From IMG/VR virus record IMGVR_UViG_3300032240_002045, positions 33,994 through 97,993 of that record: a stretch of 64,000 nucleotides of DNA; one strand, written 5' to 3'. The position numbers were made by a program, and so were the translations under genes. Below, piece by piece: positions 1 through 64,000 of this stretch. The notes under the pieces are model-generated. The model worked only from the letters and a program-made list of their open reading frames with translations, did no database searches and was not told where the DNA came from. The number at the start of each line of letters is the position of its first letter. Position 1 is the first letter of the stretch. This DNA comes from a virus.

Positions 1-1133
1 AATGAAACAATACCTGTTGGTGATTCTAAACCACTCTTGTCACGGAACCAGGCGCTTCCGCCATCCATAGCCGGCACTTGAATCCACAAACGTGGGCCAA
101 CTTGATCAGCGCGGAAATGGTGGAAGTGACCTGTTAACAAAATGTCAGCAGAACCTACAGGTGTGCGACCAGTAGCTTGTCCTGCAATCCATTTGCCCAT
201 ATCTTTTGCTTGATGGCCGTGTGCCATACCAACAATAGTTCCGCCTAAATCAATTGCTAACGTTGCGTTGTCTGGCTTTGGATAATAAAAAGTAACATGT
301 GACAATGCGGAATTTTCCGCGCATGCATCTTGCACGGCTGATACAACTTCAATTTGCCATGAATCGATTGGGTCAGTCATCATAATTCTATGCGTTTCAT
401 CATGGTTACCTGGAACAACTGGAACAATAAGCTTTTCACATAATGGTGCAAAAGCTTTAATCCAAGCCATTAATACACGGCGTCCTACACGCACTTGTTG
501 GCTTACTCCAAGGTCACTGCGACCTAATACTTTTCCATTTTGTGAAGTGCTTCCTTCAATGCAATCACCTAATTGAGGAAGTACTACTGTGCCAATCTTT
601 CGCCCCAACTTCAATAGTTCTTTGTGACGAGCTACTGACTCGTCTATCCCCTTCAAAACTCTTTGAATTGTAGCTTCGGTTCCACCGTTGGCGTCCTTCC
701 CATACTGGGTATCGCCTATTGCGTAAATGGCAAACAGCTCCCCAACGTAAGATTCTGTCTTGTTTGGTTTCCACTTGCTTACCTCTTTTACCAATTCATC
801 ATAATCAACGTCATGCCCAGAAGTGTGCTCCGCAGGCTTTACGCTTACACGTGCCGCCTCTAGCCACTCACCGTCGTAACGTTGCCAACGGCTTTTACGC
901 ACACTAATTACTGTCCATACTTTTGGATCTAAATCAAAGTCTTTAAACATCTCTACAGCATCAGGTAACTCTCCGGCTGTACGGGGTGTAGAAACAAAAT
1001 AACCACCATCTGGCCCAATGTCTAAACGAGCTCTGTACTCTGGTGGTGTGTTAGTTCTTTTGTAATCATTTTCCGCGCCATTTAAATCAGCGTTAATCAA
1101 TGCTTTTCCAAGTATGTTTAATTTTTTGGACAC
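1..1133 (-). CDS. Metallophosphoesterase (calcineurin-like), 3' end beyond window
   Basis: Translating the minus strand from a GTG at 1133 gives about 378 residues without a stop before the left edge, so the C-terminus is missing. Metallophosphoesterase motifs appear in order: GDTQYG (D141), GD near residue 195, GNHDE (N243-H244-D245), GHGH-type AHGHQ (H305, H307) and GHFHH (H336, H338). These are the two-metal ligands of the family, which includes nucleases such as SbcD/Mre11 and various phosphodiesterases. An AAGGAG ribosome site lies 9 bases before the GTG. The first roughly 130 residues are unassigned. The start overlaps the end of the upstream gene by 16 bases. The family is clear; whether the substrate is DNA or a small phosphodiester is not. 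Confidence 0.85.
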   Translation of the reverse strand, partial: MSKKLNILGKALINADLNGAENDYKRTNTPPEYRARLDIGPDGGYFVSTPRTAGELPDAVEMFKDFDLDPKVWTVISVRKSRWQRYDGEWLEAARVSVKPAEHTSGHDVDYDELVKEVSKWKPNKTESYVGELFAIYAIGDTQYGKDANGGTEATIQRVLKGIDESVARHKELLKLGRKIGTVVLPQLGDCIEGSTSQNGKVLGRSDLGVSQQVRVGRRVLMAWIKAFAPLCEKLIVPVVPGNHDETHRIMMTDPIDSWQIEVVSAVQDACAENSALSHVTFYYPKPDNATLAIDLGGTIVGMAHGHQAKDMGKWIAGQATGRTPVGSADILLTGHFHHFRADQVGPRLWIQVPAMDGGSAWFRDKSGLESPTGIVS

Positions 1134-1354
1134 GTGCAATAGCTCCTTAAATGTGAGCGGAATGCGGTTAATTTAAAAGGAAGATCCTCATTTAAATTTA
1201 ATTCCGCATAAAGGCTTGAAATATTAATGTTTTTGCTATTTTCTTTAATAGACTCAAACGCTTTTTGCTCATCTACAGCTAGAGTAGAAAGCCAATAACC
1301 AACTGAGCATGCATCTGAAGCTGTTTGGATATGTTTATTAAGGACTTCCAACAC
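1118..1354 (-). CDS. Small conserved-type phage protein, function unknown
   Basis: The product is 78 residues from a GTG preceded by GGGAG at a 7-base spacing. Upstream starts in the same frame (ATG at 1459, or extension through the tRNA) lack a ribosome site or cross an RNA gene, so I prefer the short form. It contains a WLSTL segment, an acidic DEQKAFE helix, and a C-terminal LPFKLTAFRSHL helix followed by CTCPK. The last part resembles a small helix-turn-helix-like fold with a terminal Cys-x-Cys, which is inference. It overlaps the metallophosphoesterase start. No function can be assigned. Confidence 0.6.
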   Translation of the reverse strand: MLEVLNKHIQTASDACSVGYWLSTLAVDEQKAFESIKENSKNINISSLYAELNLNEDLPFKLTAFRSHLRSYCTCPKN

Positions 1355-1512
1355 GCGTAGTCTCCCGTCTCGTCGCGACGTATCAAGACTAACATAAAAG
1401 TTAGGTTGGCGGGGGTTGTGAGATCCCCCAACTCCTGTAGCTGCATGTGCCAACTTCATGATGTAGTAACTGTGCACAGTCCTACAAGACACGATCTTGT
1501 GTCTGCCTCCCG

Positions 1513-1585
1513 CTGCCCTTCCTGGGATCGAACCAGGGACACCGCGATTAACAGTCGCGTGCTCTGCCGGCTGAGCTAAAGGGCA
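1513..1585 (-). tRNA. tRNA-Asn (anticodon GTT)
   Basis: The minus strand folds as a full cloverleaf. The 7-bp acceptor is TGCCCTT/AAGGGCA with discriminator G. The D arm is GCTC...GAGC, the anticodon stem CGCGA/TCGCG with loop CTGTTAA (anticodon GTT), and the T arm CCTGG-TTCGATC-CCAGG. CCA is not encoded. It is the only tRNA I find in the window. It lies just after a terminator hairpin and just before the small gene at 1118-1354. Confidence 0.95.
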
Positions 1586-1615
1586 AAAACTAGGGACACC
1601 CAAAGGTGCCCCTAG
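1585..1615 (-). terminator. Rho-independent terminator abutting the tRNA-Asn 5' end
   Basis: Reading the minus strand, an 11-bp stem (CTAGGGGCACC pairing with GGTGTCCCTAG, one G-T pair) with a 4-base loop is followed by five T. It sits after the Hsp20 gene. The T-run includes the first base of the tRNA, so the element could stop Hsp20 transcription or take part in tRNA 5' processing. Confidence 0.75.
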
Positions 1616-1646
1616 GACAAGGTAGCGATACTCTGTCGAGCTTAGT

Positions 1647-2141
1647 CTACTTGATTTTTATAGTTTTTGGTTTTAGCTCTTCTGGAATTTGACGTTCTAC
1701 AGTGATAGTTAACAAGCCGTCTTTAAGATCGGCCCCCTTAACTACCATGTATTCGCCAAGTACAAATTGCTGTGTCCATAAACGTTTTGCAATGCCTTGA
1801 TGAAGAACCTCATCGGTATCTTCGTCAACTTTTTCAATACTTTTTACTTTAAGAAGGTCTTTTTCTACAGTAATTTCTACATCTTCTTTTGAATACCCCG
1901 CTAAAGCTAATTCTACTTTGTAAGTATCATCATCAACTTTTAACAAGTTATAGGGTGGAAAAGAAGACTGTTTAATGGGTAAAGTAGACCAACGATGAAT
2001 TTGATCTTGAAACCCTAAAAAGAATTGATTACTTAAAATTTCGTTTAAACTCGTTTGATTATTAACAATCTTATGAGCAAACGCTGGTGTTAATTTAGGA
2101 TTTGGGTGATCCCATTGAGGATTTGCAAGGCCTGAAGCCAT
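1647..2141 (-). CDS. Hsp20 / alpha-crystallin small heat-shock protein
   Basis: The product is 164 residues, a typical sHSP length. The alpha-crystallin domain occupies about residues 55-155: DDTYKVELALAGYSKEDVEI at its start, and the late GADLKDGLLTITVER block corresponding to the conserved A-x-x-x-n-G-v-L motif. The C-terminal PKTIKIK tail recalls the I-x-I oligomerisation motif. Such proteins are ATP-independent holdases; phage versions are known mainly from T4-like aquatic phages, where they may protect virion proteins. A strong AAGGAG precedes the ATG by 7 bases. The gene is isolated between two terminators, so it probably has its own promoter; a weak TATACT-like -10 lies near 2199-2204. 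Confidence 0.93.
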   Translation of the reverse strand: MASGLANPQWDHPNPKLTPAFAHKIVNNQTSLNEILSNQFFLGFQDQIHRWSTLPIKQSSFPPYNLLKVDDDTYKVELALAGYSKEDVEITVEKDLLKVKSIEKVDEDTDEVLHQGIAKRLWTQQFVLGEYMVVKGADLKDGLLTITVERQIPEELKPKTIKIK

Positions 2142-2206
2142 AATATATCTCCTTAGACGATATAAGTTAATTGACTCCCAATCGGCGAGTCCCTATAAGT
2201 ATACAT

Positions 2207-2242
2207 AAAAAAACCCCCGCTAGTCATAGACTGCGGGGGTTT
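2207..2242 (-). terminator. Rho-independent terminator
   Basis: On the minus strand a 10-bp stem (AAACCCCCGC with GCGGGGGTTT) and a 12-base loop are followed by a run of seven T. It lies just after the stop of the 2254-2580 gene and isolates the Hsp20 gene from it. Confidence 0.9.
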
Positions 2243-2253
2243 ATTTTTAAAAC

Positions 2254-2580
2254 TTATTCAGACATACCATCTTTAAACGTTGGAGCTGAGCGCTTAACGG
2301 AAGGTGAAAGGATACGACCGTTCCCTTGAGTAGCAGACGCTTCCGGTGAAGTCTGCTTCTGGAACATTACGCGAATTCCGTAACGAGCGCCGCCAGTTGC
2401 GGTAACAAACTTACGTGATGGCTTAGCCATACCGTATGGATCGCCAGCTGCCGTGTTCTTCTTCTTCATAAGCTTGCCCTTTAGAGGCTGAGCAACTACT
2501 GGCTTTGCGCCAGCCGCGTTGCGTGGTTCAGCCGATGTTGGGGCAATCGGTGCTGGGTTCTTCTTTGAATCTGATTTCAT
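2254..2580 (-). CDS. Hypothetical basic, low-complexity protein
   Basis: The product is 108 residues and rich in Lys, Pro, Ala and Ser, with a KLMKKKN basic cluster near residue 37 and a central ATGGARYGIRVMF segment. No transmembrane segment or catalytic motif is visible. AAAGGA precedes the ATG at good spacing and a strong terminator follows, supporting a real gene. Charge and low complexity resemble small nucleic-acid-associated or virion proteins, but no function is assigned. Confidence 0.7.
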   Translation of the reverse strand: MKSDSKKNPAPIAPTSAEPRNAAGAKPVVAQPLKGKLMKKKNTAAGDPYGMAKPSRKFVTATGGARYGIRVMFQKQTSPEASATQGNGRILSPSVKRSAPTFKDGMSE

Positions 2581-2621
2581 GTGTTTTCCTTTGGCCTAAG
2601 GTTTAAATAACTGTATCAGGG

Positions 2622-2900
2622 TTAACGTACTTCAACGGTGTAAACAATGGCAGAGATCTGACCATCGTGGCTATCAATTGTTGAAAACCCTGGGATGCAC
2701 ACTAGGTCAAGGCCTCGTGGTGCGGTGTAACCACGAGCAATTGCTATGGCTTTTGTTGCTTGGTTTACTGCTCCAGCGCCAACAGCGCGAAGTTTACATC
2801 CGCGTGTTTCATAAATGCTGTGTGCGATTGCTGACGCAACTGCTTGTGGGTTGGATCCAGCACTAACGCGTAGGATCTGTTCTTCTGTATGCTCGGTCAT
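2622..2900 (-). CDS. spoVS: SpoVS-family protein
   Basis: The product is 92 residues, close to the about 86 of Bacillus SpoVS. It shows the family's diagnostic blocks: an N-terminal ILRVSAGSNPQAVASAIAHS, then VGAGAVNQATKAIAIARGY, then APRGLDLVCIPGF. SpoVS is a small Alba-like nucleic-acid-binding fold that affects septation and sporulation in Bacillus. In a phage it may bind DNA or RNA or alter host division, which is inference. AAGGAAC precedes the ATG. The upstream neighbour is a small zinc ribbon gene. Confidence 0.88.
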   Translation of the reverse strand: MTEHTEEQILRVSAGSNPQAVASAIAHSIYETRGCKLRAVGAGAVNQATKAIAIARGYTAPRGLDLVCIPGFSTIDSHDGQISAIVYTVEVR

Positions 2901-2971
2901 GTGTTCCTTCGGTGTACGAATAGTGGTGCCCCGCAGGAATAATTATGAAGTACTTAAGCTCAGGTGTAAGT

Positions 2972-3142
2972 CTAAAAATCAATAGGGGTAGGGGCGGTAG
3001 CCAAAGCCCCGCAAAGCTCGCATTCCATATCAAGCATATATAGGGATATTTCCCCATCTTCGAACATAGCTTTAACGTTCCACAGGGTGGAACCGCAAAT
3101 GCAAACGTGTAGTGGGGCTTCTTTATCCCTTAGATCAAGCAT
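2972..3142 (-). CDS. Small zinc-ribbon protein
   Basis: This 56-residue product has two Cys pairs, HVCICGS near residue 14 and MECELCGA near residue 42, about 27 residues apart: a zinc-ribbon arrangement. The ATG overlaps the 3' end of the upstream gene by 8 bases, indicating translational coupling. The ATAPTPIDF tail is followed by the stop. The substrate is unknown; such ribbons commonly mediate nucleic-acid or protein contacts. Confidence 0.75.
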   Translation of the reverse strand: MLDLRDKEAPLHVCICGSTLWNVKAMFEDGEISLYMLDMECELCGALATAPTPIDF

Positions 3143-3365
3143 CCCATTTAGCCTTTAACTCATCAAGTAATTTGCGGTTGCTTTCAATCTCTGCCTCAAT
3201 CAAAGCAACCTCTTCTTCAGACATTTTGTCTTTATTTTCTTCATAAAAGTTAAGACCAACATTAAAATTACTTTCAAATACGGCAATTTGCGCTTGTTTA
3301 CGTTGTTTTAAAAATTCATGCTGTTCGGCTATATTAGCCGCAATCTTGTCTTGACGATTACTCAT
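3135..3365 (-). CDS. Hypothetical coiled-coil protein
   Basis: The product is 76 residues starting MSNRQDKIAAN, chosen because the ATG overlaps the previous stop as ATGA. It is highly charged and helical, with a long predicted coiled coil (EEEVALIEAEIESNRKLLDE) at residues 50-70. It sits between two zinc-ribbon microgenes. No family recognised. Confidence 0.7.
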   Translation of the reverse strand: MSNRQDKIAANIAEQHEFLKQRKQAQIAVFESNFNVGLNFYEENKDKMSEEEVALIEAEIESNRKLLDELKAKWDA

Positions 3366-3532
3366 GATTGACCGCCCCAACCCCCGCCTTTAAATTGAAC
3401 GGCTGGTGGGGTCCACACTTTAGTCATAAAGTTTGCGCATTTAGAGCACACAGGCCGGTCAACGGCATCAAAAGCCATGTGAATCTCAACAGTGCTATCA
3501 CATGTTACGCATGTAAAATCGTAATTAGGCAT
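3362..3532 (-). CDS. FmdB-like zinc-ribbon protein
   Basis: The product is 56 residues. It starts MPNYDFTCVTCDSTVE, the layout of the FmdB regulatory-type zinc ribbon (short aromatic N-terminus, C-x-x-C, then a second C-x-x-C as VCSKCAN at residues 29-32). The tail is Gly/Trp rich. The start overlaps the RuvC-like stop as TAATG, with GGGAG upstream. It is probably a DNA- or protein-binding accessory of the adjacent recombination genes. Confidence 0.78.
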   Translation of the reverse strand: MPNYDFTCVTCDSTVEIHMAFDAVDRPVCSKCANFMTKVWTPPAVQFKGGGWGGQS

Positions 3533-4068
3533 TATTTCTCCCTGAACTTTGGGTCTTGTAGCTTATCGTACACTTCTTTTTCATATGCCGTTTCGTGCAT
3601 CCCCGCGACTAAACGGGCTAACGAGTAAGAGTCAGCAGCGTTGTCGTCTGTAAACTCAACCCCCCACTTCTTGTACACGTACAAAAGCATTTGACTCTTT
3701 GGAACCCCGTTGCCTTTTCCGGTTACATACTTCTTTAAATTAGTGGGTGGGACAATAAGCGGGTAAATGCCAAAATCTAATAACGTAAGTTTTACCATTC
3801 CCCCAAGTTCACCAAGCATGTTAGCCATCTGGGATCCAAATGCGTAACCTTCCATAGCTACGTCTACAATTTCAAAATTAAACAAAGTCTCCATGATGTG
3901 AACCTGTATGTCTTTAAGGCGCTCAATTCCACGCTTTTCTGACTTGTAAACAGTAGTCCATTGGTTTTCCCCGCGAAGTACAGTTATGGCAAATCCACTA
4001 TAAGACTGGTCTATTCCTACGTGTACTGGGCCGTTAAATAACTCAGCGGGGCTACCAAAACTTTTCAA
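3532..4068 (-). CDS. RuvC-like Holliday junction resolvase
   Basis: The product is 178 residues with an RNase H-fold signature of RuvC: HVGIDQSYSG at residues 17-26 (first catalytic Asp), VDVAMEGYAFG near residue 68 (catalytic Glu), and DDNAADSYSLARL near 142 (the C-terminal acidic pair). RuvC enzymes cut four-way DNA junctions, resolving recombination and replication intermediates before packaging. The gene overlaps the next gene upstream by 4 bases (ATGA) and a zinc-ribbon gene downstream. Neighbouring recA, Cas4-like and Hjc-like genes support a recombination role. Confidence 0.88.
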   Translation of the reverse strand: MKSFGSPAELFNGPVHVGIDQSYSGFAITVLRGENQWTTVYKSEKRGIERLKDIQVHIMETLFNFEIVDVAMEGYAFGSQMANMLGELGGMVKLTLLDFGIYPLIVPPTNLKKYVTGKGNGVPKSQMLLYVYKKWGVEFTDDNAADSYSLARLVAGMHETAYEKEVYDKLQDPKFREK

Positions 4069-4562
4069 GTAGTCATCCAGGTCGATCTGCCTGACATCTT
4101 GTTAAGGTTGACTCGGCGGGTGATCTCACGATTAATAAAAGATATATCTTTAGAAAGCTTGCCTGACATAATATTAATTAAACCGTGATAATTAGACAAC
4201 TCTTGAAACTTATCCGCGCTTGTGCGGTAATCCTCATCTACTTCAATCTCCGCATCAAGTAAAGCTACTGCTATACCGGCAGCTTTCATTGACAATTTTT
4301 TCTTAGCCTTAATCACAGTCATTTCTTTTTCAGCTTCTGCTTTATCAGTATTTGCGCACCACATTTGCAGGTTAATAAACTCTAAATAAGCCACGTACTT
4401 TGCATACATATCCATCAGTTCATCGTCGTCCACGGAAGTAACGTCGTCTGGAATTGCTGGCGGATCGTAACTATAACCTTCATTAAGGGTTAAACCTTGA
4501 CCTTTTAACTTATCAATAGCACGTTTGCTGGCCTCTGCTAGCTGTAGCTCAATTGGACTCAT
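4065..4562 (-). CDS. Hypothetical helical protein in the recombination cluster
   Basis: The product is 165 residues. The start MSPIELQLAEAS is preferred because it lies inside the last codons of the Cas4-like gene (14-base overlap); the frame also stays open further upstream. It is mostly helical and charged, with an acidic VDDDELMDMYAKYVAYLEF segment near residue 38 and a basic KAKKKLSMKAAG segment near residue 80. There are no clear catalytic motifs. It sits between a Cas4-like nuclease and the RuvC-like resolvase, so it may be a partner of one of them (inference). Confidence 0.72.
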   Translation of the reverse strand: MSPIELQLAEASKRAIDKLKGQGLTLNEGYSYDPPAIPDDVTSVDDDELMDMYAKYVAYLEFINLQMWCANTDKAEAEKEMTVIKAKKKLSMKAAGIAVALLDAEIEVDEDYRTSADKFQELSNYHGLINIMSGKLSKDISFINREITRRVNLNKMSGRSTWMTT

Positions 4563-5421
4563 TTGTGTACCCCTCACATTTTTTGCAACCTGCTGGGTTA
4601 ATATTACAGTCAAGAGGGGTTAACGCGTCAACCGCTTTAACAATACGTTCTGCTGCTGCAAAAATATGGTTGATAGAAAAATCACTCTTTGGAACAATAA
4701 ATTCTTTTATATCTTGTGTTGCTTTAGACTCATAAATAAGAACGGCTTCTTGAGGGACATCTGGGTAACCAATTAATTCAGCTAATTTCATGTAAATTTG
4801 GATTTGAGTTACATGTTTACCAAAAGGTTCTGTTAATTTTTTCCAAGTTTTTTCAAAATCATTATCATTTTCTTTAAGTAATTGAGGGGCTTCGTACCTA
4901 AAAGTTCCTACACCCACTGATTTAATTTCTAACATTAAAGGGTTGCCAAACCCAATCAACCAACCATCTGAGTGGCCTGATATACGCAAGGGTTCGTAGT
5001 TAAGCGGGACTTCGTTATATTTCCAATTGTTTTCTCCGCAATCAGCACACTCTGTGTTTCCCATATTCCAAAACTTTGATCGACAATTACGGCATAAATA
5101 AAGGCCATAAAGTTTTCCCATTCCATGTAACCAACCTTGCCATTTAGCATGGATTGAATGGCCCTCTTCAAATACAGAAAGCAATTTAAATGAAAATTTA
5201 CGGTCAGCTGGAGCGTGACCTAAAAGTTGAAAATACGAAGCTCTGTGGCACCAATCAGCTCCTGCCATCTCTGAAGGATGTAATACATCATGTCGACGGG
5301 CTTCTTCGTCTCTAGGGGTTGTTAATACGTGTCGTTCTACTGAACCTAACACGCGGGTATCTGTTTTACCAGCTTTTACAAATGCTTCTAATGATCCGGT
5401 TGATTTATATTGCTTTGTCAT
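4549..5421 (-). CDS. Cas4/RecB-like PD-(D/E)XK nuclease
   Basis: The product is 290 residues. It has an early CHRASYFQLLG block with a Cys (near 58), an internal zinc-ribbon insert (CRNCRSKFW...CADCGENNW, about 110-135), and the nuclease core GHSDGWL...LEIKSV (about 148-170: Asp, then E-x-K). QIQIYMKLAEL follows. C-terminal cysteines (near 274, 279 and 282) with the early Cys would ligate an Fe-S cluster as in Cas4/AddB-type exonucleases. The likely role is DNA end processing for recombination with RecA. The extra zinc ribbon is unusual for plain Cas4. Confidence 0.85.
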   Translation of the reverse strand: MTKQYKSTGSLEAFVKAGKTDTRVLGSVERHVLTTPRDEEARRHDVLHPSEMAGADWCHRASYFQLLGHAPADRKFSFKLLSVFEEGHSIHAKWQGWLHGMGKLYGLYLCRNCRSKFWNMGNTECADCGENNWKYNEVPLNYEPLRISGHSDGWLIGFGNPLMLEIKSVGVGTFRYEAPQLLKENDNDFEKTWKKLTEPFGKHVTQIQIYMKLAELIGYPDVPQEAVLIYESKATQDIKEFIVPKSDFSINHIFAAAERIVKAVDALTPLDCNINPAGCKKCEGYTNESN

Positions 5422-5433
5422 ACGCGGACACTA

Positions 5434-5751
5434 TCACGCTTTTTTAAGCTCTACCCATTCCTTTAAAGTTTTTCCCGCTTTTGTTGCTTTACGTTTTAAC
5501 GCGTTGCGTTCGCGGTGTGACATGCCTCCCCATATACCGTGTTGTTCATCCATCTTGTCTGCGTACAACAAGCATTGTTTACGAACAGGGCATTCAGGTA
5601 ATCCATCTTTACCGTAACACACTGCTTTAGATATCTCCGCAATTGGTTTGTACTTTGCTTTATCTCTTGGGGGATACCAAAGCTCCGTGTCTAATCCACG
5701 GCATTTAGCGTTGTATCGCCAACTTTCGACATGCTCGTTATCTTGGTACAA
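5434..5751 (-). CDS. WhiB-family Fe-S transcription regulator, atypical Cys spacing
   Basis: WhiB proteins carry a 4Fe-4S cluster on four Cys, followed by a G-[VI]-W-G-G turn and a basic DNA-contacting tail. Here, numbering from the GTG at 5757: C19 (KCRG), C47, C56 (ECPV) and C62 (QCLLYA), then HGIWGGMSHRERNALKRKA. The family usually has C-x2-C-x5-C; here the second gap is eight residues because of a GKDGLP-type insert. AGGAG overlaps the GTG but sits 5 bases before a TTG at 5751, which I prefer as the start (105 residues). It overlaps the Hjc-like gene by about 60 bases. Phage WhiB can reprogram host sigma-factor-dependent transcription. Confidence 0.92.
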   Translation of the reverse strand: MYQDNEHVESWRYNAKCRGLDTELWYPPRDKAKYKPIAEISKAVCYGKDGLPECPVRKQCLLYADKMDEQHGIWGGMSHRERNALKRKATKAGKTLKEWVELKKA

Positions 5752-6068
5752 GTACACTCCTGAAGATTCTGGCGTAGTTCCAGAAAATCATCTTCAGTAA
5801 GCACAACGTAATTTTCGTTGTTCAAACTAAAACCGAGGACGGGTGTCCGACTGTCAAGAATTGCTTCTTTAACAATCTTTTCCAAAACTGTCGCTTTGAC
5901 AGTGAAGGAAGTTTTGCCCGTCCACTTATGTTCAATAAGTAGATCGCTACTACGGACATCACCTTTACGACTCCAGAATGATCCGCTTCCAGCTGAGCGC
6001 TGTCCGCCAATCTCTTTTGCTAGTCGTACCTCGTGCTTCTTAGACTGCTTTTGTCCCTCAGTCCTCAT
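5691..6068 (-). CDS. Hjc-like Holliday junction resolvase (PD-(D/E)XK)
   Basis: The product is 125 residues from an ATG overlapping the recA end by 11 bases; a TTG nine bases earlier is an alternative. The core is that of archaeal-type/phage Hjc nucleases: KKHEVRLAKEIGG (catalytic Glu), RSAGSGSFWSRKGDVRSSD (catalytic Asp), then LLIEHKWT (E-x-K). The C-terminus is helical with a late CTCTK. It could instead be a general endonuclease of the same fold. It is the second resolvase-type enzyme in this recombination cluster. Confidence 0.8.
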   Translation of the reverse strand: MRTEGQKQSKKHEVRLAKEIGGQRSAGSGSFWSRKGDVRSSDLLIEHKWTGKTSFTVKATVLEKIVKEAILDSRTPVLGFSLNNENYVVLTEDDFLELRQNLQECTCTKITSMSKVGDTTLNAVD

Positions 6069-7119
6069 CGGACTCAACAGCTACGTGCTTAGATCCGGCT
6101 TTAATCGAATCCAACACGTCCCGTTCAAGGGCTTCTTTCAAGTCTAGCTCTTCCCGTATAGAATCAAGCATAGCATCACTGCCCTGCCACTGGCGACCTG
6201 CGTAACGGTAGTAAGCGCCCGCTCTAACAATAACTTTGTTAATGATGCCCATCGCTACAATTTCTTTAGCAAAATCAAATTCACCGGCTGGTATGTCTCC
6301 ACCGGAGGCAAAGTAAAAGTCAACTGTTGCCGTCTGTGAGGGTGGGGCTGACTTGTTCTTAATAATTCTTACCTTAATAGACTGACCAATACGACGTTTT
6401 TCTTGACCCGTTCCCGACTCAATCCATTCATCACGGCGTACCTCCATGCGGGTAAAGAACGCGTAGTCCTTTCCTAAACCACCTGGGGTTGTTCGTGGGT
6501 CGCCGTACATAACGCCAATTTTAGAACGCCACTGGTTGATAACAATTCCAATGAATGGGCGCTCTGCTTCTGTAAGGGAACGCTTTGAAGCTTTACCTAC
6601 CTTGCGAAAGAACTTGTTAGTTAAAAGGGCTGTTCGTCCGACTGTTGATTCTTCCATTTGTTTTTCATCTTCAGATGAAGGTACAAGGGCAGGAAGGCTA
6701 TCAATAACGATACAGTCCACAGCTTTACTTTCAGTGAACTCGATAACTGCTTCATATGCCATCTCCATAATGTTAGTAGAAACTACGTATACGCGTGAAG
6801 TGTCAACCCCGCACATCTCTGCGTAACCGGGTACCCACTCTTCTGCTGCAACCCATACTGTTGTAAAATTTGGGTCACGTTTTTGGTTTGCTGCAATAGT
6901 CTTTAACGCTAAAGCAGTTTTACCATTGCTTGCTTCACCAATAACCTCATGCCATTGATTAGCCGGCCATCCGCCACCAAGTGAAACGTCTACAGCTATA
7001 GATCCTGTTGTAAAACGAGCTGCTACAGCAATAATATCTGACCCTAAAACAACAGTGTCTGCACCCATCTTCTTGTTAATTGCGTTAAGAACTTTTGCTA
7101 AATCTGCTGTTATTGCCAT
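6058..7119 (-). CDS. recA: RecA-like recombinase
   Basis: The product is 353 residues, the usual RecA length. Walker A is GEASNGKTA (residues 61-69), Walker B is VDCIVIDSLPAL (about 143-154), and the TTPGGLGKDYAFFTRMEVRR block after IVINQWRSKIG corresponds to the L2 region. The C-terminus is acidic (VESDED), as in bacterial RecA. It polymerises on single-stranded DNA and catalyses strand exchange. No intein is present. It overlaps its neighbours on both sides, within the DNA polymerase to Cas4 operon. Confidence 0.95.
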   Translation of the reverse strand: MAITADLAKVLNAINKKMGADTVVLGSDIIAVAARFTTGSIAVDVSLGGGWPANQWHEVIGEASNGKTALALKTIAANQKRDPNFTTVWVAAEEWVPGYAEMCGVDTSRVYVVSTNIMEMAYEAVIEFTESKAVDCIVIDSLPALVPSSEDEKQMEESTVGRTALLTNKFFRKVGKASKRSLTEAERPFIGIVINQWRSKIGVMYGDPRTTPGGLGKDYAFFTRMEVRRDEWIESGTGQEKRRIGQSIKVRIIKNKSAPPSQTATVDFYFASGGDIPAGEFDFAKEIVAMGIINKVIVRAGAYYRYAGRQWQGSDAMLDSIREELDLKEALERDVLDSIKAGSKHVAVESDED

Positions 7120-7478
7120 TAAATATGTCCAATGATTGTCTGTGGGTTAAATCCGCCTGCTTGTACCTGCTTTGATGCTTGAGTTGGCCCGGATGATTTA
7201 GGTCCACTAGTAATACCGGTGCCTATACCTGAACCGCTTTGTTGAAGTGGGTAACCGCAATCGTAACAACGTTTACGTGCTTCAGGAGTAGCCCCTCCAT
7301 AGTTACCACTACCGCAACCGGGACAACGATCACCTACAGGTGTTCGCATAGTCGGGTAATTTTGTGGCGCATTAGGCGTCTGTGGCGCTTGTTGTTGAGG
7401 TATTGCCACACCTTGGTATGAGGGCTGTTGTGGTACCGGCGTGGTACCAAGTTTATTTGCCCACCAATTAGAACTCAT
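7119..7478 (-). CDS. Hypothetical protein with zinc finger between low-complexity arms
   Basis: The product is 119 residues. AAAAGGAG is 6 bases before the second ATG (MSSNWWANK), so I use that start rather than the ATG six bases earlier. The N-terminus is Pro/Gln rich. RCPGCGSGNYGG...RKRCYDCGYPL near residues 50-75 is a Cys4 zinc finger. The C-terminus is Gly/Ser/Thr rich. The stop overlaps the recA ATG by one base (TAATG), indicating coupling to recA. A role as recombination accessory is inference. Confidence 0.72.
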   Translation of the reverse strand: MSSNWWANKLGTTPVPQQPSYQGVAIPQQQAPQTPNAPQNYPTMRTPVGDRCPGCGSGNYGGATPEARKRCYDCGYPLQQSGSGIGTGITSGPKSSGPTQASKQVQAGGFNPQTIIGHI

Positions 7479-7968
7479 CGTCATCTCCTTTTATCTCAAT
7501 CTCTTCCAAGGCTACTCCGCCTTGCTCTAAAACGCCAAGTCTTACTCCGATAGATATAGCTCCAAGTAAAGTTGTGGCAGCTACAGATTTATAAATTTCC
7601 CGCATAATTTTTAAATCATCTTCTAATTCTTTTTGAAGCTCTGGGCTTTTACTTTCAGTACTTTCTTTTAATATTTTTAATTGGGCTGCGGTAATCACAT
7701 CCGAACTAATAGTTGAAATATAATCTATATACGGTAAAACTTCTTTAATCTCAATTAACCTATTGTCGCTATCTTCTTGTTCTTTTGTATTTCCCTCGTC
7801 ACTTACACGAGTTAACCCTAAATACTCTGCAAGAGCGTTCTCATCTCCCACTCCTACGTCGTATATAAACCAACGAAGTAAAGTACTAGAAGGAAACTCA
7901 TCTGAAACAAAGTCAAAATCAAGGTTGTCATCGTCATCTTTTTTAAAGAAATTTGAAAACCAACTCAC
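7468..7968 (-). CDS. Hypothetical acidic protein
   Basis: The product is 166 residues from a GTG that overlaps the DNA polymerase stop (GTGA). It starts SWFSNFFKKDDDDNLDFDF and ends in DDDEF. The centre is helical, with an ATTLLGAISIGVRLGVL segment near residue 134 that is moderately hydrophobic but too short to call a membrane helix confidently. It lies between polymerase and recA genes. No family recognised. Confidence 0.7.
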   Translation of the reverse strand: MSWFSNFFKKDDDDNLDFDFVSDEFPSSTLLRWFIYDVGVGDENALAEYLGLTRVSDEGNTKEQEDSDNRLIEIKEVLPYIDYISTISSDVITAAQLKILKESTESKSPELQKELEDDLKIMREIYKSVAATTLLGAISIGVRLGVLEQGGVALEEIEIKGDDDEF

Positions 7969-9929
7969 TTAGCATCTCCCCAACGCTGAACAACTGAAAT
8001 GTCAGCAATCAAAGGGATTGGAATAATCTTTAAATCCTCCATCGCTTCGCGAATAGCTTCTTTGGTTTGATCTACCAAATGATCGGGAGTAAGTGTCACC
8101 AATTCGTCATGAACGGTTAAAATCAACTTAGCCTCCTTTGGAATCAAGTTATGAGCGCGAACCATGGCTAACTTAATAATGTCAGCAGCTGAACCTTGAA
8201 TACGAGTATTAAAGGCCTGTCGCTCTGCGCTTGCCCGAAAGCCTACCACGCGTGAGTTAATGTCAGGGAGATAGCGTCTACGCTTAAGAAGGGTGGTTAC
8301 GTAACCTAAGTTACGCGCCACGCCGATAACAAGGGTGCGGTATTCGTTAACGGCTGAAAACTTGTCACCGAAATCTGTTAAAAGTTTACGAGCCTCTTTT
8401 ACGGTACACCCAATGCTTTTAGCAATTTTGTCTGGCCCCACACCATAAGCCATAGCTAATACAAGTACCTTACCGGCTTTACGATCTACACCCATAGTGT
8501 CACCTACGGTTGTATAGATATCCCCGCCCTTTAAATAATTGTCCATCATGATGGGATCTTGAGACATTGCAGCAATAACACGTGGTTCGATCTGTGAATA
8601 GTCAGCCACTACAAGCTTGTAACCTTCTGGAGCTTTGAACAAGTTCCGAATCGCTTTACCGTGGTCTGTGTTAGGTGCGGGAACGTTTTGTAAATTTGGA
8701 TTACGGCTTGAAAAACGCCCGGTCTCCGCCCCCCATTGAATGAAATCTGCATAGACGCGACCATTTACCAAAAGGCTGTCCTTATGCTCTGTCTTAACCT
8801 TACCGTTTGTAGTCTTGGTAACCTCTCCGCCAAGGTAAGGAATCACATAGGTGCTTAATAATTTGTTTAAATCAGCGTATTTAAGCAAAGCACCAGCTAA
8901 CTCATCAGTATCACGAAAAGGTTCTAAAGCCTCAGCTGATACAGAATAATCTTTGTAGTTTAAAGCGCCTTCGTTCTTCTCACCTTTACCGGTCAAAATA
9001 ACGGGCTTGAGTCCACGGCAACCTTCGTCTTTAGGGCCGTACAGAAGATACTGTTTTTCGGAATTAGAGTTAATATTAAAAACCCCAGCTATTGAATAAA
9101 TCTCTTTGCGTACATCTTCAATCTCGATGTTTAGCTTGTCGTACAAAATTTGTAACTGCTCCATGTCAATCGGTGCACCTGTAAGTTTCATATCGCATAA
9201 GACTTTAAGAACATCCATCTCTATACCCATAACATAATCAACATCCGCGGCTTTTACTTTTTCGCGAACAGCTTTCCACAAAAGAAATGTGTACTTAGCG
9301 TCAAGGTAAGCGTACTTGGCAACCTCATCAAATGAATAGATCTCCACCATGTGGCCAATGCCTTTTTCCATCTTAAAACCAAACTCACGATCTAAACAAT
9401 CATCAAGTCCAACTTTGTTTTTGTTCTTGTTGTCGTAAAGAAACGAAGCCATAAGCGTGTCAAAATAAGGACCTGAAGGTATTTGACCATCGTAGTACTT
9501 GGCAACAGAACTGAGATCAAATCCTAAATTGTGACCAATAGTTAAGATCTTGTCATTAAAAAATAAAGGTTTTAAAGCTTTGAATACTTGCGCAGGATAT
9601 AGTTGCGTGGGTGCTGGACCAAAAGCTTTAATAGCTTTTTTCTTATCCCTAGAATAATCCGAGTCTCTAGCTTGAAGACCAGCGAGGATGCGCTTCTCCC
9701 CTTGTCCGGTGAGAGGAAATGCTTCACTAATAAACGCACCATGAGGGTGGCCAAGCGGTATGACATCACCTCTATCATGCGTAGACAGACTAATCCAAAG
9801 AACCTCATTTACCGCCGGAACCCCTCTTCGGTCCCCAACTGTTTCTACGTCAAATGCAAACGCATCTTGTTTCATGTAATGCTCGACCATATTGTTAAGT
9901 TGCTCAACGGTCGTAATTATGTGCTCCAA
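7965..9929 (-). CDS. polA: Family A DNA polymerase with 3'-5' exonuclease domain
   Basis: The product is 654 residues from the TTG at 9929, chosen because GGAG lies 6 bases before it; a TTG at 9941 directly on the terminator T-run has no ribosome site. The exonuclease domain comes first: AFDVETVG (D27, E29), GHNLGFDLS near 135, AYLDAKYT near 208. Polymerase motifs follow: GRFSSRNPNLQNVP (405-418), motif A ADYSQIEPRV (D443), motif B RKAGKVLVLAMAYG, motif C LTVHDELV. Motif B has Leu (residue 491) where E. coli Pol I has Phe762, and motif A reads IEP rather than the common IEL. No 5' nuclease domain is present, as in many phage Pol I enzymes. This is the replicative polymerase candidate. Confidence 0.96.
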   Translation of the reverse strand: MEHIITTVEQLNNMVEHYMKQDAFAFDVETVGDRRGVPAVNEVLWISLSTHDRGDVIPLGHPHGAFISEAFPLTGQGEKRILAGLQARDSDYSRDKKKAIKAFGPAPTQLYPAQVFKALKPLFFNDKILTIGHNLGFDLSSVAKYYDGQIPSGPYFDTLMASFLYDNKNKNKVGLDDCLDREFGFKMEKGIGHMVEIYSFDEVAKYAYLDAKYTFLLWKAVREKVKAADVDYVMGIEMDVLKVLCDMKLTGAPIDMEQLQILYDKLNIEIEDVRKEIYSIAGVFNINSNSEKQYLLYGPKDEGCRGLKPVILTGKGEKNEGALNYKDYSVSAEALEPFRDTDELAGALLKYADLNKLLSTYVIPYLGGEVTKTTNGKVKTEHKDSLLVNGRVYADFIQWGAETGRFSSRNPNLQNVPAPNTDHGKAIRNLFKAPEGYKLVVADYSQIEPRVIAAMSQDPIMMDNYLKGGDIYTTVGDTMGVDRKAGKVLVLAMAYGVGPDKIAKSIGCTVKEARKLLTDFGDKFSAVNEYRTLVIGVARNLGYVTTLLKRRRYLPDINSRVVGFRASAERQAFNTRIQGSAADIIKLAMVRAHNLIPKEAKLILTVHDELVTLTPDHLVDQTKEAIREAMEDLKIIPIPLIADISVVQRWGDAK

Positions 9930-9943
9930 AGTAATCTCCAATT

Positions 9944-9983
9944 AAAAAAGGGGGCTAGGAAAGAGTGTGCAAACCTAGCCCCC
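9944..9983 (-). terminator. Strong terminator just before the DNA polymerase start
   Basis: On the minus strand a perfect 10-bp stem (GGGGGCTAGG with CCTAGCCCCC), 14-base loop, is followed by six T. It comes after the candidate SSB gene and ends 4 bases from the GGAG of the polymerase gene. It should reduce polymerase transcription relative to the SSB candidate unless read through. Confidence 0.93.
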
Positions 9984-9989
9984 AACTAA

Positions 9990-10679
9990 TTAAATAAGGG
10001 AAAGTGCTACGCCCTCAAGCTCATCCCAAGTCGATTCCTTAATTGCGGAACGATCAAAAGGCTTGAACTGCTGGAACGCTGCTTCCCCAGCGGCTTCGTC
10101 AAGACCAAGATGTGAAGCATCTTCGGCCAAATCACGAGGCTTAATTGGAGTAATGATGTAGTTGGTTGTTTGCTGCTTACCTGTGCGTGTAACTGACCAA
10201 TACTTGCTGGTTAGTGGGCCTGCTCCGGAGTGTTCAATCCCGGCAAGTTGCTTAAACAACTTTGCACTAGCAACTAAAAGTTGACGTTGTGGGCCACCCT
10301 CTACGCTGTAGTTAATTACAGTAAAAGCCTTCTTATCTTCGGCTTTGTCTTGTAAACGAATACATAGCGGACAGTTGTTTTCTAAACAAACGTAAGAACG
10401 CTTACCGCTTGTTTTTTGATTAAGAAAATGTTGCTTATAAACAGCAAACGGTCCCTTAATACCTTCTGGATCCATGAAACGAATAATCTGGTATTCGCCC
10501 TCAAGGAACTTAAAATCTGTTGGGTAGTCTCCAACAGGTGCTGCTGCTTTTTCTGCTGCATCCCAACCAGCTTGAATAACTGAGCTAGTTGCTTGAATTG
10601 GGCGTGCTGTTAAAGCATCGCTATTGATTGAGAACTCGTCGTTCTCTGGTACGAACGTATCTGTTCGGTCTATGGCCAT
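9990..10679 (-). CDS. Candidate single-stranded DNA-binding protein with Cys cluster
   Basis: The product is 229 residues. An early FKFLEGEYQIIRFMDPEG (about 56-73) and KQHFLNQ lead to YVCLENNCPLCIRL (C-x5-C-x2-C, about 96-107), a metal-binding-type insert reminiscent of gp32-like phage SSBs. TVINYSVEGG and NYIITPIKPRDL strands follow, then an acidic C-terminal half (DELEGVALSLI). The strong terminator downstream suggests abundant separate expression, consistent with an SSB between polymerase and helicase genes. The fold assignment is inference. Confidence 0.5.
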   Translation of the reverse strand: MAIDRTDTFVPENDEFSINSDALTARPIQATSSVIQAGWDAAEKAAAPVGDYPTDFKFLEGEYQIIRFMDPEGIKGPFAVYKQHFLNQKTSGKRSYVCLENNCPLCIRLQDKAEDKKAFTVINYSVEGGPQRQLLVASAKLFKQLAGIEHSGAGPLTSKYWSVTRTGKQQTTNYIITPIKPRDLAEDASHLGLDEAAGEAAFQQFKPFDRSAIKESTWDELEGVALSLI

Positions 10680-10692
10680 TGGCTGATTTCTC

Positions 10693-11166
10693 CTAGTTTA
10701 GTTTAGTTTCGGTTGCGCGGATGTTATCCCACGCCTCGGCTATCTCGTTAGTGAGTTTCCGGTGTTCTGTCCATTCTATACGTTTAATGTGTAGAAGTCC
10801 AGCTTTTCCAAATACCTCAATAACGGTTTCAATCATGGAACGCGTATAAAGCCTACGCCCCATTTGGTCCTCTCCGCGAATATTTTTCTTGGAAGGGAGT
10901 CGGTATGGTGAAGCAGGAAGATGTCCTTCTTTTATCCATGTTCGGATTGTTATTACAGGACGACCTAGTGCTTGCGCAAGCGCACCAATAGTAAACATCT
11001 CAACGTCTACACCGTTAGGTAATGTTTTCATATACGGCTTTGAGTCCCAACCTTGAAGAGGTTCAATCTCTCTCTTCTTTGGTTCTGCAACTTTTCGCTT
11101 ACGTTTACTGCCTGGATAAAATGCATCCAAGTCAGAAAAAGTAGAATCAATTAAATCATCAGACAT
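10693..11166 (-). CDS. MerR-like helix-turn-helix DNA-binding protein
   Basis: The product is 157 residues. Residues 55-90 read FTIGALAQALGRPVITIRTW then KEGHLPASP, matching the winged helix of MerR/excisionase-type proteins, with a GRRLYTRSMIETVIEVF wing/helix after it. The N-terminal 40 residues are basic (KRKRKVAEPKKR). It overlaps the upstream stop as TAATG. It could be a transcription regulator of the replication genes or a replication-associated DNA binder; no effector domain is evident. Confidence 0.75.
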   Translation of the reverse strand: MSDDLIDSTFSDLDAFYPGSKRKRKVAEPKKREIEPLQGWDSKPYMKTLPNGVDVEMFTIGALAQALGRPVITIRTWIKEGHLPASPYRLPSKKNIRGEDQMGRRLYTRSMIETVIEVFGKAGLLHIKRIEWTEHRKLTNEIAEAWDNIRATETKLN

Positions 11167-11558
11167 TAGAGCTCTTTTACAATAAACGCATAAGAAATCT
11201 TTTTAGGGAACATCTCATCAATATCATTTTCGGAAAGTTCCCCGGTATACACACAAGCTAAAATTTCATTTTCTTGTAGTACTGGAACCATTTTTATACA
11301 TTTGTCATAAATGTTTCGTTCCTTAAGCAATCTTTCAGCAATATCCATATCTAAAGGATTGGAAACTTTTCTTTGATTAGTTAATTTAACGTCGTCAATT
11401 TCTAAAACAATGTGACCACGCTCGTCTGTTTTGCCAAGAGCTTCAACATCCGCTTTTAAACGAGTTTTAAGTTCGTTTGAGCGATCAACCAATAAATCAA
11501 TCTCTGATTTAATGTTTAAATACTGTTTGACCGTTTGTTTTACCGTGTTAATGTCCAT
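11166..11558 (-). CDS. Hypothetical helical protein
   Basis: The product is 130 residues. The N-terminal half looks coiled-coil-like (KSEIDLLVDRSNELKTRLKA), followed by RGHIVLEIDDVKLTNQRKV and a C-terminal helix pair. It resembles uncharacterised phage proteins next to DNA-binding genes. The ribosome site is weak (AGG 8 bases ahead). It is translationally coupled to the HTH gene downstream. Confidence 0.68.
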   Translation of the reverse strand: MDINTVKQTVKQYLNIKSEIDLLVDRSNELKTRLKADVEALGKTDERGHIVLEIDDVKLTNQRKVSNPLDMDIAERLLKERNIYDKCIKMVPVLQENEILACVYTGELSENDIDEMFPKKISYAFIVKEL

Positions 11559-11606
11559 AGCCAGAACCTAATGGCTACCCCTGACAAACGTCAAGACGAC
11601 ACGCGG

Positions 11607-11750
11607 TTAGTCTTTTAAGTAAGCCTCAAGAGCGGCAATAATTATGCTTGTGACTGTGACGCCTTCAATAGCGGCTTTCTTTTGAACGGCTGTCCACAGG
11701 TCATCGGACACGCGGATAGTACGCGTAGGGGTCTTAGGTGCGTTAGGCAT
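11607..11750 (-). CDS. Ribbon-helix-helix DNA-binding protein
   Basis: The product is 47 residues: TPTRTIRVSDDLWTAVQKKA then EGVTVTSIIIAALEAYLKD. This is the Arc/CopG/MetJ pattern, one beta strand with alternating Arg/Thr then two helices, and the length is typical of the family. Such proteins dimerise and bind operator DNA. It stands between the SNF2-type helicase gene and the HTH pair and could autoregulate this block. Confidence 0.85.
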   Translation of the reverse strand: MPNAPKTPTRTIRVSDDLWTAVQKKAAIEGVTVTSIIIAALEAYLKD

Positions 11751-11791
11751 TAGATAATTGTAATGTCACCCAACCGGTATTATTGGGTAAA

Positions 11792-13381
11792 TTAGACCGC
11801 AGAAGCCCCTAGGAAGGCTTTTAAGCTCCCAACCGTCATTGGAATACCCCCCTTGTCGTCAATCCCCTCACCGTCCACCACAGCACTTGCTAGGGCATTT
11901 TTCTGTTGAAGAGACTCAAACTGACGTTCTTCAATAGATCCTTGGACAATCAAATCTTGAATAACTATCGACGGCCACGTTGACGAAGCGCGTTTAATGC
12001 GGCCATTGCGTTGGGTAGCAGCGCCAGAAGACCATGGTAAATCAAAGTTGATAAGAAGGTTAGCAGCAGGCAGGTCCACGCCGTAACCCCCAGCATCAGA
12101 GCTAATAAGAACACGGATATTGGGTAAAGTATTAAATGCAATTTTGTTCTCCTCTTTAGTTTTAGCGTCAATTTTACCTGAGTAAAGTCGACATTGATCT
12201 GGACCTAACGCTTCTGCAATCATATTTAACATGTCTACATAAGTTGCAAAAATAACAACTTTGTTAGCGTCATTTTGATCAAGAAACTCATTTACGTATT
12301 GAATTAGGTAATCAAGTTTTGGGGAATTATCTAAACCATCAAGCGCTCCTGATTGTTTTAAGTCATTAGCGTAAGCAGATCCTTCACCTTTTGCATCAAG
12401 GTATTTCTTTGAACTTGTATGTAACAGTTGCGGATGGGAACAAAGCATTTTTAAACAACCTACCTTAGACATAATACGTCCGCGGATTTCATCTTCTGGA
12501 CCACCGTGCTTGTTTTCATACCCGTAATGAGCCATTACGTTAAATCCAGCGCCAAAAAGGTTCTGCGCTTCATCAAGGTCATTAACCAAATCGTTAGCTA
12601 TGCGGGCGTACAAACGGGAAGATTTACGGTCTAGAACAATCTTTACCGGCTCTTTATGAATTGAGTCGGGCAAGAAAGGAGCAACGTCAGCATCTTTCTG
12701 AGCTTTACGTACACATGCATCTTTAAGTTTTGTATGAAGCACGGGCAGATTGCGATAGTTGTTAACCGCTCCCCAATTGTTACGTACGATAAAAGTAGAG
12801 TCAAAAATATCAAATCTACCTAATACGCCAGGGTCTACAAACTGCATGATGCTGTACAGCTCTTCCGGCTTACCATTCTCAATTGGGGTGCCAGTTAAAG
12901 CAAATCTAAAATCAGCATTGCCTAGCTTCTTTACAGCTTTAGATCTTTTTGATTTAAAAGACTTAATAGCTGTTGCTTCGTCAAGTACTACAAATCCGCG
13001 AGGTAAGTTTCGTACGGACTCCCAATCATTGACAACTTGTTCATAATTAAGAATGATGTAATCGACCCCAGAATTACGCCAATCAAGGGCTTCTTGGTAC
13101 TGCTCACTTCGTTTCTTAGGCGTTCCATCAATAACAAGAGACTTTGAAGTTCCATTTGTAAATTTTCCAATCTGGTTGTGCCATTGGTATTTAAGACTTG
13201 ATAAACAAATAACAAGCCCTGGCTCTTTGATTTTCTTTTCATCCATCAAGCGCTCAATTGCGGCAATAGTCAAAACTGTTTTGCCAAGACCTAAGTCGTA
13301 CGCAACCAGCATCTTTTGTCGGTCGCACATGCGATCAACTGCTTCTGGTTGGTAGGGCAATAATGTCCCTGTAAAAGTCAT
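11792..13381 (-). CDS. SNF2-type DEAD/DEAH helicase
   Basis: The product is 529 residues with all superfamily 2 helicase motifs in order: LLPYQPEAVDRM (Q-like), LGLGKT (30-35), VVLDEATAIKS (DEAT box, about 138), FALTGTPIENG (motif III), VVIFATYVDML (IV), LISSDAGGYGVDLPAANLLI (V) and QRNGRIKRASS (VI). SNF2 enzymes translocate on double-stranded DNA, and phage versions are thought to aid recombination or branch migration, like T4 UvsW. It lies downstream of the dNMP kinase and primase genes. Confidence 0.93.
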   Translation of the reverse strand: MTFTGTLLPYQPEAVDRMCDRQKMLVAYDLGLGKTVLTIAAIERLMDEKKIKEPGLVICLSSLKYQWHNQIGKFTNGTSKSLVIDGTPKKRSEQYQEALDWRNSGVDYIILNYEQVVNDWESVRNLPRGFVVLDEATAIKSFKSKRSKAVKKLGNADFRFALTGTPIENGKPEELYSIMQFVDPGVLGRFDIFDSTFIVRNNWGAVNNYRNLPVLHTKLKDACVRKAQKDADVAPFLPDSIHKEPVKIVLDRKSSRLYARIANDLVNDLDEAQNLFGAGFNVMAHYGYENKHGGPEDEIRGRIMSKVGCLKMLCSHPQLLHTSSKKYLDAKGEGSAYANDLKQSGALDGLDNSPKLDYLIQYVNEFLDQNDANKVVIFATYVDMLNMIAEALGPDQCRLYSGKIDAKTKEENKIAFNTLPNIRVLISSDAGGYGVDLPAANLLINFDLPWSSGAATQRNGRIKRASSTWPSIVIQDLIVQGSIEERQFESLQQKNALASAVVDGEGIDDKGGIPMTVGSLKAFLGASAV

Positions 13382-13385
13382 GGCG

Positions 13386-13916
13386 TTACCCTAGCAGGGT
13401 ACGTATCTGCTTAATCAAATTGGGCATATCGCTGTTGTTGGTGATAACCCCGTCAAAATCCCAATCATCCAAATCAATCTCTGAAATATGGTCATTGGCT
13501 GGCCCTACGTTTACCCTATTAATACGCCAAATATGTCCGCCAAGATTTTTAATACGCGCTGCTTCATTCTTAAATCTAACATCAGTAACAACAACCTTGT
13601 CGTCTGCAGTAAAGCTGTTAAGGGCAGCGTTAATCCAAACCGTGTCGTCTAACAGTTGTCTACCACCCACACCTAAATCTTGTAAAAGACGTCGAATCTC
13701 AGGATGCTGTGTTTTTGCTTCTTCCCAACCTTTAAACTCAACGATATCCTGTAAACGAAAACTCATACCGTTATGATCAATAAGAGGGTCCATAGCAAAA
13801 AGAAGTTCGCGGATTTTGTCAGCAAAGGCTACACGTTCGTATCCATGAATTCCCATAAGCATCCCAGCTACAGTGTCTTTTCCTGATCGTGCGTAACCTG
13901 ATAATCCAATAATCAT
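13386..13916 (-). CDS. Deoxynucleoside monophosphate kinase
   Basis: The product is 176 residues. The P-loop is GLSGYARSGKDT (4-15), followed by GYERVAFADKIRELL and a LID-like VGGRQLLDDTVW...DVRFKNEAARI. This matches the T4 gp1-type dNMP kinases, which phosphorylate dNMPs to dNDPs and salvage nucleotides from host DNA for phage replication. It overlaps the primase stop by 4 bases (ATGA). Confidence 0.85.
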   Translation of the reverse strand: MIIGLSGYARSGKDTVAGMLMGIHGYERVAFADKIRELLFAMDPLIDHNGMSFRLQDIVEFKGWEEAKTQHPEIRRLLQDLGVGGRQLLDDTVWINAALNSFTADDKVVVTDVRFKNEAARIKNLGGHIWRINRVNVGPANDHISEIDLDDWDFDGVITNNSDMPNLIKQIRTLLG

Positions 13917-14842
13917 AAAACCGCCTTTAATCCGTGTACGGAATGTCTAGCATTTGTTATACCTAAATTTACCTCATCAAGACTCATTCCGCCAATATCT
14001 TTCATATCGGTGTGGTTGTAGTTAAAAAACCAAGCTTCCATGTCGTACTCTTGACAAATTGATAACACGGATTTAGAGGCGTTCTTTCCCGCTTCATCGT
14101 TGTCTAAAGCAAATATTAAACGATCAGCTCCGCGTAAGTAAGTAAGTTGTGACATTGAAATTAAAGCACCGTAAGTAGCAACTCCACCAGTAATTCCAAG
14201 GGAGGCTAAACGAACAACATCTAAAGGAGACTCAACAACAATCATATCCCCTCCAACATATTGTTGATAACCAAACAATGAGTTGCTTTTCTTCATTTTT
14301 GCTGGTGTGTTATTAAAATATCGTTTTGAGTAACCTTTCTCCTGCCACCCAAGTAACTTTTGAGTTTTTGCATCTCGAATAGGGATAATCCAATTTTTGT
14401 TTCTTGCGTCCCAGCACAGCTCATAGTAACGCGCCGCGTTACTAGTCAATCCCCTAGCGATTAAAGCCTCTGCTGGTGGTTCTACAAAAGCACTAAGCAT
14501 TGATTCTGTTATATGAGTGGGTTCCTCAATTGGAGCTTTCTTCTCTTCGATAATTCGGTTAAATCTAGAAACTAAAAGAGAAGGGGAATCAAACCATTCT
14601 TTAGCTTTATCGTAGTCAATACCTGAAACATAATTAATAAGTGAATAAACGTTTCCTTTAAACTGACAAGAAAAACATATAAATGCACCGGTGTCGGCGT
14701 TAATCCAAAAAGAAGGGTTTCTATCTTCATGCCCTGTTCTGTCTTTGTGTGCAGGGCAGTAACTCTGTAGCTCATCACCGCGAGTTGTAATTGTTTCCAT
14801 ACCTAAACGTGTAAGCGTGTCCTCCATCTCCTCAACTGTCAT
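13913..14842 (-). CDS. DNA primase (CHC2 zinc finger plus Toprim)
   Basis: The product is 309 residues, compact for a primase. The N-terminal zinc finger is C29-P-A-H32...C56-F-S-C59 (CHC2). A Toprim domain follows, with MIVVESPLDVVRL near 198 (catalytic Glu) and LIFALDNDEAGKNASKS near 245 (D-x-D). It synthesises RNA primers. No helicase domain is fused; the helicase is the adjacent upstream gene, overlapping by 4 bases, so the pair works like separate DnaG and DnaB. Confidence 0.93.
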   Translation of the reverse strand: MTVEEMEDTLTRLGMETITTRGDELQSYCPAHKDRTGHEDRNPSFWINADTGAFICFSCQFKGNVYSLINYVSGIDYDKAKEWFDSPSLLVSRFNRIIEEKKAPIEEPTHITESMLSAFVEPPAEALIARGLTSNAARYYELCWDARNKNWIIPIRDAKTQKLLGWQEKGYSKRYFNNTPAKMKKSNSLFGYQQYVGGDMIVVESPLDVVRLASLGITGGVATYGALISMSQLTYLRGADRLIFALDNDEAGKNASKSVLSICQEYDMEAWFFNYNHTDMKDIGGMSLDEVNLGITNARHSVHGLKAVL

Positions 14843-16065
14843 AGATCTTCCATACCTAATTCACGGAATTGACCAGTCTCCCAATCCCAACATAGGGAAA
14901 CTTCGCTGTTGCCGGAGTTACGACTTGCAACAACTCGGAGCAAACGCGTGTCGTCTACAGCCTCATCTTCTTTCTGCAAACCAAAAATAACATCCGCATC
15001 TTGATGAAATGATGATGAGTAACCAATTGCATCTGCTGTTACTTGTCCCTTCTTCATCTTCCAAGAAAGTACTTGAGTTGAAATAACAATAGGCTTTTCA
15101 ATCTTTTGAGCAAGACGTTTTAAAGAACGTGTAATGTTGGTGAGAGCCTGTGGCGTATTTGATTCCCCAGTCTGCTCATCAATCATTAAGTAAGTGCCGT
15201 CAATAAAAACAATATCAGGATTCTTAGCTTGAATTTTGCTAGCAATACCGCTTACAGTTTGTCCGCCAGATGAATCAATAAACCAAAACTTATCGCGCAT
15301 ATTAGGTATGTTATTAACAATGCGGTAATACATAGCTTCTTCTTCAGGAGTAAGAGCTCCGGTCATTAAACGCCTATGTGAAATACGAGATCGCATTGCG
15401 TAGTAACGGCTTAACTGTTCTGAGTTGCTCATCTCAAACGAGTAAAACATTGGCGTGTGCCCTTGTAGCTGAGCATTTATAGCAATCTGCAAAGCAAGAG
15501 TTGACTTACCCGTTTTAGGGGGAGCAATAATTACAACAAGCTGACCGGGTTGTAGCCCAGAAGTAGATTGGTCAATAGTGTTAAATCCTGTAGGTATGCC
15601 AAGTAACCCGGGATTACTTTTACGCCATTCGTAATCTGCTATTGCTGTTGCGGCGGCCTTAGTTACTTCAAGGTCATTAGATTTGTTAAGCCCATCTTCT
15701 TCAAGCTTAATCATTCCATTTTGCAAAGCAAGTAACGCAGATTCGTGGTCTTGTTCTCTTTCTAAAGCCTCTAAAGCAGAACCAAGCGTAGAAACAATAC
15801 GTTGCTTGCGTCTTTCCGCAATTAACTTATCAATTAAATAAAAAATACTATCTGGACAAGGAGTTAGCTCATAAGTTGGAAAATTTTCTTTTACAACATC
15901 AATACTTGGGCACTCTTGATACTCAGAAAAATGACTTTGAATAAACCTAAATAATTTTTTATCTGTAGCGTCAGCAAACCAAGACTCGTTAATATTTTTT
16001 TCTAAGGCTAAAGATGCATCGCGACTATCGATGATCTTGCTAATTAACTTAACTTGGTTATTCAT
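14839..16065 (-). CDS. dnaB: DnaB-like replicative DNA helicase
   Basis: The product is 408 residues from the ATG overlapping the previous stop (ATGA). The N-terminal helical domain spans about 1-120. The RecA-like core has TGFNTIDQSTSGLQPGQLVV, Walker A APPKTGKST (about 181), FYSFEMSNSEQLSRYYA (H1a/motif), Walker B-type PDIVFIDGTYLM, and late Arg-containing VVASRNSGNSEVSL. It is a hexameric 5'-3' unwinding helicase loaded by the DnaC-like product upstream and paired with the primase. Confidence 0.94.
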   Translation of the reverse strand: MNNQVKLISKIIDSRDASLALEKNINESWFADATDKKLFRFIQSHFSEYQECPSIDVVKENFPTYELTPCPDSIFYLIDKLIAERRKQRIVSTLGSALEALEREQDHESALLALQNGMIKLEEDGLNKSNDLEVTKAAATAIADYEWRKSNPGLLGIPTGFNTIDQSTSGLQPGQLVVIIAPPKTGKSTLALQIAINAQLQGHTPMFYSFEMSNSEQLSRYYAMRSRISHRRLMTGALTPEEEAMYYRIVNNIPNMRDKFWFIDSSGGQTVSGIASKIQAKNPDIVFIDGTYLMIDEQTGESNTPQALTNITRSLKRLAQKIEKPIVISTQVLSWKMKKGQVTADAIGYSSSFHQDADVIFGLQKEDEAVDDTRLLRVVASRNSGNSEVSLCWDWETGQFRELGMEDL

Positions 16066-16469
16066 AAACTTTGTATGTCCAATCCCCAATGGCCGTAACT
16101 TAGAATTCTCTTTGGTATGTCAAGCACACCAATTACTTCTGGTCTATACGGTAACTCTGCTACTAAATGATTTATTGAATCGTACGCCGAGAAGTATCTA
16201 AACGGATTAGTACCCATGCTGTCAAGCACATCTACTGTTTTGCCTAGTTCTTCTTGGTCTATGTCAAAAGAGGCAAGCTCTAAAGTCACACCGTTTTTTG
16301 TAGTATACAAATAAAGAAAACTTAAAATTTCTCTTCTAATTTTCTTGTCGACCTTTGGTACAGGGAAGAACTTTAATTTTTTTTCAACCTTGAGCTCAAC
16401 TGTTAAGAATATATCGCTGACTACAATAATTCTTCTGGGGAGCTCGTTACTGATGTCCCCGTTTCTCAA
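16062..16469 (-). CDS. Hypothetical protein in replication operon
   Basis: The product is 135 residues, apparently from a TTG with GAGGT 8 bases upstream. It has beta-rich IIVVSDIFLTVELKVEKKLK at the N-terminus and VLDSMGTNPFRYFSAYDSI centrally. No motifs of a known enzyme are convincing. It is between the SWIM-protein and helicase genes and is 4-base coupled to the helicase, so a replication accessory role is likely but unproven. Confidence 0.68.
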   Translation of the reverse strand: MRNGDISNELPRRIIVVSDIFLTVELKVEKKLKFFPVPKVDKKIRREILSFLYLYTTKNGVTLELASFDIDQEELGKTVDVLDSMGTNPFRYFSAYDSINHLVAELPYRPEVIGVLDIPKRILSYGHWGLDIQSL

Positions 16470-16470
16470 T

Positions 16471-16785
16471 CTAAAGTACCTCTACCTTGCCAAACTTAAT
16501 AATGAACTCACGGAAGTCTTTGCTTGACTTCTGGGCTTTGGCAGCATCGTCAGTAGTTGCCCTGCTTGAGATCTCTAACGGGTATGTCCCGTTATTTGTT
16601 TCAATTCTTGCTTGAACAAATTTAACATGTTTGCAGGTATCTCTTGAAGAAAAACCGGGGCAAGTGCAATTAAATTCTTCCGTGTCACCGACGGACACTT
16701 CATAAATTCCCGGTCCTTGCACATTTTTTTGAGGTAAAAAAACTTGAACTAAACGAAAATCATCAGTCATTTGAAATTCTTTCAT
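16471..16785 (-). CDS. SWIM zinc-finger protein
   Basis: The product is 104 residues. The SWIM signature C-x-C-x(n)-C-x-H is exact: C40-T-C42, then C51-K-H53, within EEFNCTCPGFSSRDTCKHV. SWIM domains bind DNA or proteins and occur with SNF2 helicases and in recombination factors. As a stand-alone small protein in a helicase-loader operon it may recruit the loader, helicase or SNF2 enzyme (inference). It is 4-base coupled to the DnaC-like gene. Confidence 0.85.
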   Translation of the reverse strand: MKEFQMTDDFRLVQVFLPQKNVQGPGIYEVSVGDTEEFNCTCPGFSSRDTCKHVKFVQARIETNNGTYPLEISSRATTDDAAKAQKSSKDFREFIIKFGKVEVL

Positions 16786-17471
16786 CGACGCAGGTCCCCT
16801 TTAGCGGCAGTGATGGGTAAATAAGAAAAAGCTTCGTTTGCAAAGCTTTCAGTTGCATCACCGTAGAGTCCCGCCCAGTTCTTGAGTTCGATATTCGTTG
16901 TGACAATAGTAGGCAATCCATTGTTAAAACGGGTTCTCAACACGTGATGAAGTAAGTTCTTTTGCCACCCGGACAGACTAGCGTGTTCTTTGCCCAAGTC
17001 GTCAATAATGAGAACGCGGATGTTATAGGCGTCATCCTTGCATTCCCCTAACATACCGTTATAGAGGTTTTCCGCCTCGGCGGTAAAATCATCCATAAGC
17101 TCACCCTTTAAATCAATAATGTCATTAAAGGTGGCAAAGTAGCAAGGTCGTATTAAAACCTTGTTCTCAGATGGTGAGAAAGAATCTAAAGGAAACTTAG
17201 TAATCATCTCTTGAATTATTGCTAAAGCTAAAGTTGTTTTGCCTCGACCCGGTTGACCGCAGAGGAGAAGACCGCGGCCACAGGCCTTTGAACCAACTGC
17301 ACGGATAATCTTTCCGTCCTCTACTGATTTAATCCAACGCCGGATCTTTTCAATATCTGAAGGTTCGGTATCTGTGCAATCGTCAAGGGTCCAACCGACC
17401 CGTGCATCGGGAACAGATGCAATCTGCAACCAAGAACGGCGTCGAACCTTTAACTCTTTTGGATTAAACAT
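16782..17471 (-). CDS. DnaC-like helicase-loader AAA+ ATPase
   Basis: The product is 229 residues from the ATG in a TAATG junction. Walker A is LLLCGQPGRGKTTLA (about 70-84), Walker B is VLIIDDLGKEHASLS (about 144), followed by the sensor-type LPTIVTTNIELKNW. This fits the DnaC/IstB/phage loader family, which opens and loads the DnaB ring on single-stranded DNA. Its position beside a winged-helix gene and the DnaB gene is the classic loader context. Confidence 0.9.
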   Translation of the reverse strand: MFNPKELKVRRRSWLQIASVPDARVGWTLDDCTDTEPSDIEKIRRWIKSVEDGKIIRAVGSKACGRGLLLCGQPGRGKTTLALAIIQEMITKFPLDSFSPSENKVLIRPCYFATFNDIIDLKGELMDDFTAEAENLYNGMLGECKDDAYNIRVLIIDDLGKEHASLSGWQKNLLHHVLRTRFNNGLPTIVTTNIELKNWAGLYGDATESFANEAFSYLPITAAKGDLRR

Positions 17472-18346
17472 TAAATACCTTCCCAAGATTTCTCCGCGGA
17501 GACCTTAGCAGTTTCAAGATCTTCATCGGTAACACTAGCCCTTCGGCAATCAATTGCAAGAGAGCCAAATTGGGAAACAAACCTTTTCCAAATATGTTCA
17601 GGGTCATTGATATGAGTTTCATGAGCTAACTGACTGAAATACCGGTCCATCATAAGTAACTCAAGTTCGCCATCTGTGCCGTGAGCTTTTCTAGCATTTG
17701 CAAAAGCTATCTTAAAACGGCTCTTAGCCACGGTCCAAGGTTTAACATGCCACATGTCCTCAAGTCTGCGAACAAATTCTGTTGAAGACTTATCGGCAGA
17801 CCACAAAGCAGGATTTTGATTTACGGAAGCTGCCAAAACGGAATCGTGCTTTTTCTGTTTTGCTTCTTGGTATTCCGCGGTTCGGCGGGCCCTGTCTTTT
17901 AATAGCCGGTCTTGGATGTCATCCGGGTCGTTATCCATCTGCCCTAAGAACGTCATTTCGCCTCCCGTTTTTAAATCTACTTTGATAAAAGTTTCTTCCC
18001 CGACCTCGTCGGGAACTCTTTCTTGCTTATCAGCAAATAAGCTATTAGTGCTTAATCTGCTATTTGACTGTGTCTGTATACAGAGAGAACGGGTTTTCAG
18101 TACTTCTGAAATACGGCTTTCCAGTAAATCCCACCCAGCGGGTGTGATCTCAATAATGCTTCTATACGCACCATTGGAATACTTCTGTTTTGTTGTACGG
18201 GTCAATCCAGAGGCCTTTAACTCGTTCAGTGATTTTTGGCAAGCATCTCTACCCTCTTCAAATACCTCTGAAAGGGCTTTGGCGCCCCCGTAGAGCTCTT
18301 TAGAGGCAATCTCCATGAGAACACCTAGGGCTCGGGCTGTAATCAC
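17471..18346 (-). CDS. Winged-helix protein, candidate replication initiator
   Basis: The product is 291 residues from a GTG overlapping the upstream stop (GTGA). Residues 1-75 form a wHTH: ITARALGVLMEIASKELYGG, then ALSEVFEEGRDACQKSLNEL (recognition region), and GLTRTTKQKYSNG (wing). The C-terminal half is helical with WHVKPWTVAKSRFK and MDRYFSQLAHETH. This two-part organisation before a DnaC-like gene resembles phage replication initiators or primosome proteins such as O or DnaD-type. The function is inferred from context. Confidence 0.7.
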   Translation of the reverse strand: MITARALGVLMEIASKELYGGAKALSEVFEEGRDACQKSLNELKASGLTRTTKQKYSNGAYRSIIEITPAGWDLLESRISEVLKTRSLCIQTQSNSRLSTNSLFADKQERVPDEVGEETFIKVDLKTGGEMTFLGQMDNDPDDIQDRLLKDRARRTAEYQEAKQKKHDSVLAASVNQNPALWSADKSSTEFVRRLEDMWHVKPWTVAKSRFKIAFANARKAHGTDGELELLMMDRYFSQLAHETHINDPEHIWKRFVSQFGSLAIDCRRASVTDEDLETAKVSAEKSWEGI

Positions 18347-18954
18347 GCCTCAGAGGCCTTTCTGACTCTTTCTAACTCCTCAACAATAGCCTTAGCAAAG
18401 ATGTTGGCAATAGCTTCAATTCCAAAATAAAGGTTGGCTGCGTGCTCTTCATCGTAGGTCTCATCTTCATCATCTTCGTCTTCATCTTCCTCGTCTATAT
18501 CCTCATCCTCAGGTTCAACGTAAGGCTCTTCCACAACTTTTGGCGTTTCCTCTTCCGCGGTTGGGATTACAGGTTCTACTACAGACTTGACCCCATCGGA
18601 TGCCTTGATTGGTAGAAGCCCCTCGGTTAGATCAAAACAGGGAATTCCCAATTGAGTTGCTAAGGCAAGAGCATTTTGGCATTCAGGGTCTTCATCAGAC
18701 CACAGGATAAAACACGAAGTGTTCTTTGGGTCGGTTTTGCCAAGCGCCTCTGAAATCGGGCTTTGAAAGACTGGCTTGTTTTTGTCTTTAGAAAATTGGG
18801 CTGCAAATATTTTTGCTTGACTCATTTTTCCAAACTCAACAATATGAACAACACCATCTGCGCCTTTAGCGTAAAAATGATCTTCCATAAGGGCTTCTAA
18901 ATTAGCTCTGCTAGTTATCCCATTGCCGGCAATAACTACATAATATTTTTCCAT
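18343..18954 (-). CDS. Hypothetical protein with acidic low-complexity region
   Basis: The product is 203 residues. The N-terminal 100 residues are alpha/beta (KYYVVIAGNGI, GVVHIVEFG, SCFILWSDED), Rossmann-like in rhythm. Residues about 140-170 are a long Asp/Glu tract, followed by a C-terminal helix. The acidic tract could mimic DNA or bind basic proteins. It is first gene of the replication operon after a membrane protein gene. Family unknown. Confidence 0.7.
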   Translation of the reverse strand: MEKYYVVIAGNGITSRANLEALMEDHFYAKGADGVVHIVEFGKMSQAKIFAAQFSKDKNKPVFQSPISEALGKTDPKNTSCFILWSDEDPECQNALALATQLGIPCFDLTEGLLPIKASDGVKSVVEPVIPTAEEETPKVVEEPYVEPEDEDIDEEDEDEDDEDETYDEEHAANLYFGIEAIANIFAKAIVEELERVRKASEA

Positions 18955-18994
18955 TAGCTCTCCTTGTTAGGGGAGGCCTACCATACACGATTAT

Positions 18995-19276
18995 TTACTC
19001 AGGTCTAGTCGGGTTAATGACGGCTGATCGGTGTGTTGCGACCTTTTCAGCTAAGGCTAGTAAAAACGATCCAAAATATCCCCCAGCAATTGCCCATACA
19101 ACAAGTTTAGGGAACGGTTGAGAGACCATCACATAAACAGAAACAGAAGAAATTCCCAAAGAAAATGACGCATTAATAAACAAATTTCCACCAAGAATTG
19201 ATAAAAAATTAATAAGTGGTTTTAATACAGCTAAACAAAAAGCTGTAAACATACCAATAAGCAATAGCTCTATCAT
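18995..19276 (-). CDS. Small integral membrane protein
   Basis: The product is 93 residues. Residues 1-30 are hydrophobic (LLLIGMFTAFCLAVL), residues about 35-52 are a weaker segment, and residues 58-77 (VVWAIAGGYFGSFLLALA) form a second clear helix. The tail is polar. No strong ribosome site precedes the ATG. The position between baseplate and replication genes is atypical for a holin, but size and topology would permit it. Confidence 0.6.
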   Translation of the reverse strand: MIELLLIGMFTAFCLAVLKPLINFLSILGGNLFINASFSLGISSVSVYVMVSQPFPKLVVWAIAGGYFGSFLLALAEKVATHRSAVINPTRPE

Positions 19277-19288
19277 GAGCCGATACTA

Positions 19289-21865
19289 CTACGTTTTTGG
19301 TTGAGCTAGGTAAATTGCTACAGTGCTACCAAGGTTTAATTGATTTTTAAGTGCGTAGTCCCCAAGTCGTGTTTGAACAGCAAAACGATTTTTATAAAAA
19401 TGGCTTCTAGCAGCATTTGTTGCTCCACCTTCCCATAACAAATCATTTGATGTTCCAGGGCCACTACTGCCATCAAAAAACGAAGAAAGAGCGGATGCAT
19501 TTTCAAATAGTGCCGAGTCAAGCCACATAATGTGTGTGCTCACAGCTACCCAATTAACTCCAACAACAGCTGAATAAGCATTTGATGGTGCTGTGCTAGT
19601 TACATACGCTCTATCCCAAACAGTTTCAAAAGAGGTTACATTGGTAGTTGATCCTGTAGTAGTGCTAATTAGTGTGTTGGTATTGTCGTACCAAGATATA
19701 TATGGGGTAACTAATTCGTCTCCAGTTACATATTCATATTTTTGTAAATAAACACTAAATGTGTAATTTGTATTTGGGTAATAAATTGGCATTAATTGAG
19801 ATGTTGTTGATCCGTCCCACGATTTAACGTTTACTGTTCCATCAGCCGTTGCTACTAATTTAAGTGAATTTCCCGAAGTCCAAGATGTTCCAGTAGTGGC
19901 CACTCTTGTTATATTTGTGTTAGTTACAGCAAATTCAATATATGATTTTTGCAAATTTGCTGTATCAACCCCTACTGCTGTAATAGTACGAAGTCCGTCA
20001 AAAGGCGCACCCACACCATAAACATAAACTACGCTGCCAACTCGATAATTATTGCTATAGGTTGTCTCTAATCTTGCAACATTTGAAGTAAGGCTTTTAA
20101 AAGCAATTGCCCATACTTCCGCACCAGGTTCTGCCGAGTTAGGATCAATTGTTTTTGTTGTTGCGCTTCCCGATACGGACCAAGGAGTTACAACAGGTGA
20201 AGAGTTAGTTCCACTAATTAAAGCAAAATGTGGGTTAGTCAATTCATTAATTCTTGTAGCTCGAAGAGTCATGTGTATTTGTCTAGCTTCATCAAATGAC
20301 GTTACTGATGCCGCTTGTTCAAATTGCGCACAATCAAAATAATGATATTCATTAGAAGAAGACGCTGCGGCAGATGCAATAGTTATAAGTGGTGCGGCGT
20401 AATATGCCGTAGAGGGAGCTGTTGCTGTAATTGTCGGTCTAGCGGAAAATGCCCCGACCGCGTTATTAACTGCGCTGCCTGTACTTGTGGAAATAAATTC
20501 TCCAAGTCGGTCGTACCAATTTATTTTAAGAGTGATAGCTCTTAAAGTAGTTCCAGCTGCGGAGTAGACACTAAATACATAGCTCAAACCCCCGGTAACG
20601 GGTATTCCTTTAAGAACAGGAGATGAGACACCGCAAGAGATAGTTACGGTACCTGCGGATGCTGTGGCATTTTTTACAGCTAAAATTCCAAGTTGTTTAT
20701 TTGGGTATTGAGTTAAAGCTGTGGATTCAGCCCAAGGGGTTGGGTACGGAACAAGATTTGGGTACGCATCAGTAGCTACGTTAAAACAATTAAACGAGGC
20801 GATATCACTTGCAGTTAACGCCCAAGATATTGAAGTAGATGTGACAGCTGTAATTGTTTTTGGCGTTCCTACGGTGTTAAACAGCGGTTGAGCAAACCCG
20901 TCTGTGTTTATTTTATTTCCTACGGCGTAGTTGTGAGCTCCGATAACAGCTGTAACAACGTTACTAGTTAAAGATATGCTGGTAATTAAATCTTTAGTTA
21001 AAGCTTTAAACAACCCAGTTCCGTCTACAGATAACCAATGACCAGAGCTTTCTTCAAAAGATGAATCGTTATAATCAAGCATTAAATTATTGCTTTTTAC
21101 AATGCCGTCTACACTTGGGTTTGGTGTACCAGATACAGGTTGTGGAACCGCGTAGCCTGTAAATGCTTTCATAAACTCTCTAAGCCCTTTTGAGCTTCCC
21201 TTTTTTTGACCAATTAATACCGCATCACGAACCAAAATACGAGTTTGTTGATAACCAATTTCAGGTTCATAGGTAAGACCAAATTCTTGCAAAAGGGATG
21301 GCAAAAGTGACCCATTAACTCGTTCAATGTCGTAACGGTTAATTAATAAAGATGTAATTGTTTGAGCATAGTCCAATTCAAAACCAAATAAGTTTAAAAA
21401 TGAACGCAAATCATCGTTATCCCAATCAGAGGTTGCGGTATAAGCTTGTGTAATTTTATAAATTTCAGGAAGATATTTATATAAGTTATCCCCATTGTTA
21501 TAATTTTTTACAGATACGCCTGTAACATCACCGGCGCGTACCCACGCATAAGTTAAAGTATTATAAACAAACATAGAATAATAGAAGAAAGCTTCTTGAC
21601 GTAAAGTTTGATCGTTATAATACGTATTTGTTAAAGCTTCTTTTGGAGAATTAACAAGAATATCTCCATCCCAAGCATTTACGGGATAACCGTAGCTATT
21701 TCTTACAATACGAATATTTGACCATTTACCAGAAGGCGTTGTCCATTTAAGCTGAATGTACCCATGGTCGCGGGATTGAGCAGTAAAAGATCCGGCTAAA
21801 TAGCTAACGGATGCAGAAGATCCATAGCTACTTAAACCGTAATAATCAATACCGTAACGTGACAT
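19289..21865 (-). CDS. P2 gpI-like baseplate/tail protein with fibre-like C-terminus
   Basis: The product is 858 residues. The N-terminal third carries the gpI-type region: YKYLPEIYKITQA near 130, LRSFLNLFGFELDYAQTITS, and LLQEFGLTYEPEIG, then KGLREFMKAFTGYAVP. The rest is beta-rich repeats with WYD-type and carbohydrate-binding-like jelly-roll segments (for example FSVYLQKYEYVTGD). It probably closes the baseplate wedge and attaches or forms fibres. It is directly downstream of the J protein, as in P2-like order. Confidence 0.78.
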   Translation of the reverse strand: MSRYGIDYYGLSSYGSSASVSYLAGSFTAQSRDHGYIQLKWTTPSGKWSNIRIVRNSYGYPVNAWDGDILVNSPKEALTNTYYNDQTLRQEAFFYYSMFVYNTLTYAWVRAGDVTGVSVKNYNNGDNLYKYLPEIYKITQAYTATSDWDNDDLRSFLNLFGFELDYAQTITSLLINRYDIERVNGSLLPSLLQEFGLTYEPEIGYQQTRILVRDAVLIGQKKGSSKGLREFMKAFTGYAVPQPVSGTPNPSVDGIVKSNNLMLDYNDSSFEESSGHWLSVDGTGLFKALTKDLITSISLTSNVVTAVIGAHNYAVGNKINTDGFAQPLFNTVGTPKTITAVTSTSISWALTASDIASFNCFNVATDAYPNLVPYPTPWAESTALTQYPNKQLGILAVKNATASAGTVTISCGVSSPVLKGIPVTGGLSYVFSVYSAAGTTLRAITLKINWYDRLGEFISTSTGSAVNNAVGAFSARPTITATAPSTAYYAAPLITIASAAASSSNEYHYFDCAQFEQAASVTSFDEARQIHMTLRATRINELTNPHFALISGTNSSPVVTPWSVSGSATTKTIDPNSAEPGAEVWAIAFKSLTSNVARLETTYSNNYRVGSVVYVYGVGAPFDGLRTITAVGVDTANLQKSYIEFAVTNTNITRVATTGTSWTSGNSLKLVATADGTVNVKSWDGSTTSQLMPIYYPNTNYTFSVYLQKYEYVTGDELVTPYISWYDNTNTLISTTTGSTTNVTSFETVWDRAYVTSTAPSNAYSAVVGVNWVAVSTHIMWLDSALFENASALSSFFDGSSGPGTSNDLLWEGGATNAARSHFYKNRFAVQTRLGDYALKNQLNLGSTVAIYLAQPKT

Positions 21866-23580
21866 TAGCTTAAGATACCCCCAGTAAGAGTTAAGCCTAT
21901 GTTGGTTGCGTAATCAGTTTTTGGGATTTCATTAACGTTACAAACAATATCCCCAACTGTTAATGCCGTAACGCCGTTTGCAATGCTTACTACGGTTGTT
22001 GAAACATTTCCCGCAATACAAGCATATGAAAAAGTAGTTCCTGTAACAACCGTAACAACGTACGTTCCGTCAAAAGTGCTATCCACTCCAGTAACTTTAA
22101 TGGTTGTTCCAACGGTTAAAGTGTGAGTAACACTTGTAGTTAAAGTTGCCACATTTGAGGTAAGAATTTTATTTGTAATATTGTAAGTTTTATCTTGGTC
22201 TGATCGAACAAGTTTTGTAATTGCAACTCTAGAGACCCCGTCTATAGAAGCTATTGTTGTCATAACATCTTGCAAAGTAATTCTGTCGCCAAAGGCAACG
22301 TTTTCAAATGCAAGTAACTCTGTCAAAATTGCGTTTATATCTGTTTGAACAAGAGATTGTCGGTATTGAGGTAGCACAGTGATTGATGCGTTAATAAGAA
22401 CTGTTACATAAGAAGGTGGTTGAAATGTTATGGTCGTATTTGCTGGAATTTTGTCTGTCATATACGACGATACTGTTGTTTTAAGAGAATTAAAGATTGT
22501 GGAGGGTGTTACGCCATCTACTTGAACTCCCGAATCTCCGTAAGGAGCAAAAAATACAGTTACACTTGTGTATACATCTGCAATAGCTGTTGCTTTAGCA
22601 ACTCCAGATACTTGTACAACAAGGGACGCATAGTCTGATAAAGCTACGGCTCGGTTTAAAGTTTTAATACTTGCGGGCGCTGATACGCGAATTGAATCAG
22701 TGCTTTCCTGATCAGCTCCTCCGCTAGCAGATCCCGGAATTGATGAAGAAATGTATTTATTAAGAACTGTTAACCCTGTTGCGGAAAAGTTAGTAATGTA
22801 CTTAATAGTGTTAACCGCAACATTTCCGGCAGCTCCTCCACCAATTCTATAGGTGGCTGTAATTTGAGCCGTATTTGGCGGAATACGTCCGCTAATACCG
22901 TCACCAAACACAATGTAAGTAACACCATTACCGTTTGTGTATGTAGAAAATACTGGGTCATAGCCATTGTAATCAATAAGATACGGAACTTGGGTGTAGT
23001 TAGTGCCGCCCACTACAACTGAAATGCTTCCGTTAATAACGGAAGATTGGTTTAATTCAAAAGATTGATTTACTGTTCCGTCTGAGGTACCAATCTGCTC
23101 ATCTGTAATAGTTTGCCCTTGAGTAACCGTAACCGTAGTTGTAGTAGAACCCGCCGGTACAACGACGGCAGCATCGGTTTCAAAGATAATTTGAGTTGTA
23201 GAAGCATTAGAAACTGCAGAAGTTGCTACTTTTGTAAGTTTAGGGACAGTAACGTTAACAGCGGATGTGTTACTAAATGTAACCGTACAGGTAGCTGCGG
23301 TTGGTTCTGTTGGCTTATACCCTAAAAGTTTTGCTAATTGAAGGACGTTTTCACGTTGGCTAGCTGTAGAGATAAATGCTTCATTTGCAGATTTATCAAT
23401 ATAATAATTAAGGATATCTCCCATATAGGCAAACGTTTCAAGGATGGTCATGCCAAAATCTGCGGGATCGCGGTTTGTCCAAAGTGGGGCATAGTATGGA
23501 ATTAGATCAACTAGATCTGCGCGAAGAGATGTGTAATCTCTAGAGGTGTAATCCACCTGTGGGATGTAATTGCTTGCCAT
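21865..23580 (-). CDS. Baseplate J-like protein
   Basis: The product is 571 residues. The start YIPQVDYTSRDYTSLRADLV and DPADFGMTILETFAYMGDIL (about 38-57), then NYYIDKSANEAFISTASQR, are hallmarks of the gpJ/gp6 wedge family; IPANTTITFQPPSYVTVLI and ITLQDVMTTIASIDGVSRV occur later. It makes the baseplate wedge ring that changes shape when the tail contracts. It is coupled by TAATG to the gp25-like gene. Confidence 0.92.
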   Translation of the reverse strand: MASNYIPQVDYTSRDYTSLRADLVDLIPYYAPLWTNRDPADFGMTILETFAYMGDILNYYIDKSANEAFISTASQRENVLQLAKLLGYKPTEPTAATCTVTFSNTSAVNVTVPKLTKVATSAVSNASTTQIIFETDAAVVVPAGSTTTTVTVTQGQTITDEQIGTSDGTVNQSFELNQSSVINGSISVVVGGTNYTQVPYLIDYNGYDPVFSTYTNGNGVTYIVFGDGISGRIPPNTAQITATYRIGGGAAGNVAVNTIKYITNFSATGLTVLNKYISSSIPGSASGGADQESTDSIRVSAPASIKTLNRAVALSDYASLVVQVSGVAKATAIADVYTSVTVFFAPYGDSGVQVDGVTPSTIFNSLKTTVSSYMTDKIPANTTITFQPPSYVTVLINASITVLPQYRQSLVQTDINAILTELLAFENVAFGDRITLQDVMTTIASIDGVSRVAITKLVRSDQDKTYNITNKILTSNVATLTTSVTHTLTVGTTIKVTGVDSTFDGTYVVTVVTGTTFSYACIAGNVSTTVVSIANGVTALTVGDIVCNVNEIPKTDYATNIGLTLTGGILS

Positions 23581-23987
23581 TAGTTGCTTACCTCCAAGAT
23601 AACATCCCCTGATCGGCTAAGAATAGCCGTTTTAATTTGAACGCTTTGTTCATTTCTTTCTTTTTCGTACTTATATTGTACGGTAGCAATTACGTATCCG
23701 TCTGCTGGGTCTGTAGTAACGGTAACTTTTGTTAAAGTTAGGGGTTTTAACCATTGAGCAAACCCCGCTGCAACAGCTTGTTGAATAGATGATTCAGCCG
23801 TGGTTTCAGGTTCAAAAGCCGAGTTGCCGGCGGTGCTGCCAAAGGTAGGGCGCATTACGCGTTCACTCAACCTAGTCATAACTACCAAAACCACACGGTC
23901 TTGCCAAATCTTTTTTTCATCAGTTGTATAAGACACCGCCCCCGATGAATCAAAAGAAAACGGCAAAGAGATAGCTCTTTCTGTCAT
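23580..23987 (-). CDS. gp25/gpW-like baseplate wedge protein
   Basis: The product is 135 residues from the ATG in an ATGA junction. SLPFSFDSSGAVSYTTDEKK, RVVLVVMTRLSERVMRPTFG and the later helix/strand pattern IQQAVAAGFAQWLKPL are typical of the gp25-like lysozyme-fold wedge family (T4 gp25, P2 gpW). It starts sheath assembly at the baseplate. Its place next to the J-like gene is conserved among contractile tails. Confidence 0.88.
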   Translation of the reverse strand: MTERAISLPFSFDSSGAVSYTTDEKKIWQDRVVLVVMTRLSERVMRPTFGSTAGNSAFEPETTAESSIQQAVAAGFAQWLKPLTLTKVTVTTDPADGYVIATVQYKYEKERNEQSVQIKTAILSRSGDVILEVSN

Positions 23988-24520
23988 GATAATACCCCCA
24001 TCCATACCGGAAAGTTAGGATCTCCGGCTATAAACATAACCCAAACTTTTTGATCTAAAGTTGGAACTCCGCGATGAGCTGTGTGCTCTTTTGCATCTGT
24101 TGAATCATTAAAAGCAGTACCTGAAGATTCATTCCATTTTTTGGCTGTATCTGCGGCGGTTTCGTGTTTATGGTCAAGATAATATGTTGAGTCTGGGGAG
24201 TTGCCTACATGGTTATTTGTATGAGCTAGATTTAACGTAATGCCATGAGTGTGCGCCGGACTTCCGCCACTTGCGGTTGTAACAGAGTCTGAGTGGTTAG
24301 CGTGAGCTTGGAGTAGGGCAGCCACCTCAGATGCTAAATGTTTTTTATGATTAGGGTGATCAGCATTAAAAACCACAGGTAAACATGGGTCTGCCCATTC
24401 AGTAGGGTTACTCCCAAGAACTTGTGGAACGATAAGTTTAATACGTTGTTTATTATCTGGGTCCGCGTTGTCTACGCATATCCCTAAATAAATTCCATAA
24501 AAACGTTTATCAAAAGTCAT
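23984..24520 (-). CDS. Baseplate spike OB-fold protein with His-rich insert
   Basis: The product is 178 residues. The ends (FYGIYLGICVDNADPDNKQR...LIVPQVLG and DQKVWVMFIAGDPNFPVWMG) match the OB-fold of gp5/gpV-type central spike proteins. Between them residues 55-149 hold 13 His, including HTH at 90-92 and HKH at 117-119. In phage spike tips such H-x-H residues can bind iron. The expected role is the membrane-piercing hub under the gpD-like protein. It lacks a recognisable lysozyme domain. Confidence 0.75.
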   Translation of the reverse strand: MTFDKRFYGIYLGICVDNADPDNKQRIKLIVPQVLGSNPTEWADPCLPVVFNADHPNHKKHLASEVAALLQAHANHSDSVTTASGGSPAHTHGITLNLAHTNNHVGNSPDSTYYLDHKHETAADTAKKWNESSGTAFNDSTDAKEHTAHRGVPTLDQKVWVMFIAGDPNFPVWMGVLS

Positions 24521-24522
24521 GA

Positions 24523-25860
24523 TTATGCCCCTTTCTTCAATACACGTTTAGTAATAATAGGGGATTTTTTGGTTTGAGGGATTATGTTATTAAGAGTTCG
24601 AGTTGTGCTTTTCCAAACAGGATTTGCTTGATCGCGTTTAGCCGCTGGCAACTGTTTACGGTTAGAAGATCCACCAAATGTGCCTTTACTTTGTGGGGTT
24701 GGAAAAGTAGCTGGTTTACTCAAACCTGTTTGGGGCACCACTTTTGTCTGTTTTACATTAGGAATGATTGTTCGTTTTTGCAAATAATCCGGTGAGGTAA
24801 TAACCTTGTTATCTGCCCAAGAGCCGGCAATACCCAAAGAATCAGCTCCAACGGTAATAACTGTTGTATAAAGTTGTTGGTTAAGCTGCTGCTCAATAAT
24901 CTTATGCTCAGTGCTAAGAACTGTCCAATACCCAGAATAAGTCGTACCGAGCCCATCTAAAAAGATTGGTAGATCTGGGCGTAGGTCTGGATTTCCCAAA
25001 ACTTCAACATAAGCACGGTATGGAAAAGTATTTCTATTCTCTGCAGCATCGGCCTCATATTGCGCGGTTTCAACGTCTTGAGCAACAATACTTGCGTCAA
25101 AATGATCAAAAATTTCAGGCTCTTGTTTACGTCTTGTTTTTGGGTTTTTAATTTGTTTTGTTATTGCCAACCTAGAGTTTGTAGTCTTATCTACACCACT
25201 AACCGCCACCGCAGATTTTTGAGCATCTTGAAACGCCAAAGTTTCACCAATTAATGGTTTAAAAGAATAAATAGTTGACCCTTGTGGATCTGTAACCGCA
25301 CGCATAATAAATTTAGGGGCATTTTGTCGAAGATTTGTAAAATCTTCTAGCATTGGTTGAAAATAAAGTTCAGTATTTTCCGCTCGTAAAGTGTAACCAG
25401 ATTGTTTTGCTAAACGAACCATAAATTCCCAATCAGTGTGGCCCGCTTGAGAAATTTGCGGGTAGACACGAGGGTGCGGTGTTGGATCGCAAACAAATGA
25501 ATGTTTTGTAGCAATTTCTTTAATAACCCTGTCAGCAGTGGTATTGCTATATATTCTTTGAGAAGGCTGCCCCATAAGATAAGACGCACCAATAATTACA
25601 AGTTCTGTAAAGTTTTTTCCAGGCGTTTGGTCTGTTCGTATATGGTGAACATAGCCATAAAAGTTTCTTTTTGTGGTTGTTCCAGTAATTACAAGTTTTA
25701 CAGCTGTTTTTGGTTTTATAACATCATAATCAACCCCCCAATCCCTAAATTTAACAATAGCAATTTCATGTTCAAATCGACTTTGTTTAAGGGTGGCAGA
25801 ATAAACATAATGGGGAGTTAAGTTAGTTCCAGGAAATTCTACTTGGATATGATTAAACAT
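24523..25860 (-). CDS. gpD/gp27-like baseplate hub protein
   Basis: The product is 445 residues. VQVEF-type start strands, FYGYVHHIRTDQTPG, YLMGQPSQRIYSNTTADRVI and the strong GHTDWEFMVRLAKQSGYTLR block (about 140-160) are characteristic of the late-control gpD/VgrG N-terminal fold. The last 70 residues are Pro/Lys rich (QTKVVPQTG, KKSPIITKRVL). It forms the trimeric hub linking tube and spike. Confidence 0.88.
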   Translation of the reverse strand: MFNHIQVEFPGTNLTPHYVYSATLKQSRFEHEIAIVKFRDWGVDYDVIKPKTAVKLVITGTTTKRNFYGYVHHIRTDQTPGKNFTELVIIGASYLMGQPSQRIYSNTTADRVIKEIATKHSFVCDPTPHPRVYPQISQAGHTDWEFMVRLAKQSGYTLRAENTELYFQPMLEDFTNLRQNAPKFIMRAVTDPQGSTIYSFKPLIGETLAFQDAQKSAVAVSGVDKTTNSRLAITKQIKNPKTRRKQEPEIFDHFDASIVAQDVETAQYEADAAENRNTFPYRAYVEVLGNPDLRPDLPIFLDGLGTTYSGYWTVLSTEHKIIEQQLNQQLYTTVITVGADSLGIAGSWADNKVITSPDYLQKRTIIPNVKQTKVVPQTGLSKPATFPTPQSKGTFGGSSNRKQLPAAKRDQANPVWKSTTRTLNNIIPQTKKSPIITKRVLKKGA

Positions 25861-26134
25861 TTGGAATTCTCAACACAGTTCCAGGTGTAATATCTGTTAA
25901 GTTTGTAATTGTAGGATTGTATTCTGGAATAATCCACCAATATCCCGGACGTTTGTAGTATTTATAGGCAATTTGATCTAAACGTTCCCCTTGTACATAA
26001 ACGTGTTCCCAATACTCAACAAGGCCAAGTTGTGAAAATTCATAAAAAACAACAACATTGTCATCTTTTGTTATTTTTGTTGAAAAGTAGTCAACTGTTG
26101 AATATTCGTATCTGGAACCTTTATAAATAGCCAT
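25853..26134 (-). CDS. LysM-containing tail/baseplate protein
   Basis: The product is 93 residues from the ATG in a TAATG junction. EHVYVQGERLDQIAYKYYKR then GYWWIIPEYNPTITN and PGTVLRIPNV form a LysM-like unit as in gpX/gp53 baseplate proteins, which glue the hub to the tube. The GYWWIIPEYN variant is typical of contractile tail LysM proteins. Placement between hub and tube-initiator genes agrees. Confidence 0.88.
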   Translation of the reverse strand: MAIYKGSRYEYSTVDYFSTKITKDDNVVVFYEFSQLGLVEYWEHVYVQGERLDQIAYKYYKRPGYWWIIPEYNPTITNLTDITPGTVLRIPNV

Positions 26135-27210
26135 TATGCACCTGCTGAAATTCCTGAGCCTGAGAAGCACTCGATTGAGAAAGATACAGTAGTACGAAGT
26201 GGAATCATTGTTTCCGTAAATGCGGTATGGTTAATTGATATATTTGAAATCCATCCCACGTAAGATAAATTGTTTTGGGCATCTGGACCCAATGAAAAAG
26301 CCAACAAAGTTGGCGATAAATAACCAACATTTGATGTTTTTTTCTGTAAAAGAGTTGTCCACTCACCTGTAGCGGTTCCAGCACCGTTAATAGCTTTAAA
26401 CAAATATTCTATATCTGCCATTGTGCCTTGTTCTAACAGTTTATTAATTTGTTCATTAAAATTGTATTTTGCTAAAGGATAACCGCTTGCATAATAAGTA
26501 GAATCATAAATATTTGAAGCTTTTGCATAAGCAAAATCATTTGTTCTATCAAGCATAATACTTAAAGATACTGACTCTTGACCCGGAAATACTCCAGACA
26601 CAACGCGCAAAGTATCAGCGTTAGAAGGCGTAATATCCATATTACGTTGTACGTTTGTGCTAATGCTCTCAGGGTTCCAAAGGAATTGAAAACCATAATT
26701 GTGGTCAATTTGTACGCGCTTAGGTCCGGTTGTTGTGCCCGTTCCACCGCTTCTTGTTGCGTCTCCACTAGTGGTATCAACAGTGCTTACGTCTCCAGCG
26801 CCCGCAAAATACCAAATACGCCCGCGACGAAGTCCATGAAAATTTGAAGAAAACGTTTTGCCAACAACTTCTCGATCAACTATTCCGGGTCTAAGGGGTA
26901 GGCTCCAAGTATGAGGGGGAAGATTAAATTGATAACCTTCAGGTGTTATTTTACCCGTAAAAGGTTCAGCAACAGTATCCGATGAAGTAGGTTTAGCGGC
27001 AGCCAACTTTGCTAAAGCCAAACGACGTTCCATTGCAGCATCTGATAGATAGACCGCAGAAATCGTTCCAGTACCTGTTGCCGCTGTTACAGCGTGTACA
27101 TCAGTATTTTGATCAAGGCGATTTACGCCAACAGCCGTAGCTGCGTCTGTATTTGTAGCCGAAATGGCGGAAGCGTACCCACCGTCAATTAACAATCTAG
27201 AAATAATCAT
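26134..27210 (-). CDS. Tube-initiator / contractile-injection tube-like baseplate protein
   Basis: The product is 358 residues. The first 150 residues are low-complexity Ala/Thr/Gly with PPHTWSLPLRPGIVD. The C-terminal 200 include YGFQFLWNPESISTNVQRN, YVGWISNISINHTAFTETMI and PLRTTVSFSIECF, which match the CIS tube/gp48-54-type proteins that cap the hub and nucleate the tube. It overlaps the tape-measure stop by 4 bases. Confidence 0.72.
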   Translation of the reverse strand: MIISRLLIDGGYASAISATNTDAATAVGVNRLDQNTDVHAVTAATGTGTISAVYLSDAAMERRLALAKLAAAKPTSSDTVAEPFTGKITPEGYQFNLPPHTWSLPLRPGIVDREVVGKTFSSNFHGLRRGRIWYFAGAGDVSTVDTTSGDATRSGGTGTTTGPKRVQIDHNYGFQFLWNPESISTNVQRNMDITPSNADTLRVVSGVFPGQESVSLSIMLDRTNDFAYAKASNIYDSTYYASGYPLAKYNFNEQINKLLEQGTMADIEYLFKAINGAGTATGEWTTLLQKKTSNVGYLSPTLLAFSLGPDAQNNLSYVGWISNISINHTAFTETMIPLRTTVSFSIECFSGSGISAGA

Positions 27211-29309
27211 TTAGTGGCCGCTCCCTTAATTAGTTCTTCGCTTTCCAATAAACGTTTAAATTCATCAAAAAGTTGTTGAGCATTTTTACCATCCGCGTTA
27301 ATTTGAAGAGTAACTCCGCCAAGGTTATAAACTTTTCCATTATCACCAGTTGCTTTAAAACCAGCTAAACCTTTGTAGCCTGAGTTAGTTCCGCCATTTC
27401 CACCATCCCAGCTTGAAGAAAGGATTGCAGCAATAGCCGTTGTTTCATCGCCAGATTTTAAAGCGGCAATAATATTATCGTAACCTCTTGAAGCGCTGTC
27501 TTTTCCAGTTAAAGTTTTTGCGGTTGCAGATACTCCAGCTTCCCAACTTCCATAAGCTTTAACACCTGAATCAAGTTGACCTACAGCGCCCTCATCTAAT
27601 TTTGTATTAAGTGGGTTATATGCTGCACTGTTTTTCCAGTGACCGCCTTCTTTTTGTTCCCACATAACAAGTGCATCAATTGCACCTTTAGTTGGTTTAA
27701 TATTTAATTGTGTAAGAAGGGCAGAAGCAAACGCTTTTTGTCCCTTAGAAGAGTCTTTGTTACTGATGGTCATGTTACCGGCGCGAGGACCCCGTGGAGT
27801 TTGGGCTTGATACTCATATGATTGATCGGTCGCTGTTCCCTTTGGACCGCCAGCTGTCCCTGAGCCAGTTGACGGTAGAGTTCCGCCACCCACGGCTCCG
27901 GTTCCGCCCATAGGGCCAGTTTCATCAATTCCATATGCCGCAAATAGCCCTGTTCCAGCAAGAATTGCTGCTATCGCGGAATTTATTTTGCCGCCTCCAG
28001 CAATCTTTGATGCAATTACTTTTTCACCTGCTCCGCCAGCTGCTCCTAAAAACGTAACAATTGCCGCATTCATTGAGGTAAGTTTCTTTAACATACCAAG
28101 AGAGTTTTTAGTAATTGCTTCGCTCATATCAGAAATTGCATTAGCTGCTGTTGTGTATCCAGATGCACCAGCATCTTGTACACCCGCTAATTGTTTTGTA
28201 GCTGTTGAAGCGCGTCGACTTGTAGCAAGTACTGCGGTAGTTGTAGCTCCCAGTTCATTTAATTTTTCTTTAGATATAGCTTCTCCACCGGTTTCAGCTT
28301 TAAACAAAAGACCGTTAGCAACCATTTGTTTAGCCATTGGGTCATTTCCAAAATACATTTCAAGCATTGAGTCCATAGAGTTTCCTGGTTGTAAACCGAT
28401 TTGCATCTCTTGTTTGCTTGGTTTTTTACCAGAGCCATAGTTAGCTGAGTAATCTCGACAAATTTTTAACCACAAATCTTGAATAATTTGATCAGGCGGT
28501 TTCATATTGCCTTCAGCGTCGCGGATTTGAATACCGATACCGCGAAGCATATTTACATTTCGACCCTGTTGCATCGAACCGTAAGCTCGCATTGTTCCTT
28601 CAAATCCCTGTCCTGGGATGAGGTTAGATGCGCTTGCAACTCCCATAGCTACGCTATTAGCACCACCAGTTATATTAGGGCCAGATATACCCATGCTCTG
28701 TGCGGCAGCTAGCCCTCTTTGTACATCCATTGAGTTTGTAATTGTTCCTGCGCTAGCAAGACTGCCTACAGTGCCTTTCATGTTGTTGTAGGCTTGATTA
28801 GACCCAATTTGTTTATTAAAATTGTTAAAGTAGGAAGTACGGGCCATAAGAAGTTGGCTTTCAACAGCTTCTCCTGGAGAGAACATCATTCCACTTGCTA
28901 TAGACCCTGCGTATAAAGCTCCAGCCGCGGGGTTGTTTTTAATATAACTAGATAGATTAACGCCACCGCCACCGCCCGAGCCACCATTGCTTGTGTTAAC
29001 GTTATTAACTGGCGGTACGGTTGCAACAATATTTCCGCCCATAGGCTGATACGGAACCATAACTCCGCCAGCACTTTGATAATCCCTACTCCCAGCTGGA
29101 GGGGTAAATTTAGGGTTGGCAGCTACTTGAGTGCTGCTATAGCCACCGCCGCCTCCGCCGCCTCCGCCGCCTCCGCCAGACATGCGGGAAACGCCAGAGC
29201 TTAAGCTACTGACCCATCCTGCAGTGTCTTGCTTAAGAAGGTTCATTTGCTGGCGTACGTCAGAAAGGCCGTTCTTTATATCAACAATGACATTTTTTGG
29301 ATCTGCCAT
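27207..29309 (-). CDS. Tail tape-measure protein with C-terminal muralytic-like domain
   Basis: The product is 700 residues with AAGGAAG before the ATG. Residues 45-56 are 12 consecutive Gly; the middle is Ala/Gly/Met-rich and helical with two hydrophobic segments (KINSAIAAILAGTGLFAAYG near 425). Residues about 535-640 (ALVMWEQKEGGHWKNSAAYN, LNTKL, GVKAYGSWEAGVSA) resemble lysozyme/glucosaminidase-like domains in tape measures that locally open the wall. It sets tail length and is ejected ahead of DNA. Length is short for a tape measure, suggesting a short tail. Confidence 0.8.
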   Translation of the reverse strand: MADPKNVIVDIKNGLSDVRQQMNLLKQDTAGWVSSLSSGVSRMSGGGGGGGGGGGGYSSTQVAANPKFTPPAGSRDYQSAGGVMVPYQPMGGNIVATVPPVNNVNTSNGGSGGGGGVNLSSYIKNNPAAGALYAGSIASGMMFSPGEAVESQLLMARTSYFNNFNKQIGSNQAYNNMKGTVGSLASAGTITNSMDVQRGLAAAQSMGISGPNITGGANSVAMGVASASNLIPGQGFEGTMRAYGSMQQGRNVNMLRGIGIQIRDAEGNMKPPDQIIQDLWLKICRDYSANYGSGKKPSKQEMQIGLQPGNSMDSMLEMYFGNDPMAKQMVANGLLFKAETGGEAISKEKLNELGATTTAVLATSRRASTATKQLAGVQDAGASGYTTAANAISDMSEAITKNSLGMLKKLTSMNAAIVTFLGAAGGAGEKVIASKIAGGGKINSAIAAILAGTGLFAAYGIDETGPMGGTGAVGGGTLPSTGSGTAGGPKGTATDQSYEYQAQTPRGPRAGNMTISNKDSSKGQKAFASALLTQLNIKPTKGAIDALVMWEQKEGGHWKNSAAYNPLNTKLDEGAVGQLDSGVKAYGSWEAGVSATAKTLTGKDSASRGYDNIIAALKSGDETTAIAAILSSSWDGGNGGTNSGYKGLAGFKATGDNGKVYNLGGVTLQINADGKNAQQLFDEFKRLLESEELIKGAATK
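29142..29177 (-). repeat. Gly-codon microsatellite inside the tape-measure gene
   Basis: On the minus strand 36 bases encode 12 Gly, built from the 9-base unit GGCGGAGGC repeated about three times plus a partial GGCGGTGGC. Such repeats are slippage prone; in-frame unit changes would alter a linker, not break the frame. Confidence 0.85.
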
Positions 29310-29312
29310 GTG

Positions 29313-29471
29313 TTACTTCCTTCCTGAGTGCCGTTGAGACCTAGATATCCAGTTAGAACGTTCTCTAACTGACAAACCGCGAATTTCCGTTAATGTCCAT
29401 CCTGTAAACATCCTAGTAAGTAACTCGTACTCATTAAGAAGTTCGTCGTAATCTGTTGCGCTATAGTCGAA
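29313..29471 (-). CDS. Frameshift-fused extension of the tape-measure chaperone
   Basis: This frame encodes 52 residues (FDYSATDYDELLNEYELLTR...GWTLTEIRGLSVRERSNW) and ends just before the tape-measure ribosome site. Its only ATG (29411) falls inside the conserved-looking part, and an in-frame TGA lies just upstream of 29471, so it has no good independent start. The upstream gene ends TTT-CGA-CTA-TAG; a +1 slip of tRNA-Phe from TTT to TTC at 29470-29472 would enter this frame. A two-product chaperone made by frameshifting before the tape measure is a general rule in tailed phages, though usually -1. Confidence 0.62.
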   Translation of the reverse strand, partial: FDYSATDYDELLNEYELLTRMFTGWTLTEIRGLSVRERSNWISRSQRHSGRK

Positions 29472-30255
29472 ACAAATCTGTCAAACTAAGCGGAAGATTA
29501 ATATCTTCACCGCATGCCTGACAAGCTTTCTTCACCTCCCCGAGGCGTGGTCCCGGGTTACGTTTAATAATTTCGTCAAGAATTTTAGTTCGGTCAGCCA
29601 TACCTAAACTAAGAGCTGTAGTTGCTCCAGAAGATGGTCGATCGTCAATTCCTGTAATACATCCAGCTAACAAAATGGTGTTAATTTCCGCCACAGTTTT
29701 ATCTGTGTTATCAACCAACTTTTTTTGAACTATACCGTTTGGAAGAATTACAGAAACAGCCCCGCTTTTAGTTAACACTTTAAAGCTTCTGTCTGCAATT
29801 GGGTCTTCTAATGTTTGTGTTGGAACGTCTTCTACAAGGTCAATTTCTGCAGTTTGAGGTTGGTTACAATTTGGACATTGAATATTAAGAGAAAGAGTTT
29901 CCCCAAAAGTTGCTCTGCGAATACCGATTAAAATTGCGTCTCGATCACCCGAAAGCAAACTATCAATGTACTCTTTAGTAACTTCTTCATTTCCAAGTTT
30001 TACAAGCCCTCTTTGCAAAAGAACGTTAAAAGCTTTTGCCGAAGATCCTGCTTTAGCAATTACTTCTTCATCCATTCCATTGAGCTCTTTAACTTCAGCC
30101 GTCCGAATGACCTCACCAGATTTACTGATAAGGCCACCCGGCAACTGAACTTCTGACTCTGAAGGAGCCGTAGTTTTAATAACTGCGGCAGGTTCCTCCA
30201 TTGCTTTTGCTGCAAATTGTGATACAAGTTCTGCATCTGTAATGATGTTAGACAC
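29461..30255 (-). CDS. Tail assembly chaperone / gp26-like baseplate protein
   Basis: The product is 264 residues from a GTG with AGGAG upstream. Residues about 120-165 hold QCPNCNQPQTAEIDL, and the C-terminus holds CQACGEDINLPLSLTDLFRL, two Cys pairs forming a zinc site as in T4 gp26-type baseplate proteins. GIRRATFGETLSLNI and LAGCITGIDDRPSS are further conserved-looking blocks. Directly upstream of the tape measure, it most likely chaperones it; the C-terminus is the probable frameshift site. Confidence 0.68.
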   Translation of the reverse strand: MSNIITDAELVSQFAAKAMEEPAAVIKTTAPSESEVQLPGGLISKSGEVIRTAEVKELNGMDEEVIAKAGSSAKAFNVLLQRGLVKLGNEEVTKEYIDSLLSGDRDAILIGIRRATFGETLSLNIQCPNCNQPQTAEIDLVEDVPTQTLEDPIADRSFKVLTKSGAVSVILPNGIVQKKLVDNTDKTVAEINTILLAGCITGIDDRPSSGATTALSLGMADRTKILDEIIKRNPGPRLGEVKKACQACGEDINLPLSLTDLFRL

Positions 30256-30277
30256 GAATTGTGCTCCTTAATTAGTT

Positions 30278-30868
30278 TTAGTTAGAGATTGAACGGCCAG
30301 TTGGTGAGTAGTCATCTTCAGTAAAGAATACTGAAAGACCCTCATGTACTAGCTGCATTGACTCAAACAATAGTGCTCCGTCATTTGCGTTTAGATCTGT
30401 GTAGTTTAGACCAGTAATCCAGGCGTTATGTACACGGAATCCCATTTTTGGAAGATTTGTGCTTGCCGCATTTGCGTTTGGATGGTCCATTACGTAGATG
30501 TTGATATTTACGCGGAAGCTCTTATTTGCTGTAGCAAGGCCATCGCCTGCTGCCGCTGAAAATAGCCCACGCATCCAAGTAATTGCCTGGTCATTGCCAT
30601 CAAGAACACCGCGTTGCAGTGTAATTGGGCTAAATGTAGTCATTCCAGGAACCTGGTGAACGGTGGTGTTATAGCCACCTTCACGGTATTGAATTGACTG
30701 CGTTGTGATGTTAAGACCGCTGATATTTGTAAAACCACCGGTCCAACCTGTTGTAATTTTTGTATCAAAGGCGGGTCCGCCTACTGCTGTGAATTCTGCG
30801 TAGAATCTAAAACTACGAAGTGGATCAGTTGCAGTCGTTGAGAAACGGTTGATTATGCTGCTTGCCAT
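30278..30868 (-). CDS. Tail tube protein (T4 gp19-like)
   Basis: The product is 196 residues. DPLRSFRFYAEFTAVGG (about 15-31), GWTGGFTNISGLNITTQSIQ, REGGYNTTVHQVPG and ITLQRGVLDGNDQAITWM are the tube-family signature blocks. It stacks as hexamers to make the inner tube. The gene follows the sheath gene, the conserved contractile-tail order. AGGAGACCC precedes the ATG. Confidence 0.95.
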   Translation of the reverse strand: MASSIINRFSTTATDPLRSFRFYAEFTAVGGPAFDTKITTGWTGGFTNISGLNITTQSIQYREGGYNTTVHQVPGMTTFSPITLQRGVLDGNDQAITWMRGLFSAAAGDGLATANKSFRVNINIYVMDHPNANAASTNLPKMGFRVHNAWITGLNYTDLNANDGALLFESMQLVHEGLSVFFTEDDYSPTGRSISN

Positions 30869-30882
30869 TTATTGGGTCTCCT

Positions 30883-32376
30883 TTACGCCACAGTAACGGT
30901 GGTTCCACCGTCAAACTGACCAATTTTAATGATTATAAATTCAGCTGGACGCTGAAGTGCCACACCAACTTCGATATGGACTTCTCCATTGTCAATTGCT
31001 GATTGTGGGTTGTTAGTTGCATCTACTTTAACAAAGAATGCAGCCGAAGGTGTTGCGCCGGAAAGGCCGCCCTGACTCCAGAAATTTGTTAAGAAGCTAC
31101 TAACAGTTGCGTTAAGGCGGCGATACAGCGCTGCGTCGTTTGGTTCAAAAATTGCAAACTCAGTAAGGTCTGTAAGAGCTTTGCGCAAATAGATAAGTGT
31201 TCGACGTACCGGAACATACTTATCAACATATCCTGGCTTAAGTGTCTTAGATCCCATAACAACAATTCCTGAACCTGAAACATACTTGATAGCATTTACA
31301 GGTGCAGCGGATGAGTTAAGGGAGTCTAATTCAGCATTTGTAAGAACAGGCACGGATACCGCTCCAGCAAGACGTGCTTGAAGACCAGCAGGTGCTTTAA
31401 ACACTCCACGAGAAGCATCTGTTGCTGAATAAAGACCAACAACCGCGGCTCCAGCACCAAGTGTGATAGTTGCGTTTGAAGCTCCGCCTACACCGACTGT
31501 TGGGTCTGGAATAAGAATTTGTGGATAATATACAGCGGCGTAAGAAGAGGCGGTGTAAGCAGCTGAACGTGTTAGCTGGTTAGCTACTGTGTCCACCATT
31601 CCGTCAATCACAACAAAAATATCTTCACGAGATGCTGCGTATGCAATAGCGGCATTAACAGTTGTTGTATCTGTAAATCCTGGAACGTTAAGTACCAAAG
31701 ACTGTTTGATAGTATCAAATGTAGAATATGAAGTAATTGTTGAGATTGCTGAACCATTTGTACCTGTTGAAAGGGCTTGGTTTGGTGTAGCAACTGATGG
31801 GTTACGTGTAGCCCCTGTGCTTGCTGAACCAAGATCTGTCGCGGTTACGTATGAAGAACCTGTGTTAATTACAGATACAGCATAACGAGTGTTTGTTGTT
31901 GTCATTGAAAGGTCTGTAAACTTTTCAACAATATAAGCATCTGTGCTTCCGCCATAATAAATTGTGGCATCAAACAGTCCGGTTGTTGTAGAAGCGCTAA
32001 AGGTCACGTTAATTGAGTTACCCCAAGTACCCTCATTTGCGGCCGTCAATGACAATGTTGCAAGAGGTGAACCGGCAGTGTCGTTAAAACTACGTGTAGC
32101 TTTAACAGCGGAAGTTGCTACACGAGTAACATATGCCTTGTTTCCACCATTTGAAAAGAACATGTAAACAGCTAATGGAAGAGCATTAGAAGCTGTGGTA
32201 TTCCATGTTCCAAATTTTGTTGAGTAGTCACTCCAAGAAGTAACTAGTGTTGGACGTGTTGGTCCGCGATCATTAGCGCCAATAAAAGCACCAATTGAAT
32301 CTGAGTTAGGTCCAACTGTTGATTGAACAGGGTTTAACGTTTCCTGAACGTACACCCCAGGGCGTTGAAATGCCAT
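30883..32376 (-). CDS. Tail sheath protein
   Basis: The product is 497 residues, typical for sheath. The start QRPGVYVQETLNPVQSTVGP and NDRGPTRPTLVTSWSDY, the later GIVVMGSKTLKPGY and RRTLIYLRKALTDLTEFAIF, and LQRPAEFIIIKIGQF at the end are the sheath family landmarks. It polymerises around the tube and contracts on host contact. AAGGAGATAA precedes the ATG. It establishes the myovirus morphology. Confidence 0.97.
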   Translation of the reverse strand: MAFQRPGVYVQETLNPVQSTVGPNSDSIGAFIGANDRGPTRPTLVTSWSDYSTKFGTWNTTASNALPLAVYMFFSNGGNKAYVTRVATSAVKATRSFNDTAGSPLATLSLTAANEGTWGNSINVTFSASTTTGLFDATIYYGGSTDAYIVEKFTDLSMTTTNTRYAVSVINTGSSYVTATDLGSASTGATRNPSVATPNQALSTGTNGSAISTITSYSTFDTIKQSLVLNVPGFTDTTTVNAAIAYAASREDIFVVIDGMVDTVANQLTRSAAYTASSYAAVYYPQILIPDPTVGVGGASNATITLGAGAAVVGLYSATDASRGVFKAPAGLQARLAGAVSVPVLTNAELDSLNSSAAPVNAIKYVSGSGIVVMGSKTLKPGYVDKYVPVRRTLIYLRKALTDLTEFAIFEPNDAALYRRLNATVSSFLTNFWSQGGLSGATPSAAFFVKVDATNNPQSAIDNGEVHIEVGVALQRPAEFIIIKIGQFDGGTTVTVA

Positions 32377-32414
32377 TAAATTATCTCCTTAAGTTTTAAC
32401 GTAAGTAACATATA

Positions 32415-33047
32415 TTAGACCGGTTGGTATCCAGAAGGGATATACGCAGTAGTAGTGTTGATTTTAACTGTAGCAACAAGTTTAGCTGAAATAGCATCAG
32501 CAACCGCCGGTGTCATTTCGCTTATTACTCTCAGTGTTAAAACGTTGCTAAGAAGTCTGCGGTTTCCCGTTTCCCCATCAACAGCGTCTCTTTTTACAAA
32601 TCCATCAAGAAATATAGAACGATAGCCTGTTTCAGTACCTAATTCGTTAGGTACAGCTAACTTTCCGTACTTTGATGGAAACTTATTCATTAACTGAAAC
32701 ATCACCGCACGATCATGGCGGGGATGACGTGTGTAAGAGGTTACTTGGTAAATTAAGTCATAAGCAACCGGTGCGTCATATGAGTATACAACCCCACTAA
32801 CCGGTGCGAGAGTTCCTCGAAAATCGTTATCTGTAAAACGACCTTGATGTTGGCGATCATTGGCTGGAACAATGTCCACAAGGTCCACAGTAATAAATGG
32901 AAAAGCCTGATCGCGAACTTCAACGTCAGGGTAGCCAAACCATACTTTAACAGAGCGGGCGGCTGATTTTTCATCAGAAACGGTAAGTCCAGCCAAATGT
33001 GTTTTAAGGGCTAGATCCTCAGCAACAATAAATGGATTACCCACCAA
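32415..33047 (-). CDS. Tail terminator / completion protein candidate
   Basis: The product is 210 residues from a GTG. VKVWFGYPDVEVRDQAFPFI, YDLIYQVTSYTRHPRHDRAV and VLTLRVISEMTPAVADAI suggest an alpha/beta tail-completion fold (gp15/gpU-type). Position immediately upstream of the sheath gene is where tail terminators lie. It overlaps the next upstream gene by 11 bases. The role is inferred from context and fold rhythm. Confidence 0.6.
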   Translation of the reverse strand: MVGNPFIVAEDLALKTHLAGLTVSDEKSAARSVKVWFGYPDVEVRDQAFPFITVDLVDIVPANDRQHQGRFTDNDFRGTLAPVSGVVYSYDAPVAYDLIYQVTSYTRHPRHDRAVMFQLMNKFPSKYGKLAVPNELGTETGYRSIFLDGFVKRDAVDGETGNRRLLSNVLTLRVISEMTPAVADAISAKLVATVKINTTTAYIPSGYQPV

Positions 33048-33375
33048 AGACCCCCTCTAGCTCTATTAAGTTACTAACTGAACGATTTGCCAATACGGAT
33101 TTAAGAGTATCCCCGCTACGATAAATAAATGATCGTATGACTGAGTTAGGGGCATTTCGGCTATCGCCGTATTCTAAATTGTCAACAGTTTTAGATAGCT
33201 CTTGTGGGTAATCTACAGATAAATCTTTACCGTCAAAGACTACTGACAAGGTACTAACAACCTCCGCGGGCCATCCAGAGGATTTAGCGGCGGATTTAAG
33301 GTCTTTTGTTAGCTGTGGGATTAAGTAAAAAGCGGCGTCAGATACAACCGCATCTAGATCACTTGTCGCGGGCAC
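33037..33375 (-). CDS. Neck/tail completion-type structural protein
   Basis: The product is 112 residues from a GTG. It contains AAFYLIPQLTKDLKSAAKSS, VVFDGKDLSVDYPQELSKTV and GDSRNAPNSVIRSFIYRSGD: a helix, strand, helix pattern of small head-tail joining proteins. It sits with the terminator candidate before the sheath. No firm family match is claimed. Confidence 0.62.
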   Translation of the reverse strand: MPATSDLDAVVSDAAFYLIPQLTKDLKSAAKSSGWPAEVVSTLSVVFDGKDLSVDYPQELSKTVDNLEYGDSRNAPNSVIRSFIYRSGDTLKSVLANRSVSNLIELEGVFGG

Positions 33376-33508
33376 TGTTCAAAACTTTCCGTGCGATACC
33401 TGCCGCCAATATGCCTAACCAGAGTTTGTCGCTATCCTTTTGCCCAGGAATGTTCTGAACAATAGCTTTAGCAAAAGCTACGTCATCTGGTTTGTCTATG
33501 TTAGACAT
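33359..33508 (-). CDS. Hypothetical small protein
   Basis: The product is 49 residues: SNIDKPDDVAFAKAIVQN..., with a hydrophobic LWLGILAAGIARKVL helix at 29-43 that is amphipathic or a short membrane anchor. GGAGATTGCC precedes the ATG. It overlaps the next gene by 17 bases. Function unknown. Confidence 0.6.
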   Translation of the reverse strand: MSNIDKPDDVAFAKAIVQNIPGQKDSDKLWLGILAAGIARKVLNSARDK

Positions 33509-33589
33509 GGCAATCTCCTTTAGGAGTGGGGCAAGGTATAACGCAAGGTAAAGCTTTGAATCCGCATGAATTCAGTTATAGGATAAAGC

Positions 33590-33610
33590 AAAAACCCCGC
33601 TTGCGCGGGG
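33590..33610 (-). terminator. Rho-independent terminator
   Basis: On the minus strand GGGGCGC/GCAAGCGGGG-type pairing gives a GC-rich 6-bp stem with a 4-base loop followed by five T. It lies after the 33619-33792 gene and separates the small Lys-rich gene block from the tail genes. Confidence 0.85.
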
Positions 33611-33618
33611 CTTAAGCT

Positions 33619-33792
33619 TTATTTCTTTTTGGCCGGTGTGGCTTTCTTTGGCGCATCTGATCCAAAATGGACCGTCTTAGTAACAATCTTCTTTACGGGC
33701 AAACCGGGAGAAGCCATAGGCGGCTTTGCTGCTTTGGCGGAGTTAACATTTTTGTTAACTTTATCCATAGTGCCTTTAGGAAGAGATTTCAT
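33619..33792 (-). CDS. Small Lys-rich protein
   Basis: The product is 57 residues (MKSLPKGTMDKVNKNVNSAK...), rich in Lys, Ala and Pro, ending KKATPAKKK. It starts directly after the previous stop (TAA then ATG), showing tight coupling. The strongly basic, disordered composition resembles histone-H1-like tails or phage DNA-binding internal proteins (inference). Confidence 0.65.
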   Translation of the reverse strand: MKSLPKGTMDKVNKNVNSAKAAKPPMASPGLPVKKIVTKTVHFGSDAPKKATPAKKK

Positions 33793-34011
33793 TTACTTCT
33801 TCTTAATCTTCTTTGCTAGGGCCTTGTCCATTTTCATATCTGCCTTAGCTGATGGCTTCTTCTTATCCATCTTCTTATCTTCGGCCTTGAACTTACCCTT
33901 TTGAGCTGGGGTCATGCCCTTCATAACTTTGGCATCTTGCTTCTTATCTGCTTTTTTGCACGCGCCCTTACAATTTGGCTTAGAGCAGCCACAGCCACAT
34001 GATTTACACAT
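33793..34011 (-). CDS. Cys-headed Lys-rich protein, paralogue A
   Basis: The product is 72 residues. The first 20, MCKSCGCGCSKPNCKGACKK, hold six Cys, suggesting metal binding or disulfides; the remaining 50 are an almost pure Lys/Ala/Met/Asp tail ending KKIKKK. Its head is nearly identical in protein to the gene at 34157-34321 while the DNA differs mainly at third positions, so the head is under selection. The ATG overlaps the preceding stop (TAATG). Function unknown. Confidence 0.75.
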   Translation of the reverse strand: MCKSCGCGCSKPNCKGACKKADKKQDAKVMKGMTPAQKGKFKAEDKKMDKKKPSAKADMKMDKALAKKIKKK

Positions 34012-34157
34012 TACATACCCTTTTTTCTATTCATAGAGGATTTCTTTGACATTGCAATTGCTGCCTGCTGTGCTTTTTTGGCGGGTGCCGCCTTCTTAGC
34101 TACAGCCTTTTTCATTGTCTTCTTCATGTTGCCCATGCAACCACATGTAGCGCACAT
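34011..34157 (-). CDS. Cys-headed Lys-rich protein, short variant
   Basis: The product is 48 residues. A three-Cys head (MCATCGCMGN) is followed by a Lys/Ala tail (KKTMKKAVAKKAAPAKK...). It lies between the two six-Cys paralogues and shares their layout, joined by one-base TAATG overlaps on both sides. Function unknown; DNA or capsid binding is possible. Confidence 0.7.
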   Translation of the reverse strand: MCATCGCMGNMKKTMKKAVAKKAAPAKKAQQAAIAMSKKSSMNRKKGM

Positions 34158-34321
34158 TACTTCTTCTTTCGTAGTGCAGCTAGGTCTGCTGCATCAATTT
34201 TCTTTGGGTCTCCCGCTTTTTTAGCAATTTTCTTCTGCTTTGGTGAAAGGCTCTTAGCGCCTTTCTTGCAAGCTCCGTTACAATTTGGCTTTGAACAACC
34301 GCAGCCACATGATTTGCACAT
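34157..34321 (-). CDS. Cys-headed Lys-rich protein, paralogue B
   Basis: The product is 54 residues. The head MCKSCGCGCSKPNCNGACKK differs from paralogue A at one residue of 20. The tail is basic with a helix-forming DAADLAALRKKK end. It was duplicated within the cluster; tails have diverged in length and sequence, heads have not. Function unknown. Confidence 0.75.
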   Translation of the reverse strand: MCKSCGCGCSKPNCNGACKKGAKSLSPKQKKIAKKAGDPKKIDAADLAALRKKK

Positions 34322-34322
34322 A

Positions 34323-34466
34323 TTACTTATCCTTTACCTTAGAGGGCTTAGCCTTTACTTTAGCAGGTAATTTTTTACCTGACGGGGTGTGTTCTTGCCA
34401 TTGTTTTGCCATTTGTGGGTGGTTAGCGTACATCCACCCTTTTTGAGCTTCTGATTTAAAAGGCAT
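34323..34466 (-). CDS. Small phage protein of the PFKSEAQ-W-YANHP type
   Basis: The product is 47 residues, starting MPFKSEAQKGWMYANHPQMA, a short helix motif I recognise from many small phage proteins of unknown role, followed by a Lys/Pro tail (KKLPAKVKAKPSKVK). It starts in a TAATG junction. It is part of the basic microprotein cluster. Confidence 0.72.
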   Translation of the reverse strand: MPFKSEAQKGWMYANHPQMAKQWQEHTPSGKKLPAKVKAKPSKVKDK

Positions 34467-34753
34467 TAGTTAATAATTTTAGAAAATACAACACCTACAG
34501 CATTTGCAGATGTTCCCGCTGAAGATACTGCGTACAGTACATCTCCCGCATTTAACCAAACTTGAAGATTAGTGTTTGTTGCCATACGAACGCCTTTGGC
34601 GGCTCCAGATACTGCAACTGAGGAGTCTCCAAGAAAAATAGGATTAGTATCTGAGTTAGAAATTTGAACAGCGGTAAGTGGGTTACCCGCCGGGATGGTA
34701 GCAATAATGGTGGCAGATGTGCCTACCGTTACTGAATTATGAACAATTGCCAT
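34466..34753 (-). CDS. Small beta-rich virion protein candidate
   Basis: The product is 95 residues. VTVGTSATIIATIPAGNPLT, VQISNSDTNPIFLGDSSVAV and LNAGDVLYAVSS give a beta-sandwich pattern common in small head-decoration or fibre-associated proteins. AAGGAGACCC precedes the ATG. It lies between fibre genes and the basic microproteins. Role inferred. Confidence 0.65.
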   Translation of the reverse strand: MAIVHNSVTVGTSATIIATIPAGNPLTAVQISNSDTNPIFLGDSSVAVSGAAKGVRMATNTNLQVWLNAGDVLYAVSSAGTSANAVGVVFSKIIN

Positions 34754-34762
34754 TGGGTCTCC

Positions 34763-35614
34763 TTAGTTCTGTGCCATGATCACCCAGTTAGTACCGTTAC
34801 TAACTAGGGTTGTCCACTTTCCCGCCGTGTTGGCAGAAAAGATGGTTGCAGCAGCTGTGGTGGTTGCCAAGGCTACTACGTTAGATGTTGCGGAAGTAAC
34901 CGCGCCAGTGCTGATTGTTTTAAAGTGAAGAGTGCGTCCTGTGTAAGAGGCTGCTGTTGGAAGGGTCACAGAAATTGCGGAGGCTGAGTTAAAAATAACA
35001 AAGGTATCAGTATCTGGAACTGTATAGGTAGAAGCAGTAATCGGTGTAGTAACCGCAGCAACAGCATATTTTTTATATGAGGTTACGCTAAGAATCGGAG
35101 CTGTAGCTGTTCCAGTAAATGTTGGGGATGCAAGGTTAGCTTTAAGATCAAGGGCTGTTTGCTGTGCTGTTGAGACAGGCTTGGCAGTATCAGCTGTATT
35201 GGTAACGCTGCCCAAACCAACCATAGATGCGGTAATGCCACTTACAGTGCCTGTAAAAGTAGGTGATGCAAGAGGGGCTTTTAGCGCGTCATTGGCGATA
35301 GTTGCATATGTTGAAGCCGCTGTTGCTGTAGTTAGATAGGTAGAAGACGCTGTGGCTGTAGCTAACTTAGCATCAAGCTGAGTTTGAATGGCGGATGTAA
35401 CACCATCTACATAAGCCAACTCCGCAGCGGAAACATTTCCAATAGAAGTTGTAGATGGCAGAACCACCGTTCCAGTAAAAGTAGGGCTAGCCGTAGTTGC
35501 ATAAGCTGTATCGCCAGATGTGTTGGCTGTAATGCGTGTGTCTAGATCATCAAGGGCGGCATTAAGGGTAACTCCCCAACCGCTAGCTCCAACTACAGGC
35601 TTAACAAATGTCAT
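34763..35614 (-). CDS. Tail-fibre-like protein with SPTFTGT repeats
   Basis: The product is 283 residues. ASPTFTGTV recurs near residues 42, 115 and 160 (the last two read LASPTFTGT), with linkers rich in Ala/Thr such as STYLTTATAASTYATIA, the triple-helical spacer type seen in phage fibres. A beta-rich C-terminal domain (TVPDTDTFVIFNSASAISVT, NGTNWVIMAQN) follows. Adhesin role by similarity. Confidence 0.78.
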   Translation of the reverse strand: MTFVKPVVGASGWGVTLNAALDDLDTRITANTSGDTAYATTASPTFTGTVVLPSTTSIGNVSAAELAYVDGVTSAIQTQLDAKLATATASSTYLTTATAASTYATIANDALKAPLASPTFTGTVSGITASMVGLGSVTNTADTAKPVSTAQQTALDLKANLASPTFTGTATAPILSVTSYKKYAVAAVTTPITASTYTVPDTDTFVIFNSASAISVTLPTAASYTGRTLHFKTISTGAVTSATSNVVALATTTAAATIFSANTAGKWTTLVSNGTNWVIMAQN

Positions 35615-35616
35615 AT

Positions 35617-36192
35617 CTAAGCTCCTCCGTAAGTTCCATCGCCGTAATAACCTTCACCATACCCAAGAGCAACAGATGAATAGCTCCAGAACTGCGGGTC
35701 ATTGACCATTTCTTCTGGCATGACCTGAATACATTCTACTGTAACAAGTGTGTATCTTTCAGCAATAATTCCGCGCTGTTGAACTCCAAATGGGCGGTAC
35801 ACCTGGTTCTTCCAAACAATACGTCCGCGAAGTTGAATTTCTGGAATTTTAAAGAACCCCGGAGAAATCTTTTCAATATCTTCAGCGTTAAGGGTTAAAT
35901 GAAGCGTATCTGAATTGTAGTAACCAACCGCGGAAGTCTTAACATCGCCTTGGCTCCAAATAGCCCTTACTACAGGGATAGTAAATGGGCCTGTCCAACG
36001 TTTTCCGCCAACCGCGCCACTAATGTCTTGACCTACATCGTAGATGGGATCCAAGACAGTATTGACTGGGTCATAGATGTACCACAGCGCATAGGTGCCG
36101 ACAGGGTTTTTTAGGTCAGTATCAACGCCTACTAGTAGGTCATCGGTTTCAAAGTCGGCATCAAAGCGACCACCGGGTGTGTAGGCTCTCAT
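35617..36192 (-). CDS. Hypothetical structural protein
   Basis: The product is 191 residues. It contains RFDADFETDDLLVGVDTDL, VWKNQVYRPFGVQQRGIIAE and a Gly/Tyr-rich end (GYGEGYYGDGTYGGA). The composition suggests a virion protein. It is in the fibre gene run and is 4-base coupled to the S74 fibre gene upstream. Function not assigned. Confidence 0.65.
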   Translation of the reverse strand: MRAYTPGGRFDADFETDDLLVGVDTDLKNPVGTYALWYIYDPVNTVLDPIYDVGQDISGAVGGKRWTGPFTIPVVRAIWSQGDVKTSAVGYYNSDTLHLTLNAEDIEKISPGFFKIPEIQLRGRIVWKNQVYRPFGVQQRGIIAERYTLVTVECIQVMPEEMVNDPQFWSYSSVALGYGEGYYGDGTYGGA

Positions 36193-37874
36193 TTCTTAAG
36201 TTTAGCCTCAAGTGCTTCAACCTTTGCGGTCAATTCTTTAACAGCAGAAACAAGCACAGCAATTAGGTTAGTCTCAGCAATTCCAAGGAACTCCTCTTTA
36301 GGAGCAACCTCTTTGCCTTCGCTATCTTTTATTGCTTCGCGTACATTTTCCTTAATAATGTTGTTAACCCAAGGTTTATCACCTAAAGCTTCTTGAACTT
36401 CTTGCGCAATAAAACCAATAGTTTTTCCTTCAGGAAAAGCGTGAGCTTCTCTTACAAGTTTGTCATTAAGGGTTATATCTTCTTGCTTTTTCCAGTTAAA
36501 CTCAACAGGGCGAAGAGCTTTAATCATGTCAATTCCGCCGGTTAGCTCTTCTACGTTTTCTTTATAGCGACCATCAGAAGTAGCAATTGAAGCGGATGTA
36601 GCAAAGATTTGAGAATTAACCTGTAGTTTGTAAGCACCATTTGATGTGGTGTAACCAATAAGGAAATATCCAAGAGAGTTTAATTGAGCATAATCTTGAC
36701 CGCTAGTCATTAGAAAAACGGACTTTGCCCCGTCAGTTCCAAGGCGTAAATTACCTGGACCTCTAATTTCAAAACCAACGTTTGCGTCAGTAGTGTTTCT
36801 AGGTGTTGTATTTGAGTTGTTGTCCCAACCAGTAACAGTTGACCCGTTTAAAGTAAAATTCCAAAGACTGTTATCTGTTTGGTACATGTTATCGCCGGGG
36901 TAACCAAAGCGCATGACCTTATTCATGTAAAAGTTACCGTAAGTTGTAACACCGATTACAGGAAATGGCCAGTCAGATAGTTCTGTTGGAGCAGCTGTTG
37001 TTCCACCATAGTTTTTAAACCACGCAGTCATTTGACCACCGCCTTGGTTAACTTCTAAAGCGGCTGCGTCTGAAACATACGGACTGGATTGTTGCGTTAA
37101 TTTTATGGCTATATTTCCAGTAGGACTAATTTGAAGTCGATGAGTTCCCGCGTTACCTAAATAAAAGTTACCATTTCCTGTGCTATCATTATTATTAATA
37201 AAAAAATTACCGTTACGATATTTAATAATATCTGCAGAAGTTACAGCGGAATTTGTAGCATTATTAGTAATAAGACGTTGAATTACTCCCGCATTAACGC
37301 CAGAATCAACGTTATAAATATCATGAAAACGTAAAGTGTTTGAAGCAACTACTCCAGCACCAATTTGAATGTTACCGTCTGCATCAATACGTAAACGTTC
37401 TCCGCCAGTGGCTCCACCAGTATTCATAGCAATAATTCCGCCAGGTGTTCCACCTGTCCAAGTACCGATAAGACGGAGGATGTCGTTATCAGCGCGGATG
37501 ATGTGACGTTTAGTTGAATCTGAATAAGGCTCAATAGTTAAATCTGTTGTTGGGTTAGGGCTAGAAATATTTAATTTACCGCTTAGGTTAGTAGTGTTAA
37601 TTCCTACGTTACCCGCGGCTGAGTATGTGTAGGTTGCTGTTCCAGAGCTATTTTGGATCTCAAACAAGTTTGCAGTTTGCGCGGAGGCCCCTTGAATAAC
37701 AAGGCCTTTAAGAGTAGGTGCTTGGTTAACAATGGTACTTCCACCATTTGTTGAAACGACAGATGGAAGATCGGCAAGGCTGTGGGTGTGCGGACCTACA
37801 CCAATAGGCACCCATTGGTTATTAGCAGCATCATATACGTATGCTGGACGAGCTACTCCTGAGATAGTTGCCAT
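36189..37874 (-). CDS. Tail fibre with C-terminal S74 intramolecular chaperone
   Basis: The product is 561 residues from the ATG in a TAATG junction. The C-terminal about 120 residues match the peptidase S74/endosialidase chaperone: SDGRYKENVEELTGG, IDMIKALRPVEFNWKK, TIGFIAQEVQEALGDK, then a helical VSAVKELTAKVEALEAKL. The S74 domain trimerises the fibre and then cleaves itself off at the Ser of S-D-x-R. The upstream body is a repetitive beta fibre with GGERLRIDADGNIQIG-type segments. It probably forms the host-binding fibre tip. Confidence 0.88.
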   Translation of the reverse strand: MATISGVARPAYVYDAANNQWVPIGVGPHTHSLADLPSVVSTNGGSTIVNQAPTLKGLVIQGASAQTANLFEIQNSSGTATYTYSAAGNVGINTTNLSGKLNISSPNPTTDLTIEPYSDSTKRHIIRADNDILRLIGTWTGGTPGGIIAMNTGGATGGERLRIDADGNIQIGAGVVASNTLRFHDIYNVDSGVNAGVIQRLITNNATNSAVTSADIIKYRNGNFFINNNDSTGNGNFYLGNAGTHRLQISPTGNIAIKLTQQSSPYVSDAAALEVNQGGGQMTAWFKNYGGTTAAPTELSDWPFPVIGVTTYGNFYMNKVMRFGYPGDNMYQTDNSLWNFTLNGSTVTGWDNNSNTTPRNTTDANVGFEIRGPGNLRLGTDGAKSVFLMTSGQDYAQLNSLGYFLIGYTTSNGAYKLQVNSQIFATSASIATSDGRYKENVEELTGGIDMIKALRPVEFNWKKQEDITLNDKLVREAHAFPEGKTIGFIAQEVQEALGDKPWVNNIIKENVREAIKDSEGKEVAPKEEFLGIAETNLIAVLVSAVKELTAKVEALEAKLKK

Positions 37875-38860
37875 TATAACTCCGCATCCCAAGCAAACCA
37901 ACTAAGGTCATTGTTTTGTAAAGACATTATCTGCCCTAAAGTCACCGTAAATCCTAAAATATAAGCTGCTCCAGTTGTAGTAGTTGACCCATCGCTTGAG
38001 CAAGATAAAGCAGTTGCTGATGCGGCTATCCAACCATTACCGTAAAAACCAATTTGCCCCGCTGTTCCAGGAAAAGACCCCGCAGGGACTTTGGTAGTTA
38101 AATTATGAGTAAAGCTAGTAGGTACGGTACGCATGGATATTGGAAAATCTTTTGAAAAAAAGATTGCTCCGGTGTCTCTAACGTAACATAAATGTTTGTT
38201 TAAAGAGTCTCTAAAATAGTACCGTTGGCAAGCTGCAAGCTCTGTTGCGTAATCTCCAGAACGTCGGCTAAACCCAGTAACGGCCCCACCAATTTCAAGC
38301 TGCATACCCGTGACTAAAGTTGTTGCTGCGGATGCCGCGTCTCTAACAATTCTAAACTCTAATCCTCTTAAAGTATCGCTTGTTAGCGTAAATGTTGAGG
38401 AGTATCTAACCCAGCTAGAAGATGGAGAGTAGGAGAACACGCCCACACCTCCTTGGTTAGTTACTGCACTAAAATCGTTGTTTGTGTTGGGTGTTTGATA
38501 TTCTCCGTATAACACCGCAGTTCCACTAACATTTTTTGCCCAAAAAGATAAAGTTACTTTTTTACCTGCAAGGAATCGACTTTCTTCTGACGGCATTCTG
38601 TATGCAAGAAGTGGATAGCTAGCTGTTGAGTGGCCAAAAGAGAGTGAATATTGAAAATTAGTATCAGTAGGGACATCCGTTGATCTAGACATGGCACTTA
38701 CGTTTATGCCAAACCATCGATCCATAAGATAAAGGTTTGTTTGAGCGCCACTATAAGAACTCCCACGCTGCCAAAATTCGCAAGCTCCGTTTAAAAACCA
38801 GTTTTTGGCAGCAAAGTTACTGGTGTTGATTGTATTAGATACGTCTCTAGCTCTTGTCAT
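37874..38860 (-). CDS. Tail-fibre protein, NGACEFWQRG carbohydrate-binding-like module
   Basis: The product is 328 residues. A receptor-binding module runs NWFLNGACEFWQRGSSYSG, LSFWAKNVSGTAVL, WVRYSSTFTLTSDTLRG, GMQLEIGGAVTGF and YATELAACQRYYF. The same module order appears in the next gene upstream, so the two are related. The last 80 residues form another beta domain. Its fold resembles carbohydrate-binding jelly rolls. Confidence 0.78.
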   Translation of the reverse strand: MTRARDVSNTINTSNFAAKNWFLNGACEFWQRGSSYSGAQTNLYLMDRWFGINVSAMSRSTDVPTDTNFQYSLSFGHSTASYPLLAYRMPSEESRFLAGKKVTLSFWAKNVSGTAVLYGEYQTPNTNNDFSAVTNQGGVGVFSYSPSSSWVRYSSTFTLTSDTLRGLEFRIVRDAASAATTLVTGMQLEIGGAVTGFSRRSGDYATELAACQRYYFRDSLNKHLCYVRDTGAIFFSKDFPISMRTVPTSFTHNLTTKVPAGSFPGTAGQIGFYGNGWIAASATALSCSSDGSTTTTGAAYILGFTVTLGQIMSLQNNDLSWFAWDAEL

Positions 38861-40341
38861 AGGTCCGCCGTAAATCCAATATAAGCGGTTGCATCGTTGC
38901 TACCGTTTAAAGTATATGTTCTGTATTGAGTTAACCCGGTTGATACGGCATTAAACCACCCTGTTGGAGATAGCTCTGTTGTTCCTAATATAGTAAAACT
39001 ACTTACAGCGGATGTAACGCTTACCGTATCGTATAAACGAAAGTTTCCACCAAATTCAAGAGCATAAGGAGAAACCCTCATAGTTACCGGTGAAAAATTA
39101 GGAAATTGAGCACCAACAGTTGCTGCTGCAATGCCCCAGTTAGGAAATCTTGCATAGGTTGCCCCAGCTGTCCAACGGGAATAATGACGTTGGCAAAGCA
39201 TTAACTCTGTTGCGTAGTTTCCTGTTGCTGTTTGAAACGGAGTTGCGGCAGATCCCGGTTCTAATTGAATACCAGTAATAGAAAAAGTTCCCGCATAAGC
39301 ACCGGTGTTTAAGTAAGGGACAATACTTAAAGCTAAGTTAGTTCCAGCGGGGCTAGCCGCAATAGTAAATGTGGTAGAAAATCTTCCCCAGGATGTGCTT
39401 GGAACACCAAGAGAGTTTCCGCCGACCACGGTTACCGGATTACCGCCACCAGCGGCAAGTGAATCTAAGAAAGCTGCGTAAAAAGTTAATTGAGAGGTTA
39501 CACTTGTTGAAGTTTTGGCATAAAAAGAAATTGTCCATGTAGATCCAATTTGAAAAGGACCGGCATTTCCTGCCGCTGGGAGTTCAATACTTTGTCTAAT
39601 AGCCGGATTTCCAACCGACCCTGTTATGTCCATACAATAAGGAATAAATCCCGGACCTGTACCACGAGCAGCTGTAGCGGTTGAATCGGGACGCCAACGA
39701 TCTGCTGCAAAAGCATTTCCACTTGAAAATGTAATTCCACGTTGCCAAATTGACATATCTGAGTTTAAAACTTTGTTAACGCCCTGTGACGCATATGATT
39801 TCCAAGAAACACCAGTTGTTGCTGCAGAATCTGCAACTAGCACTTGATCGTTACCGCCTACTGGAAGTCTGGCTGTAGTGTTGTCCGCAGTGGCAACGTA
39901 TAGGTCGCCTTTTGCATCCACTAAAGATTTAGGCAAATACTTATTATCGGCTTGGCTAGTTGTGTACACATCAGTTACTGCAAGGTTAGGTGTGCAAAAT
40001 ACCTCTATTACATCTCCCGCAACCGTGGCATCTACAAGGGTAATAGTTGTTCCATCTGTAGCTGCGTAATCAACTCCGCGGACTAGCAATACTCCGTTGA
40101 GGAATACTTCTTCATAGTTAGGGGTATAAACAAGTGAGAAGTTACCGTCATCATTAAGAGCTGTAAATACTGTGGTTCCCGCGGCGGGGGTTTTCTTCCA
40201 ACGAAGACGCTGAATAGAGGATGCAACACCGTCAGTCTTTACCCAGATTGAGCCATCTACTATGCCCGTAGGCTCAGTAGTGGTGGCAAAAGATCTGGCA
40301 TTAGACTGCGAGTTGTCGGCATTTACCCGGGAGCGCGTCAT
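38857..40341 (-). CDS. Tail-fibre protein with collar and carbohydrate-binding-like modules
   Basis: The product is 494 residues. The N-terminus (GIVDGSIWVKTDG, EEVFLNGVLLVRGVDYAATD, GDVIEVF, KGDLYVATA) is a module shared with the gene at 45722-46552. It is followed by the WQRGITFSSGNAFAADRW...LEPGSAATPF...YATELMLCQRHYSRW module shared with the downstream gene. So it is a chimera of two fibre units. It overlaps the downstream gene by 4 bases. Confidence 0.8.
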   Translation of the reverse strand: MTRSRVNADNSQSNARSFATTTEPTGIVDGSIWVKTDGVASSIQRLRWKKTPAAGTTVFTALNDDGNFSLVYTPNYEEVFLNGVLLVRGVDYAATDGTTITLVDATVAGDVIEVFCTPNLAVTDVYTTSQADNKYLPKSLVDAKGDLYVATADNTTARLPVGGNDQVLVADSAATTGVSWKSYASQGVNKVLNSDMSIWQRGITFSSGNAFAADRWRPDSTATAARGTGPGFIPYCMDITGSVGNPAIRQSIELPAAGNAGPFQIGSTWTISFYAKTSTSVTSQLTFYAAFLDSLAAGGGNPVTVVGGNSLGVPSTSWGRFSTTFTIAASPAGTNLALSIVPYLNTGAYAGTFSITGIQLEPGSAATPFQTATGNYATELMLCQRHYSRWTAGATYARFPNWGIAAATVGAQFPNFSPVTMRVSPYALEFGGNFRLYDTVSVTSAVSSFTILGTTELSPTGWFNAVSTGLTQYRTYTLNGSNDATAYIGFTADL

Positions 40342-40358
40342 TAGGCTAGTTTACTTTC

Positions 40359-40532
40359 TTATTCTTCTTCAGTCAGGGTTAGAGGGGCGGGGGTAATCTG
40401 CTGTGCATCCCATACCTCTTTAGGCATTGATGTGTATTCGTCATTTCCGCGGTCAATAATTACATGCTCGGTAATTGAGCCGTCTGGTCCCGGCACTTCA
40501 ATGATTCGTACGTTATCTGGCAGTGTTGTCAT
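40359..40532 (-). CDS. Small hypothetical protein among fibre genes
   Basis: The product is 57 residues: TTLPDNVRIIEVPGPDGSIT, IIDRGNDEYTSM and an acidic LTLTEEE end. It ends just before the 38857-40341 gene and begins 3 bases after the stop of the upstream 40535-42496 gene. Small acidic proteins here often are fibre assembly chaperones; that is inference. Confidence 0.62.
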   Translation of the reverse strand: MTTLPDNVRIIEVPGPDGSITEHVIIDRGNDEYTSMPKEVWDAQQITPAPLTLTEEE

Positions 40533-40534
40533 TA

Positions 40535-42496
40535 TTAGACTCCATATCTTATTCGGTCGGCGTTAAAATTTTGTAATACTTCAGCAGCTGTAAGCGCTTT
40601 TCCAATATAAAAAGATAAACGACCTAAATTTCCACCCCACGTATAACCAGAGTTTGACCCGCCAAAACCAGTGGCTAAAGTTACGCTAGCAAAACTCGTA
40701 GTTGCTGTAACTAAAGTGGTTGATCCTTCTAAATACCCATTGTGATAAATGGTAATTGTATTTGAGCCGCTTACAACAATAGTTGTATTAAGCCATACGT
40801 CAGCAAATTGGTTAATAGCGTGGGGATAATAATACTCGCCAATTCCAGCAGCATTCCAACTTGCGTCACCGTATTGATAGCCCGCGGATCCTCCAATTAG
40901 CATACGACCACCAAGGTATGCGATTGGGATACGTGTCCAAGAAGACCACGTATAGTTAGTAATACCCGTACCTAAGTTAGGAAGCGGTACGCTTGTGGTT
41001 GTTCCGTTAAATACTAGGGCCCCTCCGGCGAGGGTATTTGTAAAAGTTGAATTGCTTGCTGTTGCGTTATAGCCATTACCGCTTAAATCATAAATAGTGG
41101 AACCAGTGTTGTAGTTAATGCTTGCGGAAGTTGTTTTTAAATAACCAGCTGCGGTTCCCGCTGCTTTAACTTGGGCTCCCCAAAAATAAGTACCTCGAGT
41201 TGATCCAACTGTAGCACGACCAGCAGGCCAAAATCTAAAAGCTAACCCGGTCGTTCCTGTGCTTCTAGCGGGAACAACAAATGAGCATTTATACCAACCA
41301 CCACCAACATCTTCTATTGCTCCACTTGAATTTGGTGCCCCATTAATAGTGTTTGAGCCGTCAAGATAAAAATCTACATTGTATTCTCCCTCCCCATACC
41401 AATAACAATTAAATGTAAAATAGTTAATATTGTTGTAGGCTTTTGCGTAAATAGAGACTGTTTGAGCCCCAGTTCCCACTGGAATTGTTCCTTGCTCTAT
41501 AAGATTAAATGTTGTATCGTTTCCCGTATTTAGTGTTCCGGTGTTTCCGCCGATAGGGTCTGTTATTGCATTTGGGGTTACTGTTTGAGAATTAACTTTA
41601 CTCCAAACAGTTTGCGTAAAATCTTCAGACCAAAGGGCTGTATTTTGACCTCCATACGATCCTCGATAAAAATCATAATCTGCCGTAAGTCCCGTTGTTA
41701 CAAACCTAGTTCTATCAAGCTCACTTGTTGAATTATTAGAAAAAGTAGAAGCTCCGGCTATATTATTTGCTGTTCCAGAAAAAGAATAACGAGTATTGAT
41801 TGAGATAGGTCCGCCAGTAATAGGGACATTTGTTTTAAACACAACAGGTGATGTGGCGGAAGTTACCGCAATATTTCCTGGTTGCGCATAAAGAGTGTAT
41901 CCAGTAATTGCAGAACCACCCGTTGCCCCCGCGGTGACGGGTACAGAAAGCCCTTCAAATGTAGCGGTTGGTGTTCCAACAGTTGGTGCTTGCGGAACTG
42001 TTACAGGGGTAATTGAATTACTTGTAGCAGAGGATGTTCCGTAGTTATTAGTTGCTGTTACAGTAAAGGTGTAAGCCGTACCTGTTGCTAAACCAAGAAA
42101 TGTAGCTTGGTTGGTGGTTGTAGTTTGAGAAAATCCTCCTGTATTAGAGGTAATTACGTAATAGCTAGCTGGTACGTTTGTTGTTGCCGGTGTCCATGTT
42201 ACTTTTACACCTGGAAGTCCGCCGTAAGGAACTTGAGCACTAACTGCTACTACGTTTGTTGGCGCATCAGGTTTGGTAGCTGCTGCTACCCATCCATTGG
42301 TTGTATAAACTTGCAGCACGTTTGTGGTTGTATCAAAGTATTGATCTCCAATAGAACCTACCGCGGGTTTTACAGAGGTAGCCCCGCGATTAGGTGTATT
42401 AGTGTTATCACCAAAAGAGGTGATGTTAGTGTTAATACTAATGTAGGGGTTTGCAATGCCGTCATTAGGTATTTGGTTCGCTTTATTAAGCGCCAC
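40535..42496 (-). CDS. Large fibre protein with fibronectin III and LamG-like domains
   Basis: The product is 653 residues from a GTG. A GDQYFDTTTNVLQVYTTNGW collar-type block leads into Fn3-like repeats (KPDAPTNVVAVSAQVPYGG, TGTAYTFTVTATNNYGTSS) and, after a jelly-roll middle, a C-terminal concanavalin/LamG-type domain (NYTWSSWTRIPIAYLGG, NTITIYHNGYLEG). Fn3 domains in phage proteins usually help bind carbohydrate. GAGGAGGTTG precedes the start. Confidence 0.82.
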   Translation of the reverse strand: MALNKANQIPNDGIANPYISINTNITSFGDNTNTPNRGATSVKPAVGSIGDQYFDTTTNVLQVYTTNGWVAAATKPDAPTNVVAVSAQVPYGGLPGVKVTWTPATTNVPASYYVITSNTGGFSQTTTTNQATFLGLATGTAYTFTVTATNNYGTSSATSNSITPVTVPQAPTVGTPTATFEGLSVPVTAGATGGSAITGYTLYAQPGNIAVTSATSPVVFKTNVPITGGPISINTRYSFSGTANNIAGASTFSNNSTSELDRTRFVTTGLTADYDFYRGSYGGQNTALWSEDFTQTVWSKVNSQTVTPNAITDPIGGNTGTLNTGNDTTFNLIEQGTIPVGTGAQTVSIYAKAYNNINYFTFNCYWYGEGEYNVDFYLDGSNTINGAPNSSGAIEDVGGGWYKCSFVVPARSTGTTGLAFRFWPAGRATVGSTRGTYFWGAQVKAAGTAAGYLKTTSASINYNTGSTIYDLSGNGYNATASNSTFTNTLAGGALVFNGTTTSVPLPNLGTGITNYTWSSWTRIPIAYLGGRMLIGGSAGYQYGDASWNAAGIGEYYYPHAINQFADVWLNTTIVVSGSNTITIYHNGYLEGSTTLVTATTSFASVTLATGFGGSNSGYTWGGNLGRLSFYIGKALTAAEVLQNFNADRIRYGV

Positions 42497-42508
42497 GACA
42501 ACCTCCTC

Positions 42509-45500
42509 TTAGGCTTGAGCTTCAGACCAAGAAATACGGCCGAGTGCTTGAGCTGTACCAGTACCTACGTTGGTAACAACAATAGTTAATGTATCTGGAC
42601 CATCTGGGTAGATGTTTGTGTTGGAGTTAGTTCCTCCACCGCCAAGTGCAGCATTACCCAAATCGCGGACGTTAGAAAGGTCAATGCTAGAGGTACCTGT
42701 TACGAAGAAACCACCTGTTACTTCACCACCAGATATAGTTGTGTTACCTGCTGCATAGTCAGCAATCTGTGAAAGGGACGAGTTAACTCTACCTGCAACG
42801 TTACCCACCGCATTTGTCCATGCTGTAGATGAGCTCGGTACTCCATTAAGAATGGCCTGCACAAGGATGTTTGAGTTAGCGTTTGCAATCGATACGTCAA
42901 GTGATCGAAGAAGCAACTGCATGCGGTTGATAAGCTCTCGCTGTCCAAATGCGGCAGCAACACCATTATCTGCTGAAGGTGCTACACGGATTGAGAACAA
43001 GGCCTTTGTGCTTGCTCCCGTAAAGGTTCCGTTTCCAGAAACAGCGCCTGAGTTAACTACAGACAAAGTTACCGTTGTACCGGAGATTGCAGTAATGATT
43101 GCGTTAGTTCCAATACCTGTGCCTGTTACGACTTGACCTGGTGCTAAGTTACCCGCCGCTCCCACCGTGATTGTGCTTGCTCCAGAGCTACCAGTAATGG
43201 TTGTTACCTGACTACCCTGAGGAGCGATCAATGTCGGTGTGTTTTGGCCGTAAGTAAAGAGGAGCGACTTATCGTCATCGTAACGGCCATCCATAATTAC
43301 CGAAGTACCCCAGTGAGAGATAGATGGTGCAAATGAAGGGAACGCAAGTTCAACCGCGGTTGGGGCAGTTGCTGTGTATGAAAATGTCTGAGCTGATCCA
43401 AGACCCATTGGTGTCACAACAACTGTTGGATTAGCTGCTGTTACAGCCTGGCTTAGTTGCAAAGTTGATCCTGAGATGTTTGAGATAAACGCGCCTTCAG
43501 GCACGTTTGCGCCATAAACTTTTTGACCAATCTGCAAACCTGAAGTACTCGCTACAGTTGCAACGTTTGATCCTGAGCTAATTGTTAGAGACAAAGAGGT
43601 ATTACCAGCTTGACCACGAGTCAAACCTGTAAAGGTAGTTGCTGTTTTACCTGTGTAGTTAATAAACTCATATGCAGAGGCTGTACGAACAGCTACAGTT
43701 CCGGCTGTTGGGAATTTGCTTGTATCAGCTACTGTAATAGTTGTATCTGAAGAGTTAAGTGTTGCTGTTGTGTTTGTTACCGGAGGAGTTGTGTTTGTCT
43801 CATAGCGAGCAGGTAAGTTACCTGAACGCATGTAAGCCTCGGTATTAATATTGTTATTAATTGCACGGTGTACGTATACGATATTACCCTTAGGTCCACG
43901 CAGACCCCAACGTACGAAACCAGCTCCGTACCAAGTAAAGTCAATATAAAACATCTGCATCTTAGCTAAATCAATTGTGTAACCAGAAGGACCTGTGCCG
44001 TCCATCTTGTCCATATTCCACTGAGATTGCGGTGTGCGAAGTTCTTGAGTCTTAGAGATAACCACAAAGTTTGCGGTGGCCGCACGATATGAAGGGCTAA
44101 TAGTTAAAGAGGTATCTGAGGCAATATCGGTAATGCGATACGACTGACCGCGAAGAACAACAAAGTCTCCTACAGCAAGTTGTTTTGAAAAGTATGTTGG
44201 GAATGACGAGTTGGTCTGTGTAACAGTATTCGAACCGTTAGTTACAGAGACTTTACCTGAAAGCTGAGTAACAGAGTTACGACGAACCGCGTATAGCTGT
44301 TGACCGTCGTACTCAAAGAACAAGCCATTCTGCTGATCAAATAAACCTAGACGAGCTTGAGCGCCGTACCAACCAACAACCGATAGGTCATAGAGACCTG
44401 ATGCTGGAGATGCTGTAGGTACGCTTGTTGCTATGTAAGTAAATGTGTTGTAACCAGTTACGGAATCAACTGTAAATGTTCCGTTGTACGCGGGTTCGTT
44501 TGCACTTGAAACAAAAATAACTGTTCCTGGTTGAATATTGTGGCGTTCTTTTGTTTGAACAGTTACTGTTGTACCAGTGGATGTAAGTGAGTCAATAGCT
44601 GTGTACGGGCGAAGGATTGTTCCAGATGAGATCTGAACACCTTTACCTGATTGATAGCGGAAGTAACGTCGTGTTTGTCGGATAGCCTGCTCGTTGTTAG
44701 ATGCACCATTAGATGAGAAAAGAACTCCGCCGTCAAATGATCGGTGTAAGAATTGAGCCTGCGGAATTGGATAGATTGCAGCGCTTGAATATGTAAGTGT
44801 TCCTGATGGAGCGGGGTTTACATAGTAAGAAAAAGTAGTTGAGCTTGTAATTGTTGAAACATACCAAGAACCTGTTGGGGGGTTTGAACCAGATGTGGTT
44901 ACGCCCACAACTGCAATTTCGTTACCCAAAGATAATCCGTGAGGTACTGATGTTGTAACGGATACGATATTACCGCTGTAAGACATGCTAGCGGGAGCGC
45001 TACCAATTTGCGCATTTGCGTACAAAGTACCATTGTAAATAGCTGTTTTATTTGGGTCTAGGATATCTGTAATTGTTGTGCTATTTACGGAACGTGAAGT
45101 ATAAGTAAAAGTAGTTGATGTTGGAACGGTTTCAATAATATAGTTACCGTTTGCCAAAGATAGATAGGTATCTTGAACAACAATTGCGGTACCAACCGCA
45201 AGACCATGGGCCGCACTTGTTGTGACAGTTACTAAACGTGCGCCATTAGCCAAACTGATAGCGGTAATGTTTGGGATAGGTGCGTATGATTGATAAGCAA
45301 AAGCGCGGTTATTAACCATTCCTAGGTTTTCCCATTTAGAGATCTGGGTACCATATTCAAAGTCTGTATCGATAAGGGCTTGTGGCTGTGTCACACGAAG
45401 CTTGTTAGTCGGATCTAGCTGAGTTTCTCCAGGTTCAAATGTTTCATTGTAATCATCAAAAGTAATTTGAATCTTGTCTGTGGAAGCCATTGTTGTTGTG

Positions 45501-45718
45501 TTGTAGGCAAGAACAATACTTGTAGTTTCAGTAGCTCCCTGAGACAAAGTATAGCTAGTTGCAGACAAGCTAGGGTCAGAAAAGTTGTAAATGACCTTGT
45601 TCTTAGTTACGTTGGTGATTAGGAGCAGGCGCTCGCGTTGAATTAGCTTTGGGATAACAAGTGTTCGAGTAGCTGGCGTGAATGTATACGCGGTCTCAAC
45701 AACAACTTTTCTTGCCAT
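42509..45718 (-). CDS. Very large virion protein, baseplate/fibre hub candidate
   Basis: The product is 1069 residues. It repeatedly uses the pattern ...VTTSAAHGLAVGTAIVVQDT...TFTYTSR, near residues 165-210, 245-290 and 375-425, a beta repeat. A conserved-looking centre (MQMFYIDFTWYGAGFVRWGL, YVHRAINNNINTEAYMRSGN) and C-terminal helices (AAFGQRELINRMQLLLRSLD) follow. This resembles large wedge/fibre-attachment proteins of aquatic myophages. Exact role unknown. Confidence 0.75.
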   Translation of the reverse strand: MARKVVVETAYTFTPATRTLVIPKLIQRERLLLITNVTKNKVIYNFSDPSLSATSYTLSQGATETTSIVLAYNTTTMASTDKIQITFDDYNETFEPGETQLDPTNKLRVTQPQALIDTDFEYGTQISKWENLGMVNNRAFAYQSYAPIPNITAISLANGARLVTVTTSAAHGLAVGTAIVVQDTYLSLANGNYIIETVPTSTTFTYTSRSVNSTTITDILDPNKTAIYNGTLYANAQIGSAPASMSYSGNIVSVTTSVPHGLSLGNEIAVVGVTTSGSNPPTGSWYVSTITSSTTFSYYVNPAPSGTLTYSSAAIYPIPQAQFLHRSFDGGVLFSSNGASNNEQAIRQTRRYFRYQSGKGVQISSGTILRPYTAIDSLTSTGTTVTVQTKERHNIQPGTVIFVSSANEPAYNGTFTVDSVTGYNTFTYIATSVPTASPASGLYDLSVVGWYGAQARLGLFDQQNGLFFEYDGQQLYAVRRNSVTQLSGKVSVTNGSNTVTQTNSSFPTYFSKQLAVGDFVVLRGQSYRITDIASDTSLTISPSYRAATANFVVISKTQELRTPQSQWNMDKMDGTGPSGYTIDLAKMQMFYIDFTWYGAGFVRWGLRGPKGNIVYVHRAINNNINTEAYMRSGNLPARYETNTTPPVTNTTATLNSSDTTITVADTSKFPTAGTVAVRTASAYEFINYTGKTATTFTGLTRGQAGNTSLSLTISSGSNVATVASTSGLQIGQKVYGANVPEGAFISNISGSTLQLSQAVTAANPTVVVTPMGLGSAQTFSYTATAPTAVELAFPSFAPSISHWGTSVIMDGRYDDDKSLLFTYGQNTPTLIAPQGSQVTTITGSSGASTITVGAAGNLAPGQVVTGTGIGTNAIITAISGTTVTLSVVNSGAVSGNGTFTGASTKALFSIRVAPSADNGVAAAFGQRELINRMQLLLRSLDVSIANANSNILVQAILNGVPSSSTAWTNAVGNVAGRVNSSLSQIADYAAGNTTISGGEVTGGFFVTGTSSIDLSNVRDLGNAALGGGGTNSNTNIYPDGPDTLTIVVTNVGTGTAQALGRISWSEAQA

Positions 45719-45721
45719 TTA

Positions 45722-46552
45722 TTACGCTCCTAATAAGATATCTGTGGCTAGGAATGGATAATTTGTAGTCTTAGTGTTATTGACCGGTCCCGCCATAACA
45801 CGTGCATCAAATGTTGACCCAGCTGGGGGAACTTCAGAAAAAGCTAAATAGCCGTCTGCGTCCACCATAAAGCCGTCCCGAGATAAATCTGATTGCCAGA
45901 CATATTCAGGAAAACTTACTGTTTGAATAATACCATTGACACTCAATAAAATCCGCAAAGGGTTGGAAATTGTTAGCGGAGTTCCTTGGTATGTGGGGAT
46001 AAAGCGACTTTCAATACCGTCAAATTGATAGCGCAGTGTGTCAATTGGGGTAATGTCATGTTCAGCCCAGTTAACGCCTGTAGGTTGGGTTGAATCCGCG
46101 ACAAGAATTGAATTGTCAGGGCCAACAGATTGAATGCCTGTTGAGCTATAGGCGGTACCTACTACTAAATCACCTTTGGCAATGATCTCTGTCTTCTTGA
46201 CAGAGTCTTGCATTTGGAAGGCGCTGAAACTTACAACCTCAATAACATCCGATACAGCCAAGGCTGAAAGGAAGGTAATTGAGGTTCCATTAGCTGCGGT
46301 GTAGTCAGTTCCGCGGACTAACAAGGATCCGTTAAGGAAGACCTGTTCTGAGCCTACGCGGTAGGAAAGAGCGACCCCCGCGTCAGAGTTACCTGTTGCG
46401 GTGGTCTGTCCCGCGGTGGCGGTTTTAATCCATTGAACGGTATCTGCGCCACCGAGAACAGAGTTCCAGGTAGTTCCATCCCAAGTCCACTGACGGCCGC
46501 CAGCGTAGATGCTGTTGCCAATTACAGGGGAGAGTGGGAAGTTAATTGCCAT
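45722..46552 (-). CDS. Fibre/collar-type virion protein
   Basis: The product is 276 residues. It begins with a NSIYAGGRQWTWDGTTWNSV collar repeat and has the EQVFLNGSLLVRGTDYTAAN, VSDVIEVV and KGDLVVGTA module shared with the 38857-40341 fibre. The C-terminus is a separate beta domain. No strong ribosome site precedes the ATG. It is probably a tail-fibre attachment protein. Confidence 0.75.
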   Translation of the reverse strand: MAINFPLSPVIGNSIYAGGRQWTWDGTTWNSVLGGADTVQWIKTATAGQTTATGNSDAGVALSYRVGSEQVFLNGSLLVRGTDYTAANGTSITFLSALAVSDVIEVVSFSAFQMQDSVKKTEIIAKGDLVVGTAYSSTGIQSVGPDNSILVADSTQPTGVNWAEHDITPIDTLRYQFDGIESRFIPTYQGTPLTISNPLRILLSVNGIIQTVSFPEYVWQSDLSRDGFMVDADGYLAFSEVPPAGSTFDARVMAGPVNNTKTTNYPFLATDILLGA

Positions 46553-46557
46553 AAGTA

Positions 46558-46791
46558 CTAGCCTACTAGAGCTGCGACCTCATCGGCTGTTAAACCGAGC
46601 TTAGCTAGCTTTGCTTCAGCAGATGCTTTTGCTTCAGCTTTAGCTGCTGCCTCTGCGTCTGCTGCAGCTTGCTGCTCAGCAATTTGTTCAGCCATCTCAG
46701 CTTGTGCTGCGATTTCTGCGGGGGTCATATCACGAGTAGTCTCGATACCTGTAGAGCAATCGATCTCTGTGATCTTAGGTGTGTCTGTCAT
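46558..46791 (-). CDS. Small Ala/Glu-rich coiled-coil protein
   Basis: The product is 77 residues. After TGIETTRDMTPAEIAAQAEM comes a long Ala/Glu/Gln/Lys helix (residues 27-62), almost certainly coiled coil, and a final LGLTADEVAALVG. Comparable small acidic helix proteins accompany tail fibres as assembly factors. AAGGAGATAAA precedes the ATG. Confidence 0.68.
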   Translation of the reverse strand: MTDTPKITEIDCSTGIETTRDMTPAEIAAQAEMAEQIAEQQAAADAEAAAKAEAKASAEAKLAKLGLTADEVAALVG

Positions 46792-46803
46792 TTTATCTCC
46801 TTG

Positions 46804-47307
46804 TTATGTATTTTTGATGCCGTAAAGGGTAAGACTTGAATAATCCATAAAACCATTTCCGCTCAAAGTAATTGAGGTAATAGCTGCGGTGTTAGCCCAA
46901 TAGCCAGACCGCATACCCATGTAATGGCTTGTACTGTTGTTCTCCACAGCATGGTCTGCGTAAACGGATTTAAAATTTGAGGTAGCGTAGTTTGGTATAT
47001 AGATTCTTAAATATCCAAAACTGTTTGCAGTTGCAGCACCGTTTCCGGTGATCTCTCCAATATAAAAGAATGAGGTATTAGTCCAAGTATCTGAATATGC
47101 TTGTGTTGATCGAACCATGTAGTATCCAGCGGATGAACCATTAAAGGTCAATAATACGTTATCGTAAAAACCGCTACCGTTCATACGCACAGAGCACTCT
47201 AGAACAAGGTCTGTATACGTTTGAGGAATGCTATTAAATGACTGGTTTGCTGGTTGAGTGTTTCCAGTTACAGTAAGAGATTGAATTTTTGTGTATGTAT
47301 TTGGCAT
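46804..47307 (-). CDS. IPQTYTDL-module tail protein 1
   Basis: The product is 167 residues made of one module: it opens QSFNSIPQTYTDLVLECSVR and closes ITSITLSGNG...SLTLYGI. The same opening and closing strands occur in the four genes that follow upstream (to 50219). The middle segments differ, including the YYMVRSTQAY and KSVYADHAVENNST parts. It looks like a beta-sandwich adhesin unit on the tail. It is coupled by TAATG to its neighbour. Confidence 0.72.
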   Translation of the reverse strand: MPNTYTKIQSLTVTGNTQPANQSFNSIPQTYTDLVLECSVRMNGSGFYDNVLLTFNGSSAGYYMVRSTQAYSDTWTNTSFFYIGEITGNGAATANSFGYLRIYIPNYATSNFKSVYADHAVENNSTSHYMGMRSGYWANTAAITSITLSGNGFMDYSSLTLYGIKNT

Positions 47308-47822
47308 TATGCTGCTGTCACCCCATATAGCGTAAAGGTAGAACCAGCAGCTAAGTTTCCACCGTTTGCTGTTTGAACCGTGATTGAAGTTATTGCTGCG
47401 GTAGTCGCTATGGTGCTAATTTGAATTTGTACAGCAAACCCTGTCGCACCAATTGGGTAAGCGCATCGACAAAACACCTGCTTGTTTCCAGAGGTGCTGG
47501 TGTAGTTGAAAAAGTTATACTCTTCCATAGACCAGATGTTAGCGTTGCTTGTTCCAGGTATATACCCACCACGTAAAGAAATTTCCGCGGTAGCCGCTCC
47601 CGCAGCGTTTCCAGACCCCGTTCCTTGAAGATAAATCTTGCTGTATCCGCTTGAAACACCGTTTGCTCGAATCGCGGTTATGTCAGATCCGTTTGTAACA
47701 CGGGCGGACTGAATTAAAACTAAGTCTGTGTAAGTCTGAGGTATGGATGAGAATGTCACAATACCTACAGCGCTTCCTGGAGTTTGAGTTGCTATAGGGG
47801 TATAGGTTGTTTGAGCTGGCAT
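47307..47822 (-). CDS. IPQTYTDL-module tail protein 2
   Basis: The product is 171 residues, one module: VTFSSIPQTYTDLVLIQSAR at the start and ITSITVQTANGG...TFTLYGV at the end. AGGAGGGAC precedes the ATG. It is the closest relative of the 46804-47307 product in the window, and differs most in the middle, as expected of receptor-binding surfaces. Confidence 0.72.
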   Translation of the reverse strand: MPAQTTYTPIATQTPGSAVGIVTFSSIPQTYTDLVLIQSARVTNGSDITAIRANGVSSGYSKIYLQGTGSGNAAGAATAEISLRGGYIPGTSNANIWSMEEYNFFNYTSTSGNKQVFCRCAYPIGATGFAVQIQISTIATTAAITSITVQTANGGNLAAGSTFTLYGVTAA

Positions 47823-47831
47823 GTGTCCCTC

Positions 47832-49127
47832 CTACGCAATTCCATAAAGAGCTATTTGAGTAAAGTTTCCAATGTTTTGGGTTCTAGCAGTAAAAGTTAT
47901 GGAGGTAATAGGAGATAGCGACATCCACATACCAGAAGTAAATTGAACAGTACCAGTACCTACAAAATCAAATCCGTACAGCTGAAATACTGTTTTGTTC
48001 TTAGTAATTGCGGAGTAATCTTGTATTTTTAAAATAGAAACTCCAGACTGGTTTCCAGAGTTCAATGTTGCTAACACTGCGTCTGGATAGTTGCTTCGTC
48101 CAGTAGATGTGGCAGATGTTCCAGGTCCAGAAGCTGTTCCATAAAATTGGTGGAAGGTGTAGTTATTTCCAGCATCATTGTTAAAATTCATATCAATTTG
48201 AGTGGATGTACCTGTTCCAGATCGAGCAATACATCTTAACTCTAGGTGCTTATATTGTTGAGGGATGTTGTTAAATGTAAAGGTTGTAGCAGTCCCAGAG
48301 GTCACTGTGTAGGTAGCAATACTTGCATAGCTATTGAATGTTGTAATAGAGGAAGAGTTTGCCGATGCGGAAGTTCCTCTGTCATTTACACTAGATACTT
48401 GATACACATAAGAGGTGTCTACCGCTGTTGGTATAACAATAGGGCTAGAAGCTCCATATGTAGTGGACCCAGCTGGGACTGAAGTAACCGCGTAAGAAGA
48501 AGATTGATCGTTCGTTGCGGGAATAAACGCTACAGAAACAAAACCTGCTTGGTCAGTTACTGAACCAATTGTTGGTGCTACGGGAGTGCCTCCAGCGTAT
48601 TTTTGCCCAATACCGTAGATAGTAATCGTTGTATTAGGTGCCAGATTTGTCACTGTTGTAAATTTAATAGAGGTGATTGGGCGTGTATCCCTATAAAGAC
48701 CGGCTGTAAGCATCATGTAAATTGCCGCACCGTTTGTTTCCGCTCCACCACTTCCATAAGTAGATTTAAACAAGCCACTGCTGTAATTTGATATGTAAAT
48801 ATCCGTACTACCAAAAGTGTTGGCTGTTTGAACATTTGTAGAAAGGTAACCCGCTCTTACATAAGCAGCTCCTATGTCTCTGTAAGAAGCTGTTGATGAC
48901 CCGTCTCCGTACATAACGGTATTTGAGTATTGAAGCGCTCCGGGGTACGGATCATTGTTAAAAGTTACCTGTACGCCTTGCCCATTTGGGTTTGTAGCAC
49001 TAGCTTCTCTTGCGGAAATTAAAACGTATAGGTCGGTGTATCCCTGAGGTATATTATTAAATACAATTGAAGAAGCTCCGCCAGCTCCAACTGTTTGCGT
49101 GTAAATTGGTTGCATGAATACTGACAT
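47832..49127 (-). CDS. IPQ-module tail protein 3, two modules with Fn3-like linker
   Basis: The product is 431 residues starting MSVFMQPIYTQTV, placed just after the preceding stop. It has one module at the N-terminus (IVFNNIPQGYTDLYVLISAR...ITSIKFTTVT...ITIYGIG), a Fn3-like linker (TPVAPTIGSVTDQAGFVSVA to about 290), and a second module at the C-terminus (FTFNNIPQQYKHLELRCIAR...IALYGIA). It is a fusion/duplication of the unit found singly in its neighbours. Confidence 0.72.
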   Translation of the reverse strand: MSVFMQPIYTQTVGAGGASSIVFNNIPQGYTDLYVLISAREASATNPNGQGVQVTFNNDPYPGALQYSNTVMYGDGSSTASYRDIGAAYVRAGYLSTNVQTANTFGSTDIYISNYSSGLFKSTYGSGGAETNGAAIYMMLTAGLYRDTRPITSIKFTTVTNLAPNTTITIYGIGQKYAGGTPVAPTIGSVTDQAGFVSVAFIPATNDQSSSYAVTSVPAGSTTYGASSPIVIPTAVDTSYVYQVSSVNDRGTSASANSSSITTFNSYASIATYTVTSGTATTFTFNNIPQQYKHLELRCIARSGTGTSTQIDMNFNNDAGNNYTFHQFYGTASGPGTSATSTGRSNYPDAVLATLNSGNQSGVSILKIQDYSAITKNKTVFQLYGFDFVGTGTVQFTSGMWMSLSPITSITFTARTQNIGNFTQIALYGIA

Positions 49128-49128
49128 G

Positions 49129-49671
49129 TTATGAACCCGCCATTGTTGAGTTTGAAATACCGTAAAGGTCAAAACGGGAATTTTGTTTAAATGTATTTCC
49201 TGCGATTGGTGTTAAATCTATTCTTGAAATAGCAGATGTGCTTAACCAAACACTGGTCGCTAAACCTGTTTCACCGCTTCCATTGTTGTCAAATCCGCCT
49301 ATATTTTTTGTTGTTTTGTTTTTGTTTGTCATTGTGTAATCTAAAATATCTACAAGACTTGCTCCAAAACCATTATTTGCGGCAGATGTGTATAGAAATC
49401 TTTGAACAGATACATAGTTATAAGAGCCTGCGCCAAACCCTCCAGAAGCAATTGTAGAACCGTTACCCAGCATTTCATGCCGTGTATAATTAGCCCCGGT
49501 ATCCGAATTAAAATTCATAAAAATTTGACCAGGTCCTCCGGCGTCCGCATAGGAGCACTGTGCGCTTACGCGTAAATGTAAATGCGAAAACGTTTGCGGA
49601 ATACTTGAGAAAGTAACTAAAGATACTCCACCAACCGGTACCAAATAACTTGCAATAGGGTACATACTCAT
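49129..49671 (-). CDS. IPQ-module tail protein 4
   Basis: The product is 180 residues with one module: VTFSSIPQTFSHLHLRVSAQ to ISRIDLTPIAG...FDLYGIS. The start overlaps the upstream stop by 4 bases. The Tyr/Asp of the opening block are replaced by Phe/His (TFSHL), so this copy is diverged. Receptor binding is inferred. Confidence 0.7.
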   Translation of the reverse strand: MSMYPIASYLVPVGGVSLVTFSSIPQTFSHLHLRVSAQCSYADAGGPGQIFMNFNSDTGANYTRHEMLGNGSTIASGGFGAGSYNYVSVQRFLYTSAANNGFGASLVDILDYTMTNKNKTTKNIGGFDNNGSGETGLATSVWLSTSAISRIDLTPIAGNTFKQNSRFDLYGISNSTMAGS

Positions 49672-50219
49672 TGACCAATTCTCCTAACTCCGTATAAATT
49701 AAGTTGAATTGATTGTGTAAGACTGTTTCCGCCAGGGAATAGCATGTCAATTTGGCTTACTGCAGCTGTAGACCTCCAAAGAAAAGTGTTTAACTCTACA
49801 TAACCTGAGTCAATTCCATTGTTAGCAACTTTAAGAATTCCTGTTTTATGGGTAGAAGTATTTGCATAATTTATGATATGCATTTGAAAGGTTGAAGGTA
49901 ATCCTGGTTTTAAGTCAGGAGCGCTTCCAGAAATAATAGTGTTGTTACTGCTTCTACCGCTCGTGTTAGTGCCAGTACCTAAAGAAGATAATGCTGTATT
50001 GCTATAGTTACTTCCACCATCACCGTTTACACGGAACCACCAAGAAGTAGCCGTATACGCCCCACCAACAAGAACCGTACCTGTTAAAAATAAATCTTGA
50101 TAAATCCCAGGAATAGATGTTAAAGAGGTATTACTGCTTCCTGGAGGAAGAGTAACGGATGCAATAGGCACAACGGCACCTTGAGGTGCGCCCGCTGCTG
50201 AGGCTGCAAGAATTGGCAT
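49668..50219 (-). CDS. IPQ-module tail protein 5 (most diverged)
   Basis: The product is 183 residues. The opening block is TSLTSIPGIYQDLFLTGTVL and the closing one VSQIDMLFPGG...LNLYGV. Only the short IP..Y.DL and LYG(V/I) anchors remain, so homology is likely but weaker. AGGGGTAAC precedes the ATG. Confidence 0.66.
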   Translation of the reverse strand: MPILAASAAGAPQGAVVPIASVTLPPGSSNTSLTSIPGIYQDLFLTGTVLVGGAYTATSWWFRVNGDGGSNYSNTALSSLGTGTNTSGRSSNNTIISGSAPDLKPGLPSTFQMHIINYANTSTHKTGILKVANNGIDSGYVELNTFLWRSTAAVSQIDMLFPGGNSLTQSIQLNLYGVRRIGQ

Positions 50220-50228
50220 TGTTACCCC

Positions 50229-50849
50229 TTACGCAGTCAAGTCGCCGACTAGAACCCACAGATCACTTGAACGCTTAATCAATGTTGCAAAAGACCATTG
50301 AGCACGAAGCTTTAGCCCTGGGTTAGCGTTAGCGGTAACACCACCAGCTACAGTAAATGATACTTGACCTGCAGATGTTTGAAGCACGTTAATCTGTGTT
50401 CCCACAGCTAACGGCACTGATGCGTTTGTTGGAATAGTTACTACGCAACCACCTGAGTTGCTCAACTCTACAATCTTACCTGCATCTGTTTGAGCTAGTG
50501 TGTATGTAGATCCGCCCTGTGCATTTGTTCCAATATTATAAACAACGTTACCGGTTACGTTAATGCTTCCAGCTTGTATAGCGCCTGTAACTCCAAGAGC
50601 GCCTAGTGTTCCAAGAGTTGTAAGTGATGAGCTAGTTACAGTTCCAGCAAGTGTTGTTCCCGTTAACTGTGAGGCGTCAAATGCACCAATTACATAGTTA
50701 AGGCCTGTCCATGCTGTAGATCCGTTACCAATTTTGCCTTTGTTTGTGTCAGATTCATAGCCAAATTCACCAGCTGCCAAAATAGGGTTTGCAGAAGTCC
50801 ACTGGGCTGCGGTACCGCGTCTAAACTGAAACTGCGTCTGTACGGCCAT
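50229..50849 (-). CDS. Fibre protein with Mtd-type N-terminal domain
   Basis: The product is 206 residues. The first 50 (FQFRRGTAAQWTSANPILAA, GEFGYESDTNKGKIGNGSTA, WTGLNY) match the N-terminal attachment domain seen in major-tropism-determinant-like and other fibre proteins, which docks the protein on the baseplate. A beta-rich body follows (PTNASVPLAVGTQINVLQTS). There is no C-type lectin region and no nearby reverse transcriptase, so no diversity-generating element. Confidence 0.8.
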   Translation of the reverse strand: MAVQTQFQFRRGTAAQWTSANPILAAGEFGYESDTNKGKIGNGSTAWTGLNYVIGAFDASQLTGTTLAGTVTSSSLTTLGTLGALGVTGAIQAGSINVTGNVVYNIGTNAQGGSTYTLAQTDAGKIVELSNSGGCVVTIPTNASVPLAVGTQINVLQTSAGQVSFTVAGGVTANANPGLKLRAQWSFATLIKRSSDLWVLVGDLTA

Positions 50850-51253
50850 TAAGGTGTTCCTCCGGAGATCGTTGTTGCGTAGTACGTTGTGAACGGCGTA
50901 CCACCATTATAGGGGGCAATGCTGTCGTATGTTCCGCCATCTACTTCTAAAATTGCACTATTTCCACCACCGCCACCAGCTACTTCTAGCCAGTAGGTGC
51001 TGTAATAAACAAATAATTGACCCGTAAGTGAATCAAACCAAAGAGATCCATTTATAACAGCCGCTCCGGTAGGAGGAGTTTCTGAAACAGAAACGCCGCC
51101 ACCACTTCCGCTACCCGCAACTACCCAAGCAGTTCCTGTATAAACTTTAATAAGGTTGATAGAGGTATTGAAATACATGTCACCAGCTGAAGCAGACCCC
51201 GGGTCAGTAGCCTGTTGAACTAAGTTTAGGGGGGTTAAAAATTTCATTGACAC
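50849..51253 (-). CDS. Small collar-repeat virion protein
   Basis: The product is 134 residues with a GTG start after GGGGG. It contains SAGDMYFNTSINLIKVYTGT and a second NGSLWFDSLTGQLFVYYSTY, two copies of the W/Y-x-F-x-T/S collar repeat also found in the neighbouring 51268-52776 and 40535-42496 proteins. Gly-rich linkers join them. Probably a fibre connector. Confidence 0.68.
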   Translation of the reverse strand: MSMKFLTPLNLVQQATDPGSASAGDMYFNTSINLIKVYTGTAWVVAGSGSGGGVSVSETPPTGAAVINGSLWFDSLTGQLFVYYSTYWLEVAGGGGGNSAILEVDGGTYDSIAPYNGGTPFTTYYATTISGGTP

Positions 51254-51267
51254 TTAGGTCCCCCTTA

Positions 51268-52776
51268 TTAACCGATGACTACGACTCGATATGCATTTGC
51301 TAAAGGAGCCGAAGCGAAGTTAATTGTAACAGTGTTTGTTGTAGCACGTAAATTATCTACCATTACTTCAGAACCATCGGCTACTGTGTAAACTTGGACA
51401 ACCACATCAAGTGTGCCAAGGCTGTGAGTAACTGTGTATGAGGTAGCTGAGGTAGAAAGCGTAGTTGAGTACTTGCGAGCTACTACTGTGGCATCAACAG
51501 AGATTGTGTTAGCTCCAACAACGATACCGTTACCCGCACCGATTGCAAAACCACTACCGTCTGTAGCCGCACCTGAATTAGTAGCAAGCTTGATGGAAGC
51601 GCCACCTGAAGCTGTTTGCAAACCACCTGTTGAAAGTGGGGCAAAGGTAAAGTTAGAACCTGTAAGAAGAACACCATTAGATGCTGTGTAGGTTCCAGCT
51701 CCAGAGAACTGTGTAAATGTAAGGGCGGTAGTTCCTAAGGTAATTGGGTCGTTTGTAGTAAGAACATAACCAGTATCCGCGTTGGCTGTACCTTCGGCAA
51801 TAAATACAAACATTCCCGCGGTAACTTCAGCACTAACATCGGCATCAATTGCGCGGGTAGGTGTACCTGTTGCGTTTACTGTATAGATACCATTTTCAGC
51901 GCCAGAAGCCTGGTTCTTAATAAGGATACGGTCGCCAGTTGCAAGGGTAACTCCGTCAATAACAGAGCCGTTAGCAAATGATGTTGCAAGTGTTCCCGCT
52001 ACAGCGGTGGCTGCGCGTACAGATTGCTTTACATCAAGGCCTTGTGCCGTTGAGTCTACGTAGGCCTTAGTTGCGGCATCTTGTGCAGATGTTGGGTCAG
52101 CAAGACCTGTGATCTTCTGTGCGTTAAACGCAACAGCAGAAGTTGGTACGCCAAAAGCACTAAGTGCAAAACCGCTAGGTGCAAAACCGTGAACGTGGTC
52201 ATCCTTGGCGGGAGCTGTTCCTGTTCCATTTGCTGCGGTTGTTGTAGAGATATTTGTTGCAGCATTTGATGAAAGAGCGGGGGTACCGTGGGTGTGATCA
52301 GAACGAGCTACTGTAGTGGCAGAGCCATCAGCTTTTGTAAGACCGTAGGTTGTTGTTCCTGTTGATGTTGCAAACCCGGGACCAGCGTGTGTGTGATCTG
52401 CTCGAGCGTAGTTAGTTGAAGACCCGTCTGCGGATGCTCCAGAGATAGTTAATGCTGTGCTTGCGGAAGAGCCAAATGCATTTACTTGCTGCCAGACAGA
52501 GCCATTTGAATAGTACTGAAGATAGTTATCTGTGGCGTAGTAGAAAGTGCCGGAGTTTGCAGTTGCTGCTGCTGGGCGTGCCGATAGCAGGCCTGTAGAC
52601 ATGCCGTCAGATTGACGCCAAGCTGTACCATTCCATGTTAAGAGCTCATTTACAGTTGTGTCAAAGTAAATCTGACCCAATACTGGAGAAGACGGAGCAC
52701 TAGCAAGGTTTTGAATAACCGCGTTTTGCAGTTCGTTCTTGACTAGGTCAATCGACGTTAAAAATTTACGTGCCAT
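51268..52776 (-). CDS. Long tail-fibre protein with H-x-H repeats
   Basis: The product is 502 residues. Collar repeats (GQIYFDTTVNELLTWNGTAW, SGTFYYATDNYLQYY) lead into three DHTH/DDHVHG-type motifs (YARADHTHAG, VARSDHTHG, AKDDHVHG), the His-containing fibre repeats. KITGLADPTSAQDAATKAYV marks a fibre shaft segment. The C-terminal part is a beta domain (TVTHSLGTLDVVVQVYTVAD) common at fibre ends. GAGGAGAAG precedes the ATG. Confidence 0.82.
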   Translation of the reverse strand: MARKFLTSIDLVKNELQNAVIQNLASAPSSPVLGQIYFDTTVNELLTWNGTAWRQSDGMSTGLLSARPAAATANSGTFYYATDNYLQYYSNGSVWQQVNAFGSSASTALTISGASADGSSTNYARADHTHAGPGFATSTGTTTYGLTKADGSATTVARSDHTHGTPALSSNAATNISTTTAANGTGTAPAKDDHVHGFAPSGFALSAFGVPTSAVAFNAQKITGLADPTSAQDAATKAYVDSTAQGLDVKQSVRAATAVAGTLATSFANGSVIDGVTLATGDRILIKNQASGAENGIYTVNATGTPTRAIDADVSAEVTAGMFVFIAEGTANADTGYVLTTNDPITLGTTALTFTQFSGAGTYTASNGVLLTGSNFTFAPLSTGGLQTASGGASIKLATNSGAATDGSGFAIGAGNGIVVGANTISVDATVVARKYSTTLSTSATSYTVTHSLGTLDVVVQVYTVADGSEVMVDNLRATTNTVTINFASAPLANAYRVVVIG

Positions 52777-52787
52777 TTATCTTCTCC

Positions 52788-53087
52788 TCATGAAAGATAC
52801 GCATTTCCGCTGAATGCACCGGTAAAAGTTATCGTTAGAACGTTTACGCTCGTATAGGTTATTTCACCCTCTACGGTCGATCCGCCCGAGTCCTGAACAG
52901 TCACGTTTGGTAACCAGCCTAGATTATGAGTTATAACCCATGATGAAGCGGGAACACCTTGTACATGATGATACGCGACCGGGGCGTTGTTTACGCGCCC
53001 AACTGAAATTTCGTTTACATTTACAATAGGACCCGAAGAAGGGGTTACCTGAACAACAACTTGCCCGTTTACTGGTATGACTGCCAT
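52788..53087 (-). CDS. Small beta virion protein
   Basis: The product is 99 residues. WVITHNLGWLPNVTVQDSGG followed by EITYTSVNVLTITFTGAFSG is the same beta fold as the end of the 51268-52776 fibre (THSLG...DVVVQV...). It is therefore likely a stand-alone fibre tip unit. It starts only 2 bases after the stop of the upstream 53089-54147 gene. Confidence 0.68.
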   Translation of the reverse strand: MAVIPVNGQVVVQVTPSSGPIVNVNEISVGRVNNAPVAYHHVQGVPASSWVITHNLGWLPNVTVQDSGGSTVEGEITYTSVNVLTITFTGAFSGNAYLS

Positions 53088-53088
53088 G

Positions 53089-54147
53089 TTAGTCCAATGT
53101 TACCTGTTGAGTGACAAATACTTGCCCTCTAACATAGGTTTGCTCGAAGGTAGGGTCTACAGCACTTGTTGCTTGCAGATCCCAAAAAGCGCGTGCTGGT
53201 AGATACGCCGTGGCTGAAGGGTCAAGGGTAAGACGGATACGGCCATTAACTGCGTCAAATTTAGCAATAGAAAAGGTTGCATAAAGTGCCGGAGCATTTG
53301 GGTATGTTCGTATCTGTGCTTTAAAAGTAATGTCAGTGACATCAAATGGAAAATCAAATTCGCCTGACCAAGAGTCCCCTTGATACAAAGCTATGTCGTA
53401 CACACCCGCGTAGCTTGGCGCCGGTTTGCGACCCTTGAGATCATTTTGAATATAGACACGCTCTGGCTTGCGGGAGTCATCCATTTCTTGAGCTAGGTAA
53501 ATAGGCACAAGCTTGTTAGTAAGGCGGCTAACGCGGCGCAGGGTACCCATTTCAATACGCCATAGTCCGATGTTAAGCGCAGAAGATAACTGCTTGTACT
53601 GCTCCATGCGCTGTTGAATAATTTGTGAAAGTTGTCGGTAGCGCTCAGAACGCGGAATTGACACGCCATCTGGTGCTTGAATATCAATGTCAAATGCGGC
53701 GTCTGTAGCAAGAGCCCATAGAGCCTCAATAGTTGCCAAAATAGCCAGTGGGTACTCTTCAACGGCTGGCAACATATACAAGTTCATCTGCGTACCAAAG
53801 CCATCTGTACGCTCGTTTGTATGCTGTTCTACGGCTGTATTAATGAACTTAGTAAGGTCCGCGTCTGTAAAGTAGCGGTAAGAGGTTCCAACAATTTTAA
53901 TAATTTGACCACTAGGTGGGGCTGTTACAAAATGGAATACGCCTAAGTCTTTTTCAACCGTGTAATACGTAGGCTGTAGTTGAGCCACATTGTTTACTGT
54001 TACAACAAGTGTGGTGTCCTCAAGTGGCTTAATTTTTGTATCAAAGTCTTTAGTTACGCCATCGCCAGTAAATGTGGAGGTGAACTGTTTAGGCATATCA
54101 CCTAGCTCTAGGCGAACCCTAGAAACAAGATCTGACAAAACCGCCAC
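53089..54147 (-). CDS. Neck/head-tail joining protein candidate
   Basis: The product is 352 residues from a GTG with AGGAGC. A helical N-terminal half (LVSRVRLELGDMPKQFTSTF, FINTAVEQHTNERTDGF, ATIEALWALATDAAFDID) resembles head-completion proteins. The C-terminal 120 residues (YDIALYQGDSWSGEFDFPFD, VTDITFKAQIRTYPNAPALY) are a beta domain typical of phage structural proteins. Between capsid and fibre genes, a neck or connector role is likely. Confidence 0.65.
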   Translation of the reverse strand: MAVLSDLVSRVRLELGDMPKQFTSTFTGDGVTKDFDTKIKPLEDTTLVVTVNNVAQLQPTYYTVEKDLGVFHFVTAPPSGQIIKIVGTSYRYFTDADLTKFINTAVEQHTNERTDGFGTQMNLYMLPAVEEYPLAILATIEALWALATDAAFDIDIQAPDGVSIPRSERYRQLSQIIQQRMEQYKQLSSALNIGLWRIEMGTLRRVSRLTNKLVPIYLAQEMDDSRKPERVYIQNDLKGRKPAPSYAGVYDIALYQGDSWSGEFDFPFDVTDITFKAQIRTYPNAPALYATFSIAKFDAVNGRIRLTLDPSATAYLPARAFWDLQATSAVDPTFEQTYVRGQVFVTQQVTLD

Positions 54148-54213
54148 TTATAGCTCCTAACGTACGACTAAATGGTCGCAGTTTTCTAGTTAAAAATCTC
54201 TACAAACGAAGAA

Positions 54214-54234
54214 GCGGACCCAACAAGGATCCGC
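54214..54234 (-). terminator. Intercistronic hairpin without U-tract
   Basis: On the minus strand GCGGATCC pairs with GGGTCCGC (8 bp, one G-T) around a 5-base loop, between the 54254-54616 gene and the neck gene. No clear T-run follows, so it may attenuate, or protect the capsid mRNA 3' end. Confidence 0.55.
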
Positions 54235-54253
54235 CGCTCCGATTCGTTACTGG

Positions 54254-54616
54254 TTATAGAACGCCAGCTAGATAGCCCTTTTCCTTAAGGTGCTGAGCTA
54301 CTGCCTTAGAAACAATGTACTTCTGTCCTGCTTTAAATGTGTAATTGTTTCCCGCGCCAAGTGTCATGTTTTCAATGTCTTCAATTACTCGAATCTCAGA
54401 AGTTTCGTTAGCAGAACCTACTGTGATAGCTTCATCTACGATTACTGTTTGACGATCTGGAATAGTTGCGTCGATTGCTTCATTAAGCTTTGCTTGAGAA
54501 GTGGCTGTTGCCATTGACATTTGTCCTGCACGTTCGTTTAGCGCATCCATGTTTTCAGCAATCTGCGCTTCACGTGAGCGACCAGTTACGTCGGTCGGCT
54601 TTACTTTACTTGCCAT
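54254..54616 (-). CDS. Capsid-associated structural protein candidate
   Basis: The product is 120 residues. The N-terminal half is helical (REAQIAENMDALNERAGQMS); the C-terminal half (EIRVIEDIENMTLGAGNNYT, FKAGQKYIVSKAVAQHLKEK) is beta-rich and ends GYLAGVL. The second half resembles a small domain I associate with genes beside major capsid genes. It is flanked by hairpins on both sides. A decoration or head-completion role is inferred. Confidence 0.68.
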   Translation of the reverse strand: MASKVKPTDVTGRSREAQIAENMDALNERAGQMSMATATSQAKLNEAIDATIPDRQTVIVDEAITVGSANETSEIRVIEDIENMTLGAGNNYTFKAGQKYIVSKAVAQHLKEKGYLAGVL

Positions 54617-54652
54617 TTAGATCCTCCGGTTTAGTGTCTGATGTTTGTGTTG

Positions 54653-54676
54653 GGCGGGGGCTTTGACACCCCCGCC
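54653..54676 (-). terminator. GC-rich hairpin after the major capsid gene
   Basis: On the minus strand GGCGGGGG pairs with CCCCCGCC (8 bp) around an 8-base loop, just after the capsid stop. No T-run follows (AACACAAACATC), so it is more likely an attenuator or mRNA stabiliser than a full terminator. Confidence 0.65.
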
Positions 54677-54691
54677 GCAACTATTAAGTTA

Positions 54692-55762
54692 TTAGTTTGT
54701 TTCTGCAATAACAACAGCCTGGTCAGTGATTAGACCAAGACCGAAGATTGAGTACCAAGCAAGAGCGTGCTCACGACCGAAGTCCAAGATACCGCCATCG
54801 CGTAGTTCAACAGGAAGTGAGATAGCGTGACCGAATGCGTTGTCTCCAATGAATAGAGCTGCATAACGATCTGATCCGCCGTTACCTGTCTTTGTTGCTG
54901 GTGTTGTGTAACCTCCACCAGGAGTTACTGTTGGGTTAGCAACAGCTGTATCAGCTGTGTATGAAGCACCGGCTCCACCAACAACCTTAAGAACCTGTGT
55001 TGTTTCGATGAATACGCAGTCGTACAAACGACCGATTTCACCTAGCATGAAGTTTCCTGGGGCTGCGTACTTAGTTACTTCGATGAACTCTGGGTTGTCA
55101 CGAAGCTTACGAGATTGGTGAGGGTGAACGAATGCAACATATGTCTCACCCAAGCGAGGGATGTTCTTTGTTGATAGTGTCTCAACTGCATCCTTAACTG
55201 TGTGAGTTGTCATGTTGTATGCGCCTGTCATAGCAGCACGGTTTGCAGCTGTTGTTCCATCTGCGTACCAGTTGTTTACAGCTGAAAGAGCTGAGCGGTC
55301 TTCACCGTAAATTGTTGATGTTGCTGCGTAGAGTGTGTCGCGTGAAAGCTGATCTAGGTAGACCGCCATGTTACGACCAAGAAGACGTGAAGCTGATGCC
55401 ATTACGTCATCGAATGAAGCGTTGAGCAATAGCTCTGAAACAGCAAGAGCATAACCATGCTCTGATACTGTGATTGAGAACTGCTGTGCTGTTAGTGCGT
55501 TTGTCTGCATACGTACACCTTCAACTAGGCTATTTGCAAAGCCCAAGTTGTTGTAACGCATGAAGTTGATCTGAAGACCAGGTGCAACACCTAGTTCTGT
55601 CTTCTTTACCGCGAACTGCTCAAAGCGCAAGATTGGCATGGCCTGGAAAAGAATTTCCTTTGACCAAATAGTCTGGATCGCTTGAGTCAGCTGGGTATTT
55701 GTACCTGAGTACGCTGTAGGTGCGGCTGCGAGTGAGCCGGTTCCTGTAATACCTGATGCCAT
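54692..55762 (-). CDS. Major capsid protein (HK97-fold candidate)
   Basis: The product is 356 residues. TQAIQTIWSKEILFQAMPIL, FAVKKTELGVAPGLQINFMR, VSEHGYALAVSELLLNASFD and RLGETYVAFVHPHQSRKLRD match the N4 gp56-like capsid family, which has the HK97 fold. VELRDGGILDFGREHALAW ends the fold. It is next to the scaffold gene and followed by a GC-rich hairpin. AAGGAGTC precedes the ATG; codon use appears strongly biased, as expected of an abundant protein. Confidence 0.9.
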   Translation of the reverse strand: MASGITGTGSLAAAPTAYSGTNTQLTQAIQTIWSKEILFQAMPILRFEQFAVKKTELGVAPGLQINFMRYNNLGFANSLVEGVRMQTNALTAQQFSITVSEHGYALAVSELLLNASFDDVMASASRLLGRNMAVYLDQLSRDTLYAATSTIYGEDRSALSAVNNWYADGTTAANRAAMTGAYNMTTHTVKDAVETLSTKNIPRLGETYVAFVHPHQSRKLRDNPEFIEVTKYAAPGNFMLGEIGRLYDCVFIETTQVLKVVGGAGASYTADTAVANPTVTPGGGYTTPATKTGNGGSDRYAALFIGDNAFGHAISLPVELRDGGILDFGREHALAWYSIFGLGLITDQAVVIAETN

Positions 55763-55798
55763 TTAAATTGACTCCTTGTTGGTTTGGTTGGGTTGTTA

Positions 55799-56578
55799 CT
55801 ATCCGAACATGCCTGAGGCTTTGCCTCGGGCTTGTGGACTCAACAGACGATCTCTATATTTGGCGTATTCGTTCTGGGACATTGCCGCAATTTCTTGTGG
55901 CGTAAAGTTACGTTGTTCCGAATTAGTTTCCAATGGTCCGGCTGGTGGCAAGGTCGCCCTTGTTCCAGTCATTTCTTTTCTTGCATTCTGCATTGCAGAT
56001 TGCGCTGATTCCAAAATCTTTGCTGAGCGCTCTTTCAAACTTTTCACACTTGCTAAAATCTCTTCGCGGGTGTTACCTGCAATAAGATCAACTAGTTCGG
56101 GAATGATTGCTTCGCGTTCAGTTTCGAGCACTTGCTGGCGATAAGCCTGTAAGTCTGCATATGTCTTTTCGCGCTCCAGAAGAGCGAAGGCTCGTTCACG
56201 TTCAGAACGCTCACGCTCCAACTGCTCCTGCAATTCTCTTGTCTTAAGCTCTGCGTAAGATTTTGCGTCTAGTTCAGACTCTTCCGCTTCCTTAATACGA
56301 AGTGCTTCAGCTTGCGCTTCTGCATTTCTACGAACTGCTTCTTCTTCTTTTTCTTTACGTAGTGAGTTAAGCTCTTCCTTCAATGAATCAATTTCAGGGT
56401 AGAGCTTTGACTTCTCCTGAGAACGGACTTTAGCTAGGTCATCTTCAGTATAAAACTTCTGATTACTAACTGGTTCCGTAGTAGTAACAGTAGGCGCGTC
56501 AACGCCCGACACATTTACGACTGGAGCCGTACCGGCTTCGCCTTCAAAGGCTGATGCCATATTTTCTGCAGTTTCCAT
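55799..56578 (-). CDS. Capsid scaffolding protein
   Basis: The product is 259 residues. It is almost entirely charged helix: a coiled coil spans about 58-165 (LKEELNSLRKEKEEEAVRR..., LQEQLERERSERERAFALLE), with disordered ends and a C-terminal FTPQEIAAMSQNEYAKYRDR. Between portal and capsid genes this is the canonical scaffold position. It nucleates the procapsid and is then removed. AGGATATA precedes the ATG. Confidence 0.86.
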   Translation of the reverse strand: METAENMASAFEGEAGTAPVVNVSGVDAPTVTTTEPVSNQKFYTEDDLAKVRSQEKSKLYPEIDSLKEELNSLRKEKEEEAVRRNAEAQAEALRIKEAEESELDAKSYAELKTRELQEQLERERSERERAFALLEREKTYADLQAYRQQVLETEREAIIPELVDLIAGNTREEILASVKSLKERSAKILESAQSAMQNARKEMTGTRATLPPAGPLETNSEQRNFTPQEIAAMSQNEYAKYRDRLLSPQARGKASGMFG

Positions 56579-56693
56579 TGCTTATATCCTTAGTCCTAGG
56601 GGTCGTTGTCCGAAGTGAGAGCACGTATGACCTAACAGTTGTTTCTATATTGAATTTTGCCTTACACCACTGAAAAACAAGTGCTAAACGCCT

Positions 56694-58406
56694 TTATTTT
56701 TCGTAGTCTTTCGAAACCCTTCGCTGAGGAAGTTTGGTTCCGTAAGCTTCAGTTACTAGGGAATTACGCAATACGTTTTCCCCTTGTTGGGCCATCATGT
56801 CGGCCCCATCTAGCAATGGTTTTTCCATTGCAGCCCCCATAGGGGTTTGTCCGTCAGGCATTCCGCCACCTTGAGCCATGCCTGATGCGCCTTCTGGCAT
56901 CATTGTGCCGGTTAGCTGCATAATCTCTTGTTCAATCTGTGTTTGAATAAGCTTTAATGCGCCATCCGCACGAGCATCATCAAGAAGCTCTTGACGAATT
57001 TCGTGTAGTTTTTCTGTTGGGAACTCTTCTCCAAGAGTGCGAAGTGCACCTTCTTTAGATTCAAGGCCAAGTGAAAGCATTGATTGAACTTCGTTCAAAG
57101 CAATTAATTTATCTAGCGGTAGTGGCTGTGGGAAGTGCGCATAAGAGCGATAAGTAATTGGGTCCTGTGGGTCTAAGCGGTCGTACTGCCCAGGCTTTAA
57201 TGGTGTATCTGTATCAGGGTTCCAGATGAATGTTTCTGGTTCTTTAACAGCAAGGCTACGAATAATAATCTCGTTAACGCGCTCTAGTCCGTGAGCGTAT
57301 TGAATAATCTTCTGGTGGTATCGGTTCATCAAAGGCTGGAATTGAATAGCAAGTGCCACACCTGATGTGTTTGAAATAGGCTGTGCTTGACCCAAAGCAG
57401 TCTCTGGAACACCAATCATTTCGTGCATAGTCTTCTTAAGCATTGCTAAGAATTCCATTGCACCCTTAAGGCCTTGAGCTCCGCCTTCTAGGTTTTCGAC
57501 CTTTGCATCTTTAGGAAGCCCGCCCCATACTTTATTAGCGCCCTTTTCAAGCTGCGAAGCCTTAGCTCCAATAATTACCGTTACTGGCGCAGCGTGGTAA
57601 TTAACGATGTCAGCGATATCTGTAGCAGTTTCATTATAAGTACGATTAATATTAATAATGTCATTGCAATCGCTAAGACCCCAAGGGCTACCGCTAATGC
57701 GGACGTTAGCAATATGAATAATGGGAATAATGCCAAGCGGGTTAGGGCGAGAGTCAATGAGTTCGTCGTTGATGTATTCTTCAATGATGTCATCTGTAAG
57801 AATTTCTGTGTAAGTAAATACTTGGCGGGTACCTTCAAGGGATGTTCCCCAGAAACGATACTTGAGTTTAAAACGAATTAAACGTTCGCGGTCATGAGGG
57901 TGAAATTCTGGAAATGCAAAAGAAGAGTTTAAAGGCAGAACACGAACTCGACCCGGATGAGCCAAACCTGCTGGATCTGTGTAACCTTCTTCGTAAGCAA
58001 CTTTAATAAAACAGTCGCCTGATACGGAACCTTGTTGACCAATTTCCCACAATACTGTGGCTTTATTGTTATCTACTTCCCATACCCGCTCTAGCAAATC
58101 TGGAATGATTGCCTCTGTTGCTTTAGGGCTACGAAACTGTACGCCTTTACCAAAGGTAAAATTAATTACAAAGTCCGTAAATGCGCGATAGTAATTAAGA
58201 ACCATCTGCGCTTCGCCTGTTTGACGGCGGTAAGAATAGTGATGACCAAGGTACATTGCCCAGTTAAGGGAATAGCGATTTAAACGAGGACCGTGTACTT
58301 CAAACTCTTCATCCGCAAGCTCAACAAGTCCCAATGGAGATATGGAGATTGTTAGGTCAGAGGAGGCTGCGCGATAACTCGGAGGCGAGAAATCAATACC
58401 GCTCAC
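56694..58406 (-). CDS. Portal protein
   Basis: The product is 570 residues from the GTG best spaced from GGGGG (a TTG lies 3 bases earlier). GHHYSYRRQTGEAQMVLNYY, FTDFVINFTFGKGVQFRSPK and PLGIIPIIHIANVRISGSPW fit the portal fold; AMEFLAMLKKTMHEMIGVPE and TALGQAQPISNTSGVALAIQ mark the conserved stem/crown. It forms the 12-mer for DNA entry and binds the terminase. It is located between TerL and scaffold genes. Confidence 0.92.
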   Translation of the reverse strand: MSGIDFSPPSYRAASSDLTISISPLGLVELADEEFEVHGPRLNRYSLNWAMYLGHHYSYRRQTGEAQMVLNYYRAFTDFVINFTFGKGVQFRSPKATEAIIPDLLERVWEVDNNKATVLWEIGQQGSVSGDCFIKVAYEEGYTDPAGLAHPGRVRVLPLNSSFAFPEFHPHDRERLIRFKLKYRFWGTSLEGTRQVFTYTEILTDDIIEEYINDELIDSRPNPLGIIPIIHIANVRISGSPWGLSDCNDIININRTYNETATDIADIVNYHAAPVTVIIGAKASQLEKGANKVWGGLPKDAKVENLEGGAQGLKGAMEFLAMLKKTMHEMIGVPETALGQAQPISNTSGVALAIQFQPLMNRYHQKIIQYAHGLERVNEIIIRSLAVKEPETFIWNPDTDTPLKPGQYDRLDPQDPITYRSYAHFPQPLPLDKLIALNEVQSMLSLGLESKEGALRTLGEEFPTEKLHEIRQELLDDARADGALKLIQTQIEQEIMQLTGTMMPEGASGMAQGGGMPDGQTPMGAAMEKPLLDGADMMAQQGENVLRNSLVTEAYGTKLPQRRVSKDYEK

Positions 58407-58469
58407 CAAATCCCCCTTCTGTAATTAACATGCGTAGTTTAGCACGAATGTCGACAAACCGATAAGACG

Positions 58470-58781
58470 TTACTTACGGAAGCCTTCGCCAGCTACCATC
58501 CCACGACCTACGGGTTTAGTAACCTTTTTCTTTTGCATAGCTTCTTTTTTATCTTGTTCTTCTTTTACATAATCTCTAAAACGTGGGTCAATTTCTTTTT
58601 TAGACTGCACATATTTGCCGCCCATTTGATTGTACTTAGTATGAACCCAGTGCGCTGCGGCCGGTGAAGGGTATTTAGCAAATCGTGATTTAGCTTGAAC
58701 AACAATACTGTTATACATTTTTGGATTTGCAGGTAACTGCGTTGGACCTTCTTTTACTTCTTGACCTCTAATTAGAGCCAT
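58470..58781 (-). CDS. Small basic phage protein
   Basis: The product is 103 residues. NPKMYNSIVVQAKSRFAKYP then PAAAHWVHTKYNQMGGKYVQ is a conserved-looking block seen in other phage small proteins; the C-terminus is Lys rich (KKEAMQKKKVTKPVG). AAAGGAATT precedes the ATG. DNA binding is possible but unproven. Confidence 0.7.
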   Translation of the reverse strand: MALIRGQEVKEGPTQLPANPKMYNSIVVQAKSRFAKYPSPAAAHWVHTKYNQMGGKYVQSKKEIDPRFRDYVKEEQDKKEAMQKKKVTKPVGRGMVAGEGFRK

Positions 58782-58805
58782 TTAAATTCCTTTGGTAAAG
58801 AGGGC

Positions 58806-58845
58806 CCAACCCCCGCGACGTATTCGCCGTACAAACGGGGGTTGG
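58806..58845 (-). terminator. Long GC-rich hairpin between terminase-side and portal-side genes
   Basis: On the minus strand CCAACCCCCG pairs with CGGGGGTTGG (10 bp, perfect) around a 20-base loop, after the 58854-59252 gene. No T-run follows. It may slow transcription or stabilise the upstream mRNA. Confidence 0.65.
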
Positions 58846-58853
58846 AAACCTAA

Positions 58854-59252
58854 TTAGTCGTTTACTACTGCTGGGTTTGCAGCTTTTTGATTAGCGCCAT
58901 TACGGAAAACGCGCTCAATCTGGTTATCGCCATAATCGGCAAATCCGCCTGCAGCAAAATCTGAAAGACTTGCTGGAGCTTCTACCCATGCTGCTGAACC
59001 AACATGTGCGCGTTCGCGCATTGTCTCTTCTGCAGTCTTTGTGTGAACAGCCTTGTTACGGTTTGGACGACCTGCAGCTGGCTCGTAACCCTGCATAGCT
59101 CCATTTGTAAATTCTGCTGGAACATCTGTATCTGTTGCGAGACCTTCTTCGAAACGAAGTGGGCCACGTTGTCCTGGAGTCGCAGCTGAGAACTTACGAT
59201 CGTAAGTATTGCCTGGACGCTCCGCGAACTTTGGATCTGGTGCAATTGCCAT
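58854..59252 (-). CDS. Hypothetical structural protein
   Basis: The product is 132 residues. It is polar and Ala/Gly-rich, with FSAATPGQRGPLRFEEGLAT, TNGAMQGYEPAAGRPNRNKA and ADYGDNQIERVFRNGANQKA. No enzymatic motif or membrane segment is visible. It sits between TerL and the portal gene, so a head-related or terminase-accessory role is possible. AGGAGTAAAT precedes the ATG. Confidence 0.68.
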   Translation of the reverse strand: MAIAPDPKFAERPGNTYDRKFSAATPGQRGPLRFEEGLATDTDVPAEFTNGAMQGYEPAAGRPNRNKAVHTKTAEETMRERAHVGSAAWVEAPASLSDFAAGGFADYGDNQIERVFRNGANQKAANPAVVND

Positions 59253-59332
59253 TTATTTACTCCTAAATTGGTTTGAGGACCTCGTGTAAAAGTGTCCTAC
59301 TTTTGAGGTTCATTAACAGGCTAAAGTGATAA

Positions 59333-60928
59333 CTATCTATAAAACGGTGATGACGACATTTCGACAGAGGGCATAGTCAGATCGATAGTTAACGAGCAAG
59401 CGATAGCTAAAGAATCCGCAAAATCATCGTGAGCGTGGGCTTCCTCGGGCGCATGTGCCAAGAAGTTAGGACCAGTAAATTTAGTCTCTAGGTCCGTCAT
59501 TTGTTGGTAAAAACGCTTCCAAGTACGAAGGCGGCGAGTTTTTGCATGAGCCGGCCATCCCACCATTCTACGATCAAGCAAAGCTTTAAGGTGTTTCCAG
59601 CGCTTAGATTGTTCTGGTTGACTACTTCCAATAGCGTGAACTTCCGCCCTTGGTAACAAAAGTTTAAGGCGTTGGGCTACCGCATCGCCAACACCGTTAG
59701 CGTCAACCCCCACAGCAAGCACATCGTAGTTAGAAAGAAAGTTAACAATTTGGAAATATTGATCTTCCCAATCATCGCCTTGAATTTCCATCCAATTAAG
59801 TATTCGGTGGTCAAAGTAACCAAATTCGTCTGGGCGATCCCAGTCAACCCATACAACGGTTACAACAGTAGAGTCAAGTTTACGCGCAGGGTCAATACCA
59901 ACAACTACAGGAGAACGGTGCCAAGCCTTGACTATTTCTTGAGACGTATCACCAAGTTCATCCATAACTGCGGATGTGACAAACATACCGCGCTCAAGTA
60001 ACCACTTGTTAGAGTACGACATTTGGAACTCGTCCGAGTCCTCGCCGATACGCAACATCTCTTTTTTAATGAACTTACCGTAGTTAGCGTTGTTCTTAGC
60101 TACTTCCCGCCAGTCCCATTCAAAGTGGTTTTGTCTGGATCCTCGACCTGTCTGGCGTCGCTTGTTTAATTGGATAGATCGGTAAAAATTATTTTTGTGC
60201 GTGGTAGGTGTGCCTGTCTTAACCATAGTTCCTGAGTAGTACGCAAGCATTGGGGATATTGACTTTGATACTACAAAGTCATCTGCCTCTTGACACTCGT
60301 CAATAACAATAAGATGGAAAGACTTAGATTCAATTTTTGCGCGAGGGTTTGCAGTCATCATCATTAAAGATGAGCCTGAGTTCTTTAACTTAATTTGGCG
60401 GGTTACTCCCGGCACTTTTCCAAGAGAGTCATCAATCTCTGGATCTCCCAAGATCTCTAGTGCACGCTCAGATGTAAGGCGATTTACTGTACGACCAAAG
60501 AGAGTTTCTACCTGGCCCTCAACGGGTGCAAACATTCCAATCCAGACGCCGTTCTTAAACTTACCTAGAAGGTCTGGGTACATGCGTGCCAGGCGTGGCA
60601 AAAGAACCATAAGCGTAGCCACGGTGTTTGCGATTGTTTCTGACTTACCTGACTGGCGTGCCGCTAGCGCGGTTACTTCTTCACCGTCGTTAATAATTAC
60701 AGACTCAATAACACGCCTAGCAAGCGGCATCTGGTATGGGTGAAGCTCATGGCCTACAAGGGCTGTCATGAATTGAATACAGCGGTCTACAATCTTTTTG
60801 ACAAACTCTTTAGATAGTTCGTCGAGTTCTTCTTCCAGATCTTCTTCAGGCGCTAAGTCCTCTTCGTCAGGAAAAAACTCTTCGTCATCTTCGTCTACTA
60901 ATATCGGTTGGTTGTCCATGTTGTCCAT
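59333..60928 (-). CDS. terL: Terminase large subunit
   Basis: The product is 531 residues. ATPase: VTALAARQSGKSETIANTV (Walker A, about 84-93), SFHLIVIDECQEADDFV (Walker B and catalytic Glu, about 202-218), SGTMVKTGTPTTHKNNFY (coupling motif). Nuclease: VVGIDPARKLDSTVVTVVW (first Asp), LAVGVDANGVGDAVAQRL, and the late AHDDFADSLAIACS. The N-terminal 35 residues are a long acidic tract (DEDDEEFFPDEEDLAPEEDL), which is unusual. It packages DNA into the prohead. Confidence 0.95.
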   Translation of the reverse strand: MDNMDNQPILVDEDDEEFFPDEEDLAPEEDLEEELDELSKEFVKKIVDRCIQFMTALVGHELHPYQMPLARRVIESVIINDGEEVTALAARQSGKSETIANTVATLMVLLPRLARMYPDLLGKFKNGVWIGMFAPVEGQVETLFGRTVNRLTSERALEILGDPEIDDSLGKVPGVTRQIKLKNSGSSLMMMTANPRAKIESKSFHLIVIDECQEADDFVVSKSISPMLAYYSGTMVKTGTPTTHKNNFYRSIQLNKRRQTGRGSRQNHFEWDWREVAKNNANYGKFIKKEMLRIGEDSDEFQMSYSNKWLLERGMFVTSAVMDELGDTSQEIVKAWHRSPVVVGIDPARKLDSTVVTVVWVDWDRPDEFGYFDHRILNWMEIQGDDWEDQYFQIVNFLSNYDVLAVGVDANGVGDAVAQRLKLLLPRAEVHAIGSSQPEQSKRWKHLKALLDRRMVGWPAHAKTRRLRTWKRFYQQMTDLETKFTGPNFLAHAPEEAHAHDDFADSLAIACSLTIDLTMPSVEMSSSPFYR

Positions 60929-60943
60929 AGTCTAGAAGAAAAC

Positions 60944-60969
60944 AAAAAGCCTGGGCGTTTAAACCCAGG
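60944..60969 (-). terminator. Rho-independent terminator before terL
   Basis: On the minus strand CCTGGG pairs with CCCAGG around an 8-base loop, followed by CTTTTTG with T-rich sequence beyond. It ends the 61037-62491 gene block and is about 15 bases before the terL start, so terL probably has separate expression. Confidence 0.78.
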
Positions 60970-61036
60970 ACCTTTTGGTGCCACCATACGGGGAGATGAA
61001 GAGAGGCGAGCGTAGTCTAACACAAAGTCGACAAAT

Positions 61037-61279
61037 CTATTTAACGGATCTTTTGTAAAGCTCTTCCACAACAGCATGCAAAGCCTCGGCACCTGTACGG
61101 GCCTCTTCTAAATAGAATGCTTCCCTGCTTTTGGTATAACCAGAAAGACAACGACCCACTTCATAGATTGACTGATCAATCCACATCTCTAACTCTGATG
61201 TAGGGATTCTAGAAACCCGTTTTGCAATTTTTTCTGGAAAAGGCTTTGTCCAAGCTTCTTTGTTAAAAAGTTTCATCAT
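61037..61279 (-). CDS. Small hypothetical helical protein
   Basis: The product is 80 residues: a WTKPFPEKIAKRVSRI lead, then SELEMWIDQSIYEVGRCLSG and a helix ARTGAEALHAVVEEL. It resembles small proteins near terminase genes in actinobacterial phages, but the role is unknown. The start overlaps the preceding gene by 17 bases. Confidence 0.7.
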   Translation of the reverse strand: MMKLFNKEAWTKPFPEKIAKRVSRIPTSELEMWIDQSIYEVGRCLSGYTKSREAFYLEEARTGAEALHAVVEELYKRSVK

Positions 61280-61553
61280 ATGCCCCGTCCTCTGGTTTCC
61301 ACGCTGTTCTAGATTTCATAGCCTCAGATAATAGCTTATCGATTTTATCGTCATCATCCCAGTCAATATCGGGGCGATTAACCCACAACCCAATATAAAA
61401 CCCTGGGTGTGTGAAAGGCAAACGGAATACTAAACACTTGCCCTGTTTAAATGGCATTTCCGTTTCTTGGGTGGTTCCTATTTCAACAATAGGCAAAATC
61501 TTTCTATGCCAATATTGAAGTGTTCCTACGTATAGTGGTCCGTATGTTTTCAT
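61263..61553 (-). CDS. Hypothetical protein
   Basis: The product is 96 residues. A beta-rich N-terminal half (YGPLYVGTLQYWHRKILPIV, CLVFRLPFTHPGFYIGLWV) is followed by an acidic DWDDDDKIDKLL. It is coupled by TAATG to the KTSC-domain gene. No family recognised. Confidence 0.68.
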   Translation of the reverse strand: MKTYGPLYVGTLQYWHRKILPIVEIGTTQETEMPFKQGKCLVFRLPFTHPGFYIGLWVNRPDIDWDDDDKIDKLLSEAMKSRTAWKPEDGAYDETF

Positions 61554-62035
61554 TAATATTTTGAAAAGAACTCCGCAGCTGTAAAGTTTCTTAAATCAAT
61601 CTTACCATTATTGGCTTGAATTCTATCTGAACGCGATGCGTTGTCAGCTAACCGTGTTTTGGCTTCTGTAGACATTGTTGATAGATCTGCTGGGCCCATG
61701 TCACCCCAGGTATCTAAACCTGAAGATTTTAAATATTTTCCGGTTGATGAGGCGTTTTGAATACCAACCCACATGTTTACTGGAACGTTTCGGTATTCCC
61801 ACCAAGTGCCGTCTCTAAATACAATATACAAAATATTGGTATTTGGGTTGTAACCAAGGCTTTTAGCTCTTGGCCTATTTGGGTTACTAGTTGGAGCGGT
61901 TTCCATCTTAGTGCCTGCTTCCGTAATTTCACGGGGTATTACAGACTTAAACTTAGCAAGCTCTTGAGCCGCATCATCAAATCGCTCTTTCATACGAGCT
62001 TTTTGAAGTTTGGTTGGTCTAAAGTTATCCGCCAT
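61553..62035 (-). CDS. KTSC-domain protein
   Basis: The product is 160 residues. Residues about 60-112 are a KTSC domain: KSLGYNPNTNILYIVFRDGT, WWEYRNVPVNMWVGIQNAS and STGKYLKSSG. KTSC domains (named from Lys-tRNA synthetase C-termini) are small RNA/nucleic-acid-related folds found in phage proteins. The flanks are basic helices. The C-terminal NASRSDRIQANNGKIDLRNF may be a separate motif. Confidence 0.83.
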   Translation of the reverse strand: MADNFRPTKLQKARMKERFDDAAQELAKFKSVIPREITEAGTKMETAPTSNPNRPRAKSLGYNPNTNILYIVFRDGTWWEYRNVPVNMWVGIQNASSTGKYLKSSGLDTWGDMGPADLSTMSTEAKTRLADNASRSDRIQANNGKIDLRNFTAAEFFSKY

Positions 62036-62298
62036 TATTCCTCACATACGTGGTGTTGAGTTTCCGTCTCCAAAACTCTAACAAAGCATTTTGAACAACG
62101 AAGGTGTTTTGCAGGTTTAAATTGGTTTTGTGCAGTTGACCCTAAAGCAAATCCAGCACCGTCTTCAGCTAACTGCGGTTCATAATCTTCAACAATTTCT
62201 GGTTCTCTAAAAAGTTCCCGCGGGAATGGTCCTACAGGATCCATAATATGAGAAGGTACTGAATGTACTTGAACAGCTTGGCGCTTAGTTACTCTCAT
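62035..62298 (-). CDS. Small protein with C-terminal zinc-binding motif
   Basis: The product is 87 residues. The C-terminal KHLRCSKCFVRVLETETQHH then VCEE gives a C-x2-C...H-H-x-C zinc-finger arrangement. The N-terminal part is basic, the middle acidic (EIVEDYEPQLAEDG). TAATG joins it to the KTSC gene. Function unknown. Confidence 0.7.
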   Translation of the reverse strand: MRVTKRQAVQVHSVPSHIMDPVGPFPRELFREPEIVEDYEPQLAEDGAGFALGSTAQNQFKPAKHLRCSKCFVRVLETETQHHVCEE

Positions 62299-62491
62299 CT
62301 ACAGGCGCTTCCGCATCTGTCTTTTTCTTAGATGACTTTTCTACAACAGGCGTTGCAAGGGGAAAGTGGTTTGCGCTTGCTCTATCTTGTAGCCAATATG
62401 GCAAGCAAGTTCCGCAATAATCCACCGGATTAGCTCCTGGATCAGCGACCGTGTACACCGCTTCTGCTTCGCAGTTAGCGCATTTAATCAT
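62285..62491 (-). CDS. Zinc-ribbon protein
   Basis: The product is 68 residues. MIKCANCEAEAVYTVADPGA ... VDYCGTCLPYWLQ gives two C-x2-C pairs 19 residues apart: a zinc ribbon. The C-terminus is Lys/Ser/Glu-rich tail. AAGGAGGC precedes the ATG strongly. It starts the 61.0-62.5 kb cluster. Confidence 0.8.
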   Translation of the reverse strand: MIKCANCEAEAVYTVADPGANPVDYCGTCLPYWLQDRASANHFPLATPVVEKSSKKKTDAEAPVDESN

Positions 62492-62533
62492 ATAAGCCTC
62501 CTTGACTTCATGGAAAGTTTACCGCATAAAAGC

Positions 62534-62559
62534 AAAAAGGGCGGCCGTAGCCGCCCTTT
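62534..62559 (-). terminator. Strong rho-independent terminator
   Basis: On the minus strand AAAGGGCGGC pairs with GCCGCCCTTT (10 bp) around a 4-base loop and is followed by TTTTT. It ends the two-gene membrane-protein operon at 62574-63064. Confidence 0.93.
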
Positions 62560-62573
62560 CACATTAATAACTA

Positions 62574-62825
62574 CTACTTCTTAGCTGCCTTCTTGGTTGT
62601 CTTAGCCGCCTCATTAGCTAACGCATCTCCAACAAGCTTTGATACCACACCAAAGGCTGGGTCTTTAGGGTTGATAGCGCGTAGGGCTACTGGAAGCGTT
62701 GAAGCTAGGGCAGCGATAGCAATTGACTTAACGTCATGATTTCCTGTTGCGTACACTGCTGTGGCTGCTGCTAGAAATGAACGCCCGTATGAGGCCAACA
62801 TTGCTTTAATTTTTGCTTGATCCAT
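62574..62825 (-). CDS. Small hydrophobic protein, holin candidate
   Basis: The product is 83 residues. Two weakly hydrophobic stretches (SFLAAATAVYATG about 16-28 and SIAIAALASTLPVALRAI about 34-51) precede INPKDPAFGVV and a Lys-rich tail (KTTKKAAKK). The pattern fits small phage holins with a basic C-terminus. It is followed by a strong terminator and preceded by another membrane protein. TAAGGAG precedes the ATG. Confidence 0.62.
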   Translation of the reverse strand: MDQAKIKAMLASYGRSFLAAATAVYATGNHDVKSIAIAALASTLPVALRAINPKDPAFGVVSKLVGDALANEAAKTTKKAAKK

Positions 62826-62842
62826 TTGTATCTCCTTAGTTG

Positions 62843-63064
62843 TTATTCGCCGAGTTTAGCCTTGAGTACCAAAAAATTAGTTTTAAGGTCTGTCAAGTCT
62901 TGGCGGGTGTCATTCATCTGGTCTTTCATAGAACCCCCGCCATTTTCATACAGTTGGTATTCAATTTTGTCAAGACGTCTTTCAAGGCGTAAAATGTACT
63001 TAATAGCTGCGCCCGTTTGTGCTAATAAAAATAACGCAATAGTGATCTTATCACTTGCTGACAC
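62843..63064 (-). CDS. Membrane-anchored coiled-coil protein, lysis-associated candidate
   Basis: The product is 73 residues from a GTG. One N-terminal membrane helix (ITIALFLLAQTGAAIKYIL, 7-25) is followed by a charged coiled coil (RLERRLDKIEYQLYENGG ... DLTDLKTNFLVLKAKL). This matches the small holin-partner or DUF-type membrane proteins near phage lysis genes. It is the first minus-strand gene next to the divergent intergenic region. Confidence 0.62.
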   Translation of the reverse strand: MSASDKITIALFLLAQTGAAIKYILRLERRLDKIEYQLYENGGGSMKDQMNDTRQDLTDLKTNFLVLKAKLGE

Positions 63065-63138
63065 GTGGATACCCGTTCTGTAGAAATGTCGAGGAAAAGA
63101 CTAGCACAGAATGGTTCTCCAAATAAAATCACAGTAAA

Positions 63139-63208
63139 TGTGTATAACTTCTATGTAAATGTTAATAACATGTGGATAACTTGTCATATTAAAAAAAATA
63201 TATTTTTT
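63139..63208. other. Candidate replication origin: DnaA boxes and A/T palindrome
   Basis: The stretch is very AT rich and gene-poor, between divergent genes. TGTGGATAA at 63171-63179 is a perfect complement of the DnaA box TTATCCACA; TGTGTATAA at 63139-63147 has one mismatch. Both lie in the same orientation inside the repeat TGTG(T/G)ATAACTT, 32 bases apart. A 16-bp A/T palindrome at 63193-63208 could be an unwinding element. No candidate origin was noticed elsewhere. Confidence 0.5.
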
Positions 63209-63212
63209 ACGC

Positions 63213-63243
63213 TTGACAGGGGTTGTAAAGCCCGTGCTAAGGT
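63213..63243 (+). promoter_or_regulatory. Candidate sigma-70-type promoter for the plus-strand operon
   Basis: A consensus -35 TTGACA at 63213-63218 is followed at 19 bases by TAAGGT (63238-63243); 17-18 base spacings give GCTAAG/CTAAGG. The -10 is weak and the spacing long, so regulation is likely. It ends about 55 bases before the transglycosylase ATG. Confidence 0.45.
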
Positions 63244-63298
63244 AGTTAATGACATGGCCACCAGCAATGGTGGCTTTTGCCTACTGAGAGGAGCAGCG

Positions 63299-63841
63299 AT
63301 GCTCAATATCAGAATTAATCTAACGATTAATCTAAAAAAGGTGTTTGCGGGCGGAATGGTAGCTTTTATGTTACTGGCCCACCTAATTACACCAGCGTAT
63401 GCTTTAACAGCTGTTGTAGAGCCTGTGGGGACCGAAAAGGTTGTCACTGTGTCTCTTACACACTTAAAAGTTAGTACGACTAAGAGCCAAGCTAAGAAAG
63501 CCTTAGCTAGCCCAAGCGTAAAGTATTTTGATGCTGAAGCGCTTGCATTCCTAACTGTATATACCCAAGATTGGTCTATAGCAGAATGGAAGTGCTTACG
63601 TAACATTTGGACAAAGGAAAGCCACTTCAATCCAAAAGCGGAAAACCGATCTTCAGGTGCTTACGGTATTGCACAATTTATGCCTTCAACATGGGGCAAC
63701 TACAAGGTCACTAAGACCACTAGCGCAGCATTACAAATTAAATACGGACTACATTATATTAAGAAAAGATACGGGAGCATAAATGACACCACAGGTGCGT
63801 GCAACGCGTGGAGATTCTGGCAACAGAAGGGCTGGTATTAA
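63299..63841 (+). CDS. Secreted lytic transglycosylase (SLT-like)
   Basis: The product is 180 residues from the ATG after GAGAGGAG; the open frame extends upstream, but this start has the ribosome site. Residues 1-35 are a signal peptide: basic N-terminus, hydrophobic VFAGGMVAFMLLAHLI, and PAYA as a cleavage site. The catalytic domain has ESHFNPKAENRSSGAYGIAQ (catalytic Glu near 107) and FMPSTWGNY, then ACNAWRFWQQKGWY, the actinobacterial transglycosylase/resuscitation-like end. It cleaves peptidoglycan glycan strands outside the membrane. It may be an export-dependent endolysin or a wall-remodelling enzyme. Confidence 0.88.
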   Translation: MLNIRINLTINLKKVFAGGMVAFMLLAHLITPAYALTAVVEPVGTEKVVTVSLTHLKVSTTKSQAKKALASPSVKYFDAEALAFLTVYTQDWSIAEWKCLRNIWTKESHFNPKAENRSSGAYGIAQFMPSTWGNYKVTKTTSAALQIKYGLHYIKKRYGSINDTTGACNAWRFWQQKGWY

Positions 63842-64000
63842 TAACGCTCCGGCGTTTGACGGCAGTCAACCTTGTATATCACTGGACTTAGCTGTGTTTT
63901 TCCCCGATGATCGGGTAGAGGAAGCTAAAGCAGCACGAGAACTTAAATCTGTATGTAAAACGTGTAAGTTCCAAACCGCTTGTTTAGAGTGGGCGCTTGA
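63783..64000 (+). CDS. WhiB-family regulator, 3' end beyond window
   Basis: Translation from the ATG at 63783, with GGGAG 5 bases upstream, gives 72 residues to the right edge. PAFDGSQPCISLDLAVFFPD (first Cys near 31) and VCKTCKFQTACLEWAL give the four cluster Cys with canonical C-x2-C-x5-C spacing. The G-[VI]-W-G-G turn and basic tail lie beyond the window. The start overlaps the transglycosylase end by 59 bases, so the genes are co-transcribed. It is clearly different from the WhiB at 5434-5751. Confidence 0.88.
   Translation, partial: MTPQVRATRGDSGNRRAGINNAPAFDGSQPCISLDLAVFFPDDRVEEAKAARELKSVCKTCKFQTACLEWAL

Follow-up and report, generated by a model that had tools for sequence, protein, structure and literature searches.

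Phages of freshwater-type actinobacteria carry the same HypB-type cysteine start on different small basic bodies, which suggests that this start is an undescribed exchangeable metal-binding tag. We describe it in a cassette of tiny genes in the window, the whole stretch of 64,000 nucleotides analysed here, which covers positions 33994–97993 of a 97,993-base IMG/VR virus record.

Results

Genes and genomic position of the cassette

The cassette occupies 33619–34466 on the minus strand. A preliminary description had listed five tiny coupled genes for basic proteins of 47–72 aa, and this was confirmed. All five ORFs start with ATG, and at the gene junctions starts and stops abut or overlap by 1–2 bases. 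The order of transcription is P0005, P0001, P0003, P0002 and P0004 (Table 1). The proteins have a pI of 9.9–10.6 and contain 23–35% Lys. They had been grouped as Cys-headed, Lys-tailed proteins; the Lys-rich, basic character holds for the cluster, and the Cys head is present in only three of the five (P0001, P0003 and P0002). The two six-Cys heads and the third, three-Cys head were as first reported. P0005 matched phrog_1375 (E 3.8e-6), and matches to P0005 were found in 49 of 156 loci; it is only a neighbour of the headed genes. Homologues of P0004 occur in few loci, for example L030 (95%). The terminator that closes the cassette is strong.

Table 1. Features of the cassette and its flanks in the window.
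Feature	Position	Strand	Description
191-aa virion-region protein	35617..36192	-	upstream bound of the cassette in relatives; synteny marker; no Pfam match
P0005	34323..34466	-	47 aa, without Cys, MPFKSEAQKGWMYANHP...; phrog_1375-like small phage protein
P0001	34157..34321	-	54 aa, six-Cys head + T1 tail (SPKQKKIAKKAGDPKKIDAADLAALRKKK)
Six-Cys head of P0001	34262..34321	-	MCKSCGCGCSKPNCNGACKK
P0003	34011..34157	-	48 aa, three-Cys head MCATCGC + AQQAAIAMSKKSSMNRKKGM tail
Three-Cys head MCATCGC of P0003	34137..34157	-	HypB-type CxxCGC core
P0002	33793..34011	-	72 aa, six-Cys head + T2 tail (DKKQDAKVMKGM...)
Six-Cys head of P0002	33952..34011	-	MCKSCGCGCSKPNCKGACKK
P0004	33619..33792	-	57 aa, without Cys; final cassette gene
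Intrinsic terminator	33592..33613	-	9-bp GC-rich stem, then T-rich; immediately downstream of the cassette
Connector/tail-sheath-stabiliser-like protein	32415..33047	-	downstream bound; T4 gp15-like, E 0.004, below cutoff
Tail sheath protein	30883..32376	-	downstream neighbour, conserved

Genes in the window are ordered terminase, portal, capsid, large fibre block, connectors, sheath, tube, tape measure and baseplate. This order is that of a contractile-tailed phage, with gene identities assigned partly from position. The closest isolates are the Streptomyces phage BRock group (53–55% identity for the terminase and 38–40% for the sheath). An actinobacterial host is indicated because the window contains a gene for a WhiB-like transcription factor (5434–5757, minus strand; Pfam E 9e-16) and whiB serves as an actinophage marker (PMC6802176). 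Elsewhere in the window, an Hsp20 chaperone gene (1647–2141, minus strand) adjoins a tRNA-Asn gene (1512–1585, minus strand). The very large fibre region encodes five similar tandem proteins of about 170–450 aa with a common 'SIPQTYTDL'-type motif (46804–50219, minus strand), and an SLT transglycosylase gene (63065–63841, plus strand) runs in the opposite direction to the structural genes.

In more than 100 related contigs, the cassette lies between the gene for the 191-aa protein and the connector and sheath genes, which supports its earlier placement inside a virion gene region. At least one MCxxCG gene, usually two, was present in 122 of the 123 unique clusters bounded on both sides. The usual orders are T1-T4, T1-T2 or T1-T4-T2, where T4 is the MCATCGC class. 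Given the synteny with capsid, sheath and connector genes, the cassette is probably expressed late, together with the virion. From gene position we infer that the proteins may be present in particles; a place in the structural module does not prove such presence, and we put virion association at roughly an even call.

MCATCGC mini-genes also occur in a second phage lineage, whose major capsid proteins (MCPs) are 22–29% identical. There they follow the major capsid gene at a distance of 0.5–2 kb, among consecutive tiny Lys-rich genes that overlap. At L166, L179, L205 and L257, such runs, with overlaps of 1 base, were seen downstream of an MCP-like gene; in this lineage they form a general mini-gene cassette behind the capsid gene.

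Occurrence and family searches

A search for homologues, as proposed in the preliminary description, found hundreds of relatives in IMG/VR (at least 164 of P0001 and at least 363 of P0002). These relatives, together with the low dN/dS reported below, mean that the cassette ORFs are real genes and not chance ORFs. When six Cys-headed proteins were compared by tblastn with the isolate phages in INPHARED, no real match was obtained, and 84,980 species genomes of cellular organisms yielded no confirmed relative. This absence fits phages of uncultured bacteria. The annotated region of the BRock group has no such cassette, and the BRock record contains one match to the CxxCGC DNA pattern, no more than the reversed-pattern control.

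The Cys-headed proteins had been said to match no known family. For the whole proteins this stands: searches of Pfam, PHROGs, NCBIfam and PDB sequences gave nothing above cutoffs except P0005 with phrog_1375. It does not stand for the core of the head, which is the nickel motif of HypB and gives weak HypB_prefix matches. Our literature search found no report on phage metallothionein-like or CxxCGC mini-proteins.

Selection on heads and tails

The six-Cys heads of P0001 and P0002 differ in one of 20 residues, at position 15 (N/K; N15K). The earlier count by eye was exact: eight of the 20 codons differ synonymously and one non-synonymously (Nei-Gojobori pS 0.67, pN 0.021). The dN/dS analysis of homologues suggested at that time was carried out here, with pairwise values pooled from 46 (P0001) and 25 (P0002) unique six-Cys genes. 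At 80–90% DNA identity, the heads gave dN/dS values of 0.03 (P0001) and 0.014 (P0002), and the tails 0.10 and 0.06. Overall, pooled values were about 0.03–0.05 or less for heads, whose conservation is overstated because the six-Cys set was picked by motif, and 0.06–0.20 for tails. The synonymous divergence and the tail values are independent of that choice. Thus purifying selection on the head, as first proposed, is upheld, whereas the tails have not merely diverged; they are also under purifying selection, less strict than that on the heads.

Gene conversion within a genome was considered as the cause of the near-identical heads and found no support. Head DNA was no closer within than between genomes (9.7 vs 10.2 differences in 60; six genomes; permutation p 0.23), and constraint is therefore preferred.

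The MCxxCGC core and its likeness to HypB

The core of the head is MCxxCGC, with the first Cys exactly at residue 2, a position that the preliminary description did not record. P0003 begins with MCATCGC, and P0001 and P0002 begin with MCKSCGCGC. The core is invariant in alignments A1 and A3 and near invariant in A2. The first Cys directly followed ATG in 238, GTG in three and ATT in one of the 242 unique headed relatives from the three main tail classes. The DNA examined contained 327 unique ORFs starting with MCxxCG; 326 of them are no longer than 100 aa, and Cys7 is present in 313 of these 326. A scan for the MCATCGC DNA pattern gave at least 131 matches; among those listed, all begin ORFs of 75 aa or less, and in 118 an upstream in-frame stop precedes any other start.

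The same core forms the N-terminal nickel site of HypB. In E. coli HypB, CXXCGC binds Ni(II) through Cys2, Cys5, Cys7 and the N-terminal amine with a sub-picomolar Kd (PMC7055735). The ten-residue HypB peptide MCTTCGCGEG binds Cu, and ITC at pH 5.5 detected binding of Cu and none of Ni or Zn (PMC6848105). What the phage heads have in common with this site is MCxxCGC from residue 1, with Cys2, Cys5, Cys7 and Gly6, and strict N-terminal placement. They also gave matches below cutoff to the models of this nickel site, HypB_prefix_1 (NF053667) and HypB_prefix_2 (NF053668). HypB_prefix_1 aligned with P0003 from residue 1 (E 0.0064) and matched 27 of 28 relatives of the three-Cys P0003 type (best E 1.9e-4) and 10 of 35 of the P0002 type (best E 1.1e-4). 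All HypB_prefix scores were below the curated cutoff of 30 bits (17.8 for P0003 and 22.0 for one relative). They depend on some seven residues, and convergence or a generic CxxCG zinc motif may therefore account for the likeness. The earlier idea of a metal-type head is supported.

HypB has a GTPase domain of about 200 aa. The phage proteins (19–84 aa) lack this domain, and many have extra Cys; the cassette proteins (47–72 aa) had no Pfam match to it. They are therefore not HypB and at most have a common N-terminal hook. Our claim is limited to the head, which may work like the N-terminal site of HypB. The head probably binds metal.

Short metallothioneins, such as fungal Cu-thioneins and mycobacterial MymT, resemble the six-Cys head in the density of Cys over some 20 residues and in their CxC and CxxC motifs. 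The phage proteins differ from them in that another common head has three Cys and in that the heads are fused to a conserved basic tail. Neither the cassette proteins nor their relatives matched the metallothionein models of Pfam and NCBIfam.

Head modularity and recombination

Interchange of heads and tails, which had gone unremarked, was evident among the relatives. Six head types occur on several tails: six-Cys, three-Cys, CGCGKKKGxxGYGKG, long eight-Cys, MCKxCGKPxC and MCKKCGKxKCAC. The same tails occur headless, and heads also occur almost alone. Contigs L010 and L096 have identical 51-residue T2 tails (97% DNA identity) and different heads. Their upstream DNA and heads are about 60% identical and their tails and the next 600 bases 96%, which places a breakpoint at the head/tail junction. 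On a tree of the connector protein, head type changed at least 29 times for T1 (44 with shuffled labels) and at least 20 times for T2 (33 with shuffled labels). Because there are fewer changes than with shuffled labels, head type is inherited yet often exchanged. Exchange of whole cassettes also contributes.

Proteins that consist of a head alone, some 33 aa long with roughly eight Cys (MCAKCGC.CKAG.P.KGCKC.CATCK), are encoded at L084:3314-3415, L101:5567-5668 and L116:2677-2778, and this long head is also fused to T2 tails (L135 and L141). ORFs of 21 aa of the MCATCGCKKSKPKPSKPKGG(K/R) type were seen at L173 (~3533) and L213 (~614), beside genes resembling cell-wall or lysis genes, in phages without the structural neighbours of the window. 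L176, L240, L242, L245 and others have MCxxCGC heads on non-basic tails (for example ...NQDDNYGTINPYGI... and ...VRVASGQDASIIKGFDVPPPYGKGKE), and thus the hook does not depend on a Lys-rich body.

Predicted structure of the tails

AlphaFold2 models were made with alignments built in this analysis. The heads of P0001 and P0002 were modelled without metal and with low confidence. The P0002 tail is predicted to be a compact three-helix domain (17–30, 35–49 and 55–71; block pLDDT 64–87, pTM 0.50). The P0001 tail is predicted to be a helix-loop-helix (27–35 and 44–53; mean pLDDT 66) with a degenerate EF-hand-like loop. Many T1 relatives hold DVDKDGKLEGSDFAAL, a canonical-looking 12-residue EF-hand loop like those of type I dockerins and EF-hands (PF00404 and PF00036). 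The EF-hand-type loop of T1 relatives (DVDKDGKLEGSDF) gave matches below cutoff to Dockerin_1 (E 0.002–0.004) and EF-hand_1 (E about 0.01). Unlike dockerins and EF-hands, the T1 tail has a single loop, which in P0001 of the window is two residues longer and degenerate (AGDPKKIDAADL); P0001 had no EF-hand or dockerin match in Pfam for a 12-residue DxDxDG loop.

With Foldseek, the tail models matched nothing in the PDB. In BFVD they matched uncultured phage proteins only (best 77% identical), apart from matches of the T2 tail to T4 gp22 prohead core (scaffold) proteins that were not significant (E 1.7–7.8). The cassette proteins had no Pfam match to nucleoid-protein families (histone-like, HU or H1) and no such match in the PDB by Foldseek; a weak match to Rv3852 (E 0.023) was found in 1 of 28 relatives. 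The tails had been called histone-like, and these results, with the two predicted folds, speak against that label.

Discussion

We give even chances to the reading that the cassette encodes late virion-module mini-proteins of actinophages, in which a metal hook, placed N-terminally on a small basic body, acts as an exchangeable tag. Methionine aminopeptidase usually removes Met1 before Cys, and its action here would leave a free N-terminal Cys. A soft metal (Ni, Cu or Zn) could then be bound in a square-planar site of the HypB type, formed by this amine together with the Cys2, Cys5 and Cys7 thiolates. The six-Cys head would contribute three further thiolates, which would suffice to bind a second ion or to build a small cluster of the metallothionein kind. 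A Lys-rich helical tail might anchor the hook to a polyanion or to a simultaneously produced virion partner (the capsid interior, DNA or the tail connector); this anchoring is not general because some relatives have non-basic tails. Because recombination at the head/tail junction moves heads and tails between phages, the hook would behave as an exchangeable tag.

Four other explanations were weighed. The proteins might be an intracellular metal buffer, with metallothionein-like heads that chelate Cu, Zn or Ni from the dying host late in infection and tails that solubilise them or bind RNA or DNA. The six-Cys head, with its CxCxC spacing within 20 residues, resembles short copper metallothioneins, and the head-only proteins with about eight Cys and short forms such as MCATCGCKKGKCKTKSCKCKCCK point the same way. 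We consider a buffer unlikely, since many heads have only three Cys and would buffer poorly, the tails are conserved at specific residues, and buffering needs neither strict placement of Cys2 nor fixed synteny with virion genes. It is quite unlikely that the heads instead stay reduced inside the cell and, after release, form disulfides that cross-link the head-tail or fibre region. The virion-module location and the several CxxC and CxC pairs would suit such cross-linking, but an odd thiol would be left in the three-Cys head, Cys at exactly residue 2 and the invariant Gly6 would go unexplained, and the HypB metal motif is matched exactly.

The preliminary description had proposed DNA-condensing or capsid-internal proteins. 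In such a role, the Lys-rich tail would bind packaged DNA and the head would oligomerise through zinc. A pI of about 10, the Lys content, the virion module and the weak fold likeness of the T2 tail to the T4 prohead core agree with this. We find it hardly probable, because the gp22 matches lack significance, T2 contains conserved acidic residues and is predicted to be folded, unlike a histone-like tail, and basic tails are missing in some relatives. A regulatory or host-directed role, capturing or poisoning a host metalloprotein pathway, would be in keeping with tiny, fast recombining proteins that have many head types per tail. Such a role is very improbable; the genes are in a late structural operon and not among early genes, and the very low head dN/dS disfavours an arms race.

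The HypB-like metal hook as an exchangeable tag is our preferred and most economical reading. A wider form of it seems possible but doubtful: a general, so far undescribed device would be common to uncultured actinophages, a free-Cys hook (MCxxCGC) at the N terminus that is swapped intragenically among many unrelated mini-protein bodies made with the virion and gives particles or their assembly a transition-metal-dependent step. The hook idea can be addressed with short synthetic peptides such as CATCGCMG and CKSCGCGCSKPNCKGACKK. If the heads bind metal like HypB, these would be, as far as we know, the first mini-proteins of phages to carry a metal hook at the N terminus. They would then also clearly illustrate how recombination swaps a functional module of seven to twenty residues between tiny genes, and they would link trace metals to the assembly of virions or to the infection of aquatic actinobacteria, which are abundant.
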